From: a virus
Strand: one strand, 5' to 3'
Length of the DNA stretch: 60,247 nt
Virus record (IMG/VR): IMGVR_UViG_3300030380_004437
Location: 1-60,247 of that record
Shown here: positions 1 to 60,247 of the stretch, piece after piece
Numbering within the stretch: position 1 is the first letter of the stretch
Layout of the letters: every line of letters begins with the position of its first letter
Translations under genes and position numbers: made by a program
Notes under the pieces: generated by a model
Database searches by the model: none
Told to the model about the DNA's origin: nothing
Seen by the model: the letters and a program-made list of their open reading frames with translations, nothing else

Positions 1-1041
1 TTTAAGTGCCATATCAGAATATGCACCAACATTTCCTGTAGCTGTAAAATTACCACTAGTGTCAATAGTGGCTGTATTACCGTCTGAAGAATTTCTAAAA
101 ATATGACTACCGTCTGCTTTAAAATAAGTTTCGCCACTATTAGCATAGTAAATTCTGTTATCACCTTCGGCAGAATTAATGTAAGCATCATTAGGTATAG
201 CTAAATTTAGTTTAGCACCTAATTGTGTTTGTATAGCAGAAGTCACACCATCTAAATATCCTATTTCTGTAGAAGTGACAGCACTCGCCGATACATCACC
301 GTTAGAGTCAGAAACTAAAGCTCTAGATGCAGTTAGGTCAGCCATTTTACTAAAAGCTATCGCTGCACCAGATGCAACACTTGCGTTTACAACTGCATCA
401 CTAGCTAATTGGTCTGCACCCACTGCGTCATCTGCAACCATAGCTTGTTCTACGGCATCATTCGCTATAGTAATTGCACCACTACTGGCTATAGTCACAT
501 CTCCACTTACAGCCACAGGATTATAACTTGTGCCGTCGGCTACTAATATATGACCACTGGTATTAGTAGCCATTTTTAAATCATCACCACCTATAGTTAG
601 GTCACCACTTATACTTAAATTTTCTAACCCATCGATTACTGCAGCACCAGAACCAGCACCATCTAAAACACAAATTTTAGTAGTACCGTTAGGAACAGTG
701 ACTGTTGCCCCTGACCCTTGTTTAATTATTATTGATTGAGAGCCAGAAGTAGCATTTTCAATAATTTGTACTCTTTTCATAGTGTTTGGAGCTATGGTGA
801 TTGTACAAGTAGAATCTAAAGTACCTGTATATTTTACATACATAGCTCTAGCTGCATCTGTTGAGCCGTCTGCTACTGTTGATACATGGGTATCTGCGTT
901 AGTGACTATGGCTTCTGTACCATAACCTAATGCTTCTCCTATCAGCTCTAAATTAGTGTTAGTGACTGTTCCCCATGTACCAGATTGGTCTCCAGTACCC
1001 ATCTCATTTAATCTAAGATTATTAACGTATGTACTTGCCAT
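1..1041 (-). CDS. Tail fibre protein, 5' part (3' end beyond window)
   Basis: An open frame of 347 codons runs from an ATG at 1041 to the window edge without a stop. The N-terminus (MASTYVNNLRLNEMGTGDQS) is the type that starts many marine phage fibre proteins. A fibre shaft with Gly/Ser/Asp-rich beta repeats follows, then the phrase EIGYLDGVTSAIQTQLG, and the frame reaches GNVGAYSDMALK at base 1. In the copy at the other window end this phrase is followed by an S74 intramolecular chaperone domain, so the missing part here is probably the auto-cleaving trimerisation domain. Role inferred: host-receptor binding fibre. Confidence 0.85.
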   Translation of the reverse strand, partial: MASTYVNNLRLNEMGTGDQSGTWGTVTNTNLELIGEALGYGTEAIVTNADTHVSTVADGSTDAARAMYVKYTGTLDSTCTITIAPNTMKRVQIIENATSGSQSIIIKQGSGATVTVPNGTTKICVLDGAGSGAAVIDGLENLSISGDLTIGGDDLKMATNTSGHILVADGTSYNPVAVSGDVTIASSGAITIANDAVEQAMVADDAVGADQLASDAVVNASVASGAAIAFSKMADLTASRALVSDSNGDVSASAVTSTEIGYLDGVTSAIQTQLGAKLNLAIPNDAYINSAEGDNRIYYANSGETYFKADGSHIFRNSSDGNTATIDTSGNFTATGNVGAYSDMALK

Positions 1042-1068
1042 TGTAAAATTATAAGTTAATTAACACAA

Positions 1069-2037
1069 TTAAGCTACTTCTTCCCAATTAGGTGTTTGAC
1101 TATCGTCTACATTACTATAGCTAGGTGTTTGACTATCATTTACATTACTATAATTAGGTGTTTGGCTATCACCCACATTACTATAATTAGGTGTTTGACT
1201 ATCATTTACACCACTATAGTTAGGTGTTTGGCTATCGTCTACCATGCCCCAAATTAGTACTCTTGGCTCACCTGTTGTACCTACTTGTCCTATAGGAGTT
1301 ACATTAGCTTTACCAATAAATGATAAAGAGCCTAGTGATGCTGTGCTAGATACACCAGAAATACTAACTTTATTCTGTGTTGTTGTACTGGGGTTATTTA
1401 AAGTAGCTTGTAAAGTTTGTCCTGCTACAGAAACATTCGCTTTACCTGTTATTGAAGATAGCGTACCTAAAGCAGATGTGCTGGTTTGACCACTTACACT
1501 TACATTAGCTTTTGCTTCTAGTGTTATTGAGCCTACTCCACCTGTACCTACTTGACTAGAAGGAACTGTGCTTGCTTTACCTGTAACAGAAAGTGAGCCA
1601 ACTGCCGATGTACTGGTTTGACCTGCAGGACTAACATTAGCTTCTGCATCTGTAGTTACGCTTACAGAACCAACACTCCCTGATACTCCAGGAAGTATAG
1701 CTACAACACTTCCATTTACACCAACTCCTGCAGTTGCTCCAGTACCAGCTTGTCCAGAAGGCACAACATTAGCTTCTGCATCTGTAGAAATGTTGCCCAA
1801 AGAAGTTGTGCTTGATAATCCAGATAATGTAATATTGGCTTCAGCGTCTGTTGTAATAGTACCTAAAGCTGAAGTTCCTACTTGAGATCCAGGAGTTACA
1901 TTTGCCTTACCAATAAAAGTAAGACTACCTACTGCTCCAGTACTTGATTGACCTGTGACATTTACATTTACACTCGCAGAGTCACCTCCAGCTAATGCTG
2001 AAAATGGAGCTTCTGAAAATGCACTTACACCTAACAT
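1069..2037 (-). CDS. Repeat-rich virion or tail-associated protein
   Basis: Of its 322 residues, most consist of about ten degenerate repeats built around ANV-x4-GQ-x2-T-x-ALG-x(4-6), with Ala, Gly, Ser, Thr and Val dominant, so a beta-solenoid or fibrous fold is likely. The C-terminus holds five 11-residue repeats of the form DSQTPNYSNV, encoded by 33-bp DNA repeats. The same GQ-x-GTSALG phrase occurs in the zinc-ribbon/cupredoxin protein at 7176-8000. It sits between a protein of unknown function and a tail fibre, so a tail or head decoration role is inferred. No catalytic motif is visible. Confidence 0.75.
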   Translation of the reverse strand: MLGVSAFSEAPFSALAGGDSASVNVNVTGQSSTGAVGSLTFIGKANVTPGSQVGTSALGTITTDAEANITLSGLSSTTSLGNISTDAEANVVPSGQAGTGATAGVGVNGSVVAILPGVSGSVGSVSVTTDAEANVSPAGQTSTSAVGSLSVTGKASTVPSSQVGTGGVGSITLEAKANVSVSGQTSTSALGTLSSITGKANVSVAGQTLQATLNNPSTTTQNKVSISGVSSTASLGSLSFIGKANVTPIGQVGTTGEPRVLIWGMVDDSQTPNYSGVNDSQTPNYSNVGDSQTPNYSNVNDSQTPSYSNVDDSQTPNWEEVA

Positions 2038-2039
2038 AA

Positions 2040-2144
2040 TTAATTATGAAATTTTTTTCTAAATTCTTTGCGTAATTTCTTTTCTTCTTCTACTTTTTTA
2101 TAGAATTTTTTATCTATTTCTTTTGTTTTTAATTTTACAGCCAT
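2040..2144 (-). CDS. 34-residue Lys/Glu-rich microprotein
   Basis: This short frame begins MAVKLKTKEIDKKFYKK and is almost wholly charged, with one likely amphipathic helix. A strong ribosome site (AGGAAGG) lies just before the ATG, and the start overlaps the end of the upstream gene by 10 bases. The next gene starts 2 bases after its stop. This position and ribosome site make translation likely. Function unknown. Confidence 0.55.
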   Translation of the reverse strand: MAVKLKTKEIDKKFYKKVEEEKKLRKEFRKKFHN

Positions 2145-3160
2145 TCACCTTCCTCTGTAGGATAACGAACATACCCCTTAACTTGTTTAATTTCTAAAGT
2201 ATTTTTGTCATATACTAAACCATATATCCAGACAAAATCATCTTCCCTAGTTTCTGGCATAGGAAAATCTAAACCTTTTTCTTTGCAAAACTCTTTCATA
2301 ATATCCTTAGTGGTCACAAAGAAAACGTCATACTGGTCTGCTTCTGTACCATCTTCATTAAAAATTTTAGCAAAAAAGAAAGAACGGTATTTAGCAGAAT
2401 ACAAAGGAACTTCTGGTCTAGGTATAAATGTATCTGGGTGTTTTTGATAATTGCTAGTATATTCATTATCAGCAATAACAAGTTTTAATTGTTTTTTACC
2501 TGTCACTGTATTGTATTTTATTGAGTGCCAAACATGGTACTCATATCCAACATCAGGCACTTTAAATTCATCTAATAGTTCTTGAGAAGGATAGTTATAA
2601 ACATTGTACCAACTATAAGTTTTTTCATGTGTATAAGGCGGTCTTAAAGGTGCATCATCATGCGCAGTATAAGTGCCTATAATGTTAAATCTATTTCCTT
2701 TCCATTCTTGATCTTTGCCAAAAACTTTTTCTATTTCTTCTATAAGTGGTTTGGCTTGATGTAGTCCAATATTGTAATCAGTTCTAACTAATTTTTTATT
2801 TACATAAACTTCATCATAAGTGTTAGTGCTTTTTGGTACTGCGAAATTTTTTACACCATCCCCTAAGTCTCCTTCCTCTGCATGTCTCAATGTGCTATTT
2901 TCTAAAAAGAAACTATATTCTGTTGCTTCCCACGATTGTTTTAAATACTTAACATCATCTTCTTCAACATAAGTACCATCTTCTTTTTCTATTAACATAT
3001 CTTTACTGTCAGATTTATTGTACTCCATATATGATTCTTCTTTTGAAACAGGATGTATTACATTAAGCGTTAATTTATTAAAAGGTACGTCTTCATGGTC
3101 AATATCTCTACTAATGCCCACACTCGCTAAAATTGATTTTTCTAATTTAATTTCACTCAT
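2135..3160 (-). CDS. Uncharacterised tail-region protein
   Basis: This 341-residue protein is soluble, acidic, rich in Tyr, Asp and Glu, and has no signal peptide or membrane segment. I recognise no family. Its ATG overlaps the stop of the preceding gene (ATGA type), so the two are translationally coupled. Its place between a tail structural protein and a repeat-rich protein suggests a virion component or an assembly helper. That is inference from position only. Confidence 0.7.
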   Translation of the reverse strand: MSEIKLEKSILASVGISRDIDHEDVPFNKLTLNVIHPVSKEESYMEYNKSDSKDMLIEKEDGTYVEEDDVKYLKQSWEATEYSFFLENSTLRHAEEGDLGDGVKNFAVPKSTNTYDEVYVNKKLVRTDYNIGLHQAKPLIEEIEKVFGKDQEWKGNRFNIIGTYTAHDDAPLRPPYTHEKTYSWYNVYNYPSQELLDEFKVPDVGYEYHVWHSIKYNTVTGKKQLKLVIADNEYTSNYQKHPDTFIPRPEVPLYSAKYRSFFFAKIFNEDGTEADQYDVFFVTTKDIMKEFCKEKGLDFPMPETREDDFVWIYGLVYDKNTLEIKQVKGYVRYPTEEGEWL

Positions 3161-3780
3161 CTTGACCTACGAAAAGTTACTGAAGTAGTGCTACCTGAAG
3201 CAGAAAAAGGGGTCCAAGTACTTGTATTATCAAAAGGAGGGGTGGTAGTAGTTGACCAATACCATTGGCTTCTCCCATTACTTGTTTCATAAGTGGCATC
3301 ACTTCTATTAAAAGTTGTAGAACTTATTAACACACTTTTAAAAGAGGTATCATTATTAGGTATATTTTGTTTTGAGGCTCTAACTCTTACAACACTTGTA
3401 GCAGTGGCTCCTTGGTTTACACTAGTGATACTTAAATCAGAAAAACCCGATGCATTATCTAAATAATCTGCGTCATTTGATACATTTAAACTCCCTATGT
3501 CACCTGCTCCACTAGGCGAACTATTTAAATATCCTCTGTAATAAGTTGTTGTTGTTACATAACCATCAGACGTACTCCTACTTGTTCCACCTGTAGTCAT
3601 TGAAATGGCATAATCTGCAGCCTTGGCATAATAGTCATTCCAAGAAGCTGTCGCACCTGAACTTTTATTAGCGATTAATCGTATATCAGAATCATTTATA
3701 CTACACTCTGTGCCAGAACTACCTCCTGCTTCAACGTGCATTTCATTTAAACTTATAGTACCTGAACTTGGAGTAGCCAT
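3157..3780 (-). CDS. Tail structural protein with HVEAGGSS N-terminal module
   Basis: Its first 55 residues (SGTISLNEMHVEAGGSS, then INDSDIR and a WNDYYAKA-like end) are clearly homologous to the N-terminus of the protein at 59091-59726, while the rest differs. This module recurs in marine phage tail proteins and may anchor them to the tail. The remainder is Ser/Thr-rich and beta-like, ending in a basic tail (FRRSR). The start codon overlaps the stop of the S74 fibre gene upstream (TAATG). Confidence 0.75.
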   Translation of the reverse strand: MATPSSGTISLNEMHVEAGGSSGTECSINDSDIRLIANKSSGATASWNDYYAKAADYAISMTTGGTSRSTSDGYVTTTTYYRGYLNSSPSGAGDIGSLNVSNDADYLDNASGFSDLSITSVNQGATATSVVRVRASKQNIPNNDTSFKSVLISSTTFNRSDATYETSNGRSQWYWSTTTTPPFDNTSTWTPFSASGSTTSVTFRRSR

Positions 3781-5054
3781 TATTTACTCTCTAGTTCTTT
3801 TACTCTGGCTTCTAATTCTTTGATAGCTTCTACTAACAATCCTACTGTGTTGCCATAACGAACTGCTAAGTGTTTATCCTCATCATCTACATCAGAAGTT
3901 TCGTAAACTGCTTCTGGTAATACTTTTTCTAAATCTTGTGCTATTAAACCTGTGCTTTTCTTTCCATCTTTTTTGTAATTAAAAGTAATTCCTTTTAATT
4001 GTTTTACTTTATTAATAGCATCAGGGATAACTTCAACATTTTCTTTCAATCTTATGTCTGATGTATCTCCAAAAGCTGTAATATTGCCCTTACAAATAAA
4101 TGCACCAGCATCTGACATATCTATTCTTGCAGCAACAATACCTGAGCCACCATCATTTCCTAAAAATACAAAATCTTTGTCCTGCTGTGAAACTGTTAAA
4201 TTAAAGTTTGAAGAGCCACTTTCAATGTTTCCCCATTCAGTTCCATCATCTTTAAATCTTATGTGTTCTCCACCAGCATCTAAAATAATGTCTGCAGATA
4301 CATCTAAAGTTAAATCTCCTGTTCTCGTAATGGTTCCACCGCCAATATCCACACCTTTAAATATAATATCTTTATCAGAAACTTTAGACTCAATATTAAA
4401 ATTGCTACTTCCTAAATTTATTACACCTGTCTCTGTCCCAGAACCTAAAAATTGAAACTCTGGTGTACCTGTATTTGAATTAAATTTTATAGCATCATCT
4501 GCTTGAATTTTTCCACCGAAGATTGCTGTAGCTCCATCAGAGTAATCAATAGTTAAACCTGTTTTTAATCCACCACCATCAGAGTCATAACCTTTTAAGA
4601 TGAAATCTTTATCATTTAAATTATTTTGAATAGTGAAATCATTATTGGTGGTTTTAATAAATGCAATCGTATTGGAAGAATTTTTAAAACTAAAATCATC
4701 TCCAGGAGCATTAAATTCTAAGTCTCCTGAGCCATCTATAAATACAGTTTTACTTGCAGGTAATGTACAAAATACATCTTTAGTTCCTGCAGAAAAATTA
4801 ACTCCAGAATCAGAATTAGAACTACTAATAATCGTAGTTCTTGATAATGTGTCTGGTGAAGAATCTGATACTGTGCCTAAACCTACTTCAAACTCATCTG
4901 CTGTTTGATGAACTATCGCATAATAAGTCGTATTAGTATTACCTATGCCTGCTACAAAAGTTTCAAAACCAGTTTCGGCTCCAGCTAGATTAACTGTGCC
5001 TGTACCAGTAGTGGTAGTGGTTTCTTTTACCCTATCGTTAAGGACAAGAGCCAT
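3780..5054 (-). CDS. Tail fibre with C-terminal S74 chaperone domain
   Basis: The 424-residue protein has an N-terminal virion-attachment region (MALVLNDRVKETTTTTG), a central repetitive beta region with recurring DKDFILKG/DKDIIFKG phrases, and a C-terminal peptidase S74 domain of about 100 residues. The domain shows the Ser-Lys dyad in the phrase TSDIRLKENV, a YGNTVGLLVEAIKEL segment and a terminal coiled coil. In this family the domain helps trimer folding and then cuts itself off. It follows a small structural gene by 9 bases. Host recognition is the likely role. Confidence 0.9.
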   Translation of the reverse strand: MALVLNDRVKETTTTTGTGTVNLAGAETGFETFVAGIGNTNTTYYAIVHQTADEFEVGLGTVSDSSPDTLSRTTIISSSNSDSGVNFSAGTKDVFCTLPASKTVFIDGSGDLEFNAPGDDFSFKNSSNTIAFIKTTNNDFTIQNNLNDKDFILKGYDSDGGGLKTGLTIDYSDGATAIFGGKIQADDAIKFNSNTGTPEFQFLGSGTETGVINLGSSNFNIESKVSDKDIIFKGVDIGGGTITRTGDLTLDVSADIILDAGGEHIRFKDDGTEWGNIESGSSNFNLTVSQQDKDFVFLGNDGGSGIVAARIDMSDAGAFICKGNITAFGDTSDIRLKENVEVIPDAINKVKQLKGITFNYKKDGKKSTGLIAQDLEKVLPEAVYETSDVDDEDKHLAVRYGNTVGLLVEAIKELEARVKELESK

Positions 5055-5063
5055 GCTCTCCTC

Positions 5064-5492
5064 CTATGCTATTCTTATAATAGCTGTACTTGCTGCTGCT
5101 GCTGGGAAAACTATTGTAAAATCACCAGCTGTAGAAGTTTTATCTCCACCAAAATCTATAGTAGCTACAGATTTATTTGAATCAGAACTATTATAAATCA
5201 TACAACCTCTAGCTGTAACAGTGGCAGTTCCAAAAGTTAAATCAGCAAAATCAGTGATAGCAGTTGTGCCGTCTAAGGAAGGATCTACTCTTGTTAAGCT
5301 ATTCCCTCCAGAAGTATAGTTAGTTCCACTAGCTTGATTAGTTGTAGTAAAAGCAGTTGTAGTTGCTCCTAAAGTAGCTGAGCTAGTGTATAAAGCTAGT
5401 TTAAAAGTGTCTCCACCTGAGTTTTTAAAATTATGAACTGCCTCTAGCAATTCTTTTTTAAAACTGCTTGTTAATGTAGATGTGATTGCCAT
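5064..5492 (-). CDS. Small virion structural protein
   Basis: This protein has 142 residues and starts MAITSTLTSSFKKELLEAVH, followed by a Thr/Ser/Gly-rich beta domain ending in ASTAIIRIA. The layout (short N-terminal helix, then FKLALYTSSATLG) is that of a conserved small structural protein of marine phages, though I cannot name its exact place in the virion. The start overlaps the stop of the upstream gene. Confidence 0.75.
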   Translation of the reverse strand: MAITSTLTSSFKKELLEAVHNFKNSGGDTFKLALYTSSATLGATTTAFTTTNQASGTNYTSGGNSLTRVDPSLDGTTAITDFADLTFGTATVTARGCMIYNSSDSNKSVATIDFGGDKTSTAGDFTIVFPAAAASTAIIRIA

Positions 5493-5785
5493 TATTTTAA
5501 CTCCGTTAGTATTTTAGCTAAATCTTTATGTCCTTGCTGTTCAAGTAAATTACGCATAGTGCATCTTTCACTATTGATCCCAGCTTTTATATAATAAAGT
5601 ATTGTGTTGTAAATAGCTACCTTAAATGCCTCTGCCTGTTGTTTAACATGACCTTCTGCGTTTTCAGAAATACCACATATTCTTTCAGTTGCTCTTTCTG
5701 CCCAATATTCAGGTGGATGACCTCTATGTTGTTGTGTTTCTACGGTAATACCACCTAGACCACTTACTGTTTCTATTTCTATCAT
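5492..5785 (-). CDS. Conserved small protein of the tail operon
   Basis: A 97-residue, mostly helical soluble protein. The phrases HPPEYWAERATERI and CTMRNLLEQQGH are distinctive, and I associate this gene type with marine phage structural operons. No catalytic motif is visible. It is coupled by overlap at both ends (TAATG at its start, shared base at its stop), so it is clearly part of the operon. It could be a chaperone for a neighbour or a minor virion protein. Confidence 0.7.
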   Translation of the reverse strand: MIEIETVSGLGGITVETQQHRGHPPEYWAERATERICGISENAEGHVKQQAEAFKVAIYNTILYYIKAGINSERCTMRNLLEQQGHKDLAKILTELK

Positions 5786-6519
5786 TAATACCTCTTAGCT
5801 TCTGGAACTTCAAGTATTGTTCCTATTTCTTTTACTTTTTGTAGTTGTAACTCTTTCTGTAAAGCTTCATACTCACTTACTTTCATAGTTTTAAACCCTT
5901 GACCCTGTGAATGACCAACTACTATAGGATCATCAAGTCTGTGATAACCATACAGTTTTTCACTCAAAGGTTTATCTGTATCTAATAAACTAGATCTTGG
6001 TGCTATTTTTACATCTATACCAGCACTAATACATTTTGAAAGCCAAAACTCAACACATGCCTTACCTTCTTCTGCAAAATGTAGATTACCTTTATAAGTG
6101 AAATCAATACCAAATAAATTAATTGCTTTCACTTTTTGGTACATTGCGTAAGCTATTGCGTAAGGGATAGTATTATTAAAATACGCACAATCTGTAGCTT
6201 CTACTACTTCTGTTAAAGGATAAAGGACTGCTCCAGGAACTCTTTCATCTAATTCACAGGTGTAAATAGGTCCAGGATGGGTAGGTAGCATCTTTCTCAT
6301 TATGCCTGTCTGTGTCCCTGCATCGTCCGTATCGAAGAATCTTGATGCTGGATCAAGCATAAATACTCTATCCACTTCTTTAATTATGCCTGCCATAGCA
6401 TTTATTGCCCATACTTCATCGTATTTATTGCTGTGTATGAGTGATAAATGGAAGTCTAATTGACTTTCACCCATGGCAACTATTGCTATTTCTTTCCCCT
6501 CTAACTCTGTGGTTTGCAT
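5785..6519 (-). CDS. Rossmann-like protein resembling the DUF115 family
   Basis: Of 244 residues, the first 40 give a Rossmann-type start (IAIVAMGESQLDFH) followed by YDEVWAINAMAG and VDRVFMLDP. This alternation of strands and helices resembles the DUF115/MptE-like and sialyltransferase-like proteins that bind nucleotide-activated groups. A later phrase, INLFGIDFTYKGNLHFAEEG, fits the same fold. It has no obvious structural-protein features although it lies among tail genes. An enzyme that decorates a virion or cell-surface component is possible but unproven. Confidence 0.6.
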   Translation of the reverse strand: MQTTELEGKEIAIVAMGESQLDFHLSLIHSNKYDEVWAINAMAGIIKEVDRVFMLDPASRFFDTDDAGTQTGIMRKMLPTHPGPIYTCELDERVPGAVLYPLTEVVEATDCAYFNNTIPYAIAYAMYQKVKAINLFGIDFTYKGNLHFAEEGKACVEFWLSKCISAGIDVKIAPRSSLLDTDKPLSEKLYGYHRLDDPIVVGHSQGQGFKTMKVSEYEALQKELQLQKVKEIGTILEVPEAKRY

Positions 6520-6520
6520 T

Positions 6521-7168
6521 TTATATTCTTTGTTTTGCTACCTTCCCTGATCTAAATTCGTCAGTGACTGCTTCTGCTTCACCTAAGTTTTTCAAAAGAG
6601 TTATGGCTTCTGCAAACTTGGCTTGATATAAAGCTGTTTCTGCTTCATTTTTTAAATACGTTGCTGCTTCTACTAAACTGCCAAAAAGTAATGCATTAGG
6701 TGCATTTTCAGACAACCAAGTTGTGCCACTATCACCACCTGCTGTTAATGAAGTCGGTCTATAAAAATAATGTACTTCTGCTGTGTAGTTAGAATTAGGT
6801 GTTGGAGCCAACATAAATGTGTTTTGATCAAAGTCTGCATAATACTTAGGTGTTCCTGTAGTTGCTGCAGCTGGTGTATAGTCTCTTATAAAAGAAACAT
6901 CTTTTAATTTTAAGAAAATATAATTGTTGCTACCATCTATTACAGCTACGCTAAATGGTGCTAAAAAATCTGTTGGCTTAGTTAAATAAGTATTAGAGGC
7001 TGTGAGCGTACCTGTGACATTTTTTCTAAAAACATCTAGTTGAACAGCTTTTAGTATTCTTTCTTCTGCTGTTTTAATAAAATCAGGTAGGTGAGTCACA
7101 AAAGTTGTTTCAGTTGACTCTGAATAATCTTGTATTGCTGTTTTTAAGGTAGCGTAGGTAAAACTCAT
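6521..7168 (-). CDS. Head-tail adaptor-like protein
   Basis: I place the start at the ATG at 7168 (MSFTYATLKTAIQDYSE), giving 215 residues. An open frame continues upstream but would overlap the preceding gene by about 170 bases with atypical composition. The protein has an N-terminal helical bundle (FVTHLPDFIKTAEERILKAV), a beta region and a C-terminal helical segment (NALLFGSLVEAATYLKNEAE). This is the layout of podovirus/siphovirus head-completion adaptors that sit under the portal. It lies two genes after the P22 gp4-like gene, which fits a connector role. Confidence 0.65.
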   Translation of the reverse strand: MSFTYATLKTAIQDYSESTETTFVTHLPDFIKTAEERILKAVQLDVFRKNVTGTLTASNTYLTKPTDFLAPFSVAVIDGSNNYIFLKLKDVSFIRDYTPAAATTGTPKYYADFDQNTFMLAPTPNSNYTAEVHYFYRPTSLTAGGDSGTTWLSENAPNALLFGSLVEAATYLKNEAETALYQAKFAEAITLLKNLGEAEAVTDEFRSGKVAKQRI

Positions 7169-7175
7169 AATTGAA

Positions 7176-8000
7176 TTATATAGTATTTGCCGTCCAACCC
7201 ATACCGCTATGGTTTGAACAATAATAATAAAGTGTTGGTGCTCCTGAGGCAACAGTAATTTGAGTGTATGCCCCAGAACTACCTGGAGTCCCGTTAGTAG
7301 TAACTCCTGTTGTATATTCAGAACCTCCTCCATGTGTGCCATTGGCAGTTGTTGAAAACCTCAACGGATGTCCACTATTACTCGAATCCGATTGGTCAAA
7401 CTTATATGTTTCTCCTTCATTTAAACTCAAAGTTACATCTGCTGTAGCAGTAGAGCCATTGATCGCAAATTTATTTGAAGAACCAAAATTATAATAAGGG
7501 TGATTAGAAGGATTGCCACCCACTACTGTTACTGTAAAAGTTTGCAAAGCATTAGTAACATAAGGACTACCTAGTGCAGATGTACCAGCTTGACCAGTAA
7601 CTGAAACACTTTCCGTTATATTTCCAGATACAGTTATTGTTCCTAAATACGCTGTGATTAGTTGTGAGTCTAAAGTTTGAGAGACGGTATTATCATTTTC
7701 AAGAACACTTAAAGTTCCCACAGAAGAAGCTATCTGAAAACTACTTAATATCCTACCTATAGGATCAGAAGTCGTGACTACTTTACCTAGTCCAACTTCT
7801 TTATCGTTATCTGGTCTTGGTTCTCTTAATGCTTCTGGGTCTATAACATGCCTGATTGGGTCAAGTTGTGGGTGTTTTATTTCATAACAAGTGGGACATG
7901 TTTTTAACCCATTCCACTCAGTTTTTAACTCTGGGTAGTCGTATACAAAACCACATCTATCACATTGTGCTTTTGAAAACTTACCACTTGCGTAAGCCAT
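7176..8000 (-). CDS. Virion protein: zinc ribbon plus cupredoxin-like domain
   Basis: Three parts are visible in 274 residues. Residues 1-45 form a zinc ribbon with Cys13, Cys16, Cys35 and Cys38. A middle part carries the phrase SVTGQAGTSALG shared with the repeat protein at 1069-2037. Residues 150-274 look like a cupredoxin-type beta sandwich, with His211 in GHPLRF and Cys261, His264 and Met267 in YYYCSNHSGMG, an arrangement like type-1 copper ligands. Similar C-terminal domains occur in cyanophage structural proteins. Metal binding is inference. The start overlaps the gp4-like stop (TAATG). Confidence 0.75.
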   Translation of the reverse strand: MAYASGKFSKAQCDRCGFVYDYPELKTEWNGLKTCPTCYEIKHPQLDPIRHVIDPEALREPRPDNDKEVGLGKVVTTSDPIGRILSSFQIASSVGTLSVLENDNTVSQTLDSQLITAYLGTITVSGNITESVSVTGQAGTSALGSPYVTNALQTFTVTVVGGNPSNHPYYNFGSSNKFAINGSTATADVTLSLNEGETYKFDQSDSSNSGHPLRFSTTANGTHGGGSEYTTGVTTNGTPGSSGAYTQITVASGAPTLYYYCSNHSGMGWTANTI

Positions 8001-8677
8001 TAGAAATTACTCCTAGTAGGAGTAAGCATCACAGAAGCTCTGTTCCTATCCTCCTCTGATGCTAATTTAAAATCTTGTTCGTATTGTGCTTTTAACAAAG
8101 TTGCTTTTTCGGGGTTTTTCTTTAACGCTATGTAATAAGCTAACCCACTTGCCATGCACGGCATAAACCTTGATGGTACTTCTGGGTCTTGTGCTGATGC
8201 TGAAACATCATCTATTCTTTGTATTCTGTAAGAAACAAATTTATATGTTGTTGCACTGTCTGGTGTTGGCCAAACACTTAGTACTGGTGTTGTTTGTCTA
8301 TCAATAAAATACTGAGTAGGTCTTCCTGTACTTGCTTTATTAGGTATGTTGAGATATTCTGACCTACCTATATTAGTTATTTGTAGGTCTGTTTGTGTGC
8401 CGTTTGAGGCTACTTGACGTATGACAGCAGAAACTATATCTAAATCATAAGAATTTAGAGTATAACTTGAAGTTCCTGCAACTAAATCTAAACTGACTTG
8501 TTCAATAGTCCAAAGGTTTACACCTCTGTTTGACCAATCAGCAAACATAATGTTGAGAGATCTTCTCGCAGTTTCTGCGTCATAACCTGTTTTGACTTCT
8601 AGTCCTGCTAACTCATATGCCTCTTCTATAGCGTCTGCTATACTGAGGGAAAAAGTTTTAGTTCCAGATGTTGCCAT
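8000..8677 (-). CDS. P22 gp4-like head completion / tail accessory protein
   Basis: A 225-residue protein whose N-terminal half has the family phrase AIEEAYELAGLEVKTG, then RRSLNIMFADWSNRGVNLW. It continues with SRFMPCMASGLAYYIALKK and a helical C-terminus. This matches the P22 gp4 type that binds under the portal and starts the tail. Together with the gp10-like protein at 56353-58257 it implies a P22-type short-tail architecture. Confidence 0.8.
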   Translation of the reverse strand: MATSGTKTFSLSIADAIEEAYELAGLEVKTGYDAETARRSLNIMFADWSNRGVNLWTIEQVSLDLVAGTSSYTLNSYDLDIVSAVIRQVASNGTQTDLQITNIGRSEYLNIPNKASTGRPTQYFIDRQTTPVLSVWPTPDSATTYKFVSYRIQRIDDVSASAQDPEVPSRFMPCMASGLAYYIALKKNPEKATLLKAQYEQDFKLASEEDRNRASVMLTPTRSNF

Positions 8678-8679
8678 AC

Positions 8680-9090
8680 TTAGCTATATGATTTTATACA
8701 ATGTAAAACAATCATATATGAATCACCACTACTTGCTCCAGTTGTGGTTAGGTTTAAATCACCTGTTTTACCACTACCAGAAGTATTTTGTAATCCACCA
8801 AAAGGGCTAAAGTCTAAAACACCATCAGAACTTGGATTAAGCTCAACACAGAGAGTATCAGTAGAAGCGTCCCACAGTAATCCTATTTTAGTAAAACCTA
8901 AAATACTGTAATACACTCTAAATAATTTTACTCCTGTACATGCAGCTCCATCACTTTTCCTAGCTGTAAGTCCACTTACATCTACTTTAGTCACAGCACT
9001 TTCACCAGTGCTATCACTAACATTGGTAAGTTGTACTATAAAGTCTTTATCGCCGTCTAAGACGGTTTTCGATGTTACGGTATCAGCCAT
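8680..9090 (-). CDS. Small virion structural protein
   Basis: 136 residues, beginning MADTVTSKTVLDGDKDFIVQ, all-beta by composition and rich in Ser, Thr, Gly and Asp. It lies between two other small structural genes and has a ribosome site (AGGAG) before its ATG. The type recurs in marine phage head operons, possibly as a capsid decoration or head-tail protein. No enzyme motif is present. Confidence 0.7.
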   Translation of the reverse strand: MADTVTSKTVLDGDKDFIVQLTNVSDSTGESAVTKVDVSGLTARKSDGAACTGVKLFRVYYSILGFTKIGLLWDASTDTLCVELNPSSDGVLDFSPFGGLQNTSGSGKTGDLNLTTTGASSGDSYMIVLHCIKSYS

Positions 9091-9102
9091 AGTTTACTCC
9101 TA

Positions 9103-9609
9103 TTATGCGTCAGCGAATGGAGTGACTAAAGTTCCTGAACCTAAAGTAATACCTTCAACGGCATACTTGGCAGAAGCTAAAGCTGTCACTGTTATTATAC
9201 TTCCTGCAAGACCACCTTTAGTGGAACCGTTTAAAGTAATAACATCATTAGATGCTCCAGATATAAAAGTTTTACCTGTAGCATTATTTACACCTGTGTA
9301 TAAACCACCTACAAACTTATCTGTACCATCTGTTAAGACGTCCATATCAGTTGCAGCAGTGACTACGACAAAAGTAAATGTAGCCCCTAAATTATTTAAT
9401 TGATTAGGGTCGTCATCCGCTCCTGGAGCAGTAGCTACGATACTTGGTAAAGTAAATTTACCGTCAGCATCATTACAAAGTAGAACTTTGCCTGCGTGTG
9501 AATCTACAGTTAAAGTAGTGTCAGCTGTTAAACTAACAACATTAGCATTACCTGCAGATATAAAACCAGCAAGAGATCTTACTGGACCTGAGAATGTTGA
9601 TTTTGCCAT
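9103..9609 (-). CDS. Small virion structural protein, possible decoration protein
   Basis: 168 residues of beta-rich, Ala/Gly/Thr-rich sequence starting MAKSTFSGPVRSLAGFISAG. The body (HAGKVLLCNDADGKFTLP and repeated TxLxG turns) suggests a beta sandwich like those that stud capsids. It is the first gene after the terminator that follows the capsid gene, and it has a strong ribosome site (AAGGAGGG). It may therefore be expressed from its own promoter and made in large amounts. Confidence 0.65.
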   Translation of the reverse strand: MAKSTFSGPVRSLAGFISAGNANVVSLTADTTLTVDSHAGKVLLCNDADGKFTLPSIVATAPGADDDPNQLNNLGATFTFVVVTAATDMDVLTDGTDKFVGGLYTGVNNATGKTFISGASNDVITLNGSTKGGLAGSIITVTALASAKYAVEGITLGSGTLVTPFADA

Positions 9610-9630
9610 AATTTCCCTCCTTAGGAAATA

Positions 9631-9674
9631 TGTTCTATAGTCTCGGCTTGTCTGCTAGGTCAGTCTATAGAACA
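9631..9674. repeat. Inverted repeat in the leader of the 9103-9609 gene
   Basis: Ten-base perfect arms TGTTCTATAG and CTATAGAACA are separated by 24 bases. The repeat lies in the 165-base gap between the capsid terminator and the next structural gene. It could be an operator or an RNA stem in a 5' leader that precedes the ribosome site. Confidence 0.55.
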
Positions 9675-9724
9675 AGTTAATAACCTAGATACAAGAATTC
9701 TATACTGTTTTTAGACCAAAAGAA

Positions 9725-9744
9725 AGGGAAGCCGAAGCTTCCCT
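9725..9744 (-). terminator. Rho-independent terminator after the major capsid gene
   Basis: On the minus strand AGGGAAGC and GCTTCCCT form a perfect 8-bp stem closed by a TTCG tetraloop, followed by TTCTTTT. It lies 30 bases after the capsid stop codon. A stable UUCG hairpin here would partly end transcripts and favour capsid expression over distal genes. Confidence 0.85.
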
Positions 9745-9774
9745 AACTTTTATCATGGAGATATGATATTAGGA

Positions 9775-10683
9775 TTATGCTCCTGGGGAACCGTACATTC
9801 CTCTCCAGTCACTAAATCCGAAAGAATATCTTTCTCTAGCTTTGTATCGAACATTACCAGTTTCAAAATCACCTTCCATTCCAGTAGTCATTGCAGCTCT
9901 TTCGAAGTGCTTCATACCGTTAGGAGAGTCAGTTTTGATAAAGAATGCGTCAGCATCTGTTAAGTAATGGTTCACTACATAACCTTCAGGTAACATACCC
10001 ATATTTCTCAATGAGTTTATGTCATTGTCAGAAGTACCTACTCTACCAGGAGAGTTTAGTATTCTGTCAGCAACAAACTGTAACTGAGGAGGTATGATTA
10101 ACTTTCTAGCTTGAACGTTGACTTTAATGCCTCTTTCATCTTTAAAAGCAGCAATATCAATCATCGCATTTTCTAGCGAAGTTTCATTCAGGTCAGCAGC
10201 TGTGCTTGGTTCATTAGACTGATCACCTGCACTTAGTGTAGGGTGGTCAGTAGTTAATAATGGTTTTCCGTCGCCTCCTGGGAAGGAAGTTGAGAAAGCA
10301 TTATTAAGAACATTCGCAGCTTTGACTTGTTTAGTAGTCGCCATTGAACGTGCTAAAGCTTTAGTGTATCTTGAAGAAAGAGAATCGTAGAGATTATCTT
10401 CGATTGCTTCTTCTGTCAACGCAAAAGCTAACGCAACAGTTTCGTGAGAGTATCTAGAAGTGAAAGTTTCTTGTGCTGTGTCGTATGTCACTGCTGCACC
10501 TTCTCCTTTAGTCGGAGCTTGTGCGAAACCAGATAACATTACTTCTTCTTCGAAAGCTCTTTCCGAAGTTTCAGTATCGAAAATTTCAGCATGTTCATTT
10601 TCAAATCTGTTATACTCTAAACCAAAAAGTGCATTCAGTCCAGGTTCGAGTTCTTTAACTAATTGAGCTCTGTTTATAGCCAT
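9775..10683 (-). CDS. Major capsid protein (HK97-like fold)
   Basis: 302 residues beginning MAINRAQLVKELEPGLNALFG. The sequence has the layout of HK97-type capsids of the Mu gpT-like group: an N-terminal helix, a spine-helix region rich in Ala, the DHPTLSAGD loop, the P-domain phrase ARKLIIPPQLQFVADRIL, and a C-terminal ARERYSFGFSDWRGMYGS. It follows scaffold-like and decoration-like genes and is followed by a strong terminator, as expected for the most abundant virion protein. A ribosome site AAGGTGA precedes the ATG. Confidence 0.9.
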   Translation of the reverse strand: MAINRAQLVKELEPGLNALFGLEYNRFENEHAEIFDTETSERAFEEEVMLSGFAQAPTKGEGAAVTYDTAQETFTSRYSHETVALAFALTEEAIEDNLYDSLSSRYTKALARSMATTKQVKAANVLNNAFSTSFPGGDGKPLLTTDHPTLSAGDQSNEPSTAADLNETSLENAMIDIAAFKDERGIKVNVQARKLIIPPQLQFVADRILNSPGRVGTSDNDINSLRNMGMLPEGYVVNHYLTDADAFFIKTDSPNGMKHFERAAMTTGMEGDFETGNVRYKARERYSFGFSDWRGMYGSPGA

Positions 10684-10695
10684 CTATATCACCTT

Positions 10696-11235
10696 TTAGT
10701 CGTTACCGAACGTTGAAGCAGGGAATACAAAATAACCTCTAGCGTATTGACCAATTGAGTTGTCAGGTCTTTCGACGAAACCAACTTGTTTAGCAATACC
10801 ACTATTAGTAGTAGTAGTCACACCTTCTTTCGAACGGTTGTTGTTAGTATCACCTGCAGTCGTAGAGATTGTATGTACTTTCCCTATATCAGCTTGAGTT
10901 GGAGTACCTGTGTACTGTGCCTCATATGCGATATCAGGGTCTGTATATACAAATGCTTTAGCGTCTGCAGAACCTTGTGTAGCTGTAGTCGATGGCCATT
11001 TTCTTGAGAAAACGATTTCACCGTTTGTAGCTGTATACTCTACACCATAAAATACACCTAGAGGAGCATCAGTAGCCCCACCTTGAAGAACGTATCCAGA
11101 AGCAAGTTTAACAACGTCACCAGCGAAGATGTCGCCAGTTGCACCACTTTGGATAGCAAACTCAGATGGTCTGATAGTCCCCCCAGACATGTGATATGCT
11201 GGAGTAAATCCGTTAGGATCGTTTACATTTGCCAT
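10696..11235 (-). CDS. Head decoration-like structural protein
   Basis: 179 residues starting MANVNDPNGFTPAYHMSGG. It is beta-rich, with a Gly/Thr-rich core (GDIFAGDVVKLASGYVLQGG) and an ending of FPASTFGND. It lies directly upstream of the capsid gene with a 12-base gap. Such proteins commonly coat marine phage capsids in a similar way to lambda gpD. This assignment rests on position and composition, not on a diagnostic motif. Confidence 0.65.
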   Translation of the reverse strand: MANVNDPNGFTPAYHMSGGTIRPSEFAIQSGATGDIFAGDVVKLASGYVLQGGATDAPLGVFYGVEYTATNGEIVFSRKWPSTTATQGSADAKAFVYTDPDIAYEAQYTGTPTQADIGKVHTISTTAGDTNNNRSKEGVTTTTNSGIAKQVGFVERPDNSIGQYARGYFVFPASTFGND

Positions 11236-11281
11236 TTTTTACCTTTATATATGTAAAAATTAAAATTACGGCAATAAAAAA

Positions 11282-11755
11282 TTAACTTTCTTTATTACCA
11301 CTTCCAAAGGTAACTCTGGTTTGTCTATTGGGTTTTTCAATAGGCATTACAGGGTTACTTTCTCGCATTAAATTATGATCAACAGCATTCATTTGATCAG
11401 CAGACATATTTTCATAATACTGCCTTCTTTGATTTACTGTTTCCTCAGGTATTTTAGCGAGGATAAGCCCACCAACACCGATAACACCAGCATGTCTACC
11501 GTCTTCTACAGTTGGAGCTTCAAACTCAGGGTGATCTTCTGCTCTCACAGGTTCAAACCCTTCACGAATACGTTTAGACATATTCGCTTTGTCTTCTTGC
11601 CCTACCATAGATTCACGTATCCATCTGTATACATATCCATCAGGTGGCTCAGGTGCGTCTAATAAAGACGGAGGTCGCCATGGTTTCGCACGAACTGTTT
11701 TTTCTCGTGACTCTGCAGCTCTTGGAGTTCTAGCTGATTTGGTATTTTCTTCCAT
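11282..11755 (-). CDS. Conserved head-operon protein of unknown function
   Basis: 157 residues, basic at the N-terminus, with PWRPPSLLDAPEPPDGYVYR and RWIRESMVGQEDKANMSKR as distinctive phrases. These recur in marine phage head operons. The middle is Gly-rich (GVIGVGGLILAK). No catalytic motif is visible. It lies between the scaffold and decoration genes, so an assembly factor or minor head protein is likely. Confidence 0.7.
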   Translation of the reverse strand: MEENTKSARTPRAAESREKTVRAKPWRPPSLLDAPEPPDGYVYRWIRESMVGQEDKANMSKRIREGFEPVRAEDHPEFEAPTVEDGRHAGVIGVGGLILAKIPEETVNQRRQYYENMSADQMNAVDHNLMRESNPVMPIEKPNRQTRVTFGSGNKES

Positions 11756-11763
11756 TTTTACTC

Positions 11764-12651
11764 CTACGTTTTCACGTGTTTAGCGTATTCTTCAGGTGAC
11801 ACACCAAGTCTCTTCGCTATTGAGAGTTGGCTCGGTGTCAACCGAACGGTGCGTGCTTTTTTGGTTGACCTTGCCCCCTTGGAAGACACGGCTACTACAT
11901 CTTGCACGTTCTTTTGTGACGCATTACCATCAAATTTATGAGGGAATGTATCAGCAATTCTTTTATCTAACTCTGAGTAATAATCGTCAGAGTTTGGGTC
12001 AAAACCTTCTTCTCTTATAAGTTGGTTATGAAAAGCGAAAGCAACACTTGTCATAGCGACGTCTTCACCAAACCACTTATTTTTAGAAGCCCAATTAACA
12101 GCTTTAGGATCTGGTTCAGGAATCGGTTCCTGAGAAGGTTGAACAACTTCTTGAGTATTTCCAACAACTGTTTCAGTTTTAGTTTCATCTACTTCTGGTT
12201 TTACCCTATTTAAACTTTCTTGCTCTACTGCCAAAGTGGCTAATGCTTTTTGAGCTTCAACGATTTCTTTTGAATCGTTCATCTCGTAAGCCTGTTTTAA
12301 CCTGTTTTCAGCAGAAGCTAGTTCAGAACCAACTCGAGCATTGTACTCATCATAAAGGTTTTTATCCTTAAGTGAAAGTTTTTCTTTAGTAGTGGATAGC
12401 TCACCTTGAACATTTTGTGCATATTCAATGGCAGCTTTTTCTCTCCTTTCTGCTTCCCTGACCTTATAAGTAAGTTTATTGATACGTTTTTGTACCGATT
12501 CACTATACTCTTCGATCTCATCAGCATCGGATGATGCTTCTTGTGTTTCAGTAGTTTCTACTGATATTTGTTGTTCCTCTTGAACAACATCATTATTTTC
12601 GTCAAGAGTCACTTCCAGTGATTCTTCTTCTGTTTGCACGGTTTCTACCAT
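11764..12651 (-). CDS. Capsid scaffold-like protein
   Basis: 295 residues, very acidic in the first 60 (clusters of Glu and Asp). A long helical coiled-coil part (residues about 45-145, with RINKLTYKVREAERREKAA) follows, and the C-terminus is basic (ARSTKKARTVRLTPSQLSIA). An acidic coiled coil with a basic capsid-binding tail, placed just before the capsid genes, is the classic scaffold profile. A protease is not apparent. Confidence 0.7.
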   Translation of the reverse strand: MVETVQTEEESLEVTLDENNDVVQEEQQISVETTETQEASSDADEIEEYSESVQKRINKLTYKVREAERREKAAIEYAQNVQGELSTTKEKLSLKDKNLYDEYNARVGSELASAENRLKQAYEMNDSKEIVEAQKALATLAVEQESLNRVKPEVDETKTETVVGNTQEVVQPSQEPIPEPDPKAVNWASKNKWFGEDVAMTSVAFAFHNQLIREEGFDPNSDDYYSELDKRIADTFPHKFDGNASQKNVQDVVAVSSKGARSTKKARTVRLTPSQLSIAKRLGVSPEEYAKHVKT

Positions 12652-12679
12652 GTTATACCTCTTTTGGTTGCGTGATTAT

Positions 12680-13153
12680 TTACGAGCTAGAAAGAATATC
12701 CTCAGGATTTTCTATTCTTGCCAATATTTCATCATCGTTTAATAAACGCAAGTCTCCGCCATCAATTTTGATACGAGCACCTGCGTACCTGCCAAAAATA
12801 ACCCAATCTCTTTCTTGACACCATGGTCCTTCTGGAAATTTATTGCTATCTTTGTATGCATCTGGTCCCAATGATACTACGAAACCAACATTAGTAGCTA
12901 GTCTTTCTTTCTCTAAAGTTTGGTTTGCCAGAATAATGCCACCCTTACTTGTAGTTTTAGGGGTGAACGGTAGTATTAATATCCTATACCCTGTGGGTTT
13001 AGGTAATTTCTCTGTAAGAGATTCATCCTCAGTAATTTTTTCTGCGGTGTACTTCTCTTCTTCAGGTTGTTTCATTTTACCTAAATTATCTACCACATCA
13101 GGTAATACTTTAGGTGTGCCTTCGCCAAATGATTTAGTTTGATCAACTTCCAT
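12680..13153 (-). CDS. GroES-like co-chaperonin
   Basis: 157 residues. After a 50-residue charged extension comes a Cpn10 domain: PTGYRILILPFTP, a mobile loop with KTTSKGGIILANQ, then LATNVGFVVSLG, DWVIFGRYAGARIKIDG and the family ending LRLLNDDEILARIE. Phage GroES proteins such as T4 gp31 cap the host GroEL to fold their own capsid protein. Its place just upstream of scaffold and capsid genes supports this. The N-terminal extension is unusual and may be a targeting or regulatory segment. Confidence 0.85.
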   Translation of the reverse strand: MEVDQTKSFGEGTPKVLPDVVDNLGKMKQPEEEKYTAEKITEDESLTEKLPKPTGYRILILPFTPKTTSKGGIILANQTLEKERLATNVGFVVSLGPDAYKDSNKFPEGPWCQERDWVIFGRYAGARIKIDGGDLRLLNDDEILARIENPEDILSSS

Positions 13154-13343
13154 CTTTTTGCTCCTCTCTGCCTTGCAGGTCTATTATTAAAGATTCAGCG
13201 AAATTAAGACCTGATATTTCGCCTACTATTTTTTTGTAATCTTCCATATTCTTGATTCCACCAGCGATAAGAGTATTTTCTAATTGTTCTCTCCTATCCC
13301 TGAGGTTTCTAAGAAACCTTTCTATGAGTACTATAGCGTCCAA
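13143..13343 (-). CDS. Small helical protein upstream of groES
   Basis: 66 residues with a predicted pair of amphipathic helices (IVLIERFLRNLRDRREQLENTL and a second LNFAESLIIDLQGR segment). The short coiled coil suggests an oligomeric helper protein. It overlaps the GroES start by 11 bases and starts right after the preceding basic protein, so it is translationally coupled. Function unknown. Confidence 0.6.
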   Translation of the reverse strand: MDAIVLIERFLRNLRDRREQLENTLIAGGIKNMEDYKKIVGEISGLNFAESLIIDLQGREEQKDGS

Positions 13344-13550
13344 CTATGTACCAACTTTTTTCTGAGCTTTCTTATGTGCTTCTGTAAAAGTAGATCCACG
13401 TTTCATCATATTTGTCATACTGACCATGTGTTTTTTAGTATGATGTTTAGCGTGTTTTTTCATAACATCTTGTTGCCTTTTATTAAGACTCGAGATGTCA
13501 ACTCCCTTTACCGTAACCTTTTTCTTTTTATCTGTCATTAACACTTCCAC
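13344..13550 (-). CDS. Basic 68-residue protein
   Basis: Lys- and His-rich, with VDISSLNKRQQDVMKKHAKH and a C-terminal basic helix. The ATG at 13535 (MTDKKKKVTVKG) is a likely alternative start. The protein could bind DNA or act in head morphogenesis. It is one of a run of four small basic proteins between portal and scaffold. Function unknown. Confidence 0.6.
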   Translation of the reverse strand: MEVLMTDKKKKVTVKGVDISSLNKRQQDVMKKHAKHHTKKHMVSMTNMMKRGSTFTEAHKKAQKKVGT

Positions 13551-13801
13551 TGTCTTCTAGACCAATAATTTGCCTTAGTTTTATCACTCCCCATACTTTT
13601 GCTCCTGGCACAATAAGATTTTTTTCTTTTCTTATTTCCTGGATGAGCACCTAAGTTTGGATCCCCAAAAGTCACTCTTACTACCCTTCCGTTTGAGTTT
13701 TTCACAAAAACTTCCCTCGTCTTTTTTCCATATCCAGGTTTCCCTTTAGATATTCTTCTGGGTTTATTAAGAGTGACCTTTTTGCCTTTATATTCAGCCA
13801 T
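13538..13801 (-). CDS. Basic protein with paired cysteines, conserved in marine phages
   Basis: 87 residues, very rich in Lys, Arg and Gly. The C-terminal part, KKSYCARSKSMGSDKTKANYWSRRQWKC, has two Cys and is of a type I associate with short proteins in marine phage structural operons. Its start codon overlaps the stop of the upstream gene. DNA binding or head-core packing is possible. The function is not established. Confidence 0.65.
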   Translation of the reverse strand: MAEYKGKKVTLNKPRRISKGKPGYGKKTREVFVKNSNGRVVRVTFGDPNLGAHPGNKKRKKSYCARSKSMGSDKTKANYWSRRQWKC

Positions 13802-13998
13802 TATTTCTTTTTCTTTTTAGAAGTTTTCTTTTTAGGTTTTTTAGCAGTTTTTGCTGCAGCTTTAAAATCAGAAGCTTTAGGTGCACCTTTAGCCCCTTTC
13901 TTACGCATTTTTTTACCTTCTGCACGTTTTTTATTAATGTTGTAGTAAAGCCCTTTTTTAGCTGTTCTACCATCTTTGGTTTTATGCGTTTTCTTCAT
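13801..13998 (-). CDS. Histone-like very basic 65-residue protein
   Basis: About half the residues are Lys or Arg, with an Ala/Lys tail resembling histone H1-like or HU-tail segments (AAAKTAKKPKKKTSKKKKK). It starts at a TAATG overlap with the 22-residue peptide upstream. Such a protein could bind DNA or the inner capsid. Its C-terminal homopolymer-like codons make the region prone to sequence slippage, but the frame is intact here. Confidence 0.6.
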   Translation of the reverse strand: MKKTHKTKDGRTAKKGLYYNINKKRAEGKKMRKKGAKGAPKASDFKAAAKTAKKPKKKTSKKKKK

Positions 13999-14066
13999 TA
14001 CTTCTTCTTCTTTTTGTTCTTTTTCTTCATTACTGGTTTAGGTTTTCTTCTCATTGAACCTGGCAT
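13998..14066 (-). CDS. 22-residue Lys-rich microprotein, coupled to portal
   Basis: Starts MPGSMRRKPKPVMKKK and ends in a run of lysines. Its ATG overlaps the portal stop codon (TAATG), and its own stop overlaps the next ATG in the same way, giving two consecutive TAATG couplings. That arrangement is unlikely by chance and argues that it is translated. It may be a DNA- or RNA-binding peptide, or merely a bridge that carries ribosomes on. Function unknown. Confidence 0.5.
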   Translation of the reverse strand: MPGSMRRKPKPVMKKKNKKKKK

Positions 14067-16417
14067 TATACACCTCTGCTGTCTGTGTCACTTTTTCTAG
14101 TCTCTTCGAGAACTTTTGAAAAAGTTTCGTTTGTTTCTTTTTCTCGATCCCTGGCAATTTTCATTTCAGCGATCGCCTCATTAGACTCTATTTTAGCTAA
14201 ATCTACCTGACTTCGTAAAGCTTCAGATTGTTGTTTCGCTTCTATCTCACGTCCTTTTAACTCGAGAAGAGGATCCATACCTGCATTAGCTTGAGCTTGC
14301 GCCATAGCTTGTGCTTGACCTGTTACTTGTTGAGTAGCTTGAGCTGCCACTAGAGCTAATTCGTTCATCATTTCTGGAGTCATTTGATCCATAGGTGGTA
14401 GTTGTTGACCCATAGCTTGTTCTATTTGTTGTTTATATAGCATAGCTTGATGTTCTTGTATATTTGCACCTATAGCTGACACTGCTGTATTATTGTTAGC
14501 TACCATAGGGTTTTGTAAAAATGCACTGTGTGCTGCGATGTATGCTTCATGGTTTTGAAAATCAAACGCTTTTATAGGTGACCCTGTCATTGCTGCTTGT
14601 TGATCACTAATAGGGTCTCTTGGCGGAACTTCTACAGGTGGTGGTAATATAGCGTCAATGTTTTTTACTTCTAGAGCTTCATACATTCTTTTATATGCTT
14701 CTCTTAAATTATGTATTTGTGGTGCTGCTTGTGCCATTTGTAATTCTTGTTGTGCTAACATAACACGTTGTGACATACTAAATATATTAGGATCACTTAC
14801 AGGAATAATATCAACACGATCATCAAAGTCCATAGCTTTTATTTCTTGTTGACCGCCTTTTACTGCATACGGATATGCTGGTGGTAGAGTTTTAGCGAAT
14901 ATTTCTGCTAATAATCTAAATTCTTTACGCTGTGCATAGTGTAATCTTTTATGTATAGCTGACATTACCTTAGTACCACGCTCTAACATGGCTACAGTTG
15001 TACCTACTGGTAGTTGTTGACTACCTATATCACCAACTTGCATGTCTGCTATACTGGCAAACCTTCTACCAGAGTCAATAAGTACTGTTAGTAACTGACC
15101 TAACACGTTAGATGGCTCTTTATAAGGTAAAGGCATCAATGCGTCACGTATTGCTCCTCCTGGAACGTCAACATCTCTAAATTCTCCTGGACTTAGTGGC
15201 TCATCTTCACCTTGTATCCTCATACCTCTGGCTTTAAACCCAGCTGGTAGGTTTGAGAGAGTTCCAGCGTCAATTAATTGCCTTAAAATAGCTGTGGCGG
15301 ACTTAGTTAGCCCTCCAATCATGTGAATTAGCCCAAAACCGTAAAATCCTAGCCCTGGAAGGAACTTATAGTGTATAAAATACTCTTTTTTCTTAAAATT
15401 AGTGTCTTCAGGGTTCCAATTACGTCTAATAGCGAGCACATCACCTGTATCTTCTAAAATTGTGACGATATATGGTACTGCTATCTCATATTCATCTATA
15501 CCTTCAAGCTCTAAATCTACATGAAACTCTAAAATTGTGTAATTATTGTAGTCAGAAGCAGGTTTTGACAAACCTTGTAACTCATCTATCTTTTCTTGAG
15601 CTTCATTATACTCACTTGGTAAAGCTCCACCGAGTTCAATATCCCTATATACACCTGAAAGTTGCATTTTACGGACATCATTACCTGTCATATTTACGCA
15701 ATGGGTGATTCTAGGGCTGGTTTCTAGGTTAGTTGTATCATAACTTACTACTAAATCCTCTGCTTTTACAAAAACAGCTGAAGGTCTTTCTAAAATTGAG
15801 TCATAATACACTTTTTTGAATGCTGATCCAGATAATGGTAGGTGAAATAACAGCTGATCCATCTCTGGGTCATAGTCTTCCATAACTTCTGTTATCTGGT
15901 AGTTCATAAATTCTTTTACTCTGTTCGCTTGGGCTACGCTCTCTGGCGTCTCTTCCCCCACAACTTTGGTACTCACTGGTCCATTAGGAGGTAATAATTC
16001 CTTATATGCTTGCGCTTGGAACTGTGTTGTCGCTTCGGACAGCAATGGATGAGTGACACCAGAGGCTCCAGCGAACGGCTGATCACGGTCTTCGGCTTTT
16101 ATGCCGAGTAAATCTAAACCTTTAGAAAATCCATCAAGCCACTCCTCTCTGGAAGATTTATCTTCTTCATACGAAGACATTAACTCAGAGGTGAGTTCCC
16201 CTAAGTATCTTTCATCCAAGACTTCGGTTAAATTAACTTCAAAATTAGTTTGAATACTTTCTTGTTCTGTGACCGCGATCATTTGACCGTCTGGTCCCAT
16301 TTGAAAATCTGTGGTAGGTTCTGCTTCCTCCTCCACTATTACATTTATGTCTTCTTCTTCTATCCCTGGTTCCTGTAATTTTGGTGGGTTAGGATATCTT
16401 TGTCTTTCTATTGCCAT
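14066..16417 (-). CDS. Portal protein (podovirus type)
   Basis: 783 residues, within the size range of P22-like portals. Recognisable phrases are DRDQPFAGASGVTHPLLSEA, DPEMDQLLFHLPLSGSAFKKVYYD, FLPGLGFYGFGLIHMIGG and PVGTTVAMLERGTKVMSAIHKR, typical of marine podovirus portals. The C-terminal 120 residues are Gln/Ala-rich and helical (barrel-like). It forms the dodecameric ring through which DNA enters. It follows the large terminase by 18 bases, the standard packaging gene order. Confidence 0.92.
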   Translation of the reverse strand: MAIERQRYPNPPKLQEPGIEEEDINVIVEEEAEPTTDFQMGPDGQMIAVTEQESIQTNFEVNLTEVLDERYLGELTSELMSSYEEDKSSREEWLDGFSKGLDLLGIKAEDRDQPFAGASGVTHPLLSEATTQFQAQAYKELLPPNGPVSTKVVGEETPESVAQANRVKEFMNYQITEVMEDYDPEMDQLLFHLPLSGSAFKKVYYDSILERPSAVFVKAEDLVVSYDTTNLETSPRITHCVNMTGNDVRKMQLSGVYRDIELGGALPSEYNEAQEKIDELQGLSKPASDYNNYTILEFHVDLELEGIDEYEIAVPYIVTILEDTGDVLAIRRNWNPEDTNFKKKEYFIHYKFLPGLGFYGFGLIHMIGGLTKSATAILRQLIDAGTLSNLPAGFKARGMRIQGEDEPLSPGEFRDVDVPGGAIRDALMPLPYKEPSNVLGQLLTVLIDSGRRFASIADMQVGDIGSQQLPVGTTVAMLERGTKVMSAIHKRLHYAQRKEFRLLAEIFAKTLPPAYPYAVKGGQQEIKAMDFDDRVDIIPVSDPNIFSMSQRVMLAQQELQMAQAAPQIHNLREAYKRMYEALEVKNIDAILPPPVEVPPRDPISDQQAAMTGSPIKAFDFQNHEAYIAAHSAFLQNPMVANNNTAVSAIGANIQEHQAMLYKQQIEQAMGQQLPPMDQMTPEMMNELALVAAQATQQVTGQAQAMAQAQANAGMDPLLELKGREIEAKQQSEALRSQVDLAKIESNEAIAEMKIARDREKETNETFSKVLEETRKSDTDSRGV

Positions 16418-16435
16418 GTTTGTAATTTAGAAGCG

Positions 16436-17953
16436 TTAATAATAACTTATTTTCTTACGATATAGTACTTCTTCTTCATAATCTGATGGAAGTTGTACAA
16501 AACCACCTTGCCTAAATCTCATCAATGCTTGTGTTGTTGAGTCTACTAAATCGTCATGGTCACCTGCAGGAAAAGCTGCACATTCTTCTATTACATCAGT
16601 TGCCCATTTAGTATCAGGATGCCACACCATACCACTTTCAAATAATGGGGCACATGCATTTACCCTCGCAACTTTATCATTTCCTTTTGACGGAGTGAAG
16701 TTTTGTACAGGTATACCTATGTTTCTTAATTCTTGGGTAAGAGGTAGTCCACTTGCTTTTGCTTCTATTATGGTTACGTCAGGTTCCCAATGTTTGTATT
16801 GATCAAGTGCTATTGATTTTAATTCAGGGAAAGTATATTTACCTTTCACAACATCTAATAAAATTATGTGTGGGCTATTACCACTATAAACTTCATCACC
16901 ACCTAATCTACCTTCTGGGTAAAATACTCCCCATGTCGTAATAGCTGAGTAGTCACTGAGTTCTCTTTTTAAAAAAGCTGTATCATAACTTTGTATGAGG
17001 TAGTCACATTTAGGTGGTTTAGGGTTTGGCCACTCTTTCCACCATTCTCTTTTTATAAGTGCACCTTCTTCACTTGAAGGATTCTGCATATATTGTGCAT
17101 GCCACTTAGGTCCACCTCGCAAAGATGCTTTTACGCTTTCTAATTCTTCTAGTTGCCAATACTCTGGCCAAAGTGGTTTACCACTCGGTAGAATAGCAGG
17201 TAGCTCAATAACTTCCCATTGATCTGCTTTAGGATCACGAGCTGAGTCTTTTAATAACCTACCTGTTAAATCATTGACGTTCCATCTTGTCATTACTATA
17301 ACGATGGCTCCTCCAGGTTGTAGACGTTGCCTTGGTCCAGAGGTGTACCATTCATAAGTATCTTCTAACGCAACTTTTGATAATGCGTCTTGCTCTGAGT
17401 GAGGGTCATCAATAATAAATAGATCCGCACCACGACCAGCTAACGCACCACCAGTTCCCACTGCATAATATTCTCCACGTTTTTTAGCATCACGAGTATC
17501 TTGAGTTTCCCATTTACCTGCAGCTTTTGAATCTGGGTTTAAGTTCACGTTGGGGAAAACAGTTTTAAAATCATCTGTGTCAATTAAGTCACGAATCTTT
17601 CTACCAAACTTTACTGCTAAGTCTGCCGTGTGGGTTGCTTGTAGTATTTTTAAACTTGGATTACGACCTACTAAGTAAGCAGGAAAAAAATGAGAAGCAA
17701 ACTCTGACTTCGTATGACGAGGTGGCATGTTTATAATTAATCTTTTTATTTTGCCTTTAGCTATACGGTCAAATGCTTCTGCCATTTTTACATGATGAGC
17801 ACCTTCTATAAATCCTGGCCATTGTGATTTTACAAACTCAAGAAAATTATTTTGACAGGAATCTACTCGTTCTATTTCTTTGAGTCTTTCGGTGAGTTGT
17901 AAATGTTCCTTCAGTACATCTTCAGGAAGATCATTTAAATCGTAGTTGCTCAT
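16436..17953 (-). CDS. terL: Large terminase subunit (packaging ATPase/nuclease)
   Basis: 505 residues. The ATPase part has a variant Walker A (MPPRHTKSE, residues about 76-84) and a Walker B ADLFIIDDPHSE. The coupling phrase VMTRWNVNDLTGRLL is also present. The nuclease part begins with SYDTAFLK and has further acidic residues (PDVTIIEAKASG, DHDDLVDSTTQAL). It pumps DNA into the prohead and cuts the concatemer. The small subunit is encoded 12 kb away at 29641-30159. The start overlaps the MscS-like gene stop by 4 bases. Confidence 0.95.
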   Translation of the reverse strand: MSNYDLNDLPEDVLKEHLQLTERLKEIERVDSCQNNFLEFVKSQWPGFIEGAHHVKMAEAFDRIAKGKIKRLIINMPPRHTKSEFASHFFPAYLVGRNPSLKILQATHTADLAVKFGRKIRDLIDTDDFKTVFPNVNLNPDSKAAGKWETQDTRDAKKRGEYYAVGTGGALAGRGADLFIIDDPHSEQDALSKVALEDTYEWYTSGPRQRLQPGGAIVIVMTRWNVNDLTGRLLKDSARDPKADQWEVIELPAILPSGKPLWPEYWQLEELESVKASLRGGPKWHAQYMQNPSSEEGALIKREWWKEWPNPKPPKCDYLIQSYDTAFLKRELSDYSAITTWGVFYPEGRLGGDEVYSGNSPHIILLDVVKGKYTFPELKSIALDQYKHWEPDVTIIEAKASGLPLTQELRNIGIPVQNFTPSKGNDKVARVNACAPLFESGMVWHPDTKWATDVIEECAAFPAGDHDDLVDSTTQALMRFRQGGFVQLPSDYEEEVLYRKKISYY

Positions 17954-18330
17954 TTTTCTTTATTGAGTATCTTACGTATCTTTTCTGCTTTTTCATCAGC
18001 TGTGTCTGCGTGTAGTTCGCTATCTACAACTTTCTCTAATTTTAAGTATGGTATTCTCTCATTCGGTACGTACCTCCATGTGTAGCCTTCTTCACCATAT
18101 ACACCAAAGACAGTTTGATTTAAACCTATTTTTATTATCATTGCAGTTTGGTCTTCTAGCAATACTTTATCACCTTCATCAAACGGTGAAAATAATCTAA
18201 AGAATAGACCTTTCATAAAACTTACTGCGTAATCTTTTACAGCTAGACCAAGAAGCATGGTCAGTAAGAAACCGATAAACTGTATATAGAAGTCGTTTAA
18301 CTCTATTTCAAACATGGTCATGTCGTACAT
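17950..18330 (-). CDS. Small MscS-like membrane protein
   Basis: 126 residues with one strong membrane segment (about residues 14-35) followed by SPFDEGDKVLLEDQTAMIIKIG and VPNERI at residue 88-93. The order 'F-x-x-GD-x-V, hydrophobic strand, PN' is that of the MscS channel beta domain, with the membrane bundle cut to one helix. A short acidic tail follows. It sits between the ART-like gene and terL with 4-base and 1-base overlaps. It may be a membrane or lysis-related factor. Channel activity is uncertain. Confidence 0.55.
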   Translation of the reverse strand: MYDMTMFEIELNDFYIQFIGFLLTMLLGLAVKDYAVSFMKGLFFRLFSPFDEGDKVLLEDQTAMIIKIGLNQTVFGVYGEEGYTWRYVPNERIPYLKLEKVVDSELHADTADEKAEKIRKILNKEK

Positions 18331-19193
18331 TAGTCATCAGAAAAATACTTTCTCAATCTTTTCAAGTTTTGTTCTAATTTGTACGGATCCATTCTTTCTG
18401 CTACCTCATCAATAATTTTGTCGTCTATTTTTCCCGTAGATTTTCTTATTTTCATGAGATCATCATTTAATACAATCATCCTTTGGATAGGTTGGTCTAC
18501 ACCTGTGCCTTTCGTCATATTGAATATTAAAGAACCTACTCCTTGTTTCTGTAGGGCAGCACTTATTTGAGGATCAAAGTTTTTAGGGAAATACATCATA
18601 TTTGGATTTTCCATAAAATTCGTTATGTCTCTAGCTTGAAACTGTGACGGTGTGACTGATTCTATACGAGCATTTTTCCCAGGTTTCATATTTTTAAGCA
18701 TGGTTGCTATACCAAAGGGTAAGTTTTCTACATCATACATACCTTTAGTGTTGACGTCTACAGTGTACACTTTACCAAATTTTTTGCCTCTGTTTGCATA
18801 TGCAGCTGCATCTGTAAAATCGTCGGTGAGATATACTCCGCCTCTTTGCATTGATGGGTTAAGTACGTTTGGCATGCCTTCTACTTGTTTGGTAAGTTTT
18901 GTTATACCTTGGTTGAGTGAACCATGGAGCATGGGCTTTGCTTCATTCAATATAAATTTACCTGCTCCTTTAATGGGTGCTGCTGCAGGAATAACTTCAA
19001 AACCTGCAAGAACCTGATCGCCTAGCGACGCATCAGGTGATAACGTCATGTATGAATAACCAGGAATGAGAGAAGCCAGACCTTCTAGTTTATTTAATCC
19101 TCTGTATGATTTCCTTGGGTCAATGCCTAAGTATTCTTCAAGTGCTAATGCTACCCTGTCTTTTCTGGTTGGTTTGGTTCCCACTACTGCCAT
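18330..19193 (-). CDS. ADP-ribosyltransferase-like protein
   Basis: 287 residues. The central part reads LHGSLNQGITKL (His90), then GGVYLTDDFTDAAAYANRG (residues 118-136), a hydrophobic strand FGKVYTVDVNTKG, and a later QKQGVGSLIFN. This is the pattern of ART-fold domains that occur in polyvalent phage proteins, with H...Y in place. The third catalytic residue (Glu or Gln) is not obvious. It is the first gene of the packaging operon. If active it might modify host proteins or be carried in the virion. Confidence 0.5.
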   Translation of the reverse strand: MAVVGTKPTRKDRVALALEEYLGIDPRKSYRGLNKLEGLASLIPGYSYMTLSPDASLGDQVLAGFEVIPAAAPIKGAGKFILNEAKPMLHGSLNQGITKLTKQVEGMPNVLNPSMQRGGVYLTDDFTDAAAYANRGKKFGKVYTVDVNTKGMYDVENLPFGIATMLKNMKPGKNARIESVTPSQFQARDITNFMENPNMMYFPKNFDPQISAALQKQGVGSLIFNMTKGTGVDQPIQRMIVLNDDLMKIRKSTGKIDDKIIDEVAERMDPYKLEQNLKRLRKYFSDD

Positions 19194-19251
19194 AATTCAA
19201 AAGTAGAAAAATTTTGCAAAAAAATTTTTACAACATCTTCTATAACGTCGA

Positions 19252-19280
19252 ATGATATAGGGTATATGGGGAAAAGTAAA
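19252..19280 (-). promoter_or_regulatory. Promoter for the terminase/structural operon
   Basis: Minus strand TTTACT, 17 bp, TATCAT, about 60 bases before the first gene of the packaging operon. It shares the -35 box and spacing with the promoters at 20915, 27612, 31295 and 45701, which supports it as a real member of that class. Confidence 0.55.
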
Positions 19281-19312
19281 TCTGTACTTAAATGTGACTT
19301 AAAATCCTACAT

Positions 19313-19327
19313 GGGTGGGTGGGAGGG
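19313..19327 (+). other. G-quadruplex motif 1
   Basis: GGGTGGGTGGGAGGG has four G-triplets with single-base loops, the most stable type of intramolecular quadruplex. It is striking in an AT-rich genome. It lies about 215 bases before the first copy of the duplicated plus-strand cassette, as motif 2 lies before the second copy. Confidence 0.8.
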
Positions 19328-19449
19328 TGCAGGCACGCTATAAGGGGGGTAGCCCCCTAGTATAAGTTAAGTAAAAAGTAAAGGCATTTTTTCCTATATA
19401 ACTATAAGTTATTTACTTATATACTTTTAAATATACTTATTATTTACTA

Positions 19450-19477
19450 TTTACTTTTAAGTTAATAAGCGTATTAT
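19450..19477 (+). promoter_or_regulatory. Putative promoter of cassette copy 1
   Basis: TTTACT, 16 bp, TATTAT. The same boxes and an AGCGTATTATA context recur at 20064-20091 before copy 2, so the element was duplicated with the cassette. Confidence 0.5.
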
Positions 19478-19541
19478 AAACGTATTAGCTTAATTATTAA
19501 CCCTTTAAATTTAGCTAATTTAATTAACTAAAGGGCTTACT

Positions 19542-19745
19542 AAGGTACTTAAAATAGCTACTAAGTATAACTTAAACGCTAAAATAGTACTAGGTAATAC
19601 GGCTAAACTAGGCGAGAAAAACTCGGCTAAGTACAAAAGCTGGGTAGGTAAAACGGTTAAAGAAGTTTTTACTACTGGGCAAGGTACGGTTGATATAACC
19701 TATGCTATTAAAGTGGGCGGTATAAAACCTGTCCCTACCGAATAA
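19542..19745 (+). pseudogene. Start-less copy of the 20155-20364 gene
   Basis: A 67-codon open frame encodes a protein clearly homologous to the one at 20155-20364: shared KYNLNAKIVLGNTAKLGEKN, AKYKSWVGKTV, TGQGTVDITYAIKV. At the position of the ATG in the second copy this one has AAG. An in-frame stop lies 8 codons upstream, with no ATG, GTG or TTG between. The body is intact and has many synonymous differences, so it has stayed under selection until recently, or is started in an unusual way. It is either a recent pseudogene or a non-canonically initiated gene. Confidence 0.6.
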
Positions 19746-19760
19746 AACGGTTTTAGTAAC

Positions 19761-19784
19761 GGCTAGGGGGTAAAACCCCTAGCC
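19761..19784 (+). terminator. Hairpin after cassette copy 1
   Basis: GGCTAGGGG and CCCCTAGCC form a perfect 9-bp stem with a 6-base loop, 15 bases after the stop of the start-less copy. The downstream bases are not a clean T-run, so termination efficiency is uncertain. Confidence 0.6.
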
Positions 19785-19942
19785 CTATTACTATATAAAG
19801 AACATACGAGCATCCGAACAACCATCTTTCTAAGATCTGCTAGCAGATCTGAATTGCGTGGCACATGCTTCATGTATTGGGGGCAGACGTTTTGATCTTT
19901 GTGTGTGTGTCATGCGATCTGATCTGATGTGTTATCTACTTT
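19785..19942. repeat. Non-coding repeat element, copy 1, with an 18-bp palindrome
   Basis: AGATCTGCTAGCAGATCT at 19833-19850 is a perfect palindrome. After it come TGGCACATGCTTCATG, GGGGGCAGACGTTTTGATC, a GT run and GATCTGATCTGATG. Related words recur at 20455-20580 and 20980-21120. I find no gene here. A structural RNA, an origin-like region or regulator sites are possible. Confidence 0.5.
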
Positions 19943-19962
19943 GGGTGGGTGGGTGGTGAGGG
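19943..19962 (+). other. G-quadruplex motif 2
   Basis: Four G-triplets (GGGTGGGTGGG, then TGGTGA, then GGG). It sits about 190 bases before cassette copy 2, mirroring motif 1. Confidence 0.75.
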
Positions 19963-20063
19963 AGCCGTATTATACCTTACATTTACTTTGGGGTAAAGCT
20001 TTTGATTTACTTATAACTTTTTATTATACCGTATAGCTAGAACTTATATACTTAACTTTCCGC

Positions 20064-20091
20064 TTTACTTTCATATTTATTAGCGTATTAT
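20064..20091 (+). promoter_or_regulatory. Putative promoter of cassette copy 2
   Basis: TTTACT, 16 bp, TATTAT, about 60 bases before the ATG of the 20155-20364 gene. The leader between promoter and gene (TTATTAACCCTTTAAATT) is shared with copy 1. Confidence 0.5.
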
Positions 20092-20154
20092 ATACCTAAT
20101 GTTTAGTTATTAACCCTTTAAATTAAACATTTCCGACTAATAAAGGGTACTATA

Positions 20155-20364
20155 ATGGTGATTAAAATTAGTACTAAATACGATCTTAACGCTAAAATAG
20201 TTTTAGGTAGTAATATAGGACGCCTTGGTGAAAAAAACTCAGCTAAATACAAAAGCTGGGCTAATAAAACCGTAGCGGAAATATTCAAAACGGGTCAAGG
20301 ATCTGTTGACATTACCTACGCTATTAAGGTAAAAGGTATTCAAGAAGTACCTTCAGCTAAGTAA
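20155..20364 (+). CDS. 69-residue protein, intact copy of a duplicated gene
   Basis: Small, basic, soluble protein starting MVIKISTKYDLNAKIVLG and containing AKYKSWANKTVAEIF and TGQGSVDITYAIKVKG. I recognise no family. It has its own promoter-like element, and a terminator follows, so it is a monocistronic plus-strand unit inside an otherwise minus-strand genome. The upstream ribosome site is weak (AAAGGG). Conservation between the two copies shows that the protein sequence matters. Confidence 0.65.
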   Translation: MVIKISTKYDLNAKIVLGSNIGRLGEKNSAKYKSWANKTVAEIFKTGQGSVDITYAIKVKGIQEVPSAK

Positions 20365-20375
20365 GGCTGGGAACT

Positions 20376-20407
20376 GAGGGGGTGTAAAGCCCCCTCTCTT
20401 CTTTTTT
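20376..20407 (+). terminator. Rho-independent terminator of cassette copy 2
   Basis: GAGGGGG and CCCCCTC form a 7-bp stem with loop TGTAAAG, then TCTTCTTTTTT. It lies 12 bases after the stop. Confidence 0.8.
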
Positions 20408-20454
20408 ACTACCCACGTCGATCCGATCGTGGTACGTGGTATTCTCTCTCTCAA

Positions 20455-20580
20455 TGCGATCTGATCTGAAATGGTTATTGTAGTTGTAGTTGTGGTTGTT
20501 GTAATTATATAGGGGGAAGATGTTTTGATCTTGGGGGCACGGATTTTGATTTGACAATCCTTATGCCGATCCGATCTGAA
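20455..20580. repeat. Non-coding repeat element, copy 2
   Basis: Contains GCGATCTGATCTGAA, GGGGGAAGATGTTTTGATC and CCGATCCGATCTGAA, matching words of the elements at 19785-19942 and 20980-21120. A GTTGTAGTTGTGG purine/pyrimidine run lies between them. Open frames here are low-complexity and lack ribosome sites, so I see no gene. Confidence 0.45.
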
Positions 20581-20596
20581 GCAGGTATATAAGAAG

Positions 20597-20618
20597 AGGG
20601 GCACTCTTCAGCACCCCT
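20597..20618 (-). terminator. Terminator after the 20633-20866 gene
   Basis: On the minus strand AGGGGTGC pairs with GTGCCCCT (eight pairs including two G-U), loop TGAAGA, then CTTCTTATAT. It lies 15 bases past the stop codon. Confidence 0.65.
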
Positions 20619-20632
20619 AATCTCATTCCCAG

Positions 20633-20866
20633 TTATTTAAAAGTCAGGAATCCACACTTTAGATCATAGACCAAGTCCGCCATTACTACAAGTCTTGGTT
20701 TAAGATCAAGAGCCTCTTGAGGCGTCTTCCCATTAAGTATAGGTTGACGCTCTGCGTTGTGCACAGCTCTTGGCGTTTTACTAGTTGCCACTAGTTCACG
20801 ATCCATATTTTCACGAACATAAGCGTTATTTATAACGATCGGTTTAGTTAAGTTTTTAGTAGTCAC
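20633..20866 (-). CDS. 77-residue protein with the PR-HN-ER / DLKCGF module
   Basis: Starts with GTG, supported by a strong ribosome site (AAGGAGGG). The part from residue 28 (TSKTPRAVHNAERQPILNG) to the end (DLVYDLKCGFLTF) is homologous to the C-terminal part of the protein at 27252-27569 and more distantly to that at 30713-31273. All three genes have the same type of upstream promoter. It is a monocistronic unit between a promoter at 20915 and a terminator at 20597. Function unknown. Confidence 0.7.
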   Translation of the reverse strand: MTTKNLTKPIVINNAYVRENMDRELVATSKTPRAVHNAERQPILNGKTPQEALDLKPRLVVMADLVYDLKCGFLTFK

Positions 20867-20914
20867 AATGACCCTCCTTAATTAATAGCTAAAACCATTT
20901 TTAACTATTTATAT

Positions 20915-20943
20915 AGTATAGCTAAGAACAATATGAAAGTAAA
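20915..20943 (-). promoter_or_regulatory. Promoter of the 20633-20866 gene
   Basis: Minus strand TTTACT, 17 bp, TATACT. It combines the -35 box of one promoter class in this genome with the -10 box of the other, about 50 bases before the start codon. Confidence 0.7.
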
Positions 20944-20979
20944 GCTAGATGTAAAGTTATTTAACGAAGATCACATCGT

Positions 20980-21130
20980 GTACTACACGTAGATCACAGT
21001 GCCATGGCACATGGTTCATGGGTATGTGTGTGTGTAACCCAGTTCGGATTGTGATGGGGGAAGATGTTTTGACGATGAACTCTGGACCATGGACCTAGAT
21101 CTGATCTGATTTCCGATCGCATGTGGTTCC
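20980..21130. repeat. Non-coding repeat element, copy 3
   Basis: Contains CCATGGCACATGGTTCATGG, a GT run, GGGGGAAGATGTTTTGA and AGATCTGATCTGAT, paralleling copy 1 in the same order. The surrounding bases hold several CCATGG palindromes. Open frames through it lack ribosome sites and look random. I see no gene between 20944 and 21536. Confidence 0.5.
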
Positions 21131-21370
21131 TGGACCATGGGATTGTGATCGGGTGCCATGATTTGATGATTGTGATCCTATTGCCCTATTGACGATTGTC
21201 CATAATTCATGGTTCTTTGTCCTTTCCTCAAGTATTTTGTGCCTTGTGTCAGAGTCCGTGGTTTCCTGGTTTCTTATATAGGGTCTAGAATACCTGTAAA
21301 TCATACTGCAATTATCTTTCCCATGCTTTATCTGCACCATGCACCACGACCCAAACACCACCCATTCTCA

Positions 21371-21470
21371 CCCTATTACCAAGAAACAGCCAATAGGTCG
21401 CTAATAGGGTAGCCAATAGGTCAAGAAAAGCGATGTACATCAGTGCTTCTAGACTCATGCCTATTAGCGT
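21371..21470. repeat. Cluster of GCYAATAGG motifs
   Basis: GCCAATAGGTCG, GCTAATAGGGT, GCCAATAGGTCA and the reverse form CCTATTAGC occur within 100 bases. The same word family (CAGCTAATAGGTCA, CCTATTAGCTG) appears in the only other long regulatory gap, at 45580-45690. They could be binding sites for a replication or transcription protein. Confidence 0.5.
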
Positions 21471-21536
21471 ATTAGCAAATCAGAGATATTTTAAGAAAAA
21501 TGTTTTATAAAATTGGTGAGATAATAATAAGAAAGT

Positions 21537-21601
21537 GGTGTGAGAGAGTATTAACCCTAACTCCCTCACACCGTCACAGACAATTTGGGAGGGTCTGTGA
21601 C
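21537..21601 (-). terminator. Tandem hairpins ending the early operon
   Basis: First hairpin on the minus strand: GTCACAGAC with GTCTGTGAC (9 bp). Second: GGTGTGAGGGAG with CTCTCTCACACC (12 bp, one mismatch) followed by ACTTTCTTATTATTATC. They lie 14 bases past the stop of the last early gene. Two stems in series point to a strong end of transcription. Confidence 0.75.
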
Positions 21602-21614
21602 TAGCTACTAAAAC

Positions 21615-21815
21615 CTATTCATCTTCCCATATTGGCGTGTTGCCACATAATTTAAATACTTCAACAATGGACTTTTGTTCACCAGTCTCACCGTTAGTAA
21701 GTTTCTCAGTCTCGCCACATGGTCGACAGAACTCAATCCAGTCACCACCCAGCACTAACATATTAGTACCTGACGCAGGACGCCTAGTTTCACAAATGCT
21801 ACAATAATTCGCCAT
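21615..21815 (-). CDS. Small zinc-ribbon protein
   Basis: 66 residues with Cys5-x2-Cys8 near the N-terminus and CRPCG about 25 residues later, giving a four-Cys zinc site. A strong ribosome site (AGAGGAGG) precedes the ATG. It is the last gene of the early region, followed by the double terminator. Such small zinc proteins often bind nucleic acid or inhibit host proteins. The target is unknown. Confidence 0.7.
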   Translation of the reverse strand: MANYCSICETRRPASGTNMLVLGGDWIEFCRPCGETEKLTNGETGEQKSIVEVFKLCGNTPIWEDE

Positions 21816-21851
21816 AATTTTTTCCTCCTCTTATAACTAATTTATAAATAT

Positions 21852-21880
21852 AGTATAGGTAAGATCCTAAAAGATGCCTA
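21852..21880 (-). promoter_or_regulatory. Early promoter, class I, before 21615-21815
   Basis: Minus strand TAGGCA, 17 bp, TATACT. The spacer TCTTTTAGGATCTTACC holds a weak dyad. Confidence 0.7.
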
Positions 21881-21887
21881 TACTTCT

Positions 21888-22157
21888 CTAAGATTCTTGG
21901 CTATCTTCCGCTATAACATCATCCATGATTTCTTCTAGTTCTCCTGGTCCCACTAAACTATAATAATTAGTTTTCGCAATTACCCAAAAACCACCGAAAA
22001 TATCTGACCACTCTTCAGGATAACCCACTTCTTCAGCTTTAGCTTTATTACCAACGAACACAGCACCATATTTATTTTCAAGATGATTAATTAACCATTT
22101 TATAGGTTTAACCTCTTCATCTGTTTTAAAACTATTTAGTACATCAACAATCACCAT
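21888..22157 (-). CDS. Early protein of unknown function (89 aa)
   Basis: Acidic soluble protein, MVIVDVLNSFKTDEEVKPIK at the start and a strongly acidic end. The core SDIFGGFWVIAKTNYYSLVG looks like a beta sheet. It has its own class I promoter and a strong ribosome site (GGAGGAAC). Early acidic proteins often inhibit host enzymes or mimic DNA. No family was recognised. Confidence 0.65.
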   Translation of the reverse strand: MVIVDVLNSFKTDEEVKPIKWLINHLENKYGAVFVGNKAKAEEVGYPEEWSDIFGGFWVIAKTNYYSLVGPGELEEIMDDVIAEDSQES

Positions 22158-22190
22158 AAGTTCCTCCTTCTATAATTAACTTATTAATAA

Positions 22191-22219
22191 AGTATAGGTA
22201 AGATCTTATAAGATCCCTA
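22191..22219 (-). promoter_or_regulatory. Early promoter, class I, before 21888-22157
   Basis: Minus strand TAGGGA, 17 bp, TATACT. The spacer contains the dyad GATCTTATAAGATC, a perfect palindrome. Confidence 0.75.
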
Positions 22220-22226
22220 TAGTTCT

Positions 22227-22526
22227 CTAATGATTTTCGTTATTCTCAAGGTAATGAATTTCCGCATCAAATGAGTAAGTCATTAGCTTATAAAGATCTA
22301 AATCCGTAAACTTACCGTTGATCTTAAACATTATATCATTAGCAAAATCACCAGTAGTAGCACCTTCTGCTTGAACGTAAGTATTATGATCACAAACATA
22401 GAAGTAGATGAAATTACCATTACCATTTACCCTAAGTTCATGAGGGATTTGAAATTTAATTTGAAGAGCTTTAGCTAAATGATATTCATTCGGCTGAAGT
22501 TCTATAAATTTAACATCTTCAGTCAT
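22227..22526 (-). CDS. Early protein of unknown function (99 aa)
   Basis: Starts MTEDVKFIELQPNEYHLAKA and ends in an acidic segment (AEIHYLENNENH). The middle has a helix-strand pattern with GNGNFIYFYVCDHN. A strong ribosome site (CGGAGGATC) lies before its ATG, and a class I promoter stands in front. No family recognised. Role probably in early takeover or host interaction, by position only. Confidence 0.65.
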   Translation of the reverse strand: MTEDVKFIELQPNEYHLAKALQIKFQIPHELRVNGNGNFIYFYVCDHNTYVQAEGATTGDFANDIMFKINGKFTDLDLYKLMTYSFDAEIHYLENNENH

Positions 22527-22561
22527 AAGTTGATCCTCCGTATTAATTAACTTATTAATAA

Positions 22562-22590
22562 AGTATAGCTAGGATCCTAAAGGATGCCTA
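22562..22590 (-). promoter_or_regulatory. Early promoter, class I, before 22227-22526
   Basis: Minus strand TAGGCA, 17 bp, TATACT. Spacer dyad ATCCTTTAGGAT. Confidence 0.75.
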
Positions 22591-22607
22591 TCTTGATGGC
22601 TATATTC

Positions 22608-23006
22608 TTAAGCACCCCATGCCCACTTACTACCCTCAAGAGGAACCTTGAAGTATTCTGTGAGTGCAGACGCACCTAGCGAACCACCGAGGGATAACGC
22701 TAAGTAAAAATGCATGCCACATTTACTATAAGATACCTGTATGATGCTGTATGAGCCACCGTCAGAGACAGGGAAGTAACAACTATCATAGACAGTATGC
22801 CAAGGGGCTAATTGGTCTTTCATGACAAACTTATAATGTTCATCATCATGACCGTCACACTCACCAAAATGGTAGAGTATTTTTTGATCATCATTGAGAT
22901 GATCCAGTATTACATCAAGAATACTTTGAACTCTTGCCTGTTCGGGGTCTGAGTTATCAAAGACGTCTGGATCTAATACGTCTGATTTACTAATAAGATC
23001 TAACAT
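22608..23006 (-). CDS. Early protein of unknown function (132 aa)
   Basis: Acidic protein with an Asp-rich N-terminal half (SDVLDPDVFDNSDPEQ), a His/Asp cluster (YHFGECDGHDDEHYKF) that might bind metal, and a Gly-rich hydrophobic stretch (MHFYLALSLGGSLGASALT) near the C-terminus. That stretch is borderline for a membrane segment. It has its own promoter and ribosome site (CGGAGG). Function unknown. Confidence 0.65.
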   Translation of the reverse strand: MLDLISKSDVLDPDVFDNSDPEQARVQSILDVILDHLNDDQKILYHFGECDGHDDEHYKFVMKDQLAPWHTVYDSCYFPVSDGGSYSIIQVSYSKCGMHFYLALSLGGSLGASALTEYFKVPLEGSKWAWGA

Positions 23007-23035
23007 ATAATCCTCCGTTTTACTTATTAACTACT

Positions 23036-23064
23036 AGTATATAAAGCATCATAAAGGATGCCTA
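23036..23064 (-). promoter_or_regulatory. Early promoter, class I, before 22608-23006
   Basis: Minus strand TAGGCA, 17 bp, TATACT. The spacer contains CATCCTTTATGATG. Confidence 0.75.
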
Positions 23065-23082
23065 TCTTCCCTCGCTATATTC

Positions 23083-23637
23083 TTACTCAGAAGCCCAGTG
23101 AATCAAGTGGTGTTGATCAATATGATCCACTAAGTAATCAAGACCAAACCCATGAGACAAAAAGCTAAACGGACGCACTGTATCAGTGGTGACTATTCCC
23201 CAGCTGTCAGACGCTATAAAACCTGAGTCTTGTTGATAATACTGATGTTCCAGTAATACATAAACAGTATCATCACGAGTTATCTTCCACTCATGTAGAC
23301 ATTCACTAGCCTCTCGATGATACATTCCACTGAATACATCAACGACTTCTTCTGACAACTTTTTACGGTTCTCAGGAGACAGTTCCAGAACTACACGAGC
23401 ACCTGTTTCCTCACCAAAGCTGGCATACGCTAAAGGTATATCACCAGTAAACTCTTCGGGAGTAAACTTGCCACCGAATGGATCCATAAAGTTCACAAGA
23501 TCTTTTGAATCTTGAGCAAACAAATCCTCGGGACTGATCTCATAATAAGTAAGATCATAAAATTGATTATGATTTTCTCTGATAGCTCGCACCACAGGCT
23601 TCACATAATCAACATAGTTTTTTAAATTATTAGTCAT
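23083..23637 (-). CDS. Early protein of unknown function (184 aa)
   Basis: Soluble, acidic, rich in Tyr, Phe and His. Phrases: PEDLFAQDSKDLVNFMDPFG, HEWKITRDDTVYVLLEHQYY, and a His-rich end (DHIDQHHLIHWASE). The alternating strand pattern suggests an alpha/beta fold. It is the longest gene of the early promoter array, with an individual promoter and ribosome site (TGGAGGAAAC). No family recognised. Confidence 0.65.
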   Translation of the reverse strand: MTNNLKNYVDYVKPVVRAIRENHNQFYDLTYYEISPEDLFAQDSKDLVNFMDPFGGKFTPEEFTGDIPLAYASFGEETGARVVLELSPENRKKLSEEVVDVFSGMYHREASECLHEWKITRDDTVYVLLEHQYYQQDSGFIASDSWGIVTTDTVRPFSFLSHGFGLDYLVDHIDQHHLIHWASE

Positions 23638-23666
23638 GTTTCCTCCATTAACTAACTTATAACTAA

Positions 23667-23695
23667 AGTATAAGTAAGATGCTAAGCGATCCCTA
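23667..23695 (-). promoter_or_regulatory. Early promoter, class I, before 23083-23637
   Basis: Minus strand TAGGGA, 17 bp, TATACT. The spacer has ATCGCTTAGCAT, a dyad with GC changes on both arms relative to other copies. Confidence 0.75.
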
Positions 23696-23713
23696 GCATC
23701 TTCCTTATAATCA

Positions 23714-23941
23714 TTAACCTATTTCGACTTGGTCAAGAGTAAATCTAGGACCGAGTGACTCTTTGATATGTTGTACTAGTGTAGACCAGTTTTTTACGTC
23801 TTCGCTGGTGATAGTAAAGAAGTCTTCTAAACCATTACCTGCTTCATCTTGATAACCGATGCTGACTACATCATCGAGAGCAAATCTCCCGTAACATTCA
23901 ACACCATCGATTTCTTTATAAAAATTATAATTTACATTCAT
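23714..23941 (-). CDS. Early protein of unknown function (75 aa)
   Basis: Small acidic protein starting MNVNYNFYKEIDGVECYGRF, with a likely small beta sheet and then a helix (DVKNWSTLVQHIKESLG). Own class I promoter and ribosome site (CGGAGG). No family recognised. Confidence 0.6.
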   Translation of the reverse strand: MNVNYNFYKEIDGVECYGRFALDDVVSIGYQDEAGNGLEDFFTITSEDVKNWSTLVQHIKESLGPRFTLDQVEIG

Positions 23942-23975
23942 AATTCCTCCGTTGGTAAGTAAATTAATATAATTA

Positions 23976-24004
23976 AGTATAGGTAAGATGCTAAGCGATG
24001 CCTA
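23976..24004 (-). promoter_or_regulatory. Early promoter, class I, before 23714-23941
   Basis: Minus strand TAGGCA, 17 bp, TATACT, with spacer dyad ATCGCTTAGCAT as at 23667. Confidence 0.75.
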
Positions 24005-24031
24005 ACATCTTCCCTATAATGGTTAGTTAAT

Positions 24032-24244
24032 TTATGTTGCTACAAAGTCTTTATCGATGAGATCATCCGTACCTACTCTTCCCCACAGCTCTAGACCTAA
24101 CCTGATGTAAACAGATTCGAGCTTTGCATCGCCGAGAACTTTAGTATAGACTTGCTCTTCAGGTGTTCCTTCTTTGTAGACCAGGAACCTAGTAGCAGGG
24201 TCGATTGACCAACCCTGCTGTTTAAATCGTTCAACCTCTAGCAT
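24032..24244 (-). CDS. Early protein of unknown function (70 aa)
   Basis: Starts MLEVERFKQQGWSIDPATRF and ends in acidic residues. It overlaps the upstream 74-residue gene by 14 bases and uses a GGTGAAAG ribosome site inside that gene, so the pair form a two-gene unit behind the promoter at 24489. No family recognised. Confidence 0.6.
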   Translation of the reverse strand: MLEVERFKQQGWSIDPATRFLVYKEGTPEEQVYTKVLGDAKLESVYIRLGLELWGRVGTDDLIDKDFVAT

Positions 24245-24455
24245 CTTTCACCTTATTTTCTATGATGTCAATATCATCTAATAGGTCAGACACTCTGTTA
24301 ATACTACTAAGGTCAGACACTGGTAAGTCCCAGCGTTGTACAATAGTCCTAAAATTATCACGAGCATGTAATATGTCGGATATTATTTCTTTTAAATCAG
24401 TACACACTTGTTGCTGTGCATCTTGATTTAAACCTTCTTTAAACTCTTCGTTCAT
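24231..24455 (-). CDS. Early helical protein of unknown function (74 aa)
   Basis: Almost entirely helical: QQVCTDLKEIISDILHARDN and VSDLLDDIDIIENKVKDA suggest a helical hairpin or coiled coil. Ribosome site CGGAGG and a class I promoter precede it. It may pair with the overlapping downstream gene product. Confidence 0.6.
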   Translation of the reverse strand: MNEEFKEGLNQDAQQQVCTDLKEIISDILHARDNFRTIVQRWDLPVSDLSSINRVSDLLDDIDIIENKVKDARG

Positions 24456-24488
24456 ACTTCCTCCGTTGTACGTTAAGTTAATAATTAA

Positions 24489-24517
24489 AGTATAGTAAAC
24501 ATCATTTTAGATGCCTA
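24489..24517 (-). promoter_or_regulatory. Early promoter, class I, before 24231-24455
   Basis: Minus strand TAGGCA, 17 bp, TATACT. The TAG of the -35 box is also the stop codon of the upstream gene. Confidence 0.7.
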
Positions 24518-24859
24518 TACTTCGTCGCTATCTTCTTTTAGGTAAAATTCTACAGTACCGAAGGCACACGTGCCACCGTCATAGACTACTTCCTCACGAG
24601 ACTCAACACATAAGAATTTATACTTATTAGTCTCAAAGATAAGTAGAGTCTTGTTGTCGACACCACCGTGCGGACCGTTATATTCAAACTTACCTAGTTC
24701 ATGAGACATAGTGAGAGTGGCGAGTTCTCGGAGTGCTTCAATGAAACACCCACCGTCCTCGCCATCATAAGCATAAGTTCCGTTATAGCTTAAAGCCGTA
24801 TCACGAGCGAAACATACATCGACATGTTCCTCTAACTGTTCTACATTATCAAACCACAT
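24515..24859 (-). CDS. Early protein of unknown function (114 aa)
   Basis: Starts MWFDNVEQLEEHVDVCFARD. Acidic, Gly/Tyr-rich centre (YNGTYAYDGEDGGCFIEALR) and a beta-rich C-terminal half ending EFYLKEDSDEV. It begins 3 bases after the stop of the ribbon-helix-helix gene and probably depends on it for translation, as its own ribosome site is weak. No family recognised. Confidence 0.65.
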   Translation of the reverse strand: MWFDNVEQLEEHVDVCFARDTALSYNGTYAYDGEDGGCFIEALRELATLTMSHELGKFEYNGPHGGVDNKTLLIFETNKYKFLCVESREEVVYDGGTCAFGTVEFYLKEDSDEV

Positions 24860-24862
24860 GAC

Positions 24863-25030
24863 TTACCCGTTATTCTCAGTATCAAACCATGCTTTAGTTG
24901 CTGCTCTAATAGCATTCGTTCTACCTATCTTAGCACCTGTTCGTTGGCTAAGCATTTCTGCGATATAGTCTACGTCCTCAGCTAAATCTTCGGGTAGTGC
25001 TACATTTATTCGCTTATCTTGATTATTCAT
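24863..25030 (-). CDS. Ribbon-helix-helix transcription regulator (55 aa)
   Basis: A 55-residue protein: a beta strand (KRINVALPEDLAEDVDYIAE), a helix, then GRTNAIRAATKAWF. This is the Arc/CopG/MetJ arrangement, in which the strands of a dimer enter the major groove. A strong ribosome site (AAAGGAGT) precedes the ATG, and it has its own class I promoter. It is too short for ordinary ORF listing. The surrounding array of promoters with dyad spacers offers obvious operators, so autoregulation and array control are inferred. Confidence 0.75.
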   Translation of the reverse strand: MNNQDKRINVALPEDLAEDVDYIAEMLSQRTGAKIGRTNAIRAATKAWFDTENNG

Positions 25031-25056
25031 GATAACTCCTTTATTTAATATAATTA

Positions 25057-25085
25057 AGTATAGTAAGGATCATATACAATCCCTA
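25057..25085 (-). promoter_or_regulatory. Early promoter, class I, before the RHH gene
   Basis: Minus strand TAGGGA, 17 bp, TATACT. Its spacer (TTGTATATGATCCTTAC) is the least symmetrical of the array. Confidence 0.7.
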
Positions 25086-25172
25086 TCTTCTTCCTAAATT
25101 TTTTTAAGCTAAATCCAGCCCTTTCGAGCGTAGCAATTTAAAAGGTATAGTTAGGTATTATAAATAAAGAAA

Positions 25173-25199
25173 GGGCTTAATCGAGCGTTGATTAAGCCC
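25173..25199 (-). terminator. Terminator after 25226-25627
   Basis: GGGCTTAATC and GATTAAGCCC make a perfect 10-bp stem with a 7-base loop, then TTTCTTTATTT on the minus strand. Confidence 0.8.
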
Positions 25200-25225
25200 C
25201 ATTCGTACTTGAAGAGTTTAGCTAC

Positions 25226-25627
25226 CTAGTAGCCGTTTAAGAGTCTTTCTAAAGCCATGTCGAATTTAGTAGACATTTTGACTTTATCACCTGTATCTTT
25301 TTCTAACTCACGCACTTCAAAGAGATGTTCGCTTCTTTGACCATCAGTAAGTTTAAGTAGAACAGATTGATATTGCCTATTATTTTCTTCTGACACTTCA
25401 GTGAGTGGGTATAAGTTTACAAGACCATAAGTAAGTTTAGCTAAATCATAACCACTATCTATATAACCCCTTTTGATAAGATGTTCCCGTAAGTTCCTCA
25501 ACTCACTGGCTCTTTCTAAATCTACCTCTGAGTCACGGTGCCAATAATAACTATTAACTTCTTCCGCTACTTTCTGCAAGATACCGTGTACAGCGTTTAT
25601 GTCTGATTGATTATCAAATACTATCAT
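25226..25627 (-). CDS. Early protein of unknown function (133 aa)
   Basis: Mostly helical, charged: DINAVHGILQKVAEEVNSYY, DLERASELRNLREHLIKRGY, KMSTKFDMALERLLNGY. Its ATG overlaps the stop of the 43-residue upstream gene (ATGA), and a terminator follows, so these two form a unit. No family recognised. Confidence 0.65.
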   Translation of the reverse strand: MIVFDNQSDINAVHGILQKVAEEVNSYYWHRDSEVDLERASELRNLREHLIKRGYIDSGYDLAKLTYGLVNLYPLTEVSEENNRQYQSVLLKLTDGQRSEHLFEVRELEKDTGDKVKMSTKFDMALERLLNGY

Positions 25628-25755
25628 AGCACTTGCCCCAGTTCATGTAGCTCGTTAAGGAGTTTCTTTTGAGCAGTCACTGCTTTTTGTATTTTCTTGA
25701 GGTTTTTACGATTACCTACATGCTCTATATGTTTGATTATAGTTTCTGTTTTCAT
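25624..25755 (-). CDS. 43-residue helical microprotein
   Basis: Starts MKTETIIKHIEHVGNRKNL and continues as a basic-acidic amphipathic helix (QKAVTAQKKLLNELHELG). A GGAG ribosome site precedes the ATG, and the gene has its own class I promoter and ATGA coupling to the next gene. Function unknown. Confidence 0.6.
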   Translation of the reverse strand: MKTETIIKHIEHVGNRKNLKKIQKAVTAQKKLLNELHELGQVL

Positions 25756-25784
25756 ATTATCTCCATAATAAAATTAATATATAA

Positions 25785-25813
25785 AGTATAGTAGGGATCA
25801 CTAACGATCCCTA
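25785..25813 (-). promoter_or_regulatory. Early promoter, class I, before 25624-25755
   Basis: Minus strand TAGGGA, 17 bp, TATACT. The spacer contains GATCGTTAGTGATC, a nearly perfect dyad with two GATC sites. Confidence 0.75.
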
Positions 25814-25822
25814 CCATGATCA

Positions 25823-26026
25823 CTACTTAGTATCTTTCCACGCTATGAATATTTTAAGAGCTTCGCCTTTTGACAAGTCAAAACATTCTCTTAACATCAT
25901 AGGAGCTTGAAACATATTAGAACCACCTGAGTCCATCATGTCGTCCAAAAAGTCGTAGTACTCTTGATTTTGATCAAAGTGATCTTTATCATCAGCTTTG
26001 ATACTTTCATATTTATCTTTACTCAT
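25823..26026 (-). CDS. Early acidic protein (67 aa)
   Basis: Very acidic (KADDKDHFDQNQEYYDFLDD), Met-rich centre and a short amphipathic C-terminal helix. The gene starts right after the stop of 26028-26438 with a GGTGG ribosome site. DNA-mimic or enzyme-inhibitor roles are common for such proteins but not shown here. Confidence 0.6.
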   Translation of the reverse strand: MSKDKYESIKADDKDHFDQNQEYYDFLDDMMDSGGSNMFQAPMMLRECFDLSKGEALKIFIAWKDTK

Positions 26027-26027
26027 A

Positions 26028-26438
26028 TTACCACCATGCCTCCATTACGCAATTATGTTCTGCTGCCACCTCGAACAAAGTTGCTAGGTCTTTGATTTCT
26101 TTAACCCTAAAATCATAAGTGCCTCTACTACTAGGTAAAGACCACTCAAACCTATGGTCATCAGGTAAATCATTTAACCCGTTATCTTCTATATACTCTC
26201 GCAAGAGTAACCCATACACTCGTAACTCATCAGTTTGTATAACTTCGTCTTGATCTAAATGCCAGAAAGCTGGACTTGACGCAGTTAAATGAGCTACGAA
26301 CTCCTCATAGCAACCACCTCTAAACGAGCCATTACCATGACCACTAAACAAACCTCCTACGAGGGTAAGATTATCGAGACGGTCGTCTTTAAATACTTCG
26401 TCACGATTACCTTTCATTACATAACAATCTAAACCCAT
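26028..26438 (-). CDS. Early protein starting MGLDCYV (136 aa)
   Basis: Soluble alpha/beta protein with an N-terminal MGLDCYVMKGNRDEVF, a glycine loop GLFSGHGNGSFRGGCYEEF and an ending of AAEHNCVMEAWW. The 'MGLD-x-Y' start and Gly loop resemble a widespread but uncharacterised family in bacteria and phages. Strong ribosome site (TAGGAGG). Function unknown. Confidence 0.65.
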   Translation of the reverse strand: MGLDCYVMKGNRDEVFKDDRLDNLTLVGGLFSGHGNGSFRGGCYEEFVAHLTASSPAFWHLDQDEVIQTDELRVYGLLLREYIEDNGLNDLPDDHRFEWSLPSSRGTYDFRVKEIKDLATLFEVAAEHNCVMEAWW

Positions 26439-26447
26439 GGGTACCTC

Positions 26448-26708
26448 CTACCATTGTTGGCGAACAATCATTGAATGTTCTTTGTTATCTACTATTTTAT
26501 AAGCAAAGATGTCAGTACACTTTTTATCATTGTACACAGCATCCTTTGCACCTTGGTGAGTAAGTGACGACATGTATAAACTCCAAGGTTCATCATCTCT
26601 TGCGTCAATACCCTTATATTGCCTGAAGACCCTAAACCTGAGTACAGTTTCTACATACTCAGTCTCTGGGTCATGTTCAGGGACTTCTATATCATCTATA
26701 TTGATCAT
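26448..26708 (-). CDS. Early protein of unknown function (86 aa)
   Basis: Starts MINIDDIEVPEHDPETEYVE, then an alternating strand-helix body (VLRFRVFRQYKGIDARDDEP; AYKIVDNKEHSMIVRQQW). Follows the 42-residue gene with a 1-base gap, so translation is likely coupled. No family recognised. Confidence 0.6.
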   Translation of the reverse strand: MINIDDIEVPEHDPETEYVETVLRFRVFRQYKGIDARDDEPWSLYMSSLTHQGAKDAVYNDKKCTDIFAYKIVDNKEHSMIVRQQW

Positions 26709-26709
26709 A

Positions 26710-26838
26710 TTACTTACCTATATATTTGATATCTTTTTTAGGGATCACCTGATAAGCTCCCTTATTATACGCAGGGGCAATAGTGTATTGACTACTGATG
26801 CGCCTACGCTCCTCAGGTGTTAAAGTTTTATTTTTCAT
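26710..26838 (-). CDS. 42-residue basic microprotein
   Basis: Starts MKNKTLTPEERRRISSQYTI. A GGAG ribosome site lies 7 bases ahead, the class I promoter at 26871 is directly upstream, and the next gene begins one base after its stop. Too short for standard ORF listing but well supported by these signals. Confidence 0.6.
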   Translation of the reverse strand: MKNKTLTPEERRRISSQYTIAPAYNKGAYQVIPKKDIKYIGK

Positions 26839-26870
26839 ATATTCTCCGTGTATAAAAAATTAATATATAA

Positions 26871-26899
26871 AGTATATTAATGATCAAGTTTGATGCCTA
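26871..26899 (-). promoter_or_regulatory. Early promoter, class I, before 26710-26838
   Basis: Minus strand TAGGCA, 17 bp, TATACT, spacer TCAAACTTGATCATTAA with dyad ATCAAACTTGAT. The -35 box and spacer lie within the last codons of the upstream gene. Confidence 0.7.
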
Positions 26900-27140
26900 G
26901 GATATTTCCCTTTGATCTTTTACAACCTTTACAAGTATGCACCACTGATTCTTTATTCCTATCTATAACTGTATAACCACCAACATATTTTATTTTAATT
27001 ACATGAGTCGAGTGATCCATGCTTTCAAGAAAACCGTGTTGGTATTTTGTGCCCATGCGTTTATGACCCTGATACTCACCAAAGTTCACTTCCTGTTTAC
27101 ACAGGTCACACCATTTAAAATTATGTTTTTCTGCTGACAT
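26877..27140 (-). CDS. Zinc-binding protein (87 aa)
   Basis: Has Cys11-x2-Cys14 (WCDLCKQ), several His in the middle (HKRMG, HGFLESMDHSTH) and a second CKGCK pair near the C-terminus, so it probably binds zinc through four Cys. The ribosome site is TAGGAG. It could be a nucleic-acid binding protein or a stripped HNH-type nuclease, but no HNH catalytic set is visible. Confidence 0.6.
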   Translation of the reverse strand: MSAEKHNFKWCDLCKQEVNFGEYQGHKRMGTKYQHGFLESMDHSTHVIKIKYVGGYTVIDRNKESVVHTCKGCKRSKGNILGIKLDH

Positions 27141-27160
27141 TTAATTCTCCTATAAGTAGA

Positions 27161-27211
27161 GTGCTGGACGAGGGAGGAGAATCATCTTTTTAGGGAGAGA
27201 TCGCCCAGCAC
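27161..27211. other. Long imperfect hairpin between early genes
   Basis: GTGCTGGACGA and TCGCCCAGCAC pair over 11 positions with one mismatch, enclosing about 29 purine-rich bases. It lies between the stop of 27252-27569 and the ATG of 26877-27140. A T-run does not follow in either direction, so an RNA processing site or mRNA stabiliser is more likely than a terminator. Confidence 0.5.
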
Positions 27212-27251
27212 CTACAAGTAATATAACTCAACGAGTCATATACGACTAGAT

Positions 27252-27569
27252 TTATTTTGAAAGTTTTTCTACTATCTCGATAAATCCACGGTCGACATCG
27301 TATTTGATGTCTTGGTAAGCGTACCTTCGTGACTCAAGTGCTTCACGTACAGTCTTCTTATTGAAGTCTAGTACACGCTCTTGATTATGTGTCACTCTAG
27401 GTATTTTACCAGTTGTGACTATAAAGTGGTCAGGATTATACTTTCCTGGCTTTATAACCTTTTCACCAGACTTAGCAATCTCTGCTAGGTTGGTTGCGAC
27501 AGCTAACTTTATGTTAGCTACCTTTTTAGTTGTGGCAGGTTTAACTACCTTCTTAACACTTTTTTTCAT
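27252..27569 (-). CDS. Basic protein with the PR-HN-ER / DVDRGF module (105 aa)
   Basis: A basic N-terminus (MKKSVKKVVKPATTKKVANI) is followed by a module TTGKIPRVTHNQERVLDF ... IKYDVDRGFIEI shared with 20633-20866 and, in its last 30 residues, with 30713-31273. Such short Lys-rich proteins with this ending recur in marine phages. It has a class II promoter (TTTACT, 17 bp, TATGCT) and a ribosome site (AGGAG). DNA binding is plausible. Confidence 0.65.
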   Translation of the reverse strand: MKKSVKKVVKPATTKKVANIKLAVATNLAEIAKSGEKVIKPGKYNPDHFIVTTGKIPRVTHNQERVLDFNKKTVREALESRRYAYQDIKYDVDRGFIEIVEKLSK

Positions 27570-27611
27570 ATCTGCTCCTAAGTTTTGAGTTATTAATTAA
27601 AAAGTTAAGTA

Positions 27612-27640
27612 AGCATAACTTACTAGATATAGAAAGTAAA
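27612..27640 (-). promoter_or_regulatory. Class II promoter before 27252-27569
   Basis: Minus strand TTTACT, 17 bp, TATGCT. Just upstream is GGCATCATAATATGATC, resembling the -35/spacer part of class I promoters. Confidence 0.65.
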
Positions 27641-27751
27641 GCTCGATCATATTATGATGCCTTTCTTGTTAAATTAAATATATCTCTAGATTATATACCA
27701 AGACAATAAGACACATTCCCATGATAAGTATAATAAGATCTCTTATATCTA

Positions 27752-27901
27752 TCATCTTCCTTGTCCTCTATATGCTTTATAAGACCTTCTCTTATTTTTA
27801 TTCATAGTCGAGAAACCTACATTGCCTCGACCTTGAGAAGTTTTCTTACCACGTGATCCGCACTTCGGCACATGGGCAGTAGTTCCTAATCTTATTTTCA
27901 T
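27752..27901 (-). CDS. Basic 49-residue protein
   Basis: Starts MKIRLGTTAHVPKCGSRGKK and ends NKRRSYKAYRGQGR. The start overlaps the stop of the upstream gene (ATGA). The KRRSYKxYRGQG ending is one I associate with small marine phage proteins. Probably nucleic-acid binding from its charge. No known function. The rest of 27570-27751 holds only the class II promoter. Confidence 0.65.
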   Translation of the reverse strand: MKIRLGTTAHVPKCGSRGKKTSQGRGNVGFSTMNKNKRRSYKAYRGQGR

Positions 27902-28407
27902 AAGTATTTACTCCTTATGGTATCAGTAGCTGTACATTTTTCACATAGAAACAAGCCGTGCTCTTTGACTACGGCTGGTGCGTCACAATTATCACAGTAC
28001 ATTTGGGTATTGTTTATATAGTCCTCAATACGTTTTACAAGTATTTTAGCACGTTTATTACGACCCCACGCTCCAGTTTTAACAGGTAAATCTAAAGCTT
28101 TACATATCTCAGCGAGAAATTCCATATTATTTACGGCTATAACTTCGTCCATAGGTTTATCATCTTTACCATATATTTGACCGTTAAACAACGCAAACAT
28201 ATCGAGAGGATTACTTTTATGAATTTTAGTGACATATTCGACAAACCTATCAGGGACACCTACCTTCCTAAAAAAGCTAGGGTGGAAAAAGCCGTAGCCA
28301 TCAGCTACGACACACTCCTGTGCCCAGTCATAGATAGATCGTTTTACATCACGAGCCATAAAATAATATTCAACATCATCACTAGTATTTAAGTTTTTAT
28401 ATTTCAT
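27898..28407 (-). CDS. Protein with C-terminal zinc ribbon (169 aa)
   Basis: The first 130 residues are helical, with FLAEICKALDLPVKTGAWGR and KRAKILVKRIEDYI resembling a SAP-like DNA-binding helical pair. The last 35 residues form a zinc ribbon (YCDNCDAPAVV, LFLCEKC). Ribosome site AAGGAG. A DNA-binding role is likely. The exact family was not recognised. Confidence 0.6.
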   Translation of the reverse strand: MKYKNLNTSDDVEYYFMARDVKRSIYDWAQECVVADGYGFFHPSFFRKVGVPDRFVEYVTKIHKSNPLDMFALFNGQIYGKDDKPMDEVIAVNNMEFLAEICKALDLPVKTGAWGRNKRAKILVKRIEDYINNTQMYCDNCDAPAVVKEHGLFLCEKCTATDTIRSKYL

Positions 28408-28463
28408 ATTACTCCTTATTTATAAACCTTTATTTTAGTAAACATCAAAGTGAGATAAAAGCA

Positions 28464-28652
28464 TCAATCCTTTTTCTTCATTTTTCTTTTATATTCATCA
28501 CGCATTATCATTGTTATTTCTTTCATGTTTTCAGTAGTATAGGGTGCATCGCCTAAGAATTCATAAGACATATCAGGTAGTTCATTAGAGCCTTTGTATT
28601 TGTTGTTCCAGTTTTCCTTTTTATTTTTGTTCCAGTTCTTCCTTTTACTCAT
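28464..28652 (-). CDS. Basic Asn/Lys-rich protein (62 aa)
   Basis: Starts MSKRKNWNKNKKENWNNKYK and ends in KRKMKKKD. The ribosome site is weak (AGCAGGT) and the terminator-like hairpin at 28691-28711 lies upstream, so expression is less certain than for its neighbours. Function unknown. Confidence 0.5.
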   Translation of the reverse strand: MSKRKNWNKNKKENWNNKYKGSNELPDMSYEFLGDAPYTTENMKEITMIMRDEYKRKMKKKD

Positions 28653-28690
28653 TGGTTGACCTGCTGTGTAAGATTAACTGCCTTATAAAA

Positions 28691-28711
28691 ACCCTTAAAA
28701 ATATAAAGGGT
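28691..28711 (-). terminator. Rho-independent terminator after 28791-29342
   Basis: Minus strand ACCCTT and AAGGGT form a 6-bp stem with a 9-base loop, followed by TTTTTATAAGG. It closes a possible structured transcript that begins near 28790. Confidence 0.6.
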
Positions 28712-28790
28712 GCGTCTACGCAGTGTCACACACATCTTACTTTGGTTCTCACTCCAGCAGGCAAAAGCAGAGGAGGATTGCAGACGCTTC
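28706..28790 (-). ncRNA. Possible structured RNA
   Basis: GCGTCTGC at the 5' end and GCGTAGACGC at the 3' end of an 80-base stretch can close a stem, with further short pairings inside, and a terminator hairpin follows. I see no TPsiC or anticodon signature, so it is not a tRNA. It is only a candidate. Confidence 0.25.
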
Positions 28791-29342
28791 TTAAAAAACA
28801 TTCTTATACCTCTCGTATAGTTCTTCTCTTTCGTTTACCAATTGTTTGTAATCTTTTACTTTGAAATTATCATAGTATTTTGTTTTTTGTAGCTTTCTGC
28901 TTTCATGTACTAAATCACTAAGCTTCTGGACAAAGATCATAGGATACGGTCCAACTTCCTCGTCATTGTATGCATTAGTACCGAACAGCTCAATACCTTC
29001 TTCGGTATCATCAGGGTGGCTACCCATTATAAATATGTCTTTTTTCCATAAGATACATTGATTTTGTTTAGTTATGAAATTATTAAACTCAGTAAATGAC
29101 CTTTCGTTAAAGGTACTGACGAGTATAAGAATATCCTCTTTATGATGATCAAAAGTAGGAATAAATTTTTCGTAGAAAGACTCAGAAAATAAACTTGTAT
29201 TTATTTCTATTCTAGCCCTGTCCTCATGTAATGCTTTAGCAGCATATGGGCACACAGGCAACCAATCTAATAACTCGTTCGGTTTAGCTAAAAATTCGTA
29301 AACCCAACAATGTATATCTTTTTCAATCTTCGATGATAACAT
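28791..29342 (-). CDS. Protein of unknown function with a WLPVCPYA motif (183 aa)
   Basis: The first 50 residues contain IHCWVYEFLAKPNELLDWLP and VCPYAAKALHEDRARIEI, a pattern I associate with a family of unknown function in marine viruses and bacteria. The rest is alpha/beta with FIMGSHPDDTEEGIELFG and a basic helical end (ELYERYKNVF). It overlaps the upstream gene by 20 bases. An enzyme is possible because of the conserved Cys-Pro, but none is proven. Confidence 0.65.
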   Translation of the reverse strand: MLSSKIEKDIHCWVYEFLAKPNELLDWLPVCPYAAKALHEDRARIEINTSLFSESFYEKFIPTFDHHKEDILILVSTFNERSFTEFNNFITKQNQCILWKKDIFIMGSHPDDTEEGIELFGTNAYNDEEVGPYPMIFVQKLSDLVHESRKLQKTKYYDNFKVKDYKQLVNEREELYERYKNVF

Positions 29343-29604
29343 CCTCGAGTACTCCTTCCTTATTTACTCGTACACTGTGTGAGAAACCTTTTTCTTCAGG
29401 TTTATGCTCTGTCATAGCTTTAGAAAACTCGGGACTTATATAGCCCCTATTTTCTAATTTTTGGTTATTTTGTATTACTTGTGCTATGCGTTTAGCATAA
29501 CTATTGGGGTCAGCTATAAATTGGTAAGACTCTTGATTACCTTGAGAGTCCCAACCTGTTTCAGTATAACCTTCCTCTGTGACTTTAAATTTAAAATATG
29601 TCAT
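29323..29604 (-). CDS. Early protein of unknown function (93 aa)
   Basis: Starts MTYFKFKVTEEGYTETGWDS and ends with VNKEGVLEDVIIED. A helical middle (SYAKRIAQVIQNNQKLENRG) separates two beta parts. The class I-like promoter at 29634 and a strong ribosome site (GGAGGAAC) precede it. No family recognised. Confidence 0.6.
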   Translation of the reverse strand: MTYFKFKVTEEGYTETGWDSQGNQESYQFIADPNSYAKRIAQVIQNNQKLENRGYISPEFSKAMTEHKPEEKGFSHSVRVNKEGVLEDVIIED

Positions 29605-29633
29605 AAGTTCCTCCGTTTAATTATATTTAATTA

Positions 29634-29662
29634 AGTATAGCTAGGATGTATTATCATCACTA
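29634..29662 (-). promoter_or_regulatory. Early promoter, class I variant, before 29323-29604
   Basis: Minus strand TAGTGA, 17 bp, TATACT, overlapping the end of the small terminase gene. The -35 box has one change from the array consensus. Confidence 0.6.
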
Positions 29663-30159
29663 GCATTTTTCGTTATTATCCTTTGCTCCTCTTCTTCTAG
29701 TTCTTCAGGCTCCACTTCTATTATCTTGCCAGCAGGTAATACACCACCTGTATCATAATATAGTTGCTTCATACGTTCAAGCACTTCTTCTTTTGACATG
29801 GTATCTACTCTGTTTACAGTAAGTTCACTTCTGTTTACATATAGACCTGCAGCTTTACCACGAGCCACCTCTGCTGTTACTGCTGCAGAGAAAGCGTTAT
29901 TACGCATAGCACCGTCACGAATATCTTTTAAATCCTTTAAATGAGTTCCTAAACTAAGTTCTGCCTTATCTGCAGCTTTTTCTTGTAACTCACCTATTCT
30001 CTTTTGAACTAATGGATTATCTTTACTCGTTAGCACTGTACCAGCTTTCCCTGCATTCTTCTCGCTATACCCAGCGTGTTTTGCAGCATCTTTTTTACTC
30101 ATGCCTTTAGCGACATTTTGAGCAAACTTTTCTTGTTTTGGTGTTAGCTTATCCGCCAT
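29641..30159 (-). CDS. terS: Small terminase subunit
   Basis: 172 residues. The N-terminal LTPKQEKFAQNVAKGMSKKDAAKHAGYSEKNA is the helix-turn-helix phrase of the Terminase_2 family, which binds the packaging site. It is followed by an oligomerisation helix (PLVQKRIGELQEKAADKAEL) and an acidic C-terminal tail. It lies 12 kb from terL and within the early region, unlike the usual neighbouring order, so expression may be earlier than that of terL. The start overlaps the upstream gene by 16 bases. Confidence 0.85.
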   Translation of the reverse strand: MADKLTPKQEKFAQNVAKGMSKKDAAKHAGYSEKNAGKAGTVLTSKDNPLVQKRIGELQEKAADKAELSLGTHLKDLKDIRDGAMRNNAFSAAVTAEVARGKAAGLYVNRSELTVNRVDTMSKEEVLERMKQLYYDTGGVLPAGKIIEVEPEELEEEEQRIITKNASDDNTS

Positions 30160-30380
30160 ACTCTAAACTGTGTCATACCATCTTCAAATACTTTTCTGGT
30201 GGTAAACTTTTTATCGTTTCTTCTACAGTATTGACTTAAAGCCACTCTCATTTTTTGAACTAGTGTTGGCTCAAAAACAACTGCATAACTGTCACCAATG
30301 TCCATCTTATGGTAATTATACTTGTTATTTCTCGGACCATCATAATTTTCAGGTATGGGTACATTCTTTTCAAAGTCCAT
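30144..30380 (-). CDS. Small protein of unknown function (78 aa)
   Basis: I prefer the ATG at 30380 (MDFEKNVPIPENYDGPRNNK) over a TTG 12 bases earlier, as GAGG lies ahead of it. The body YHKMDIGDSYAVVFEPTLVQ and the basic C-terminus RRNDKKFTTRKVFEDGMTQF resemble a small DNA-binding or phage regulatory protein. It overlaps the terS start. Function unknown. Confidence 0.6.
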   Translation of the reverse strand: MDFEKNVPIPENYDGPRNNKYNYHKMDIGDSYAVVFEPTLVQKMRVALSQYCRRNDKKFTTRKVFEDGMTQFRVWRIS

Positions 30381-30381
30381 A

Positions 30382-30711
30382 CTATGCCTCAACTATGTCA
30401 AGTTTTTCCCAGCTGTTCCAGTCAACATCAATAATAGTTCTTTCCTGACCTGTTCCAGGAATATATATTGACGCTCTAATATGTGGAGCAACTTTTTCAC
30501 CTTGAGCATGCTCATGTATCATAAGGGCAGTCATAGGAAACTTAACCTCATTAATATCCATGTGCATTTTTTCTAGCTCTTTAATTAAGAAAGGTTTGAG
30601 TTTAGTTTCATCGAGTTGTCGATTATACTCGTTCTCTCTACCCTTTTTAATTATATTTTGCAGCTGTTTAAAGGTTGCTACTTTACCTTTTAGAGACATC
30701 GCTCTAGCCAT
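30382..30711 (-). CDS. Protein of unknown function (109 aa)
   Basis: Starts MARAMSLKGKVATFKQLQNI. Helical first half, then PMTALMIHEHAQGEKVAPHI with a conserved-looking His pair and a final beta region (RTIIDVDWNSWEKLDIVEA). Ribosome site AGAGGTG. It follows the previous gene with a one-base gap. No family recognised. Confidence 0.6.
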   Translation of the reverse strand: MARAMSLKGKVATFKQLQNIIKKGRENEYNRQLDETKLKPFLIKELEKMHMDINEVKFPMTALMIHEHAQGEKVAPHIRASIYIPGTGQERTIIDVDWNSWEKLDIVEA

Positions 30712-30712
30712 A

Positions 30713-31273
30713 TTACACCTCTTCTGCGTATTTGGATTTTACGTCATACTTTATATCACCTAGTTTTAGATCACTGTGTTTTTCTAACAACTCAGCAACG
30801 GTTAGTTCACCAGTGTAATAAAGTTGTCTGGTTTTATTTTTATCAGATGAAGGAACTTTATCAGTAGCTTTCACCTTACTCTCCATGTTAATGCTTGACA
30901 CACGAACCACTTTCTTCTGCACAGGTTTCCTAAACGTAGGTTTCTTTACTACGTTTGAGTGAAACGCTACAGAGTGTGGGTCAAAGTCAGAGTCATTAGG
31001 CTCTTTAGCCAGTGGTAGAAGTAATTTATAGAGTTTTCTGCATGCGTCTTGTTTATCTTTGTACTTAAACTTTTTCAAGTTATGGCACTCAATAATTTTA
31101 TCTAGATGTTCCACAGTAAACCATGAAGGATAGGCAAATTTATTAGGGTCACCTAATATAAGTGAGCCACCTCTAATTCTACCTGACTTTACACTGTTCA
31201 CACGTACTACTCTTTTGTAAGTATTACTTATTGGTGTATCTAGAACAAATACTATAGCTTCTTCGTCTAACAT
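30713..31273 (-). CDS. Protein with C-terminal IKYDVKSKY module (186 aa)
   Basis: N-terminal part is beta-rich (AIVFVLDTPISNTYKRVVRV), the middle has helix EHLDKIIECHNLKKFKYKD, and a Lys-rich linker precedes the C-terminal ELTVAELLEKHSDLKLGDIKYDVKSKY. This last part matches the C-terminal module of 27252-27569 and 20633-20866. It has a class II promoter. Possibly DNA-binding. Confidence 0.6.
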   Translation of the reverse strand: MLDEEAIVFVLDTPISNTYKRVVRVNSVKSGRIRGGSLILGDPNKFAYPSWFTVEHLDKIIECHNLKKFKYKDKQDACRKLYKLLLPLAKEPNDSDFDPHSVAFHSNVVKKPTFRKPVQKKVVRVSSINMESKVKATDKVPSSDKNKTRQLYYTGELTVAELLEKHSDLKLGDIKYDVKSKYAEEV

Positions 31274-31294
31274 AATTACTTAAAATAAAAGCTA

Positions 31295-31323
31295 AGCATA
31301 TATAACAATAAGTTAAAAGTAAA
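31295..31323 (-). promoter_or_regulatory. Class II promoter before 30713-31273
   Basis: Minus strand TTTACT, 17 bp, TATGCT, about 25 bases before the ATG. Confidence 0.65.
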
Positions 31324-31353
31324 GGATAATGTAAAATTCTTGTTAAAAAAATT

Positions 31354-31644
31354 TTAGTGAAGACTGTCTTCTTCGTCTCTAAAATCAGTTCCGAAATGAT
31401 AACTCAAAGCAAGATCCATTGCGGAATGCATCACCTCTCTTAAATTATCTTCTTCAAATACATGACCACTTGGTACAGTGGTTTCAAAAAAATCTATAGC
31501 TGATTGAACAGCAGCAAATAAAAATGCTGCAGGCACCACGCTATCTGGTGCTTCTATATTTTCTGATATGTGTTTTGACTCTTCGACAAGAAGCCGAGCT
31601 AACTCTTCAGTTAGCTCAGACATCTCGTCGAAAGTCATAGCCAT
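31354..31644 (-). CDS. Acidic helical protein (96 aa)
   Basis: Starts MAMTFDEMSELTEELARLLV, with helices PAAFLFAAVQSAIDFFETT and an acidic end. The ATG overlaps the stop of the DUF932 gene (TAATG). No family recognised. Possibly a partner of the DUF932 protein. Confidence 0.6.
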   Translation of the reverse strand: MAMTFDEMSELTEELARLLVEESKHISENIEAPDSVVPAAFLFAAVQSAIDFFETTVPSGHVFEEDNLREVMHSAMDLALSYHFGTDFRDEEDSLH

Positions 31645-32672
31645 TATGCAGCTTTGGCATACTCCAGAGCTTTTGATATAGCTTTCTGCTTAAGTGATGC
31701 ACGACTACCAAACCACGCATTATGTAATGCTGCGTCTCTGTCATGACCCCACTTATGATCAACTATAAAAGTGACAGCATTAGCAGCACCCCACCAAGTA
31801 CCCTTAGAGGACTTGAGGTTAGCTCCTGGCTGTTCTTCTAAAGCTTGATGTACCATTGCTGGTACACGCTTAAACTCATCAACCATTGATTGACGTGTTG
31901 CTATAGCTTTTATATCACTCATTTGCTCCATATTCTTTTGCTGTTCCAATAATTCTGGTTGAAATAGCTCAGATATATATGATACTACATTTTGTGACGT
32001 ATAGTTCTTAGAACTTAAGAACTCGGCAGACTCTTTAAAGTCTTTCATACGATCACCAGCGATACCTAGTGCTTCCTCTGCAGACTTAAATACATCCGCA
32101 TCAAGAGCCGTTAAATGAGGCATCTTAAATGAAGGTCTAGTCTTATCTGCTAAAGCATAGGTAAGAGTGTTGTTACAAACTACCCTAATAGGTGTAAACC
32201 TAATCTCGTTAGCTTTGCCCCACTTATGAGATACAGAAACTAGTAAATAACCTAGTACTCTGTCATCTCCAGGAAGCGTAAAACCATCATTGATTTTAGC
32301 TAAGCCCCAGACTTGTTCACCACCTTTTAAGGCACCAGCTGTATCCATCGACATATCGCCTACGCTAGTAAATTTCTCAAAAAATTTAAAAGCGTCAGCA
32401 TTTTGTGACGGTACAAACTTTGGACCACAAGGACCAAAGGTTTTGTTATCACTATCTCTTACTAGAACGTAATAATCATTAACAGGTATAACCTCTTTAC
32501 TATTATCTACGCTTGGCTCAGAGTGTGTGAATAAATGCCTTTTACTTACTGTCCAATCAAGTCCAGCAGCAACAAGCATTTCATCAGGGGTAAGGTTATC
32601 TTCAACCTTAACACCTAATCCGTGCCAGGGAACTTCCCCAGCATAAGCCATTGTTTCTACGGCATGTGCCAT
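31644..32672 (-). CDS. DUF932 protein (phage/plasmid-type)
   Basis: 342 residues with the family start MAHAVETMAYAGEVPWHGLG, then PDEMLVAAGLDWTVSKR, VLGYLLVSVSHKWGKANEIR and IRVVCNNTLTYAL. These match the DUF932/TIGR03299 family found on phages and plasmids. Its biochemical role is unknown. The beta-rich domain and its place near replication genes hint at a DNA-related function. Strong ribosome site (AAAGGAGG). Confidence 0.9.
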   Translation of the reverse strand: MAHAVETMAYAGEVPWHGLGVKVEDNLTPDEMLVAAGLDWTVSKRHLFTHSEPSVDNSKEVIPVNDYYVLVRDSDNKTFGPCGPKFVPSQNADAFKFFEKFTSVGDMSMDTAGALKGGEQVWGLAKINDGFTLPGDDRVLGYLLVSVSHKWGKANEIRFTPIRVVCNNTLTYALADKTRPSFKMPHLTALDADVFKSAEEALGIAGDRMKDFKESAEFLSSKNYTSQNVVSYISELFQPELLEQQKNMEQMSDIKAIATRQSMVDEFKRVPAMVHQALEEQPGANLKSSKGTWWGAANAVTFIVDHKWGHDRDAALHNAWFGSRASLKQKAISKALEYAKAA

Positions 32673-32724
32673 AATTACCTCCTTTTAATAAAAGTTAAAA
32701 GTTAGGGGTACTATAAGCTAATGA

Positions 32725-33132
32725 CTACGAGATAATAGCATGTTCTTTAAGAACATTAACAAGTAGATCAAGCCAATGATCAAAAGTCATCACACATTTT
32801 ATGTCAGAATTTTTATACTTATTATTAATATAATTAATAGGTACAACGACTCTTATAGGTTGTCTATCAAACTTATATATAAGTATAGGTATTTGATCGT
32901 CAGCAGATTTTAAAACTTGATTCCACCATGCATCTTTATACCAACTACCTTCTCTATATCTTTTACATTCAATAACGTGTAGAGGAATAGTTAAATCGCC
33001 TTTGTCTTTTTCTTGATACTGTTCAAGGTTTCTTTTACAAACATAATCAATGTTATGCTCACTAAGGAAAGCGTTAAGTTTCTTAGCAATATCACGTTCA
33101 AATGATGCCCCTTTATTCCTTACATTGATCAT
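32725..33132 (-). CDS. PD-(D/E)XK nuclease, Holliday resolvase-like
   Basis: 135 residues. NKGASFERDIAKKLN supplies the first acidic residue (Glu in FERD), KGDLTIP the Asp, and LHVIECKRY the E-x-K pair of the nuclease core. This is the arrangement of Hjc-like resolvases and related phage endonucleases. It could resolve branched replication intermediates before packaging, or degrade host DNA. It overlaps the next upstream gene by 20 bases. Confidence 0.75.
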   Translation of the reverse strand: MINVRNKGASFERDIAKKLNAFLSEHNIDYVCKRNLEQYQEKDKGDLTIPLHVIECKRYREGSWYKDAWWNQVLKSADDQIPILIYKFDRQPIRVVVPINYINNKYKNSDIKCVMTFDHWLDLLVNVLKEHAIIS

Positions 33133-33355
33133 CTATCACCTCTATATCTGCTGTAGTTTCTATCACAACTCTAGCACCACAGGGCAGGATGGGTTTATCA
33201 TTACCCCCATACCTGACTGTGCTTTCCCCTAAAATTTTAACTGCGTGACAGTAAGTATTGTTCTTTCCTTCTTTTATAGTAATGACTGGCTCGTCAGTGC
33301 CGTGTTTCAAATTAGCTTTTATTTTGTGTTGATTCACGTGAATGTATTTCTTCAT
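33113..33355 (-). CDS. Conserved small protein of unknown function (80 aa)
   Basis: Starts MKKYIHVNQHKIKANLKHGT. The centre CHAVKILGESTVRYGGNDKP ILPCGARV is of a type I associate with small marine phage proteins next to nucleases. Two Cys are present. It overlaps its upstream neighbour by 44 bases and downstream one by 20. Function unknown. Confidence 0.65.
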   Translation of the reverse strand: MKKYIHVNQHKIKANLKHGTDEPVITIKEGKNNTYCHAVKILGESTVRYGGNDKPILPCGARVVIETTADIEVIDDQCKE

Positions 33356-33578
33356 CTTGTATCATATCTCTCTTTTGTCTGGGCGTGTAACCTAAAGCCC
33401 AGCAATTTATTACTATAAGTTTTTTCTTTGTGTCTGAATAACTGTTCCAATCTCTTATTTCTTCTTCCGTACGACCACAACCTTTACATATACGAGTACC
33501 AAATTGAGTCACTGAACAAGTACCCACACATGGAGAACTAGACAAGCTTGTTGTTCGATGTAGAGATCTCTGAACCAT
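33312..33578 (-). CDS. DUF1289-type Cys-rich protein
   Basis: 88 residues. The core SSPCVGTCSVTQFGTRICKG then CGRTEEEIRDW matches DUF1289, a family of small proteins with four conserved Cys (Cys-x3-Cys ... Cys-x2-Cys) thought to bind metal or an iron-sulphur cluster. The domain begins about 15 residues in. The N-terminal part overlaps the previous gene by 41 bases. Confidence 0.8.
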   Translation of the reverse strand: MVQRSLHRTTSLSSSPCVGTCSVTQFGTRICKGCGRTEEEIRDWNSYSDTKKKLIVINCWALGYTPRQKRDMIQDEEIHSRESTQNKS

Positions 33579-33858
33579 TTTTACTTTTTATGAGTCGTAT
33601 ACCATTTTCCCTGAGCCATCCTCTCAATACATCATTATGTATATCTGGATATCTTTCTTTGACTTTTTTGCAGACCTCATTATATACTCTTAAACCCTTG
33701 TAGTAATCACTATGTCCTAACCTGCACATACGAATTATTTGCCATACCCTCTGTTTTGTAATTTTATATTTCATACCTATCTCCTCTAAAGTAGCATCAG
33801 AATTTTTGTATATCATATAGATATTGAAGTACATTCTTTTTTTATCTTGCCGTTTCAT
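33538..33858 (-). CDS. HTH protein resembling sigma-70 region 4
   Basis: 106 residues. ATLEEIGMKYKITKQRVWQIIR at residues about 18-39 is a helix-turn-helix of the sigma region 4 kind (EIG-x-x-x-x-x-(S/T)-x-x-R-V-x-Q-I). The region 2 domain is missing, so it is not a full sigma factor. It may bind promoters or the host RNA polymerase flap. It overlaps the cytidylyltransferase-like gene by 17 bases. Confidence 0.7.
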   Translation of the reverse strand: MKRQDKKRMYFNIYMIYKNSDATLEEIGMKYKITKQRVWQIIRMCRLGHSDYYKGLRVYNEVCKKVKERYPDIHNDVLRGWLRENGIRLIKSKNGSEISTSNNKLV

Positions 33859-34264
33859 TTGTTATGTTCTCCCTCAAAGAAGTGCTAGAAAATTCATGTT
33901 GTCTAGAGTTATAATAAATTTCTTTATTAGAGCATGAGTTATTAAACTCTGTCCAACCAGTAAATGCTTTTCCTTTATATTCCTCCCCTATTATTCTTAT
34001 ATCCCACCTTACCATATTCAGTAGGTTCAATAAATCTTGCTCTGTTTCATAACAAATTATTTCGTCCACATATCTACAACCTTTTAATTGTATTTGTCTT
34101 TCTATCAAACTTTGCACAGGTTTATTTTTATTTGATCTTTCTACGCTAGGGTCAGTGTGTAGTCCTACAATTAAATAGTCACAGACACCTTTAGCTTCTT
34201 CTAACATAGCAACATGTCCTGCGTGCAATAAATCAAAAGCACTAAATGTTATACCTATCTTCAT
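33842..34264 (-). CDS. Cytidylyltransferase-like nucleotidyltransferase
   Basis: 140 residues with the HxGH phrase (LLHAGHVAML, residues 12-21), CDYLIVGLHTDPS, and the C-terminal SSTSLRENI equivalent to the ISST-x-(L/I)R motif. This is the TagD/glycerol-3-phosphate cytidylyltransferase fold. It may make a CDP-activated group. Because it lies in the same operon as the hypermodification genes it could supply a precursor, but that link is inference. Confidence 0.8.
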   Translation of the reverse strand: MKIGITFSAFDLLHAGHVAMLEEAKGVCDYLIVGLHTDPSVERSNKNKPVQSLIERQIQLKGCRYVDEIICYETEQDLLNLLNMVRWDIRIIGEEYKGKAFTGWTEFNNSCSNKEIYYNSRQHEFSSTSLRENITNETAR

Positions 34265-36132
34265 TTAAAATAATCTTTATAATTTTCTATCTCTCCCCAG
34301 CTCTTACCTATCTCAGCATCTACTTTATTAGGTACATTGATTTTTACACAGTCTCTCATAACCTCTATGACTTTTTCACATTCCTGTTTATCTTTAACAG
34401 ATATATTTAACTCGTCATGCACTTGAGTATGTGCGAGTATGCCTTCTTTGTGTAAATCTAACATAGCTTTTTTAGTCATGTCTGCTGCTGACCCTTGTAT
34501 AAGTCGATTCATAGCTTTATATGTAAAAGCCCTTTTAAGCCCTTTTCCATACGTTTCGAGGGCTTTTTCGTAGGGGTAAGGGGTATCCCTATACGACATA
34601 GGTTCGTAAAGGTTAAAGCGACACTTACGTCCTAGGATAGTCTTTATATAACCCCTATTTGACCCTAACCTAGCACAAGTATCTCGTAGACCACGGATAA
34701 AAGGTACTCGTTCATGATACTGATCAAATAGTATTTGACCCTCTTCTTCACTAATACCTAATTGACGTATGAGTTTATCTTTACCCATACCATAACTCAA
34801 ACCTAGATTTATATTCTTAGCTTCCTTACGACTTATATTAGCCATGTCTGCTACTATCTGATGAAAGTCTGCATCATCTGTGTAAGCATCTGCTGCCTCT
34901 TGTGCACCCTCTTGTTTAGTAAGTAGCGAGTAATGTACTGTAAGTCTAGGCTCTTGTTGAGAGTAATCAAAACAACCCCAGTGACAGTCTTCTTCTGGTA
35001 TAAATAAACTTCTTATCAAACTACCTATTTCTGGATCACGAGCTGGTACTTGTTGTAGGTTAGGATTGCTACAACTAAACCTTCCTGTGACTGTACCTCC
35101 ATCATCTGACCTTAAGGGGTGTAGTTCTCCATGTATTCTACCGTCTACCTCATGGTCTAAAATCATTTTATCTATAAAAGTAGTTCTAGCTTTATTGAAT
35201 TTTCTAGCCCTAGCTATCGCTAATGGTAATTTATGGTCATGTGCCTCTAGCCAAGCAGAAGTAAAACTCGGTGCATTTAGTTTTGGTGATCTAGGATAAT
35301 CTAAACCAGCTCTATCAAATACTTGTGCGACTGATGCTGCTGCCCATAAGTCAGGGGTAATACCATACCAATTTTTTATTTGACTTAATATCTTTTGTTC
35401 TTTACTCTTTAACTCCTGACTAACTCTATCAGCTTTATCTAAATCGACTCTTACACCACGTCTCCTCATCTCTATAAGTACCCTTATTAAAGATGATTCT
35501 AGTTTATATATTTCACTAACCTCTTCTTCTTTTATTTTTTCTTTTAAATTTTGCCATAACCTGTAGGTAAGGTCAGCGTCTTGCTCACCATACATGCCAA
35601 CATATTTAGGCTCTAATTTATACATCTCTGATTTAGGGTTTAGCCCAAATGCTTCTGCTGCCTCTGTTAAAAGTTTTTCATCTTTTAATTCACCCATAAA
35701 CCTTTCGCCTAAACTATTGAGAGAGTATCTCCTTTCATTTTCATTTAATAAAGGTGCAGCAATCATAGTGTCTTGTACAGTACCATTAACAGTAAAGCCC
35801 TCATAAGTAAGCCACCCTAAATCATACTGTGCGTTATGAAATACTTTATCGTTGTCATGCTCTAACTGTTTAGCTAACCATTTATAAACTACTCCTCTAT
35901 CTAGATTAGCCCCATAATGATGAGCCACAGGGAAATAACCTTTCCAACCTTCTGTAGCTATACCTACTCCAATTATTTCTCCTTGCTTACAAGCCCAGCT
36001 CGGACCATGAGTCATGAGTAATGGGTCTCTAGTTTCTAAATCAATAGCTATCTCTTTAGCTTGTGTTAAATCAGGGAAACTATCTGGGGGTGTCCAGTCG
36101 GACTCAGGTGGAAAGAAACTTTTTTGATCCAT
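34261..36132 (-). CDS. polA: DNA polymerase, family A
   Basis: 623 residues. The 3'-5' exonuclease carries DLE at 31-33, HNAQYD with Asp104 and YGEQDAD at 181-187. The polymerase has TGRFSCSNPNLQQVPARD, motif A DYSQQE with Asp389, the O-helix RKEAKNINLGLSYGMG and motif C VHDE at 571-574. At the site equal to E. coli Phe762 it has Leu443, the Leu762 type found in many marine phages. There is no N-terminal 5'-3' exonuclease. It follows the MazG-like gene with a one-base overlap. Confidence 0.97.
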   Translation of the reverse strand: MDQKSFFPPESDWTPPDSFPDLTQAKEIAIDLETRDPLLMTHGPSWACKQGEIIGVGIATEGWKGYFPVAHHYGANLDRGVVYKWLAKQLEHDNDKVFHNAQYDLGWLTYEGFTVNGTVQDTMIAAPLLNENERRYSLNSLGERFMGELKDEKLLTEAAEAFGLNPKSEMYKLEPKYVGMYGEQDADLTYRLWQNLKEKIKEEEVSEIYKLESSLIRVLIEMRRRGVRVDLDKADRVSQELKSKEQKILSQIKNWYGITPDLWAAASVAQVFDRAGLDYPRSPKLNAPSFTSAWLEAHDHKLPLAIARARKFNKARTTFIDKMILDHEVDGRIHGELHPLRSDDGGTVTGRFSCSNPNLQQVPARDPEIGSLIRSLFIPEEDCHWGCFDYSQQEPRLTVHYSLLTKQEGAQEAADAYTDDADFHQIVADMANISRKEAKNINLGLSYGMGKDKLIRQLGISEEEGQILFDQYHERVPFIRGLRDTCARLGSNRGYIKTILGRKCRFNLYEPMSYRDTPYPYEKALETYGKGLKRAFTYKAMNRLIQGSAADMTKKAMLDLHKEGILAHTQVHDELNISVKDKQECEKVIEVMRDCVKINVPNKVDAEIGKSWGEIENYKDYFK

Positions 36133-36437
36133 TACTTACCGATATACTCTTTTCGGTTAGTCATGTGACCTTCTACTAATAACAAGTATCTCCTTAAATC
36201 CTGTATATCATCTAATATACCTGTAGAACTAGGGTCATCTGCTATAGTTTTAAATATGTCGTAGCCGTTCTTTTTACATTGATTTTCTATCCTATCAAAT
36301 TTTCTAGCTAACATCATAAATGCACCAACACCACCACGAGAACGCCAACTATCACCATAACTTATTTGGGCTTCCTCTAGCTTTTCTACATCAGTGTGTG
36401 CTAGTAGTTTTATTAAATTAAAATTAGATCCACTCAT
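36132..36437 (-). CDS. MazG-like / Nmad1-type helical protein
   Basis: 101 residues, all helical: YGDSWRSRGGVGAFMMLARK then FDRIENQCKKNGYD and GILDDIQDLRRYLLLVEGHM. The order (YG-x-SW, LARKFDRIEN, DDIxDLxxYxxL) resembles the MazG-like nucleotide pyrophosphatase fold and the Nmad1 (nucleotide modification associated) domain. It lies between PolA and the modification genes, so it may remove unmodified or unwanted dNTPs. Catalytic proof is lacking. Confidence 0.65.
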   Translation of the reverse strand: MSGSNFNLIKLLAHTDVEKLEEAQISYGDSWRSRGGVGAFMMLARKFDRIENQCKKNGYDIFKTIADDPSSTGILDDIQDLRRYLLLVEGHMTNRKEYIGK

Positions 36438-36439
36438 AA

Positions 36440-37126
36440 TTAATACTCCTCATATTTTTCTCTGCACATATTCTGCTTACCGAAATAACACCACTTACAC
36501 TTCCACTTAGAAGGTTTAGCAGGAAACTCTGTAGCTTCTGTCATTTCTACAGCTCTTATGTGTATTTTATCTCTTTTGATATTTATACTCTCTTGAGTAT
36601 AAATGTATCTATCTATCTTACCATGATCTAAATACCACATTTCCGTGATAATTTTTTCTAACTCAGGGTATCTCTTTAAAGCTATTCCTCCATATAATTC
36701 ACATTGTTCTTTATGTGCATCTTGATTACCTTCATATCTACCTGTTTTAAAATCAATGACTCTAGCTTCTGTTGAGTTTCCTTCGTCATAGACGAAAGCA
36801 TCTACTTTAGCCCTGCCCCAAGTATCATTATCAAACCAACCTGTTTGATCCCAATCTTTAGTTATAGCCCAGTCACTCTCACATGTTACCTGACCATATT
36901 CATGTAGTTCTTTTAATTTTACAAACGCTTCTTCAAACTCTTTGAGTTCTTTAGGTAGTTCATCAAACCTACCACGAATATATTCCTCGCATAATTTATG
37001 CATATCTTTACCACGATCCATGGCAGGACTTCCAGGCTCTTTCATTTTCTTTATAAATTTAAACTCAGCTTGTTTAGGACACTTCTCGTAACAACTAAGA
37101 CGACTATACGACCATTGACCAATCAT
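36440..37126 (-). CDS. Cas4/RecB-like PD-(D/E)XK nuclease with Fe-S cluster
   Basis: 228 residues. WSYSRLSCYEKCPKQAEFKF at the start, RGKDMHKLCEEYI, then Asp-x-K in VIDFKTGRYEG, and a C-terminal KCKWCYFGKQNMC. The one N-terminal and three C-terminal Cys fit the 4Fe-4S site of Cas4, AddB and related exonucleases. It could process DNA ends in replication or recombination. It lies after the thymidylate synthase-like gene with a 12-base gap. Confidence 0.85.
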   Translation of the reverse strand: MIGQWSYSRLSCYEKCPKQAEFKFIKKMKEPGSPAMDRGKDMHKLCEEYIRGRFDELPKELKEFEEAFVKLKELHEYGQVTCESDWAITKDWDQTGWFDNDTWGRAKVDAFVYDEGNSTEARVIDFKTGRYEGNQDAHKEQCELYGGIALKRYPELEKIITEMWYLDHGKIDRYIYTQESINIKRDKIHIRAVEMTEATEFPAKPSKWKCKWCYFGKQNMCREKYEEY

Positions 37127-37138
37127 AGATTCTCCTAT

Positions 37139-38188
37139 TTATTTTATTCTTCTAGATAGCCATCTAAAGCAAGCTTCCATCCAATCATCAGCTTTACAAT
37201 GTTGTATTTCTATAAGTGCTTCTTCCTTACTCTCCTCTTTAGAGAGATACCAAGCATCTTGTATAGGTACTGCGACGTCAGTGAAAAATGGATCTTTGAA
37301 TTCCATTTGCTGAAAAGGTTTTCTAGTAAAAAACATAATTAAGTCTGCTTCCCAATCACGAAAGTCTACACTTACCATTGGATAGGGATTTACTTCATCT
37401 AGTTTATACGGATTGTGATTAATTAATAGCTTTATTGTGTAATAATCAAAAGAGTCTATTTGTAGTAATTTTTCTCTCATAGGCTCATATACATTTAAGT
37501 ACGCATGATAATTATTACTCACTTGATAATACTTACCCATTCTTATACCTGTTGCTGCAGCTACGAACTCATGTAACATTGACATGTGTACCACGTTTGC
37601 TCCATATGCACCCCAGATAATATCATTTGACCTATTTGATACTGTCATATCGAGACGAGGACTGTAGCCGTCTATGTGTACAGTTTTAAAGTATATAGTC
37701 GTATTACAGGGTACGTCAGCTCCATCTCGCCCTAAATCGCCCACAGCGTCCCACATTTGTAGGACACAGCGTCTATCGTAAGGGTCGTGTTTAAGTCTAT
37801 CAATAATAATTCTTACTTGGTCTTTACCAGCAAAATCTTTAAATATAGGGTCTTTGAAATAACTTCTCCATCTCCAGCCATACGCTCCCCACAATGTTTC
37901 ACCATCATCACTATATCTACTCATACCTTTATTGTAGTACTCCATGGTAGCTAAGTCATTAAAACCAGCCAGCATCCATAAACCTTCCATAAAATGGAAA
38001 AAGGGGTTAGCGTCTCTATCTGGGTCAAATAAAACTCTCTCGCTAGGGTTAGCATAAACTGTAGTAACTGGTTCTTCTACAGTGATGACTTTACCGTTTC
38101 TAGTATTTTCTATATGACCATTCGAGTCAAGTAAATCCATACCTCTTAAAAAGGCATCGTTTACATTTCTACAGTTTAATGTGTGCAT
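37139..38188 (-). CDS. Thymidylate synthase-family enzyme, probable dUMP hydroxymethylase
   Basis: 349 residues. The catalytic Cys is Cys161 (VPCNTT), phosphate-binding Arg are at 139-140 (DRRCV), and the SNRSND phrase at 184-189 leads to WGAYGANVVH with Asn198, the uracil-recognising residue, then NNYHAYLN with His228 and Tyr230. Asn rather than Asp favours dUMP over dCMP as substrate. The usual C-terminal closing residues of thymidylate synthase are absent. Next to a 5-hydroxymethyl-dU kinase-like gene, dUMP hydroxymethylase is the better guess, but plain thymidylate synthase cannot be excluded. Confidence 0.8.
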   Translation of the reverse strand: MHTLNCRNVNDAFLRGMDLLDSNGHIENTRNGKVITVEEPVTTVYANPSERVLFDPDRDANPFFHFMEGLWMLAGFNDLATMEYYNKGMSRYSDDGETLWGAYGWRWRSYFKDPIFKDFAGKDQVRIIIDRLKHDPYDRRCVLQMWDAVGDLGRDGADVPCNTTIYFKTVHIDGYSPRLDMTVSNRSNDIIWGAYGANVVHMSMLHEFVAAATGIRMGKYYQVSNNYHAYLNVYEPMREKLLQIDSFDYYTIKLLINHNPYKLDEVNPYPMVSVDFRDWEADLIMFFTRKPFQQMEFKDPFFTDVAVPIQDAWYLSKEESKEEALIEIQHCKADDWMEACFRWLSRRIK

Positions 38189-38964
38189 TATTCTCCTATT
38201 CCTTCTTTATATGCTTTTTTCCAACCTATGATTACATCCTTACGAGGTAATCCGTTCCAAGCAGTTTTAGTTTGTTTCTCTACTACCTTAACGCATGTAG
38301 GGTGTAAAGAGTGTAATCTTTCAGCACCTTCATTATGAACATCAATAGTTCTCCACTCACTACAACCACCGTCAGCGTTAGATGATTTTTGACCTTGTGC
38401 ATAATAAAAACTTACCTTACATGCTTTACCTTTTCTCAATAGTTGTAAAGCTATATCAAAATCTTCCATTACCCTAGTCCTGCCCCACTCTATGTCATCA
38501 GGAAACTCGTTTAAGTTATAAGCGAGTACTCTCATGTATCGAGTATTTTCTACAGATAAATCTTCTACCCTATTATTACCTTCCCTAGCACTTACACCCA
38601 CGTGGGCATAACCTTGACTAAGCCACTCGTCTAATAAACCAAACATAGCAGGATACTCATCTGACTCTAAGTATCGTAAGTGCCAGTCGGTAGGGCTTTT
38701 ACGAATGTAAAAACGTAAATCATCATCTAGCATAACTATATGGGGGTCATCACTATGCTCTATAATATATTTTCGTTTAGCCCCTATGCCTATACAGTCC
38801 TCTGGGACTACCATTTTAGGTGTGTTTTGATATTTAGTGTACAGGTGTTGCTCATCATGATCAATAACTAATGTTACATCACCATTAGCTTGCATCCATT
38901 GGGGAAACCATTTTAAAGTTTCTTGATTAGTGGGTCTACCACGAGTAGGAATATATATTTTCAT
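38188..38964 (-). CDS. GT-A glycosyltransferase, TAGT-like
   Basis: 258 residues. It starts MKIYIPTRGRPTNQETLKWF, has VTLVIDHDEQHLY, CIGIGAKRKYIIEH and the Asp triad IVMLDDDLRF (80-82), the metal-binding site of GT-A enzymes. The IYIPTRGR start and DDD match the TET-associated glycosyltransferases found near DNA base-modification genes. Later VMEDFDIALQLLRKG is the second acidic site. It lies between the kinase-like and hydroxymethylase-like genes. Its likely substrate is a hydroxymethylated base in DNA, by inference. Confidence 0.75.
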   Translation of the reverse strand: MKIYIPTRGRPTNQETLKWFPQWMQANGDVTLVIDHDEQHLYTKYQNTPKMVVPEDCIGIGAKRKYIIEHSDDPHIVMLDDDLRFYIRKSPTDWHLRYLESDEYPAMFGLLDEWLSQGYAHVGVSAREGNNRVEDLSVENTRYMRVLAYNLNEFPDDIEWGRTRVMEDFDIALQLLRKGKACKVSFYYAQGQKSSNADGGCSEWRTIDVHNEGAERLHSLHPTCVKVVEKQTKTAWNGLPRKDVIIGWKKAYKEGIGE

Positions 38965-39821
38965 AGGTATTGTGCCTCATTAAATTTTGGGTATTTATCG
39001 TATTTATATTTTGCTCTAGGTCTACCCTCACCTAACCTAGTTCTCTCATATTTATCAAACTCACATAAACTGTGCTCTATCTCTCTCATCTCTAGCTTTG
39101 GTACATGTGGCTCTAAGTATTTATCTGCTACTTGTAAAAGTTTATACATCTCTGCGTTCCAGTCATGTTTGTGCGAGTCCCAAGTAAGCGTTCTTAAATT
39201 CATTCTATTTAATCCACGCTTTGCTCCTGGACCTGGATTTGCCCAAGTATAAAGATCACGAGCGTTCCTTAATAAATGAGTGTGTCTTAAATCTGTAACA
39301 ACTTCGTATGACATAAATCCACTAAATCCTGCGTAAGGAAGATAATTTTTCCAAGTATCTTCTAAACTACTAGAGACTATCTCTGGGTGGTTATTATATA
39401 AAGGTGTAAGTATTTTGTCTACTGTTTGTTCTATTTTAGTACCACCTAAAGTACCTGTCAACATATAAGCACCTGTGTAAACTTTTTTCCCACTATCCAT
39501 TCTATCCTGCATTATAGCTTTTACCTTTTCTGGTTGCCAATCCTCAGGGAAACCTATCTCTTCTAGGGTGGATGGCCAATTTATTTGACGAGCCACGGAC
39601 ATTGAGAAAGCTAAGTTAGGGTGGTCAAAGTAAGGCTCTCTCCAGTTTGTTCTTACCCATTCTGTGACTGTGTCTAGTTCTCTAAACACATTACAAAAAC
39701 TATAAGTTTTTAATATCTTATCTTCTGTCCACGGTGGATGAAGACCGTTTTTTCTCCTTAAATATATTTGGTGTCTTTCATTTATGTAGTTAAAAAACCC
39801 TTCTACTTTATCTTGTACCAT
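38961..39821 (-). CDS. 5-hydroxymethyl-dU DNA kinase-like (aGPT-PPlase family)
   Basis: 286 residues. Family phrases are FFNYINERHQIYLRR (9-23), PPWTEDKILKTYSFCNVFRE (29-48), KKVYTGAYML (112-121), GFMSYEVVTDLRH (168-180), NPGPGAKRGLNR (195-206) and the C-terminal EIEHSLCEFDKYERTRLGEG. This is the family first called alpha-glutamyl/putrescinyl-thymine pyrophosphorylase and later shown to include the hydroxymethyl-dU kinase of thymine-hypermodifying phages. It overlaps the DenV-like gene by 19 bases and the glycosyltransferase by 4. Confidence 0.85.
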   Translation of the reverse strand: MVQDKVEGFFNYINERHQIYLRRKNGLHPPWTEDKILKTYSFCNVFRELDTVTEWVRTNWREPYFDHPNLAFSMSVARQINWPSTLEEIGFPEDWQPEKVKAIMQDRMDSGKKVYTGAYMLTGTLGGTKIEQTVDKILTPLYNNHPEIVSSSLEDTWKNYLPYAGFSGFMSYEVVTDLRHTHLLRNARDLYTWANPGPGAKRGLNRMNLRTLTWDSHKHDWNAEMYKLLQVADKYLEPHVPKLEMREIEHSLCEFDKYERTRLGEGRPRAKYKYDKYPKFNEAQYL

Positions 39822-40270
39822 GATGGTTTACCTCGTTTAGTCCATTTCGCAAATACTTTTTCGCCTATATAATAATTTCTATATGCCTCGACTGCATTCC
39901 CCTGAACCTTATATTGATCAGGCATGCATTGTGGATGTTCTTGTAGCCCTTTACTTTTTATCAAAGGGTTAGGCAGTGACATAATAACATCGTATGATTT
40001 ATGACATACGTTTTTATTATATCGCCACATAAATTCTTCATTGAGACAAATTAACAAGTCTTTCAGCCATAGCCAATTATCTAAACTGGCTGCAGACCAT
40101 ATAGTACAAGGGTGTTTCATATGTACAGGTCTGTAAGGTGCTGTTTGATCATGAAGCCAGAAACTTGTACAAAGCATTTGAGCTGACTCTAGAATCATTT
40201 TAGACACATGTTTATCACAGTGCATTTCTGCTGCAGTCTGTATATTATCGTCTAATTTAAATATATTCAC
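39803..40270 (-). CDS. DenV-like pyrimidine glycosylase family protein
   Basis: 155 residues, starting with GTG. EMHCDKHVSKMILESAQMLC (15-34) is followed by HPCTIWSAASLDNWLWLKDL, a helical segment, QEHPQCMPDQYK and a final KPSWYK. The order of helices and the WYK end parallel T4 endonuclease V (DenV), although identity is low. Proteins like this occur in many marine phages. It might remove or recognise modified or damaged pyrimidines. It is the first gene of the modification operon. Confidence 0.6.
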   Translation of the reverse strand: MNIFKLDDNIQTAAEMHCDKHVSKMILESAQMLCTSFWLHDQTAPYRPVHMKHPCTIWSAASLDNWLWLKDLLICLNEEFMWRYNKNVCHKSYDVIMSLPNPLIKSKGLQEHPQCMPDQYKVQGNAVEAYRNYYIGEKVFAKWTKRGKPSWYKIK

Positions 40271-40300
40271 GTCAATATTTTACTTTACTTGTAAAGTTTA

Positions 40301-40329
40301 AGTATAGGGATCTTCCTAAAAAATAAACT
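40301..40329 (-). promoter_or_regulatory. Possible promoter of the modification operon
   Basis: Minus strand -10 box TATACT in the same GATCCCTATACTT context as the early array, but the -35 region (AGTTTA) is poor. It lies about 30 bases before the first gene of the modification operon. The -35 region runs into the end of the helicase gene. Confidence 0.4.
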
Positions 40330-41809
40330 GTTTTCTAGTTTTAGACCTCACTATGTGTAAGTTTTCTTTAGTTCTAGTCACACCTACATAAAAATTTCTA
40401 CACTCGTTGTCAGGGTTTCTATATAATTCATCGTAAGACTTAGTAGCCATATCAGATAATAAAACTACGTTGTCACACTCACCACCTTTAGAAGCATGTA
40501 TGGTGCTTAGTTTTATTCTTGATGTGTTTAAGTTTTCTTTTCTCCTTAAACAAGATATTAAATACTCTCTTTGAGTTATACCTATAAGGTCAAATGATTC
40601 ATGCCATATGCTATCTACTAATAGACCATAGTCTCTTTTTAAATCACCTATACTTAAAACTGTATCACCTAATAAACTTTTTAATGTTTTATACCCCTTC
40701 TTGACTCCTTTACCAGCCCTCATGTACGAGTAGATTTTTCTTATATTGTCAGCTTCTATTTTCTGACCTTTCCTTAACCTTTCCCAATCTTTTATAGCAT
40801 TAATTAAAGTATCAGACACAGGAGATTTACCAGACCTCTGATAAAATCTACCAGACTTTTTAAGGTAGTCCTCTACTTGATTAAGTAGATAATTATTTCT
40901 AGCTAAAAATAACCACTCACCTTCTGACACATCAATATGTTCAAAATCCATATGTATATTTATTTGACCCTCTTCTTCTCTAGGCTCCCATACCTTTTCC
41001 TTTCTATTACCTATTCTTTTTACTATTCTTAATGCTACATCATGTACTTTTCTTGGTACTCTGTAAGATTGGTTTAAATAAATGTTGTTACCTTTTAAAT
41101 TTATAAAATGATTTACATCTGCACCTGCCCATTTATAGATAGCTTGATCATCATCACCAGCTATATACACATGCTTTACCCCTTCTGCTAATTTTTCTAC
41201 ACACTTCCACTGTAAAGCTGATAAGTCTTGTGCCTCATCTATAATTAATACATCTAGGTTAGGTTTGGTATCGTGATTAATAAACATCTCTAACATATCT
41301 GTAAAATCAATTAAAAAGTTTTGGCTTTTATATTTAGAATAGTTTTTACAAAACCAATTAAAATGCATCCAAGTTATATCTAAATCATTAGCTTTGTTCC
41401 ATATTTCTTTATAGCCCATAGATTGATTACGTGCCATATTTTCTAAGAATAACATTCTATCACCTTTACTAGATAGTGTCATTATATTTTCACCATCCCA
41501 CGCAGAGTTTATTCTCTCACCTATAGTCCTACTAAACTCTCTAAGATTACTCCTAGCTAATACATCGTTCTTAGTAAAACCTAACCAATGATAACAGAGA
41601 GAGTGGAGCGTTCTAAAATAACACAACTCTTGACTTGTGTAAGAAAACTTGCCCATAGCTCTAGCCAGAGCTTCGTTTGCAGCTTTCTTAGTAAACGCAA
41701 GATAACCTAGTTTTTCTGGTGGCGTACCTTTTTCAAAGAAGTCTTCTACCTTATTTAAAAGGTACGTTGTTTTTCCAGTTCCAGGTGGACCAAGAACCAC
41801 GTTATACAT
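40316..41809 (-). CDS. UvrD/PcrA-like superfamily 1 helicase
   Basis: 497 residues. Walker A GPPGTGKT (7-14), motif Ia LAFTKKAANEALARA, Walker B LDVLIIDEAQD, motif III AGDDDQAIYKWAGAD, motif V LSTIHASKGGECDNVVL and motif VI YVGVTRTKENLHIV are all in order. This is a 3'-5' DNA helicase of the UvrD/PcrA type, shorter than E. coli UvrD. It lies just after the primase with a one-base overlap and probably opens the replication fork. Confidence 0.92.
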   Translation of the reverse strand: MYNVVLGPPGTGKTTYLLNKVEDFFEKGTPPEKLGYLAFTKKAANEALARAMGKFSYTSQELCYFRTLHSLCYHWLGFTKNDVLARSNLREFSRTIGERINSAWDGENIMTLSSKGDRMLFLENMARNQSMGYKEIWNKANDLDITWMHFNWFCKNYSKYKSQNFLIDFTDMLEMFINHDTKPNLDVLIIDEAQDLSALQWKCVEKLAEGVKHVYIAGDDDQAIYKWAGADVNHFINLKGNNIYLNQSYRVPRKVHDVALRIVKRIGNRKEKVWEPREEEGQINIHMDFEHIDVSEGEWLFLARNNYLLNQVEDYLKKSGRFYQRSGKSPVSDTLINAIKDWERLRKGQKIEADNIRKIYSYMRAGKGVKKGYKTLKSLLGDTVLSIGDLKRDYGLLVDSIWHESFDLIGITQREYLISCLRRKENLNTSRIKLSTIHASKGGECDNVVLLSDMATKSYDELYRNPDNECRNFYVGVTRTKENLHIVRSKTRKQFIF

Positions 41810-43323
41810 TATATGTCTGACCCCTCAAAGTTAGTTGGCTCGAGCTCTAAATCATCTGCTCCATATTCAAACTCAGCTATAGACCAAACATTTACTCCCC
41901 TACCTTTTAGGTTTAAAAACTTATGTTCAGCTTTCATATCTCTCAGCTTAGATGCTATTCTGTTAGTATCCATTTCTGTAAACCTGTGTTTTAAAAGATA
42001 CTCTTTTAAATCTTTAATTCTAAAAAAGGTACGGTTATCTTCTGTAAAGGGCTTACCTAAAAGTATCTCATCTCTTGTGTTAGCTTGTGCCATATCTGTG
42101 CAAAAAGATTCGAGTAAATCCATAAACTGCCCCTCTACAGAAATATCATCGCTTACCTCTATAATCTCCATACCATTGTCCATTAAATTTTGTATAAGAG
42201 TTTGCCAACCCCTATCATTCATACGTTGTGGCATTATATTTAAAATCTCCATACACACTCTTTGAAACTTTATTTGATTTTGAAGTTGTTCAGTGCTTAA
42301 CTCTAATCTTTTATCATCAATAGATAAAAACCAGAGAGGTGGGTTACTATCTAACTTAGCTAAACTAGAGAATGTAGGAGCCGTGTTCCCGTTGCCGATG
42401 CCGTACTTACAGCCCCTACATTTACTTACATTACAGTAAGACTTGATTGGTTCATCAGAGCATTTATAGTTATACTCCTTTTTCCTTAATGTACTTATTA
42501 AGGTTAAAACTTCTTGGGCTGGTAAAGGTGGTGTTACATACTTTCTGTTATATTCTTCTATCTCAGTTTCCCAAGTTTCTGGTATAGCTTTCTTTAAATA
42601 TACACCTACATTAAATAAACCATTATTTCTTGTGCCTTCTGGAAAACCTTGTTTAAGTAATACCTGTAAACAAGGTGGTCCATCTTTCATGTCATCTAAT
42701 AAAGGTACTTCTAACTCTAATAATTCTTCTAAACTTAACGACCTCTTTTCTATATGCTCTATAAAACCGTCTATACTTAATGCCTCGCCCTTAGTATCGA
42801 AAGCGTACCTAAGAGAGTTTTCGCCCTCGAAATAAGGCATATTTAACCATGAGCCTAAGTCTCCCCTATCTACTAATACCTCCCTTTGCTTAGGAAATAT
42901 CTCTACTCCACCATACCCTAATCCTGCAGATATCTCTCTTAATTTATCTTGCATATCTCCTGCACTTACTCGCTCTCGAGTAAAACAGTATATGTGAGCT
43001 CCACCACTTTTACTTCTACATACTATAAGTGGTAAGCCAAATTCTTCTACCTTTAATACTAATTTTTTTAAATCTAGTGAGTATTGGTCAACGTCAATGG
43101 CTCCCCACCGTACCATATTTTCTTCGTCTATAGGTATAATACCTAGCCCAGATTTACCACTAAGGTGGTCGTCCCAATGATTTGTAGTAGCCCCTACAGT
43201 TTTTATAGTTTTTGCTTTACCTGATTTTTTCTGACCTGTCGTAGCTATGTCGACAGTAAAAGTACCATGAGCTCTGTTAGAGCCTCTGAATATTTCATTT
43301 AATTTATTTGAATAATTCTCCAA
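41809..43323 (-). CDS. Archaeo-eukaryotic-type primase
   Basis: 504 residues. The first 160 form an AEP primase domain: VRWGAIDVDQ with Asp77 and Asp79, CRSKSGGAHIYCF (102-114, His110), and GGVEIFPKQ (138-146). This matches the AEP of TOTE-like and phage primase-polymerases. A Cys cluster (CSDEPIKSYCNVSKCRGCKY, about residue 288-308) forms a zinc site. The C-terminal 180 residues are a helical region that may bind the helicase or DNA. It makes primers for PolA. Confidence 0.85.
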   Translation of the reverse strand: MENYSNKLNEIFRGSNRAHGTFTVDIATTGQKKSGKAKTIKTVGATTNHWDDHLSGKSGLGIIPIDEENMVRWGAIDVDQYSLDLKKLVLKVEEFGLPLIVCRSKSGGAHIYCFTRERVSAGDMQDKLREISAGLGYGGVEIFPKQREVLVDRGDLGSWLNMPYFEGENSLRYAFDTKGEALSIDGFIEHIEKRSLSLEELLELEVPLLDDMKDGPPCLQVLLKQGFPEGTRNNGLFNVGVYLKKAIPETWETEIEEYNRKYVTPPLPAQEVLTLISTLRKKEYNYKCSDEPIKSYCNVSKCRGCKYGIGNGNTAPTFSSLAKLDSNPPLWFLSIDDKRLELSTEQLQNQIKFQRVCMEILNIMPQRMNDRGWQTLIQNLMDNGMEIIEVSDDISVEGQFMDLLESFCTDMAQANTRDEILLGKPFTEDNRTFFRIKDLKEYLLKHRFTEMDTNRIASKLRDMKAEHKFLNLKGRGVNVWSIAEFEYGADDLELEPTNFEGSDI

Positions 43324-43341
43324 TCTGTCCTCAAGTCTTAG

Positions 43342-43372
43342 TCTAGGGTAAGTAAATATAACTTACCCTAGA
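43342..43372 (-). other. 12-bp perfect hairpin between SSB-like and primase genes
   Basis: TCTAGGGTAAGT and ACTTACCCTAGA enclose AAATATA. No T-run follows on the minus strand. It lies just after the SSB-like stop codon, so it may be an RNA processing or stabilising stem that raises SSB levels over the downstream primase. Confidence 0.6.
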
Positions 43373-43391
43373 ACTGTAATTTAAAAAAGGA

Positions 43392-44207
43392 TTAGAAAGG
43401 AGCTTCGTCGTTAGAAGTAGCCATCACAACATTTTCACTACCTACGGTCTGTGAAAACTGTTTAGCTGCAAGATACATATCTGTTTCTTCTTCTGTGACT
43501 GGACCCACCATGTCTACATTCCAACCGAACCATGTACCACGATCATTTGACTCCTGTACAGTAGTCAATTTATATTTGTGGCTATAGGTAGGAGGAGTAA
43601 AAACACCACCGTCCGCTTTTTTCACTTTTAGACTAGCCATAACTGCATTCCAAGTTCTTGATTTCTTTAACTGTGTTCCAGCCATAGGAATCATAACTTG
43701 TTGAAACGAGTCACCGTCTAGTACTAGGCAATAGTGAGTTGCAGATGTCTGGATATAGTTTCCATTATCTAGGACATCTCTACCATCCCTATCCTTTTTA
43801 GTTTGACGTAGTATTTCAGGGTCAAAGTGTTGCGTCACCAACCCTCCACCTGTCTCGCGTGGCTGCCACTCGAGAAACATACGTCTATACGACACTGGTA
43901 ATACAAAACATCCAACATCTTCCCTAAAGACTTCTTTAGTGACTGTGTTAGTTATATCACCAGCTACTGCACCCTCAATATATTTACCATCCTTCTTATT
44001 TACTTCTGGGCTCATAGCTTGAAGTATTTTAAGACGAGGAATAGTAATATCGTCAGAGGTTACATTTTCCAAACCAGACCCAGCATCTTCCTCAAATAAT
44101 GAGGCAGTGGCTAAAGCCGTGTTTGATTTAGTTGCTACTTCTTTTGATGGCTTAGATTCAGTAGGAGTAGCCTCTACGTCTTCTTTAACAGCTTCGTTAG
44201 TTGTCAT
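43392..44207 (-). CDS. Single-stranded DNA-binding-like protein
   Basis: 271 residues. A Ser/Thr/Glu-rich N-terminus leads to a beta-rich core (SDDITIPRLKILQAMSPEVN, GCFVLPVSYRRMFLEWQPRE). The C-terminal tip SNDEAPF ends in Glu-Ala-Pro-Phe, like the acidic -PF tails of SSB that recruit replication proteins. Position before the primase supports this. The OB fold itself cannot be proven by eye. It is coupled to the gene upstream by a 4-base overlap. Confidence 0.7.
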   Translation of the reverse strand: MTTNEAVKEDVEATPTESKPSKEVATKSNTALATASLFEEDAGSGLENVTSDDITIPRLKILQAMSPEVNKKDGKYIEGAVAGDITNTVTKEVFREDVGCFVLPVSYRRMFLEWQPRETGGGLVTQHFDPEILRQTKKDRDGRDVLDNGNYIQTSATHYCLVLDGDSFQQVMIPMAGTQLKKSRTWNAVMASLKVKKADGGVFTPPTYSHKYKLTTVQESNDRGTWFGWNVDMVGPVTEEETDMYLAAKQFSQTVGSENVVMATSNDEAPF

Positions 44208-44758
44208 TTTTTCACCTTTATTTTACGACCTACATATACATTAAAGGTGTCTAAAGGGAGGTCGCTACCTTTTTCTACCTGCTCTTTAATGACAGCTTTG
44301 AGAGTCATAGGCTCTACCCATTTTTTCTGCATGAGCGAGTACCCTTCTTTCTCTAAGTTAGTCATAAGAGTTTTTGCACTCTCGTCTTCACCTCTACCGA
44401 AGTTAGCCGAGACAGTGTTCTTTATAATATCACCAAGACCATTTTCTTCAAGCCAATGAAAACATTGATCTCTATTTTCCTCAGTGATACGACCAGAGTA
44501 AAACCTATTTACTGAAATAGAAGTACCGTCGCTAAGTTTAAATTCAGACATACCTACTTCTTCTAATTTAGAAGGTAAGTCCTCTTCACTTATTTGACGG
44601 TATTTATTTTTAAGATTGTTAAGAACATCTTGCTGTTCTTCCATTTGAGCTTCTAGGTCTTTCAGGTCTTTAGCTAAAGCAGAAATACTTTTTAAATCTT
44701 CAGACTTAATTTCTTTCTCCTCTGCATCTTTTTCCATTTGATCTAATATATTTGTCAT
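44204..44758 (-). CDS. Coiled-coil protein of the replication operon (184 aa)
   Basis: The first 80 residues form a coiled coil (DLEAQMEEQQDVLNNLKNKY), followed by an alpha/beta domain (FKLSDGTSISVNRFYSGRI) and a basic end (VYVGRKIKVKK). Similar proteins stand before the SSB-like gene in marine phages, and some resemble host-nuclease inhibitor Gam in layout. I cannot assign that function firmly. It is followed by the SSB-like gene with a 4-base overlap. Confidence 0.6.
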   Translation of the reverse strand: MTNILDQMEKDAEEKEIKSEDLKSISALAKDLKDLEAQMEEQQDVLNNLKNKYRQISEEDLPSKLEEVGMSEFKLSDGTSISVNRFYSGRITEENRDQCFHWLEENGLGDIIKNTVSANFGRGEDESAKTLMTNLEKEGYSLMQKKWVEPMTLKAVIKEQVEKGSDLPLDTFNVYVGRKIKVKK

Positions 44759-44843
44759 AATTTTTCCTTTGTTATCACTACTTTTGGTAGTGCGTCTCTA
44801 TTAAACTATTTTTGGTAATAAAAGTAAATAGGTTGTTGCGTAT

Positions 44844-45425
44844 TTATACGCCACTTCTGAAGGTAAGGTTGATTCTCTCTCCACAACCTTCCATATCTAA
44901 TACTGCGTGTGTACTTCTCATTTGAGATTTACCATCAAATATAAAAACGTCGCCATCTTCCATTAAATAATGTGTTAAACTTTTTTTAGGAACATACTTA
45001 GTATTTATTTCACTAGTGTCTACTTTTTCTTTTATATCTTTTTCATACTCAAGCCATTCGAAAACTCTAGGTGCACCAAGAGACACGGACAAAACTATAT
45101 CGTTTTTAGTGGGTACTGTATCAGAATGGTGCGGTATGCCTTTACCTTCTGGTCCATAATATCCACACAAACAAAAATTAAACTTCACTTCTTTTTTTAA
45201 TTTATAACTTACCAAATGTTCAGCGTTTGATTTTATTACATACATAGGAGTAGACCACGGCTCAGGCTCATATAGTTTACCAGCATATTCGAAAGGGCTA
45301 TCGCCAAAGCCACGAGTTGGTCTGCCTACTACTTTTTTGCCTTTATACATGCGAACTCTTGGCTCGTCCCAAGTAGTAATACCACAATCAAAACCTGTAA
45401 ATTCTCCTTTTATAAATTCTATCAT
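44844..45425 (-). CDS. AlkB-like 2-oxoglutarate/Fe(II) oxygenase
   Basis: 193 residues. The Fe(II) site is H100-S-D102 in GIPHHSDTVP and His173 in STHAVLDM, with the 2-oxoglutarate-binding Arg pair R184-x5-R190 (RINLTFR). These match AlkB. AlkB removes alkyl groups from DNA by oxidation, while relatives oxidise 5-methyl groups. So it may repair alkylated phage DNA or take part in base modification. It is the first gene of the replication operon, opposite the SNF2-type helicase. Confidence 0.85.
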   Translation of the reverse strand: MIEFIKGEFTGFDCGITTWDEPRVRMYKGKKVVGRPTRGFGDSPFEYAGKLYEPEPWSTPMYVIKSNAEHLVSYKLKKEVKFNFCLCGYYGPEGKGIPHHSDTVPTKNDIVLSVSLGAPRVFEWLEYEKDIKEKVDTSEINTKYVPKKSLTHYLMEDGDVFIFDGKSQMRSTHAVLDMEGCGERINLTFRSGV

Positions 45426-45471
45426 AATAAGTGATGGTGTGTCTTGTCAAGTTTTTAGTCTTAGGAGGATC

Positions 45472-45534
45472 ATGGAAAATGACAAAACTTATACGGCACC
45501 ACCATCAGTGCCTATTAGTACTATTTACTATTAG
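45472..45534 (+). CDS. 20-residue leader-like peptide
   Basis: An ATG with a perfect ribosome site (AGGAGG, 3 bases before the ATG) opens a 20-codon frame rich in Thr, Pro, Ser and Tyr (MENDKTYTAPPSVPISTIYY). It lies 196 bases before the SNF2-like gene. It could be a leader peptide or a real microprotein. Its promoter is not obvious, so confidence is limited. Confidence 0.4.
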   Translation: MENDKTYTAPPSVPISTIYY

Positions 45535-45579
45535 TAGTATAGGGAGATTTTATTTTTAGTAAAGGATAAATGTTAATTT

Positions 45580-45649
45580 CAGCTAATAGGTCAATATGTT
45601 CTTAGGTATATCCTTAAATAAATCAATCACTTAAGCTACCTATTAGCTG
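45580..45649. repeat. Perfect 12-bp inverted repeats
   Basis: CAGCTAATAGGT at 45580-45591 and ACCTATTAGCTG at 45638-45649 are exact inverse copies 46 bases apart. Related words recur at 45660-45690 and 21371-21470. A dimeric regulator or an origin-binding protein could use them. Confidence 0.6.
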
Positions 45650-45700
45650 ATATATTATCACCCTATTAGCTCAATAGTGCTAATAAATCACGAGCAATCA

Positions 45701-45729
45701 TTTACTTTCTGGTTAAGTATAAATATGCT
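45701..45729 (+). promoter_or_regulatory. Class II promoter of the SNF2-like helicase gene
   Basis: TTTACT, 17 bp, TATGCT on the plus strand, ending one base before the ATG at 45730. The RNA would start within or just after this codon, so the true start may be the ATG at 45739 on a leaderless RNA. Confidence 0.6.
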
Positions 45730-47181
45730 ATGCCTTATATGAGTCAGTATACATATAAAACTACACCCTATACACATCAGGTGGATGCACTTGATATGTC
45801 GTGTGAAAAAGAATCGTTTGCTCTATTTATGGAGATGGGCTGTGGTAAGTCAAAAGTAGTGATTGACAACTTTGTTAAATTGTACATGGATAAAAAACTA
45901 AACGGTGTACTTATAGTTGCACCCAAAGGTGTATATGATAATTGGTTTACATACGAAATACCAACACACTTACCTGACGAAATACCAAAATCAATAGTCA
46001 AATGGTCAAACGCTAACACTAAAAAGAATAAAGAAAACCTAGAAACTCTTTTTGATAAATCAGATGAGCTGAAGATATTTATCATGAACATAGAAGCATT
46101 CAGTACAAAGAGAGGTACTGAGATAGCTTCTAAGTTTTTAATGGAACGTCAATGTATGTTTATCATAGACGAAAGTACAACTATCAAAAATTACAAAGCT
46201 AAGAGAACTGTCAATACTGTAAGACTCGGTAAGTATGCATACTATAAAAGAATACTGACAGGCTCTCCTGTGACAAAAAGTCCATTAGACTTATTTAGTC
46301 AATGTTATTTTCTAGACCCATCACTATTAGGTTTCAGTAGTTATTTTTCATTCAGAGCAAGGTTTGCTGACTTAATAGAACGTTCCATGAACGGTAGAAA
46401 TTTTAAATTAGTTACTGGTTATAAAAACTTGAACGAATTAAATGAATTATTAAAGTCATTCAGCTTCCGTATCTTGAAAAAAGATTGCCTTGACCTTCCT
46501 CCAAAGGTCTATATTAAGCGAAAAATAGAGATGACAGACGACCAAAAACGCGTCTACAAGGATATTCAACGCAATGCTTTAGCGGTATTGTCAGGCGAAA
46601 AGGTCACAATTAACTCAGTAATTACACAAATAGTGAGATTACATCAAATATCTTGTGGTTTTATAAATACTGATAAGGGTACTACGAAAGAGTTAGATTC
46701 AAATAGGTTAGAAGAATTATTACAGATAATAGAAGAAGTTCAAGGCAAAGTTATTATCTGGGCAAACTACAGGCATGATATTAGAAAGATAAATAAAGCC
46801 CTGAGTGAGAAATATGGCTCTGACTCAGTAGGTATGTATTTTGGTGACGTACAACAATCAGAGCGTGAAGGTATAATAAAAGATTTTCAAGACCCTGACA
46901 GTAAGATGAGATTCTTTGTGGGTAATACACAAACAGGTGGTTATGGTATTACTTTGACTGCTGCCAATACAGTTATATATTATTCTAATAACTATGATTT
47001 AGAGAAAAGGTTACAGTCAGAAGATAGAGCTCATCGTATCGGTCAAGACGATAAGGTCACATATATTGATATAGTGTGTGAAAAAACTGTTGATGAAAAA
47101 ATAGTGAAAGCCCTGCGTCAAAAACAAAACATTGCTCAAACTGTGCTTGGTGAAGAAAAATGGAAAGACTGGTTAGTTTAG
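45730..47181 (+). CDS. SNF2-type DEAD/DEAH helicase
   Basis: 483 residues. Q-like TPYTHQVDALDM, Walker A MEMGCGKSK, VLIVAPKGVYDNW, motif II FIIDESTTIKN, motif III LTGSPVTKSPLDLFSQ, and in the C-terminal half GKVIIWANYRHDIRK, TQTGGYGITLTAANTV and RAHRIGQ are present. These are the SNF2 family motifs. It could remodel DNA or protein-DNA complexes in replication or counter host defence. It is the only large plus-strand gene. Its 3' end overlaps the convergent internal-protein gene by 4 bases, with no terminator between them. Confidence 0.9.
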   Translation: MPYMSQYTYKTTPYTHQVDALDMSCEKESFALFMEMGCGKSKVVIDNFVKLYMDKKLNGVLIVAPKGVYDNWFTYEIPTHLPDEIPKSIVKWSNANTKKNKENLETLFDKSDELKIFIMNIEAFSTKRGTEIASKFLMERQCMFIIDESTTIKNYKAKRTVNTVRLGKYAYYKRILTGSPVTKSPLDLFSQCYFLDPSLLGFSSYFSFRARFADLIERSMNGRNFKLVTGYKNLNELNELLKSFSFRILKKDCLDLPPKVYIKRKIEMTDDQKRVYKDIQRNALAVLSGEKVTINSVITQIVRLHQISCGFINTDKGTTKELDSNRLEELLQIIEEVQGKVIIWANYRHDIRKINKALSEKYGSDSVGMYFGDVQQSEREGIIKDFQDPDSKMRFFVGNTQTGGYGITLTAANTVIYYSNNYDLEKRLQSEDRAHRIGQDDKVTYIDIVCEKTVDEKIVKALRQKQNIAQTVLGEEKWKDWLV

Positions 47182-50100
47182 AAATCGTATTTAAGTTTCA
47201 TTCCTGATTCAATGCCTTCTAACTGATTAATGAGTGCTTGATTTCTCTTACTTTCAATATCTTTTCTCAGTAGATCACTTTGATCAACAGCACCTTCTGG
47301 TCCACCTGTAATTCCAACGTCTGGTTGAAACATAACTTCTCCCATCATATAACCTAAGACTCTCCTTACATAATTAGCTTCTTCAGATTTAACTTTTTTA
47401 CCACTCATCAATATATCGTACATTTTAGTAGGGTTTTTCATGAGTTCAACAGTTCTTTTATTTCTTTTAGCGATATTGAAATAATTTATAGCAGTCAGCA
47501 TTCTTCCAGGTCTAGTAAATAAACCTACATATGCTCTAAGTATTTGGTTTATAGCTTTAAAGAATCCTTGATCTGGTTGGAGAGCAGACGATGCATCAGA
47601 TGGTCTTATCAATTTTAAATCATTATTTAATTTAGTTAAGTTACCTACGAAATCATCCCCTAAGTATATTCCCATAGCATAACCATGATCGTTAATATAA
47701 TCATCAATCAATTTAGAATCAAATACAGGAACACCGTCCACAGTTTTGGATGTTTTACTCATAAAATCATTATACATAGTAAGTTTTACTCTGTCCATCA
47801 ATACAGTATCACCAGCTATGTTATCTGCTCTTGTAATTATGTTATATAATTTTTCTGGTTTCTTTACATTTTTAGATGTAAATATATCCATAAACCATTT
47901 TTCTGGCTCATTGATGTTAGATTTTGTAAGCTCTGGTAAGTCTTGTTCTTTCCTCGCTAAGTCTAGTAAGAAATTTTCTGATTCTAGTTGTCTATTATAG
48001 GAGTTTACCAGTTGGTCGATATTATCGAATTTAGCTAATTCATTAGTACTGAATATTCCATTAGCTGGATCTAAAACACTTTTATTATCACTTTTCCAAG
48101 TATCTAATAATTGTGCACCATTTTCTTTAGGCACTACTCTACCATTTTTAAGTTCAAAAATATTCTCATATAGATTATTTTTTGTAGCTAACCTTATTTT
48201 TTCTCCTAAACTTGAGTTTTTAGGATCTATTAAAATATCCCTTAAAAATGCAGGAGAACTTATTACACCATCCTCAGTTATAGTAGACCCTGAATTGATA
48301 AATCTTAACAACCTATTAGAAGCTGTGATACTATCAGAAGACATAGTCCTAGTGACACTATTACTTAAAGCTGTAATGTCATTTATAACCCCTGATTTAT
48401 ATTGATTTTTAAACACTTTGTATTTTTCTACTGCGTCATCGTATAGTTTAGTGCTTTGTTCTCCACCTTCCCTTAATAAAGTATCGTACCTAGTTTTTTC
48501 GAATGCGTCAACAACTAATTCTAGTCTTTCAATCATATCTTGATCGCCAACTCTGTATGCTTCGTTTAGTCTACCCCTTACTTGAGAATAACTTCTATCA
48601 AAAGCTTCTCTTGACATAAATTTTTTGCCAGTTATTTTATCTGTACCTTCAATCCTAGCCACTGCTGCTTTTGACATACCGTATAGTTCAGCAGGAAATA
48701 AACTTTCACCTTCACTTTTTTCTATAGACTTAAATACATCAAGTACTTCTGACATGTCAAAAGGTTTTTTTCTTTTATCACTAACTACTTTAAATGCTTC
48801 GTTAAATGCTTCATCTACTTCTATATCTTTAGCAACTTTTAAATTGTAAAAACCTTCTTGTATGCCTCTACCTATTTCGGCAGGACTCATGTCAGGTGTG
48901 CCTTCTAAAAACTTTCTAAAATTATCTGAATTAGTGGCTATAAAATCATCTACGTTGCCTCTAGCTATGATTACTTCTGGAGTATTTTCTACAAATTCTT
49001 GTCCCGCAACCCTTAATTCCTCCCCAGTTCTTGTAAGTGCTACGTCTGAACTTTCTTCTAGAGCATCTTTTAAGTTTAAATCTGCTGACTCTTCAAACAG
49101 AGTATCCATTTGTTCTGCTGCTGCTTCTTCTTGTCTTATTTTTTGTTCACGTAATGGTGCACCTACTGTCTCAGATCCTTCAGCTAAGTCGTCTAAACTT
49201 TTTTGTGCACTTTCAATAGGAGAAACTAACCTTGGTCCACCTTGTTGCTCTACGTATTCTGAATATTTCCTCATAATTTGTGGACTTGTTAAAGTGCCCA
49301 CATTAACAAAATTATTATCTTTTAATTCTTTTTGTACAAATTCGTATGCTTCAATAAATTCATCTTCGTCTAATCCTCCAGGCAAAAGTCCTGTTCTCCC
49401 TAATCCAGGAATGACTTTACCTATATTTTGTATGCCACCTATTACAGCATTGGCACCAAAACCAAAACCCATAACCAGACCCATCTCTTTCATAGCTTCT
49501 CTGGTTATATTTACGTCTGCACCTAAAACCCCTCTTTCTTTTAAATCTTCTAATCTTTGGTATTTAATATAAAAACCTGCTAAACCTTCGGCGACTACTG
49601 CCAAGTTTCCAGCTGAAAGTAATCCTTTAGGTACTGCTCTTGGTCCACCTTTACCTCCCTCGGCAATAGCTTTCGCTAAAAACGTACCTCCTCCACCCAA
49701 TATCTCATACGTAAGTTGCTCCATAAAAGCCCCTGCTTCTTGCATCTGTAATCCTGGAGGATTTATTGGTGTGCGTTTGCCGTTATCAAAAGGGTTTTGA
49801 AATGTGTATGCTACTGTACCAGAAGGATCTGGCTTAATATCAAAGTCGTAATCCTCAGGGATTTCAGTCTCGTTTTCTCTAAATTTAACTCTAAGTAATC
49901 TATCAAGCGTAGGTATAGCTTGTTTAGGATCGTTTAACACAGAGTTAGGTATATTTGCATAATCAAATGTTGTTCCGTAAGGCACATTGTTTTCATAATC
50001 AATTCCGTATAACTTACCTAAATTTTCCCCAGATAATCTTTTAGTGTACTTTTGATTCATAAAATATGGATCACCAGATTCTAGCCCACTTAATACTGCA

Positions 50101-50414
50101 TCTTGATATCTTTGTTTATCTGTTCCTGAAAATTGGTCAAAATTTATTCTAGCATCACTATAACTTGGAGGGTTGTATCCTACACCACCCATTACTCCCA
50201 AAGGTGGTTTTCGATTTAATGTAGGATCAAAACCATATTGTTTTAACTTACTTACTTCAAAATCTCTATCTTCTTGAGTATCGGTAAGGGGAATATAAGC
50301 TGGGGATCTTTGAAATTCATAAAATAAGTTTGGGTTATTTACAAAATCAAGAGTTTTTTGAGAAGCTTTTTCAGCAATTAACTTGTCTATATCTATTATA
50401 TCGTTTTGTGCCAT
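47178..50414 (-). CDS. Large internal virion protein (1078 aa)
   Basis: A large soluble protein. Residues about 230-340 are Gly/Ala-rich and hydrophobic (GGGTFLAKAIAEGG, GFGFGANAVIGG), like membrane-active segments of ejection proteins. A long helical middle (about 400-900) and a C-terminal helical domain follow. It is the last gene of a cluster of four large proteins downstream of the lysis genes, the position of internal or DNA-ejection proteins in marine podoviruses. No lytic enzyme motif was found. Confidence 0.65.
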   Translation of the reverse strand: MAQNDIIDIDKLIAEKASQKTLDFVNNPNLFYEFQRSPAYIPLTDTQEDRDFEVSKLKQYGFDPTLNRKPPLGVMGGVGYNPPSYSDARINFDQFSGTDKQRYQDAVLSGLESGDPYFMNQKYTKRLSGENLGKLYGIDYENNVPYGTTFDYANIPNSVLNDPKQAIPTLDRLLRVKFRENETEIPEDYDFDIKPDPSGTVAYTFQNPFDNGKRTPINPPGLQMQEAGAFMEQLTYEILGGGGTFLAKAIAEGGKGGPRAVPKGLLSAGNLAVVAEGLAGFYIKYQRLEDLKERGVLGADVNITREAMKEMGLVMGFGFGANAVIGGIQNIGKVIPGLGRTGLLPGGLDEDEFIEAYEFVQKELKDNNFVNVGTLTSPQIMRKYSEYVEQQGGPRLVSPIESAQKSLDDLAEGSETVGAPLREQKIRQEEAAAEQMDTLFEESADLNLKDALEESSDVALTRTGEELRVAGQEFVENTPEVIIARGNVDDFIATNSDNFRKFLEGTPDMSPAEIGRGIQEGFYNLKVAKDIEVDEAFNEAFKVVSDKRKKPFDMSEVLDVFKSIEKSEGESLFPAELYGMSKAAVARIEGTDKITGKKFMSREAFDRSYSQVRGRLNEAYRVGDQDMIERLELVVDAFEKTRYDTLLREGGEQSTKLYDDAVEKYKVFKNQYKSGVINDITALSNSVTRTMSSDSITASNRLLRFINSGSTITEDGVISSPAFLRDILIDPKNSSLGEKIRLATKNNLYENIFELKNGRVVPKENGAQLLDTWKSDNKSVLDPANGIFSTNELAKFDNIDQLVNSYNRQLESENFLLDLARKEQDLPELTKSNINEPEKWFMDIFTSKNVKKPEKLYNIITRADNIAGDTVLMDRVKLTMYNDFMSKTSKTVDGVPVFDSKLIDDYINDHGYAMGIYLGDDFVGNLTKLNNDLKLIRPSDASSALQPDQGFFKAINQILRAYVGLFTRPGRMLTAINYFNIAKRNKRTVELMKNPTKMYDILMSGKKVKSEEANYVRRVLGYMMGEVMFQPDVGITGGPEGAVDQSDLLRKDIESKRNQALINQLEGIESGMKLKYDF

Positions 50415-52918
50415 CAGTCTGGTGGTGTTGTGCTAGGACTAAATTGTTTAAGTAGTATATCGTAAAGCTCTGAATTACTTTCTTGTAAATCAGTTAAATA
50501 AATAGCCATAGCTTGTTCCATCTCCTTCTGTTTAGATTTGCTCTCACCCCTCATTTCTTTATATTTATTCTGTATTGTACTTATTAGTTTTGATGTGTCA
50601 TCTATACCCCTCAGACTTTTTATAAAACCTTGATAAGAATTGTTTTGTAAAACATTTGGTGCGTCGTCTTGATCTGGCGAAGGTTGATTATTATTGCCAC
50701 TCAGCATATTAACAAAGTCTTGGTGTGTAATTTCGCCACCTAATGCGTCTATAGGTAAATTATATTGATCACTTATTGTTTTTAACGTCTCTTCAGTTAA
50801 ACCCCCGTCTTTCCCATATCTAGCAAAATCAGATGCTACTGGTGCATAAGTCTGTCTTCTCAACCTGTTATGTGCAGCTTCTAGTTGTGTAAGATTACTC
50901 GAGCCATAGCCCACCATCTCTAAAGCAAAAACTAAGTCTTTGTCTGATAAAGCTCTTCCGTCACCTAAACCGAAAGCACTCGCTACAGCTAGAGCTAAGT
51001 TAAACGTCAATGCATTATACTCTCTGTTTGCTGTTGAGACACCTGTTAGGTCTTGAATTTTTCTACTATTTACAAATCTGCCATACATAGCTTCATAAGT
51101 ATCGCCATCAGAGAATTCAATTTTACCTGTTCGAGAAAGACTACCATCTGCAGTATCTGCAAAAGAAAGGTCTGCTGTATTGCCAGTTAATGTACCTATA
51201 AGATTAAAAATTTCTTTTCCTTCATCAAGAAATGTTCTTAACCCAGTCACAGTTCCTCTAACAATACTCGGTAATACAGCATTATTATTTTTTACTTCAT
51301 TTTGTATTTGCTCAGTAATGTTATAAACTTTTGCAGCAGAGCTTAAACTTGCCTGCCATTCTTTTTTAATTTTATTATTGTACCTTTTCTGTTGGGTACC
51401 ACCAGAATTTCCAGTTGAGAATACTACGCCATCTGATTCAAAATAAACTCCACTTTCGTAAGGTTTATCACTAGGTAATACTTGACTTTCTGGTATGTAC
51501 ATAAGTCTATCAACACCGTCTACATCTGTCCTGATCACTTTTTTCAGATTTCTAGGTTTGTTAGTTATTTCTATGCCTGTACCTGAGAGTTGGTTTTCCA
51601 TTTCAGTTATTTCTGCGTCGGATAACTGTAGGTAGTGTCGTCTACCACCTGCTCCATTACTTAAAATAGCTGGTAGATTATCGTTAGTAAAACCCTCTGG
51701 GTAAATTATTGAATACTGTTCTTTATTTTTTAACAGATTACCCTCTGATAATTGTATGTTAGGGTATTTTGTTAATTCGCTTACTTGAAAATCACTAAGA
51801 TGTTCAAGACCTAAATACCCAGTGTCTGGATTTGAAACTGTGTATTCACTTACATCAGAATGAAAGTCAGAGTTATAAGGAACTACTGATGCCCCATTTG
51901 TTTCATACTCTTGTATCTGTCTAGGGCTGATGTGTATGAGTTTTCCGTTTACTACGTGTGGGCTTTTGTCTTTACCTAAAGTAGCATCGTATGAAGCAGA
52001 TAAATCCTGTAAAGCAAGTTTAGAAGCAAAATCATCTATCGTTGCTTGTCTTTGCATTTTGTATTGTAGATATTTATCTTGAAACTCCGTCTCACCTTGC
52101 TTTTTCGTAATTGCGTATTTACTAAAAGCATTACTTAAAGCAGTTACCCAGTCTTCACCTTCTGTACCTGCTTGAGTTAAAGCCATACCTGCTGCCATAT
52201 AAGGTAATGCTTTATCAGGTCTACGAATAAATTTATCTAAGTCATCTCCACCTAACATAGTTTCTGCAGCTTCTCTATAGATGTTCATAGCTTCTTCTCG
52301 AGCTTCTGGAGTTTTTCCTAGATAGTCTAGTATTGAAGCATTTAACAAAGTTAAATTTGTAGCGTCGCTTGTAGCTGCGACTACCGCATTAGGATCGCCA
52401 CTTGCTTGAGCAGACTGTACTTTTTGTGCACTTGCATTTATTTGTGCAGCCACCACACCGTCTACATTGTCAGCTGTGTCTTCATCTTTAGTAAGACCTA
52501 AAAAGTCCATAGTATCAATTAACCCTTCTGTCATTTGATTTGAAAATGCTTCGTCATTGACTATATCTTGTTGAGGCATCATGTTATTTGGCATCTGCAT
52601 CATGTTTGGATCTAAAGTGCTTGCTATTCCACTCGACATGTCAATGTTTTGGGTACTAGAACTATTAGAAAAATCAGGTTGTGGGGACATACTGTAGATG
52701 CCTGTCATATCGTCTATGTTTCTTTTAGTTTGTAGTCTGTTATCTATTTGACCCATCATTAAATCATCTACACCTACACCTGTTTGAAGAGCAACGTCTT
52801 CTACAGGCATACCTTGAGCCAGTAATTCTCTTGCTAAACGCATAGGGTCAGGTTGTGTTAATGCTTCAAGACCACCTAGTTGAAATGGTTGACTGTATGG
52901 GTCATATTGTTCTGCCAT
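50414..52918 (-). CDS. Internal virion protein (834 aa)
   Basis: The N-terminal 150 residues are Met/Gln/Asn-rich (QLGGLEALTQPDPMRLAREL; DPNMMQMPNNMMPQQD), followed by a helical middle and a C-terminal part with DQYNLPIDALGG. The composition is that of a flexible ejection or core protein. It overlaps the 1078-residue gene by one base. The function assignment rests on location. Confidence 0.6.
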   Translation of the reverse strand: MAEQYDPYSQPFQLGGLEALTQPDPMRLARELLAQGMPVEDVALQTGVGVDDLMMGQIDNRLQTKRNIDDMTGIYSMSPQPDFSNSSSTQNIDMSSGIASTLDPNMMQMPNNMMPQQDIVNDEAFSNQMTEGLIDTMDFLGLTKDEDTADNVDGVVAAQINASAQKVQSAQASGDPNAVVAATSDATNLTLLNASILDYLGKTPEAREEAMNIYREAAETMLGGDDLDKFIRRPDKALPYMAAGMALTQAGTEGEDWVTALSNAFSKYAITKKQGETEFQDKYLQYKMQRQATIDDFASKLALQDLSASYDATLGKDKSPHVVNGKLIHISPRQIQEYETNGASVVPYNSDFHSDVSEYTVSNPDTGYLGLEHLSDFQVSELTKYPNIQLSEGNLLKNKEQYSIIYPEGFTNDNLPAILSNGAGGRRHYLQLSDAEITEMENQLSGTGIEITNKPRNLKKVIRTDVDGVDRLMYIPESQVLPSDKPYESGVYFESDGVVFSTGNSGGTQQKRYNNKIKKEWQASLSSAAKVYNITEQIQNEVKNNNAVLPSIVRGTVTGLRTFLDEGKEIFNLIGTLTGNTADLSFADTADGSLSRTGKIEFSDGDTYEAMYGRFVNSRKIQDLTGVSTANREYNALTFNLALAVASAFGLGDGRALSDKDLVFALEMVGYGSSNLTQLEAAHNRLRRQTYAPVASDFARYGKDGGLTEETLKTISDQYNLPIDALGGEITHQDFVNMLSGNNNQPSPDQDDAPNVLQNNSYQGFIKSLRGIDDTSKLISTIQNKYKEMRGESKSKQKEMEQAMAIYLTDLQESNSELYDILLKQFSPSTTPPD

Positions 52919-52923
52919 CTTTA

Positions 52924-54003
52924 TTACTTACTAAATAAACTTTCGAGCGAAGAAGTATCTTTATCGTTCATCAATCCATATAATTGTAAACCTGTGCCTG
53001 CTAACTGCATAAATTTATTTGGTGCTGGTTCTGGGTCACTGATGTCTTCTGATTGTTGATATAAATTTCTGCCTAATGTCGGAGCTATACCAGATGCTAT
53101 GCCACCTACATCTCTAATCACATTCATCGGATAATTTAAAGAACCAGCATAGTTAGCATAGTTCATATCTAATCCACGTTGTTGTAGTCCTTGTTGTTGT
53201 GCACCGAGTGAGCTTAATCTGTTTATATCACCACCCATTAAATTATATATGCCTGTGTTTATATTTCCGAGAGCACTTGCTCCTCTGCCCATGGTGTTAA
53301 TTAAATCACCACCACCAGCTATACCTATGTTTGCTAAATTACCTGATAATGAACCTAACCCTCCAGCTACAGTTCCTCTACCTTTAAATGCTGCCTGTGC
53401 ATTAGCCATAGCATCACTAAAACCTTGTCTCCTTATACCACCCACAGCTTCTGCTGCACCTCTGCCAAAACTTTTTGCTAATTCGTCTCCCATTATCCTG
53501 CCCCTTGAACCACCAAAAGCACCAGATTGTATGGCTTGATTATTCAATTGATTTTGAGTCACATCAAATTGATCCTGTAAGTCTGATAGAGTTCGATTAA
53601 CTACAGCATCTTCATAAGGATTGTAAAACCTAGCCGTATCTGTAGGATTAAAACCACCAGACATGTCTCTTAAAATGTTTTGAGCTTCTTGTGTACCACT
53701 TACACCTTGTTGAACACCAGTTTGTATTAAATTACTTCCTTGGTTTAATGAACCACCTAATAAATTTTGAGCTGCAGTCATACCAGGAAGATAACTTCCT
53801 ACCCCACCTCTAGCAAGTTCCATTGCTTGTAGTTGGTCGGGAGTAAAACTTGCTATTCTAGGTTGGTCAAAATTATATGGTGTTTGATCACTAGTTAATA
53901 AATTTTGAAATTCTTGATTAAGAGCAGGAAATACTCCCTTGCTCATTAACTCTCCATAAAATATAGGTGGGGAAACCGTTTGTTGTGTGGTTTGTAAAGC
54001 CAT
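52924..54003 (-). CDS. Helical internal or DNA-transfer protein (359 aa)
   Basis: Gly/Asn/Gln-rich helical protein starting MALQTTQQTVSPPIFYGELM, with DQLQAMELARGGVGSYLPGM, then NQLNNQAIQSGAFGGSRGRI, a phrase I associate with marine podovirus internal proteins. The C-terminus is Tyr/Leu-rich. It probably travels in the virion and helps DNA transfer. It shares one base with the upstream gene. Confidence 0.65.
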   Translation of the reverse strand: MALQTTQQTVSPPIFYGELMSKGVFPALNQEFQNLLTSDQTPYNFDQPRIASFTPDQLQAMELARGGVGSYLPGMTAAQNLLGGSLNQGSNLIQTGVQQGVSGTQEAQNILRDMSGGFNPTDTARFYNPYEDAVVNRTLSDLQDQFDVTQNQLNNQAIQSGAFGGSRGRIMGDELAKSFGRGAAEAVGGIRRQGFSDAMANAQAAFKGRGTVAGGLGSLSGNLANIGIAGGGDLINTMGRGASALGNINTGIYNLMGGDINRLSSLGAQQQGLQQRGLDMNYANYAGSLNYPMNVIRDVGGIASGIAPTLGRNLYQQSEDISDPEPAPNKFMQLAGTGLQLYGLMNDKDTSSLESLFSK

Positions 54004-55169
54004 TAAATTGCCTCAAAACTAGGATACATTACAGGAGCTACAGGTCTTTTTCTCATAGATTCTAAATAATTCAATAACGCTGAATTTTCTATTCCTGTGT
54101 CGGTAGGTACTAATCCTGCTGTTTGATTATATGTTGCCCGTGCTCTTTCTGGACCAGAAATGTATCCTTCTAATGATCCAGCTTGACCTGTGCCCATGCC
54201 TTGATTCATGTAATCCATTATTTGTGGGTTTTGTCTTAAAGTTGACTCTTCACGCTCAGGTGTTACTGGGTCTTCAAATGCCCCTAATGAGCTTGCTCCC
54301 ATAAGACCTACAGCACCTTTTCCAAGCATACCTAAATCTTTAAAAGATTCTTTTATAGGTGTACCAGCACTGCCACCTGTAAACAGGTCGCTTGCATTAG
54401 CCCCTATGTTTTGATAAAAATCTCCTATACCACCCATATCACCTGCGTACATATTACCAGCACCAGCATCTCCAAATCCTAAATTAGCACCACCTATACC
54501 ACCACTACCAAATGTACCACCTTGTAGCCCTGCACCTGCTGCCATATTACTTAATTGAAAACCTGTTGCTGCCTGTTTTGCAGCATATCCTATATCACCT
54601 TCTTTTACCATACCACCCACAGCTCCACCGATGGTAGCACCTATAGGTCCACCAAAAGCAAAGCCCACTATATGTCCTATAGTCGGAGCATTTTTCTTAA
54701 TGTCTCCCCATAAATCACTTAAAAATCCATACTCCATAATTCCTGTATTAGGATTTATTGAGTTTGCTGGATTTCCTACAGTAAATTGGTCTATACTTAT
54801 ATCATATCTGCCATAAATATCTTCTAATTTTTTTCTAAACTCTGGGTCACCTGCTATTTTTTTAGGTATTACTACTTCTCCAGGAGCTAAGTGTCCTAAC
54901 ACTTGATCACCATACCTACCTTTATTAGCCAATATTTTTTCTAAATCTGGCTGACCCATTTCCATGTCTAATCCTGGTGCCACACCCATAATACTGTCAG
55001 GTAATACAGCAGACAACTGTCCTGTCACATCATCTCCCATGAGTGGCGAAATAGGTATATCTTTCAATAATCCTAATTGACCTTTATTTAAAAGATTTGA
55101 TATTCCACCAAGTTGCATTATGCCACCTTGCACTTGTCCCATAATTGGTAATTTTTCTAAAAAACTCAT
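54003..55169 (-). CDS. Gly-rich virion protein (388 aa)
   Basis: Begins MSFLEKLPIMGQVQGGIMQL, and includes YGDQVLGHLAPGEVVIPKKI (about residues 87-106), the 'GEVVIPK' phrase common in phage internal or tail proteins. Next comes a Gly/Ala stretch (GHIVGFAFGGPIGATIGGAV) resembling glycine-zipper membrane segments, and a long Gly/Asn-rich part. It could insert in membranes during ejection. It overlaps the holin gene start by 4 bases. Confidence 0.65.
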   Translation of the reverse strand: MSFLEKLPIMGQVQGGIMQLGGISNLLNKGQLGLLKDIPISPLMGDDVTGQLSAVLPDSIMGVAPGLDMEMGQPDLEKILANKGRYGDQVLGHLAPGEVVIPKKIAGDPEFRKKLEDIYGRYDISIDQFTVGNPANSINPNTGIMEYGFLSDLWGDIKKNAPTIGHIVGFAFGGPIGATIGGAVGGMVKEGDIGYAAKQAATGFQLSNMAAGAGLQGGTFGSGGIGGANLGFGDAGAGNMYAGDMGGIGDFYQNIGANASDLFTGGSAGTPIKESFKDLGMLGKGAVGLMGASSLGAFEDPVTPEREESTLRQNPQIMDYMNQGMGTGQAGSLEGYISGPERARATYNQTAGLVPTDTGIENSALLNYLESMRKRPVAPVMYPSFEAI

Positions 55170-55552
55170 TTTTCTCTTGAAACTCCTTTCATTTTTTCAT
55201 AAGTTCTAAGACCACCTAATCCGAGCATACCCATAAGTATACTAGATAATTGTGAAAACTCAAAGCTAGGAAGGTCAATTTTTAACCCAGAAACTATAAG
55301 TATAGTCTCTATTATTGGCGATAAAATAAAATGATACGCTAAAGCTACCCCACAAATCCATCCTACGAATGGACGCCAACCAGCTACAAATATATTTTTA
55401 TGTGCAGCTTCTTGTTTGTTTAATTGTATTTGTGCAAGATTAGCGTCATGAAACGCCATAGTCATCTCTTTTTGTAGCTTCATTTTTAGATTTTTATCAG
55501 GTATAAATTTACCTAATACTTTATCTGCTACTTCTATTACTTGACCTATCAT
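55166..55552 (-). CDS. Holin of the 3-TM type
   Basis: 128 residues. An amphipathic N-terminal helix (KLQKEMTMAFHDANLAQIQL) leads to NIFVAGWRPFVGWICGVALA, the signature of the Holin_3TMs family, then ILSPIIETILIVSG and a last hydrophobic segment SSILMGMLGLGGLR. It would form the membrane lesions that release the M15 endolysin. The endolysin is encoded 3 kb away on the same strand. Confidence 0.85.
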   Translation of the reverse strand: MIGQVIEVADKVLGKFIPDKNLKMKLQKEMTMAFHDANLAQIQLNKQEAAHKNIFVAGWRPFVGWICGVALAYHFILSPIIETILIVSGLKIDLPSFEFSQLSSILMGMLGLGGLRTYEKMKGVSREK

Positions 55553-55553
55553 A

Positions 55554-56009
55554 TTATTTATTTAATATCTTATGACCATAAATCTTATCCACCCAGTCGA
55601 TTAATTCATTTTCTTCTAGGGTATGCTTGAGTAAGTTTACCTTTTTTGCAACTAGTTGTATATTCTTTCTTACATATAAACCTCTGGGTTTTATCCTATC
55701 TATAGAGACGTTTGTGTCCTCTCCACCGTCACTTTTATTAAAAGTCATAGGTATACCAGATAAAGCACATCTACCCTCCTGCTCGTCCCAGAGCTCGTAT
55801 AAGTCCTCTGGTATAAGCGTAAATGTATGCCCTTGTTTTTCCCTCGAATATCTTAGTTGTATAAGTAAATTTTTCATAAACCTATACCTAGAACTAGATA
55901 TATGTAATTTTTTAGCTTTTTGTAAACAAGCACCACATGCTTGAGGTTTATTGTTGTGCCACCTATCAGTAAATTTATTACAGTAAGGGCATCTTTTCTG
56001 TTTTATCAC
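55554..56009 (-). CDS. HNH endonuclease with N-terminal zinc ribbon
   Basis: 151 residues. Zinc ribbon RCPYCNKF and CGACLQKA, then GRCALSGIPMTF, SIDRIKPRGLYVRKNIQLVA and KKVNLLKH, the HNH-like core with Asp-Arg-Ile. It is wedged between structural and holin genes, as is common for homing-type phage endonucleases. It could instead act in packaging or recombination. The start overlaps the upstream gene by 4 bases. Confidence 0.8.
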   Translation of the reverse strand: MIKQKRCPYCNKFTDRWHNNKPQACGACLQKAKKLHISSSRYRFMKNLLIQLRYSREKQGHTFTLIPEDLYELWDEQEGRCALSGIPMTFNKSDGGEDTNVSIDRIKPRGLYVRKNIQLVAKKVNLLKHTLEENELIDWVDKIYGHKILNK

Positions 56010-56356
56010 AAGTGAATACTAGTTGCTCCCTTCGTCAATACTGATACTATACCTAAACTTGCTTGAGCCGATAAGCCATTTTCTGGCGGACCACTAAAGG
56101 AAGAAGTGTCGGTTGTATTGACATTTAACCAATTATCACCATCATAAACTTGTAGTTTATTTAAAGTTGTGTCAAATACTATTGCCCCTTGATTAAATTT
56201 ATTTTCTAATTTTTCTTGAGTTGTTATTTGACGAGTGTTATCTGGGTCAAATTGACCTAAATTAATTTCAAGAATACGAACTAATCTGTTGTATAGATTA
56301 CCGTCTATACTACCATCTACACTTATAGGTAGTTGTGATTGTAGAAGTTTACTCAT
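56006..56356 (-). CDS. Small tail protein (116 aa)
   Basis: Begins MSKLLQSQLPISVDGSIDGN and contains FNQGAIVFDTTLNKLQVYDG DNW, the 'G-x-(I/V)-V-(F/Y)-D-T-T-x-x-K-(L/F)-x-x-(Y/W)-(D/N)-G-x-x-W' phrase of fibre/tail proteins that attach to gp10-like proteins. It overlaps the gp10-like gene by 4 bases. Probable tail-hub or fibre component. Confidence 0.7.
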   Translation of the reverse strand: MSKLLQSQLPISVDGSIDGNLYNRLVRILEINLGQFDPDNTRQITTQEKLENKFNQGAIVFDTTLNKLQVYDGDNWLNVNTTDTSSFSGPPENGLSAQASLGIVSVLTKGATSIHL

Positions 56357-58257
56357 CTTCTTCCGTTAGGTTTTATCTCTATTCTATTATTACCTAATCG
56401 CCAACCTGTGTCTGTGTTTCCTGGATATGAAGCGTCATCATCAGATTCAAAACGCACAGCTATCTGTCTTGATCTTGACCTTAAATCTACTTTAGCTGTA
56501 TCTCCAGCTACTACATTTGTACTATTTGTAGTTAAAGTTTCTCCTGGAGCATTACGAGTTTTTAACACAAAATTTATTTGACCATCACTAGAGTTGTTTA
56601 AAAACCTAACGTCTGGTATAAGTTTGCTAACAAAACTAAATTGATCACCATCTTCTATGTCCATATCAGAACTTTCTATAAACACATTAGTCATAGGGCT
56701 ACCGTCATTATCGTAACCAAACTCATGTTGATATAAGTAATTACTGCCAGTAGCTCTAGGGTATGGTTCTGTGCCTGCGTCTAACCAAGCTGTTCTACTT
56801 AATTGACCATAAGCCCATGCATTGTTAGCGTAGTTGTAAGAAACATATCTATCTATTTCAGTACCACCACTTGATGTATAAAACCAACCTACTTCATCAA
56901 ACTCTTCGTTTAAAAAAGCATGGAATTTATATGCTTCAGAAATATTCAAATCATTAAACACATAGCTTAAAACAGAACAAGGTATTTTTTGTACTGTTCC
57001 TGTGTATACATAAAAGTTATCAATCGCCATCCAAAAAACACCTTTAGAGGTAACTATTGCTGCATTAGGTCCAATTAATCCTGTTTCTTTATTAATTAAA
57101 TTTACACCAAAAGTAAAAGGTGGTCCAACAAACTGCATACTATATAAAGCAGTATCTGTCCAAACTAGTATTTCTTGCCTAGATTTTTGGGCACCAATAA
57201 TTATACTTCCTTCCGATAGAGTCAAAGAACCAGCAGTGTTGGTACTTTTAGGTTCCCACTCTGTTATATTTTCTTGGTCACAAAATGCTATAAAAAGTGG
57301 ATCTTGTGTGCCTGTTCTTGCTGTTCCTGCAGCATTTAAAGGGTCAGCACCCATAACAATAGCGTGTCTATCTACTTGAGAAACTAAAGTCACCAAACCA
57401 ACAGTTGGAGCTAAGTTAGATCCTGCTAAATCTGTTAAGTTTTTAGCTCTATTATTTGCTGGGTTAGTTGCCCAAGATACTCCTGCGGAACTATCCCAAT
57501 AAAAAACTCCCCCATTTCTTGGATTAATAATTAAATCTTCACCAAAATTATCATGAGACCATAATCTTAATTGATTACCAAAAGCTAGTGGACTAGTGGA
57601 ACCGAAAGTACTTTCTCCCCAAGTACCTGCTCCCCAACCTGTGCCTGACACATAAGCATCAAGACCTATTTGTAATTGATAATAACCTATCACACTACTT
57701 CCGCCATTACCACTGTCAGAAGCATTCGCTGTCACTGGGACAGTAAATGTATAAGTATTGACAGTTGGTACAGAAACTACTTCAAAACCTGATTGATTAA
57801 GTGAAGCACTTTCTTGGTTTAAAACATCGGCAGTCACAAGACCACCTAAACTTGCTGCACCACTAAAACTTACATAATCTCCCACAGATAACCCATGATT
57901 ACTGTCCGTGGCAGTTATTGTACTTGAGCCATTACTTGCAGCAAAAGTGACATCTCCTGCAGAAGTTATTGACCGAAGAGGAGTTATATCATAAAAGCCC
58001 CCACCTTCTTCTACATAGTATTTTACAGTTGTACCTAAACCTAAAAATTTAGTTCCTACTAAATTTGTCCACCCATGTAAAGCTCTACAGTTGCCTTCAA
58101 AAGTATTACTGTTATCTTTTCTCCAGCCACCTATTTTTTCAGGGAGACCTTTAGCAAACCTGATAAGATTTCCGTCAAACCAACCATTCTCATTAGAGTA
58201 ATTTGTATTTTCTCTATTGATTCCTGGTCTGAACTGTATAGTAGTGAGTTTTGTCAT
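56353..58257 (-). CDS. P22 gp10-like packaged-DNA stabilisation protein
   Basis: 634 residues. The beginning TKLTTIQFRPGINRENTNYS, NGWFDGNLIRFAKGLPEKIG and GWR match the gp10 family that plugs the portal and binds the tailspike. The remainder is beta-propeller-like with many short Trp, Gly and Thr motifs (YQLQIGLDAYVSGTGWGAGTWG; AIVMGADPLNA). A Ser/Thr-rich insert about residues 100-190 (ASNGSSTITATD) looks like an added beta domain. Confidence 0.8.
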   Translation of the reverse strand: MTKLTTIQFRPGINRENTNYSNENGWFDGNLIRFAKGLPEKIGGWRKDNSNTFEGNCRALHGWTNLVGTKFLGLGTTVKYYVEEGGGFYDITPLRSITSAGDVTFAASNGSSTITATDSNHGLSVGDYVSFSGAASLGGLVTADVLNQESASLNQSGFEVVSVPTVNTYTFTVPVTANASDSGNGGSSVIGYYQLQIGLDAYVSGTGWGAGTWGESTFGSTSPLAFGNQLRLWSHDNFGEDLIINPRNGGVFYWDSSAGVSWATNPANNRAKNLTDLAGSNLAPTVGLVTLVSQVDRHAIVMGADPLNAAGTARTGTQDPLFIAFCDQENITEWEPKSTNTAGSLTLSEGSIIIGAQKSRQEILVWTDTALYSMQFVGPPFTFGVNLINKETGLIGPNAAIVTSKGVFWMAIDNFYVYTGTVQKIPCSVLSYVFNDLNISEAYKFHAFLNEEFDEVGWFYTSSGGTEIDRYVSYNYANNAWAYGQLSRTAWLDAGTEPYPRATGSNYLYQHEFGYDNDGSPMTNVFIESSDMDIEDGDQFSFVSKLIPDVRFLNNSSDGQINFVLKTRNAPGETLTTNSTNVVAGDTAKVDLRSRSRQIAVRFESDDDASYPGNTDTGWRLGNNRIEIKPNGRR

Positions 58258-58724
58258 TCTATTACTCTATATGTTTTACCATCGTAAGAAAAACTATTTT
58301 TTCTATTTTCTTCTGGAGATACATAACTTACGTGTACCCATCCACTATGTGGGTCTACATTATCATAAAATTCTAATATAATTTGATCGTAGTCAAGTTT
58401 TTCTTTAATGTAGTATAAGAGCTCCTCGTTATCTATTCCAGGAAGTTCTATATCTACGGCTTGACCTAGAGTGTGTTGACTAGTGTCACGAGAGCCAAGT
58501 TTTCTATTGAGCTCCAAACAGCGATAGCCAGAATTAGGACTAAAAGGTTTGCCGAAATTATTTCGTATGGGTTCAAGTATTTCCTCACAAAGAGATTTTA
58601 AGTTATTAAATATAGTTTCGTCTTGAACTGTATTATCAATATCATTACGTAGAGCAACTTGAGATTTTTCAAGTTCTCTTAACCTAAAGTGTTCTGATAA
58701 TCTAGTTTCTGAGGAGAACTCCAT
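58254..58724 (-). CDS. M15-type peptidase, endolysin-like
   Basis: I take the ATG at 58724 (MEFSSETRLSEHFRLREL), preceded by AGGGGA, over a TTG 24 bases upstream, giving 156 residues. Zinc ligands: His and Asp in SQHTLGQAVDIE and His in SGWVHVSY. This is the peptidase M15_3 family that cuts peptidoglycan peptides. With the membrane proteins at 58735-59083 it forms a lysis group. Confidence 0.85.
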   Translation of the reverse strand: MEFSSETRLSEHFRLRELEKSQVALRNDIDNTVQDETIFNNLKSLCEEILEPIRNNFGKPFSPNSGYRCLELNRKLGSRDTSQHTLGQAVDIELPGIDNEELLYYIKEKLDYDQIILEFYDNVDPHSGWVHVSYVSPEENRKNSFSYDGKTYRVIE

Positions 58725-58734
58725 TTTCGTTCCC

Positions 58735-58947
58735 CTAAAACAACGCAAATTTTACTAAAAATCCAATAACAGTTAAAGAAATAGTAACAATAAATATCAA
58801 GCTATTCCTTATAGTTCTATTGATTGAAGAAATACCATTTTCTATTGAGTCAAGTCTGCGATAATTTTCTTTCCATCGCTGGTCACATGCTGCTTCATGA
58901 GCACTTAACCTTTTATCTAATTCAGTGACTGTTGCTCTTTTTGCCAT
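58735..58947 (-). CDS. Membrane protein with cytoplasmic coiled coil (XhlA-like)
   Basis: 70 residues: a charged coiled coil (TELDKRLSAHEAACDQRWKE) then one C-terminal membrane segment (SLIFIVTISLTVIGFLVKF). This shape resembles XhlA-type lysis-associated proteins. It sits directly before the M15 endolysin gene and is therefore a likely accessory holin or spanin-like factor. Confidence 0.6.
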   Translation of the reverse strand: MAKRATVTELDKRLSAHEAACDQRWKENYRRLDSIENGISSINRTIRNSLIFIVTISLTVIGFLVKFALF

Positions 58948-58948
58948 T

Positions 58949-59083
58949 TTAAAAATGATTTTTTAAATTTTCCCAGTATTCAACAGCTTTTTTATTTACA
59001 AACCTGTTGATGTCTGGTCTTACTGCTTTAAGTAAAACTTTTCCTAGAATTAAAGCTAAAGCTATCCATATTATAATTTCCAT
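58949..59083 (-). CDS. 44-residue membrane protein
   Basis: I choose the internal ATG at 59083 (MEIIIWIALALILGKVLL), which has a GAGG ribosome site. A longer frame upstream has atypical composition and would overlap the previous gene. One membrane segment (residues 3-20) precedes a basic-aromatic tail (INRFVNKKAVEYWENLKN). It could be a small holin or antiholin partner in the lysis group. Confidence 0.55.
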   Translation of the reverse strand: MEIIIWIALALILGKVLLKAVRPDINRFVNKKAVEYWENLKNHF

Positions 59084-59090
59084 ATTTACC

Positions 59091-59726
59091 TCATGAGAAA
59101 ATGATACCATTATTTGGACCTGCCCCACTATAAGCAAGGTTGTAGAATCCAAGAGTTTGGTAAGTTGTATAACCTGGAGATGTCCATGACCAATTGGTTG
59201 TCCATCCAGAAGGAGCATTAGCGTTTTGTGACTGATAAAAGGTGGCAGCAGTCCTACTAAAACTATTGGTTGAACTATTCCAAGCTGGACCAGAACAGTT
59301 CGTTATTGTTAGAGTGCTCCAATTAGAATTACTCATTTTACCATCAACAACTAAATGGGCTGCTGTATTGCCAAAAAATCCTCCACTGGTGATTCCCAGT
59401 AAAGTTTTACCAGAAATGCCTGTTATAGTAGTTGCGTTGGTTGTGCCCATGACAGTCCCAAAATTAAATGCTTGTTGCCTATACCCCCATGTGACGTACT
59501 GTTGATAATATGAATTTATCGTAATTGTTTGTGCTACTGTTCCTGTTGAAGCTTCTTCTGCCATTGCACCGTAAAAATCTGCAAAATCTGATTGTGCTTC
59601 TGAGGACTTGCCTATTAAACTCCTTATATCTGAATCATTTATGGTACAAGCTGAGGTTGAGGAACCTCCAGCTTCTACGTGGATCTCATTTAAATTTATT
59701 GCTCCACTAGTTGGAAGTTGGGACAT
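59091..59726 (-). CDS. Tail structural protein with HVEAGGSS N-terminal module, second copy
   Basis: 211 residues. The N-terminal module (SGAINLNEIHVEAGGSSTSA, then INDSDIRSLIGKSSEAQ and DFYGA) matches that of 3157-3780. The rest is a Thr/Ser/Gly-rich beta domain (GYRQQAFNFGTVMGTTNATT) ending in GPNNGIIFS. Gene order after an S74 fibre gene is the same in both places, so the fibre and module pair are duplicated together. Likely a tail or fibre-cap protein. Confidence 0.75.
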   Translation of the reverse strand: MSQLPTSGAINLNEIHVEAGGSSTSACTINDSDIRSLIGKSSEAQSDFADFYGAMAEEASTGTVAQTITINSYYQQYVTWGYRQQAFNFGTVMGTTNATTITGISGKTLLGITSGGFFGNTAAHLVVDGKMSNSNWSTLTITNCSGPAWNSSTNSFSRTAATFYQSQNANAPSGWTTNWSWTSPGYTTYQTLGFYNLAYSGAGPNNGIIFS

Positions 59727-60247
59727 TTTTTAGTTCCTCTACTTGTTTACTTAAATCTTTTACTGCTTCTATAAGTAGCCCAACAGTATTTGCATACTTC
59801 ATGGTTTTTACTGTTCCTAGTTCTTTGTCTTCATGTTCATCTACTAGCTCTGGCACTATTTTCTCCACTTCGTTCGCTACTACTCCTATTTCTTTTGAGT
59901 TGTTTGATTTACGAGTAAAATGTACACCTCTCAATTTATTTACTTTTTCTAAAGCGTTTTCTATTTGATAAATATCTTCTTTGAGTGCTAAGTCAGAATA
60001 TGCACCTACATTACCTGTAGCTGTAAAATTACCACTAGTGTCAGTAGTAAGCATGGTAGTGCCTGAATTATTATCGACACGAAAAACTCCATCAAATTTA
60101 AGTATAGTGTTGCTGTTTGTGGCTAGGTAAATTCTGTTCCTGCCATCAGCAGAACTAATCCAAGCATCATTAGGTAATGCTGCATTTAATTTAGTACCTA
60201 ATTGCGTTTGTATGGCAGAAGTCACACCATCTAAATATCCTATTTCT
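59707..60247 (-). CDS. Tail fibre protein, 3' part with S74 domain (5' end beyond window)
   Basis: From the window edge the frame is open (EIGYLDGVTSAIQTQLGTKL) and runs 180 codons to the stop. The last 105 residues form a peptidase S74 domain: AYSDLALKED with the Ser-Lys dyad, VNKLRGVHFTRK, KEIGVVANEVEKIVPELV, MKYANTVGLLIEAVKDL and a coiled coil. About 80 upstream residues are homologous to the end of the partial gene at 1-1041. It overlaps the next gene start by 20 bases. Confidence 0.85.
   Translation of the reverse strand, partial: EIGYLDGVTSAIQTQLGTKLNAALPNDAWISSADGRNRIYLATNSNTILKFDGVFRVDNNSGTTMLTTDTSGNFTATGNVGAYSDLALKEDIYQIENALEKVNKLRGVHFTRKSNNSKEIGVVANEVEKIVPELVDEHEDKELGTVKTMKYANTVGLLIEAVKDLSKQVEELKNVPTSN

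What the first reader, a model, noticed from the sequence alone, without database searches (positions are those of the whole stretch)
19313..20407. Duplicated plus-strand cassette, each copy preceded by a G-quadruplex motif
Seen: a G4 motif, a TTTACT promoter, a conserved leader (TTATTAACCCTTTAAATT), a small gene and a hairpin occur twice in tandem. The two proteins are clearly homologous, with many differences in DNA, so the duplication is not recent. Plus-strand G4 motifs with one-base loops are exceptional in an AT-rich phage genome. They could stall replication or act in transcription.
Basis: seen in the sequence. Interest (0 to 1): 0.75.

Follow-up and report, generated by a model that had tools for sequence, protein, structure and literature searches.

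The report
Polar G-tract signal upstream of terminase
The two G-rich blocks are real and conserved, but they look less like switches for the duplicated little gene than like one form of a one-way DNA signal that many ocean SAR11 phages carry just upstream of their DNA-packaging (terminase) gene; what reads the signal is not yet known.

Summary
Two G4-capable blocks (the only ones in the window, both + strand), two sigma70-like promoters, two identical 18-nt leaders, two homologous small ORFs (73% aa identity) and two hairpins lie in tandem about 615-630 bp apart. Corrections: only G4-1 has all one-base loops; copy 1 has no ATG/GTG/TTG and its conserved first codon is ATA where single-copy relatives have ATG; only copy 2 ends in a U-tailed terminator.

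The interpretation needs revising. Close relatives that lack this gene still carry a G-run on the same strand at the same place, upstream of the late (terL) operon. In the wider HTVC023P-type pelagiphages a sharply bounded 27-bp element, GGGWGGGTGGGCCCNNRGKTCACRAGC, often occurs several times per contig: 187 of 188 distinct copies lie upstream of terL on the strand opposite terL, although flanking genes point in every direction. So the G-tract looks like a polar, genome-level DNA signal, not a cassette-bound promoter switch. Packaging initiation is my first choice, replication origin second (DnaA boxes are enriched beside some copies). Intramolecular G4 folding is not the conserved property of the wider family. 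I found no description of the element in the papers held. That the window's G4s are homologous to the 27-bp element is inferred.

The parts
19313..19327 (+). G-tract 1 (G4-capable), upstream of the late operon and of cassette 1
   Evidence: exact 22-base match in 7 IMG/VR contigs; a conserved island between variable flanks
19943..19962 (+). G-tract 2, duplicated with cassette 2
   Evidence: exact 20-base match in 3 IMG/VR contigs
19343..19358 (.). GGGGGG/CCCCC hairpin next to G-tract 1, no U-tail
   Evidence: present in single-copy relatives
19450..19477 (+). sigma70-like promoter of cassette 1, TTTACT-16-TATTAT
   Evidence: 9/12 consensus match
20064..20091 (+). sigma70-like promoter of cassette 2, TTTACT-16-TATTAT
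   Evidence: 9/12 consensus match
19494..19511 (+). leader copy 1
   Evidence: near-invariant in the 9-sequence alignment
20107..20124 (+). leader copy 2
19554..19745 (+). cassette gene copy 1 (63 codons), first codon ATA, AAGG 8 nt upstream
   Evidence: purifying selection (pS 0.07-0.14, pN 0-0.02)
20155..20364 (+). cassette gene copy 2 (69 aa, ATG start)
19754..19793 (+). hairpin after copy 1, no U-run
   Evidence: z -4.0
20376..20406 (+). intrinsic terminator after copy 2
19252..19280 (-). candidate late promoter TTTACT-17-TATCAT, between G-tract 1 and the first late gene
   Evidence: 9/12 consensus match; not otherwise tested
19206..19226 (-). late-operon leader (AAAAATTTTGCAAAAAAATTTTT type), shared with relatives that lack the cassette
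18330..19193 (-). first gene of the late operon that leads into terL (16436-17953)
20633..20866 (-). convergent 77-aa gene, possible distant relative of the cassette protein
   Evidence: hhalign P 0.0023, probability only 13%

Best explanation
The G-tracts are this clade's version of a polar, multi-copy cis-acting DNA signal that HTVC023P-type pelagiphages keep in the accessory interval upstream of terL. It is read on DNA by a phage machine that needs to know the direction of the genome. My first choice is the terminase: the element marks where packaging starts and which way it runs (about 35%). Replication initiation is second (about 25%). The cassette gene is an accessory gene that sits next to the signal and was tandemly duplicated together with it. 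SHOWN: two G-tracts, exact conservation inside the clade, persistence of G-runs without the cassette, strand lock of the 27-bp element to terL, its random orientation to local genes, its confinement to one interval. INFERRED: that the window's G4 blocks are homologous to the 27-bp element, that a protein reads it, and that the protein is terminase.
For: Strand and place: 187 of 188 distinct GGGWGGGTGGGCCC copies are upstream of terL on the opposite strand, none downstream; looser motif 157:1 and 31:0 upstream. Not a promoter or terminator part: the two flanking genes take all four orientations about equally (47/58/59/44). terS itself flips (9 of 41 loci on terL's strand) while the element stays opposite terL. 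Sharp 27-bp boundary, as expected of a binding site, and recurrent 55-bp pairs. About half of the copies lie 85-300 nt upstream of terL. Confined: 8 of 8 sites in 3.5 kb of a 55-kb contig, 4 of 4 in 1.6 kb of complete 023Pt_psg01. Relatives L055, L057, L058, L059 and L062 without this gene keep GGGGGGTGGG-type runs on the same strand about 115 nt from the late leader. G-tract 1 is a conserved island in the clade. Only 3 hits in 84,980 prokaryote genomes, 2 of them on contigs with terL.
Against: No physical genome ends, TerS binding or packaging data were found for these phages. Copies spread over up to 5 kb with genes between them, which is loose for a pac site. HTVC027P, nested among element carriers by TerS, has no G-run but has CRAGC arrays in the same interval. 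HTVC023P and DSL-LC04 lack the G-run motif anywhere. DnaA boxes beside the element in about 10 loci point to replication instead. In the window terS lies about 10 kb away (29641-30159), so terS adjacency is not general. Contigs are related, so counts are not independent events.
Confidence: 0.37

Rival explanations
1. Replication origin: the elements are iteron-like direct repeats bound by an initiator, with the G-rich strand fixed relative to fork direction and, in some phages, DnaA boxes alongside.
For: TTATCCACA boxes: 17 in 72.7 kb around elements versus a mean of 1.1 for permuted 9-mers, with tandem boxes 11 nt apart directly after the element in several loci; about 20-fold denser near elements than elsewhere. 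Fixed polarity and direct repeats fit an iteron origin. GATC is dense in the window's interval (15 in 20001-21000 against 164 in 60 kb).
Against: Boxes occur in only about 10 of 85 loci and none near the window's G-tracts. Some permuted words (promoter-like TATCCCATA) are more enriched still. Copies are dispersed over kilobases, unlike iteron clusters. GC skew gives no origin signal beyond gene direction.
Confidence: 0.25
2. Transcription signal: the G-tract on the template strand blocks or times transcription entering the late operon, or is an upstream activator site for late and early promoters.
For: The terL-proximal copy lies just upstream of a conserved late promoter (AGAGTTTGATTTAGAC...TAAAAT); G-tract 1 lies about 33 bp upstream of the candidate late promoter. 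A template-strand roadblock against late-direction RNA polymerase would also be locked to terL. Opposite-strand genes gp33/gp34 in this interval of HTVC027P have their own expression cluster (PMC12753301).
Against: Distance to terL and its promoter varies by over 100 bp; many copies lie between convergent genes, away from any promoter (36-59 of about 160-210); three G-runs plus GGGCCC are not expected to fold an intramolecular G4.
Confidence: 0.2
3. Direct-repeat recombination substrate: the element is the join at which accessory genes are swapped in and out and cassettes duplicated, like the mobile regulatory cassettes of T4-type phages or the pilE G4.
For: Cargo genes differ between relatives, the window's duplication includes the G-tract, and contigs break often here (31 of 79 contig ends within 1 kb upstream of terL versus 4 downstream). 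Direct repeats would keep one orientation.
Against: Cargo direction is random, flanking DNA is not shared between copies, and nothing shows exchange at the element itself. Breaks can be plain assembly failure.
Confidence: 0.13
4. One reading: each G4 is a functional part of its own cassette, a switch for the small gene.
For: Every cassette copy with upstream sequence has a G-tract about 100-125 bp upstream of its promoter.
Against: G-runs persist without this gene; orientation in the wider group follows terL, not genes.
Confidence: 0.05

Closest known systems
pac/cos packaging-initiation sites of tailed phages (general knowledge: P22, P1, Sf6, lambda cosB)
   Same: polar, near the terminase genes, sometimes several short direct repeats bound by TerS
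   Different: copies dispersed over up to 5 kb with genes between; no end mapping; TerS binding untested
Iteron origins with tandem DnaA boxes (general knowledge: P1 oriR, lambda ori)
   Same: direct repeats in one orientation; DnaA boxes beside some copies
   Different: repeats not clustered; DnaA boxes in a minority; no initiator identified
pilE G4 of Neisseria gonorrhoeae (PMC3547852)
   Same: a G4-forming sequence beside promoters at a variable locus
   Different: that G4 works through an sRNA starting in it and drives pilin antigenic variation; here the wider consensus is not expected to fold alone and no sRNA was shown
T4-type mobile regulatory cassettes (title seen in reference lists; details from memory; not tested here)
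   Same: promoter plus stem-loop units around small accessory genes, duplicated and shuffled
   Different: there the promoter is part of the unit; here the element ignores promoter direction

Membership tests
G-quadruplex regulatory switch | four G-runs able to fold within one strand, conserved as such | tested here: not met
   met in the window clade, but the wider consensus GGGWGGGTGGGCCC has three runs plus CCC; HTVC027P has no such run
G-quadruplex regulatory switch | folding shown by CD/NMR or polymerase stop | not testable with these tools
   needs bench work
phage pac/cos site | location by the terminase genes and fixed polarity | tested here: met
   187/188 upstream of terL, opposite strand
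phage pac/cos site | virion DNA ends map to it | not testable with these tools
   no reads; contig ends upstream of terL are frequent but scattered, with no sharp peak
phage pac/cos site | bound by TerS | tested here: inconclusive
   element carriers group together in a TerS tree, with HTVC027P nested without G-runs; the tree also follows overall kinship and sampling; binding itself not testable
iteron-type origin | direct repeats with DnaA boxes | tested here: inconclusive
   direct repeats yes; DnaA boxes in about 10 of 85 loci, not in the window
iteron-type origin | cognate initiator and replication initiation at the site | not tested
   no initiator sought; no replication data
promoter/operator element | consistent orientation relative to the genes it would serve | tested here: not met
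   all four flanking-gene arrangements about equally common
Rfam RNA family | covariance model match | tested here: not met
   no hit in the window or five element loci

The most novel reading that the evidence does not exclude
A previously undescribed polar DNA signal, in many copies and locked to the direction of the late operon but not to any neighbouring gene, tells a phage machine (terminase, replisome or recombinase) which way the genome runs in one of the ocean's most abundant phage groups.
Probability: 0.4. Interest if true: 0.75.

Novelty: new variant of a known kind. Interest (0 to 1): 0.6.

Why it matters
HTVC023P-type pelagiphages are widespread SAR11 phages, and nothing was found in the held papers on how they package or start replication. 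A short, polar, computable motif beside terL gives a directly testable handle on that, and a cultured relative (HTVC027P) marks what happens when the G-runs are missing. It also corrects a natural misreading: a striking G4 next to a gene need not serve that gene.

Tried and rejected
Structured leader: the CCCTTTA...TAAAGGG pairing folds in copy 2 (z -1.9) but not in copy 1 (z +1.1); the leader is conserved as sequence, not clearly as structure. Function of the cassette protein: no Pfam, PHROG (best E 0.096) or phage-record relative, no convincing PDB sequence match; AlphaFold model pLDDT 81 with no Foldseek match better than E 0.27. Rfam: nothing. Shared physical end: contig ends upstream of terL show no sharp peak. 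Host motif: no hit in any record titled as Pelagibacter. Copy 1 as a dead pseudogene: not favoured, since pN is far below pS among four genomes, though translation from ATA is unproven. Literature: no held paper contains the element's core sequence.

Full report
WHAT IS THERE. The window is a virus record of 60,247 b, a relative of the SAR11 phages HTVC027P and HTVC023P, of 023Pt_psg01 and of Phage DSL-LC04 (terL 56-62% identity). Almost all long ORFs run on the minus strand. Between the late operon (first gene 18330-19193, leading to terL 16436-17953) and a minus-strand 77-aa gene (20633-20866) lie two plus-strand units: G-tract, sigma70-like promoter TTTACT-16-TATTAT, identical 18-nt leader, small gene, hairpin. 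The two G4-capable blocks are the only ones in the window; randomised windows give 0.02-0.08.

CORRECTIONS. Copy 1 has no standard start. Single-copy relatives L015 and L034 begin with ATG GCT ACT AAG; the window, L002, L013 and L014 have ATA GCT ACT AAG at the same place with an AAGG 8 nt upstream. The frame is under purifying selection (pS 0.07-0.14, pN 0-0.02), so translation from ATA is plausible but unproven. Copy 2 starts four codons further upstream with ATG, and its codon at the old start is ATT. Only copy 2 has a U-tailed terminator. The G-tracts lie about 100-125 bp upstream of the cassette promoters and are not in the cassette RNA.

DOES THE G-TRACT BELONG TO THE CASSETTE? Inside the clade it is exact (22 bases in seven IMG/VR contigs; 20 bases in three for G-tract 2), a conserved island between variable flanks. 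L015 and L034 have one cassette and one G-tract. But no copy of this gene was found by profile search in L055, L057, L058, L059 or L062 (L059 has a different small gene in the place), and all carry runs such as GGGGGGTGGGGGG on the same strand about 115 nt from the shared late leader of the AAAATTTTGCAAAAATTTTT type. The G-tract therefore goes with the head of the late operon.

THE WIDER FAMILY. Around terL genes about 60% or more identical, short-loop triple G-runs occurred 31 times upstream of terL on the opposite strand and never on the same strand. The recurring sequence is a sharply bounded 27-bp element, GGGWGGGTGGGCCCNNRGKTCACRAGC, with no conservation outside it. Of 188 distinct core copies on loci with terL, all are upstream of terL and 187 are on the opposite strand, mostly 85-300 nt away or spread over the next 5 kb. 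Flanking genes take all four arrangements about equally, and terS can flip without the element flipping. Pairs 55 bp apart recur. On complete or long records the sites fall in one short interval. Only three hits exist in 84,980 prokaryote genomes, two of them on contigs with terL. No held paper contains the core sequence, and no Rfam family matches.

WHAT IT PROBABLY DOES. A site that ignores gene direction but not genome direction is most simply a signal for a machine that moves along, or initiates on, the genome. I favour terminase because the commonest copy sits just upstream of terL and carriers cluster by TerS, though that tree also reflects kinship and sampling. Replication is a serious rival: TTATCCACA boxes are about 20 times denser near elements than elsewhere, often as tandem pairs, but in only about 10 loci and not in the window. 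A template-strand roadblock on late transcription is also compatible with the polarity.

RELATION OF THE WINDOW'S BLOCKS TO THE ELEMENT. Same interval, same strand relative to terL, same GGGTGGGTGGG start; the 3' halves differ (AGGGTGCAGGC against CCCNNRGKTCACRAGC). Homology is inferred. HTVC027P, with CRAGC arrays on the same strand but no G-runs, suggests that the G-runs themselves are dispensable in at least one lineage.

THE CASSETTE PROTEIN. No family match, a moderate AlphaFold model without fold match. The neighbouring 20633-20866 protein has paralogues in the window (27252-27569, 30713-31273) and a weak profile similarity to the cassette protein (P 0.0023, probability 13%). In HTVC027P opposite-strand genes of the same interval (gp33, gp34) form an extra early-to-middle expression cluster (PMC12753301), which makes early expression of the cassettes a fair guess.

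LIMITS. Contigs are related, so counts are not independent; small-ORF calls near elements are noisy; the window comes from an uncultured virus record and no physical or RNA data were available for it.

Noticed in passing
window 19554: Copy 1 of the gene keeps ATA where single-copy relatives have ATG, in four genomes, under purifying selection: a possible conserved AUA start.
   Followed up: partly
window 21854, 22193, 22564, 23669, 23978: Five copies of a palindrome (AGTATAGGTAAGATCCTAAAAGATGCCTATACT type), upstream of early minus-strand genes: a candidate operator set of an early regulator.
   Followed up: partly
window 20633-20866, 27252-27569, 30713-31273: Three minus-strand genes form a paralogous family of unknown function; the cassette protein may be a distant member.
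   Followed up: partly
window 20050-20077 and 20930-20957: The promoter regions of cassette 2 and of the convergent 77-aa gene are an 82% inverted repeat of 28 nt, so they share a promoter type.
   Followed up: no
window 19800-19960, 20440-20630, 20990-21200; ends of L013 and L014: Fast-changing intergenic repeats (GATCTGATCTGAT, GGGGGNANNNTTTTGATCTT, TG runs) with dense GATC, and contig breaks in relatives.
   Followed up: no
window 19969-19997: A leftward promoter-like site (TTTACC-17-TATAAT, 10/12) would start transcription within the complement of G-tract 2, antisense to cassette 1; the sequence looks kept in L002 and L003.
   Followed up: no
window 18330-19193: First late gene has a weak, below-cutoff match to ADP-ribosyltransferase ART-PolyVal (E 0.009).
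   Followed up: no
L178, L190, L194, L200, L252: Tandem DnaA boxes TTATCCACA 11 nt apart, several directly beside the 27-bp element.
   Followed up: partly
L070 2400-2550, L007 6900-7013 and others: Conserved late promoter AGAGTTTGATTTAGAC...TAAAAT with AGGGRTCC just upstream, and in several phages a CAGAA...TTCTG leader hairpin before terL.
   Followed up: partly
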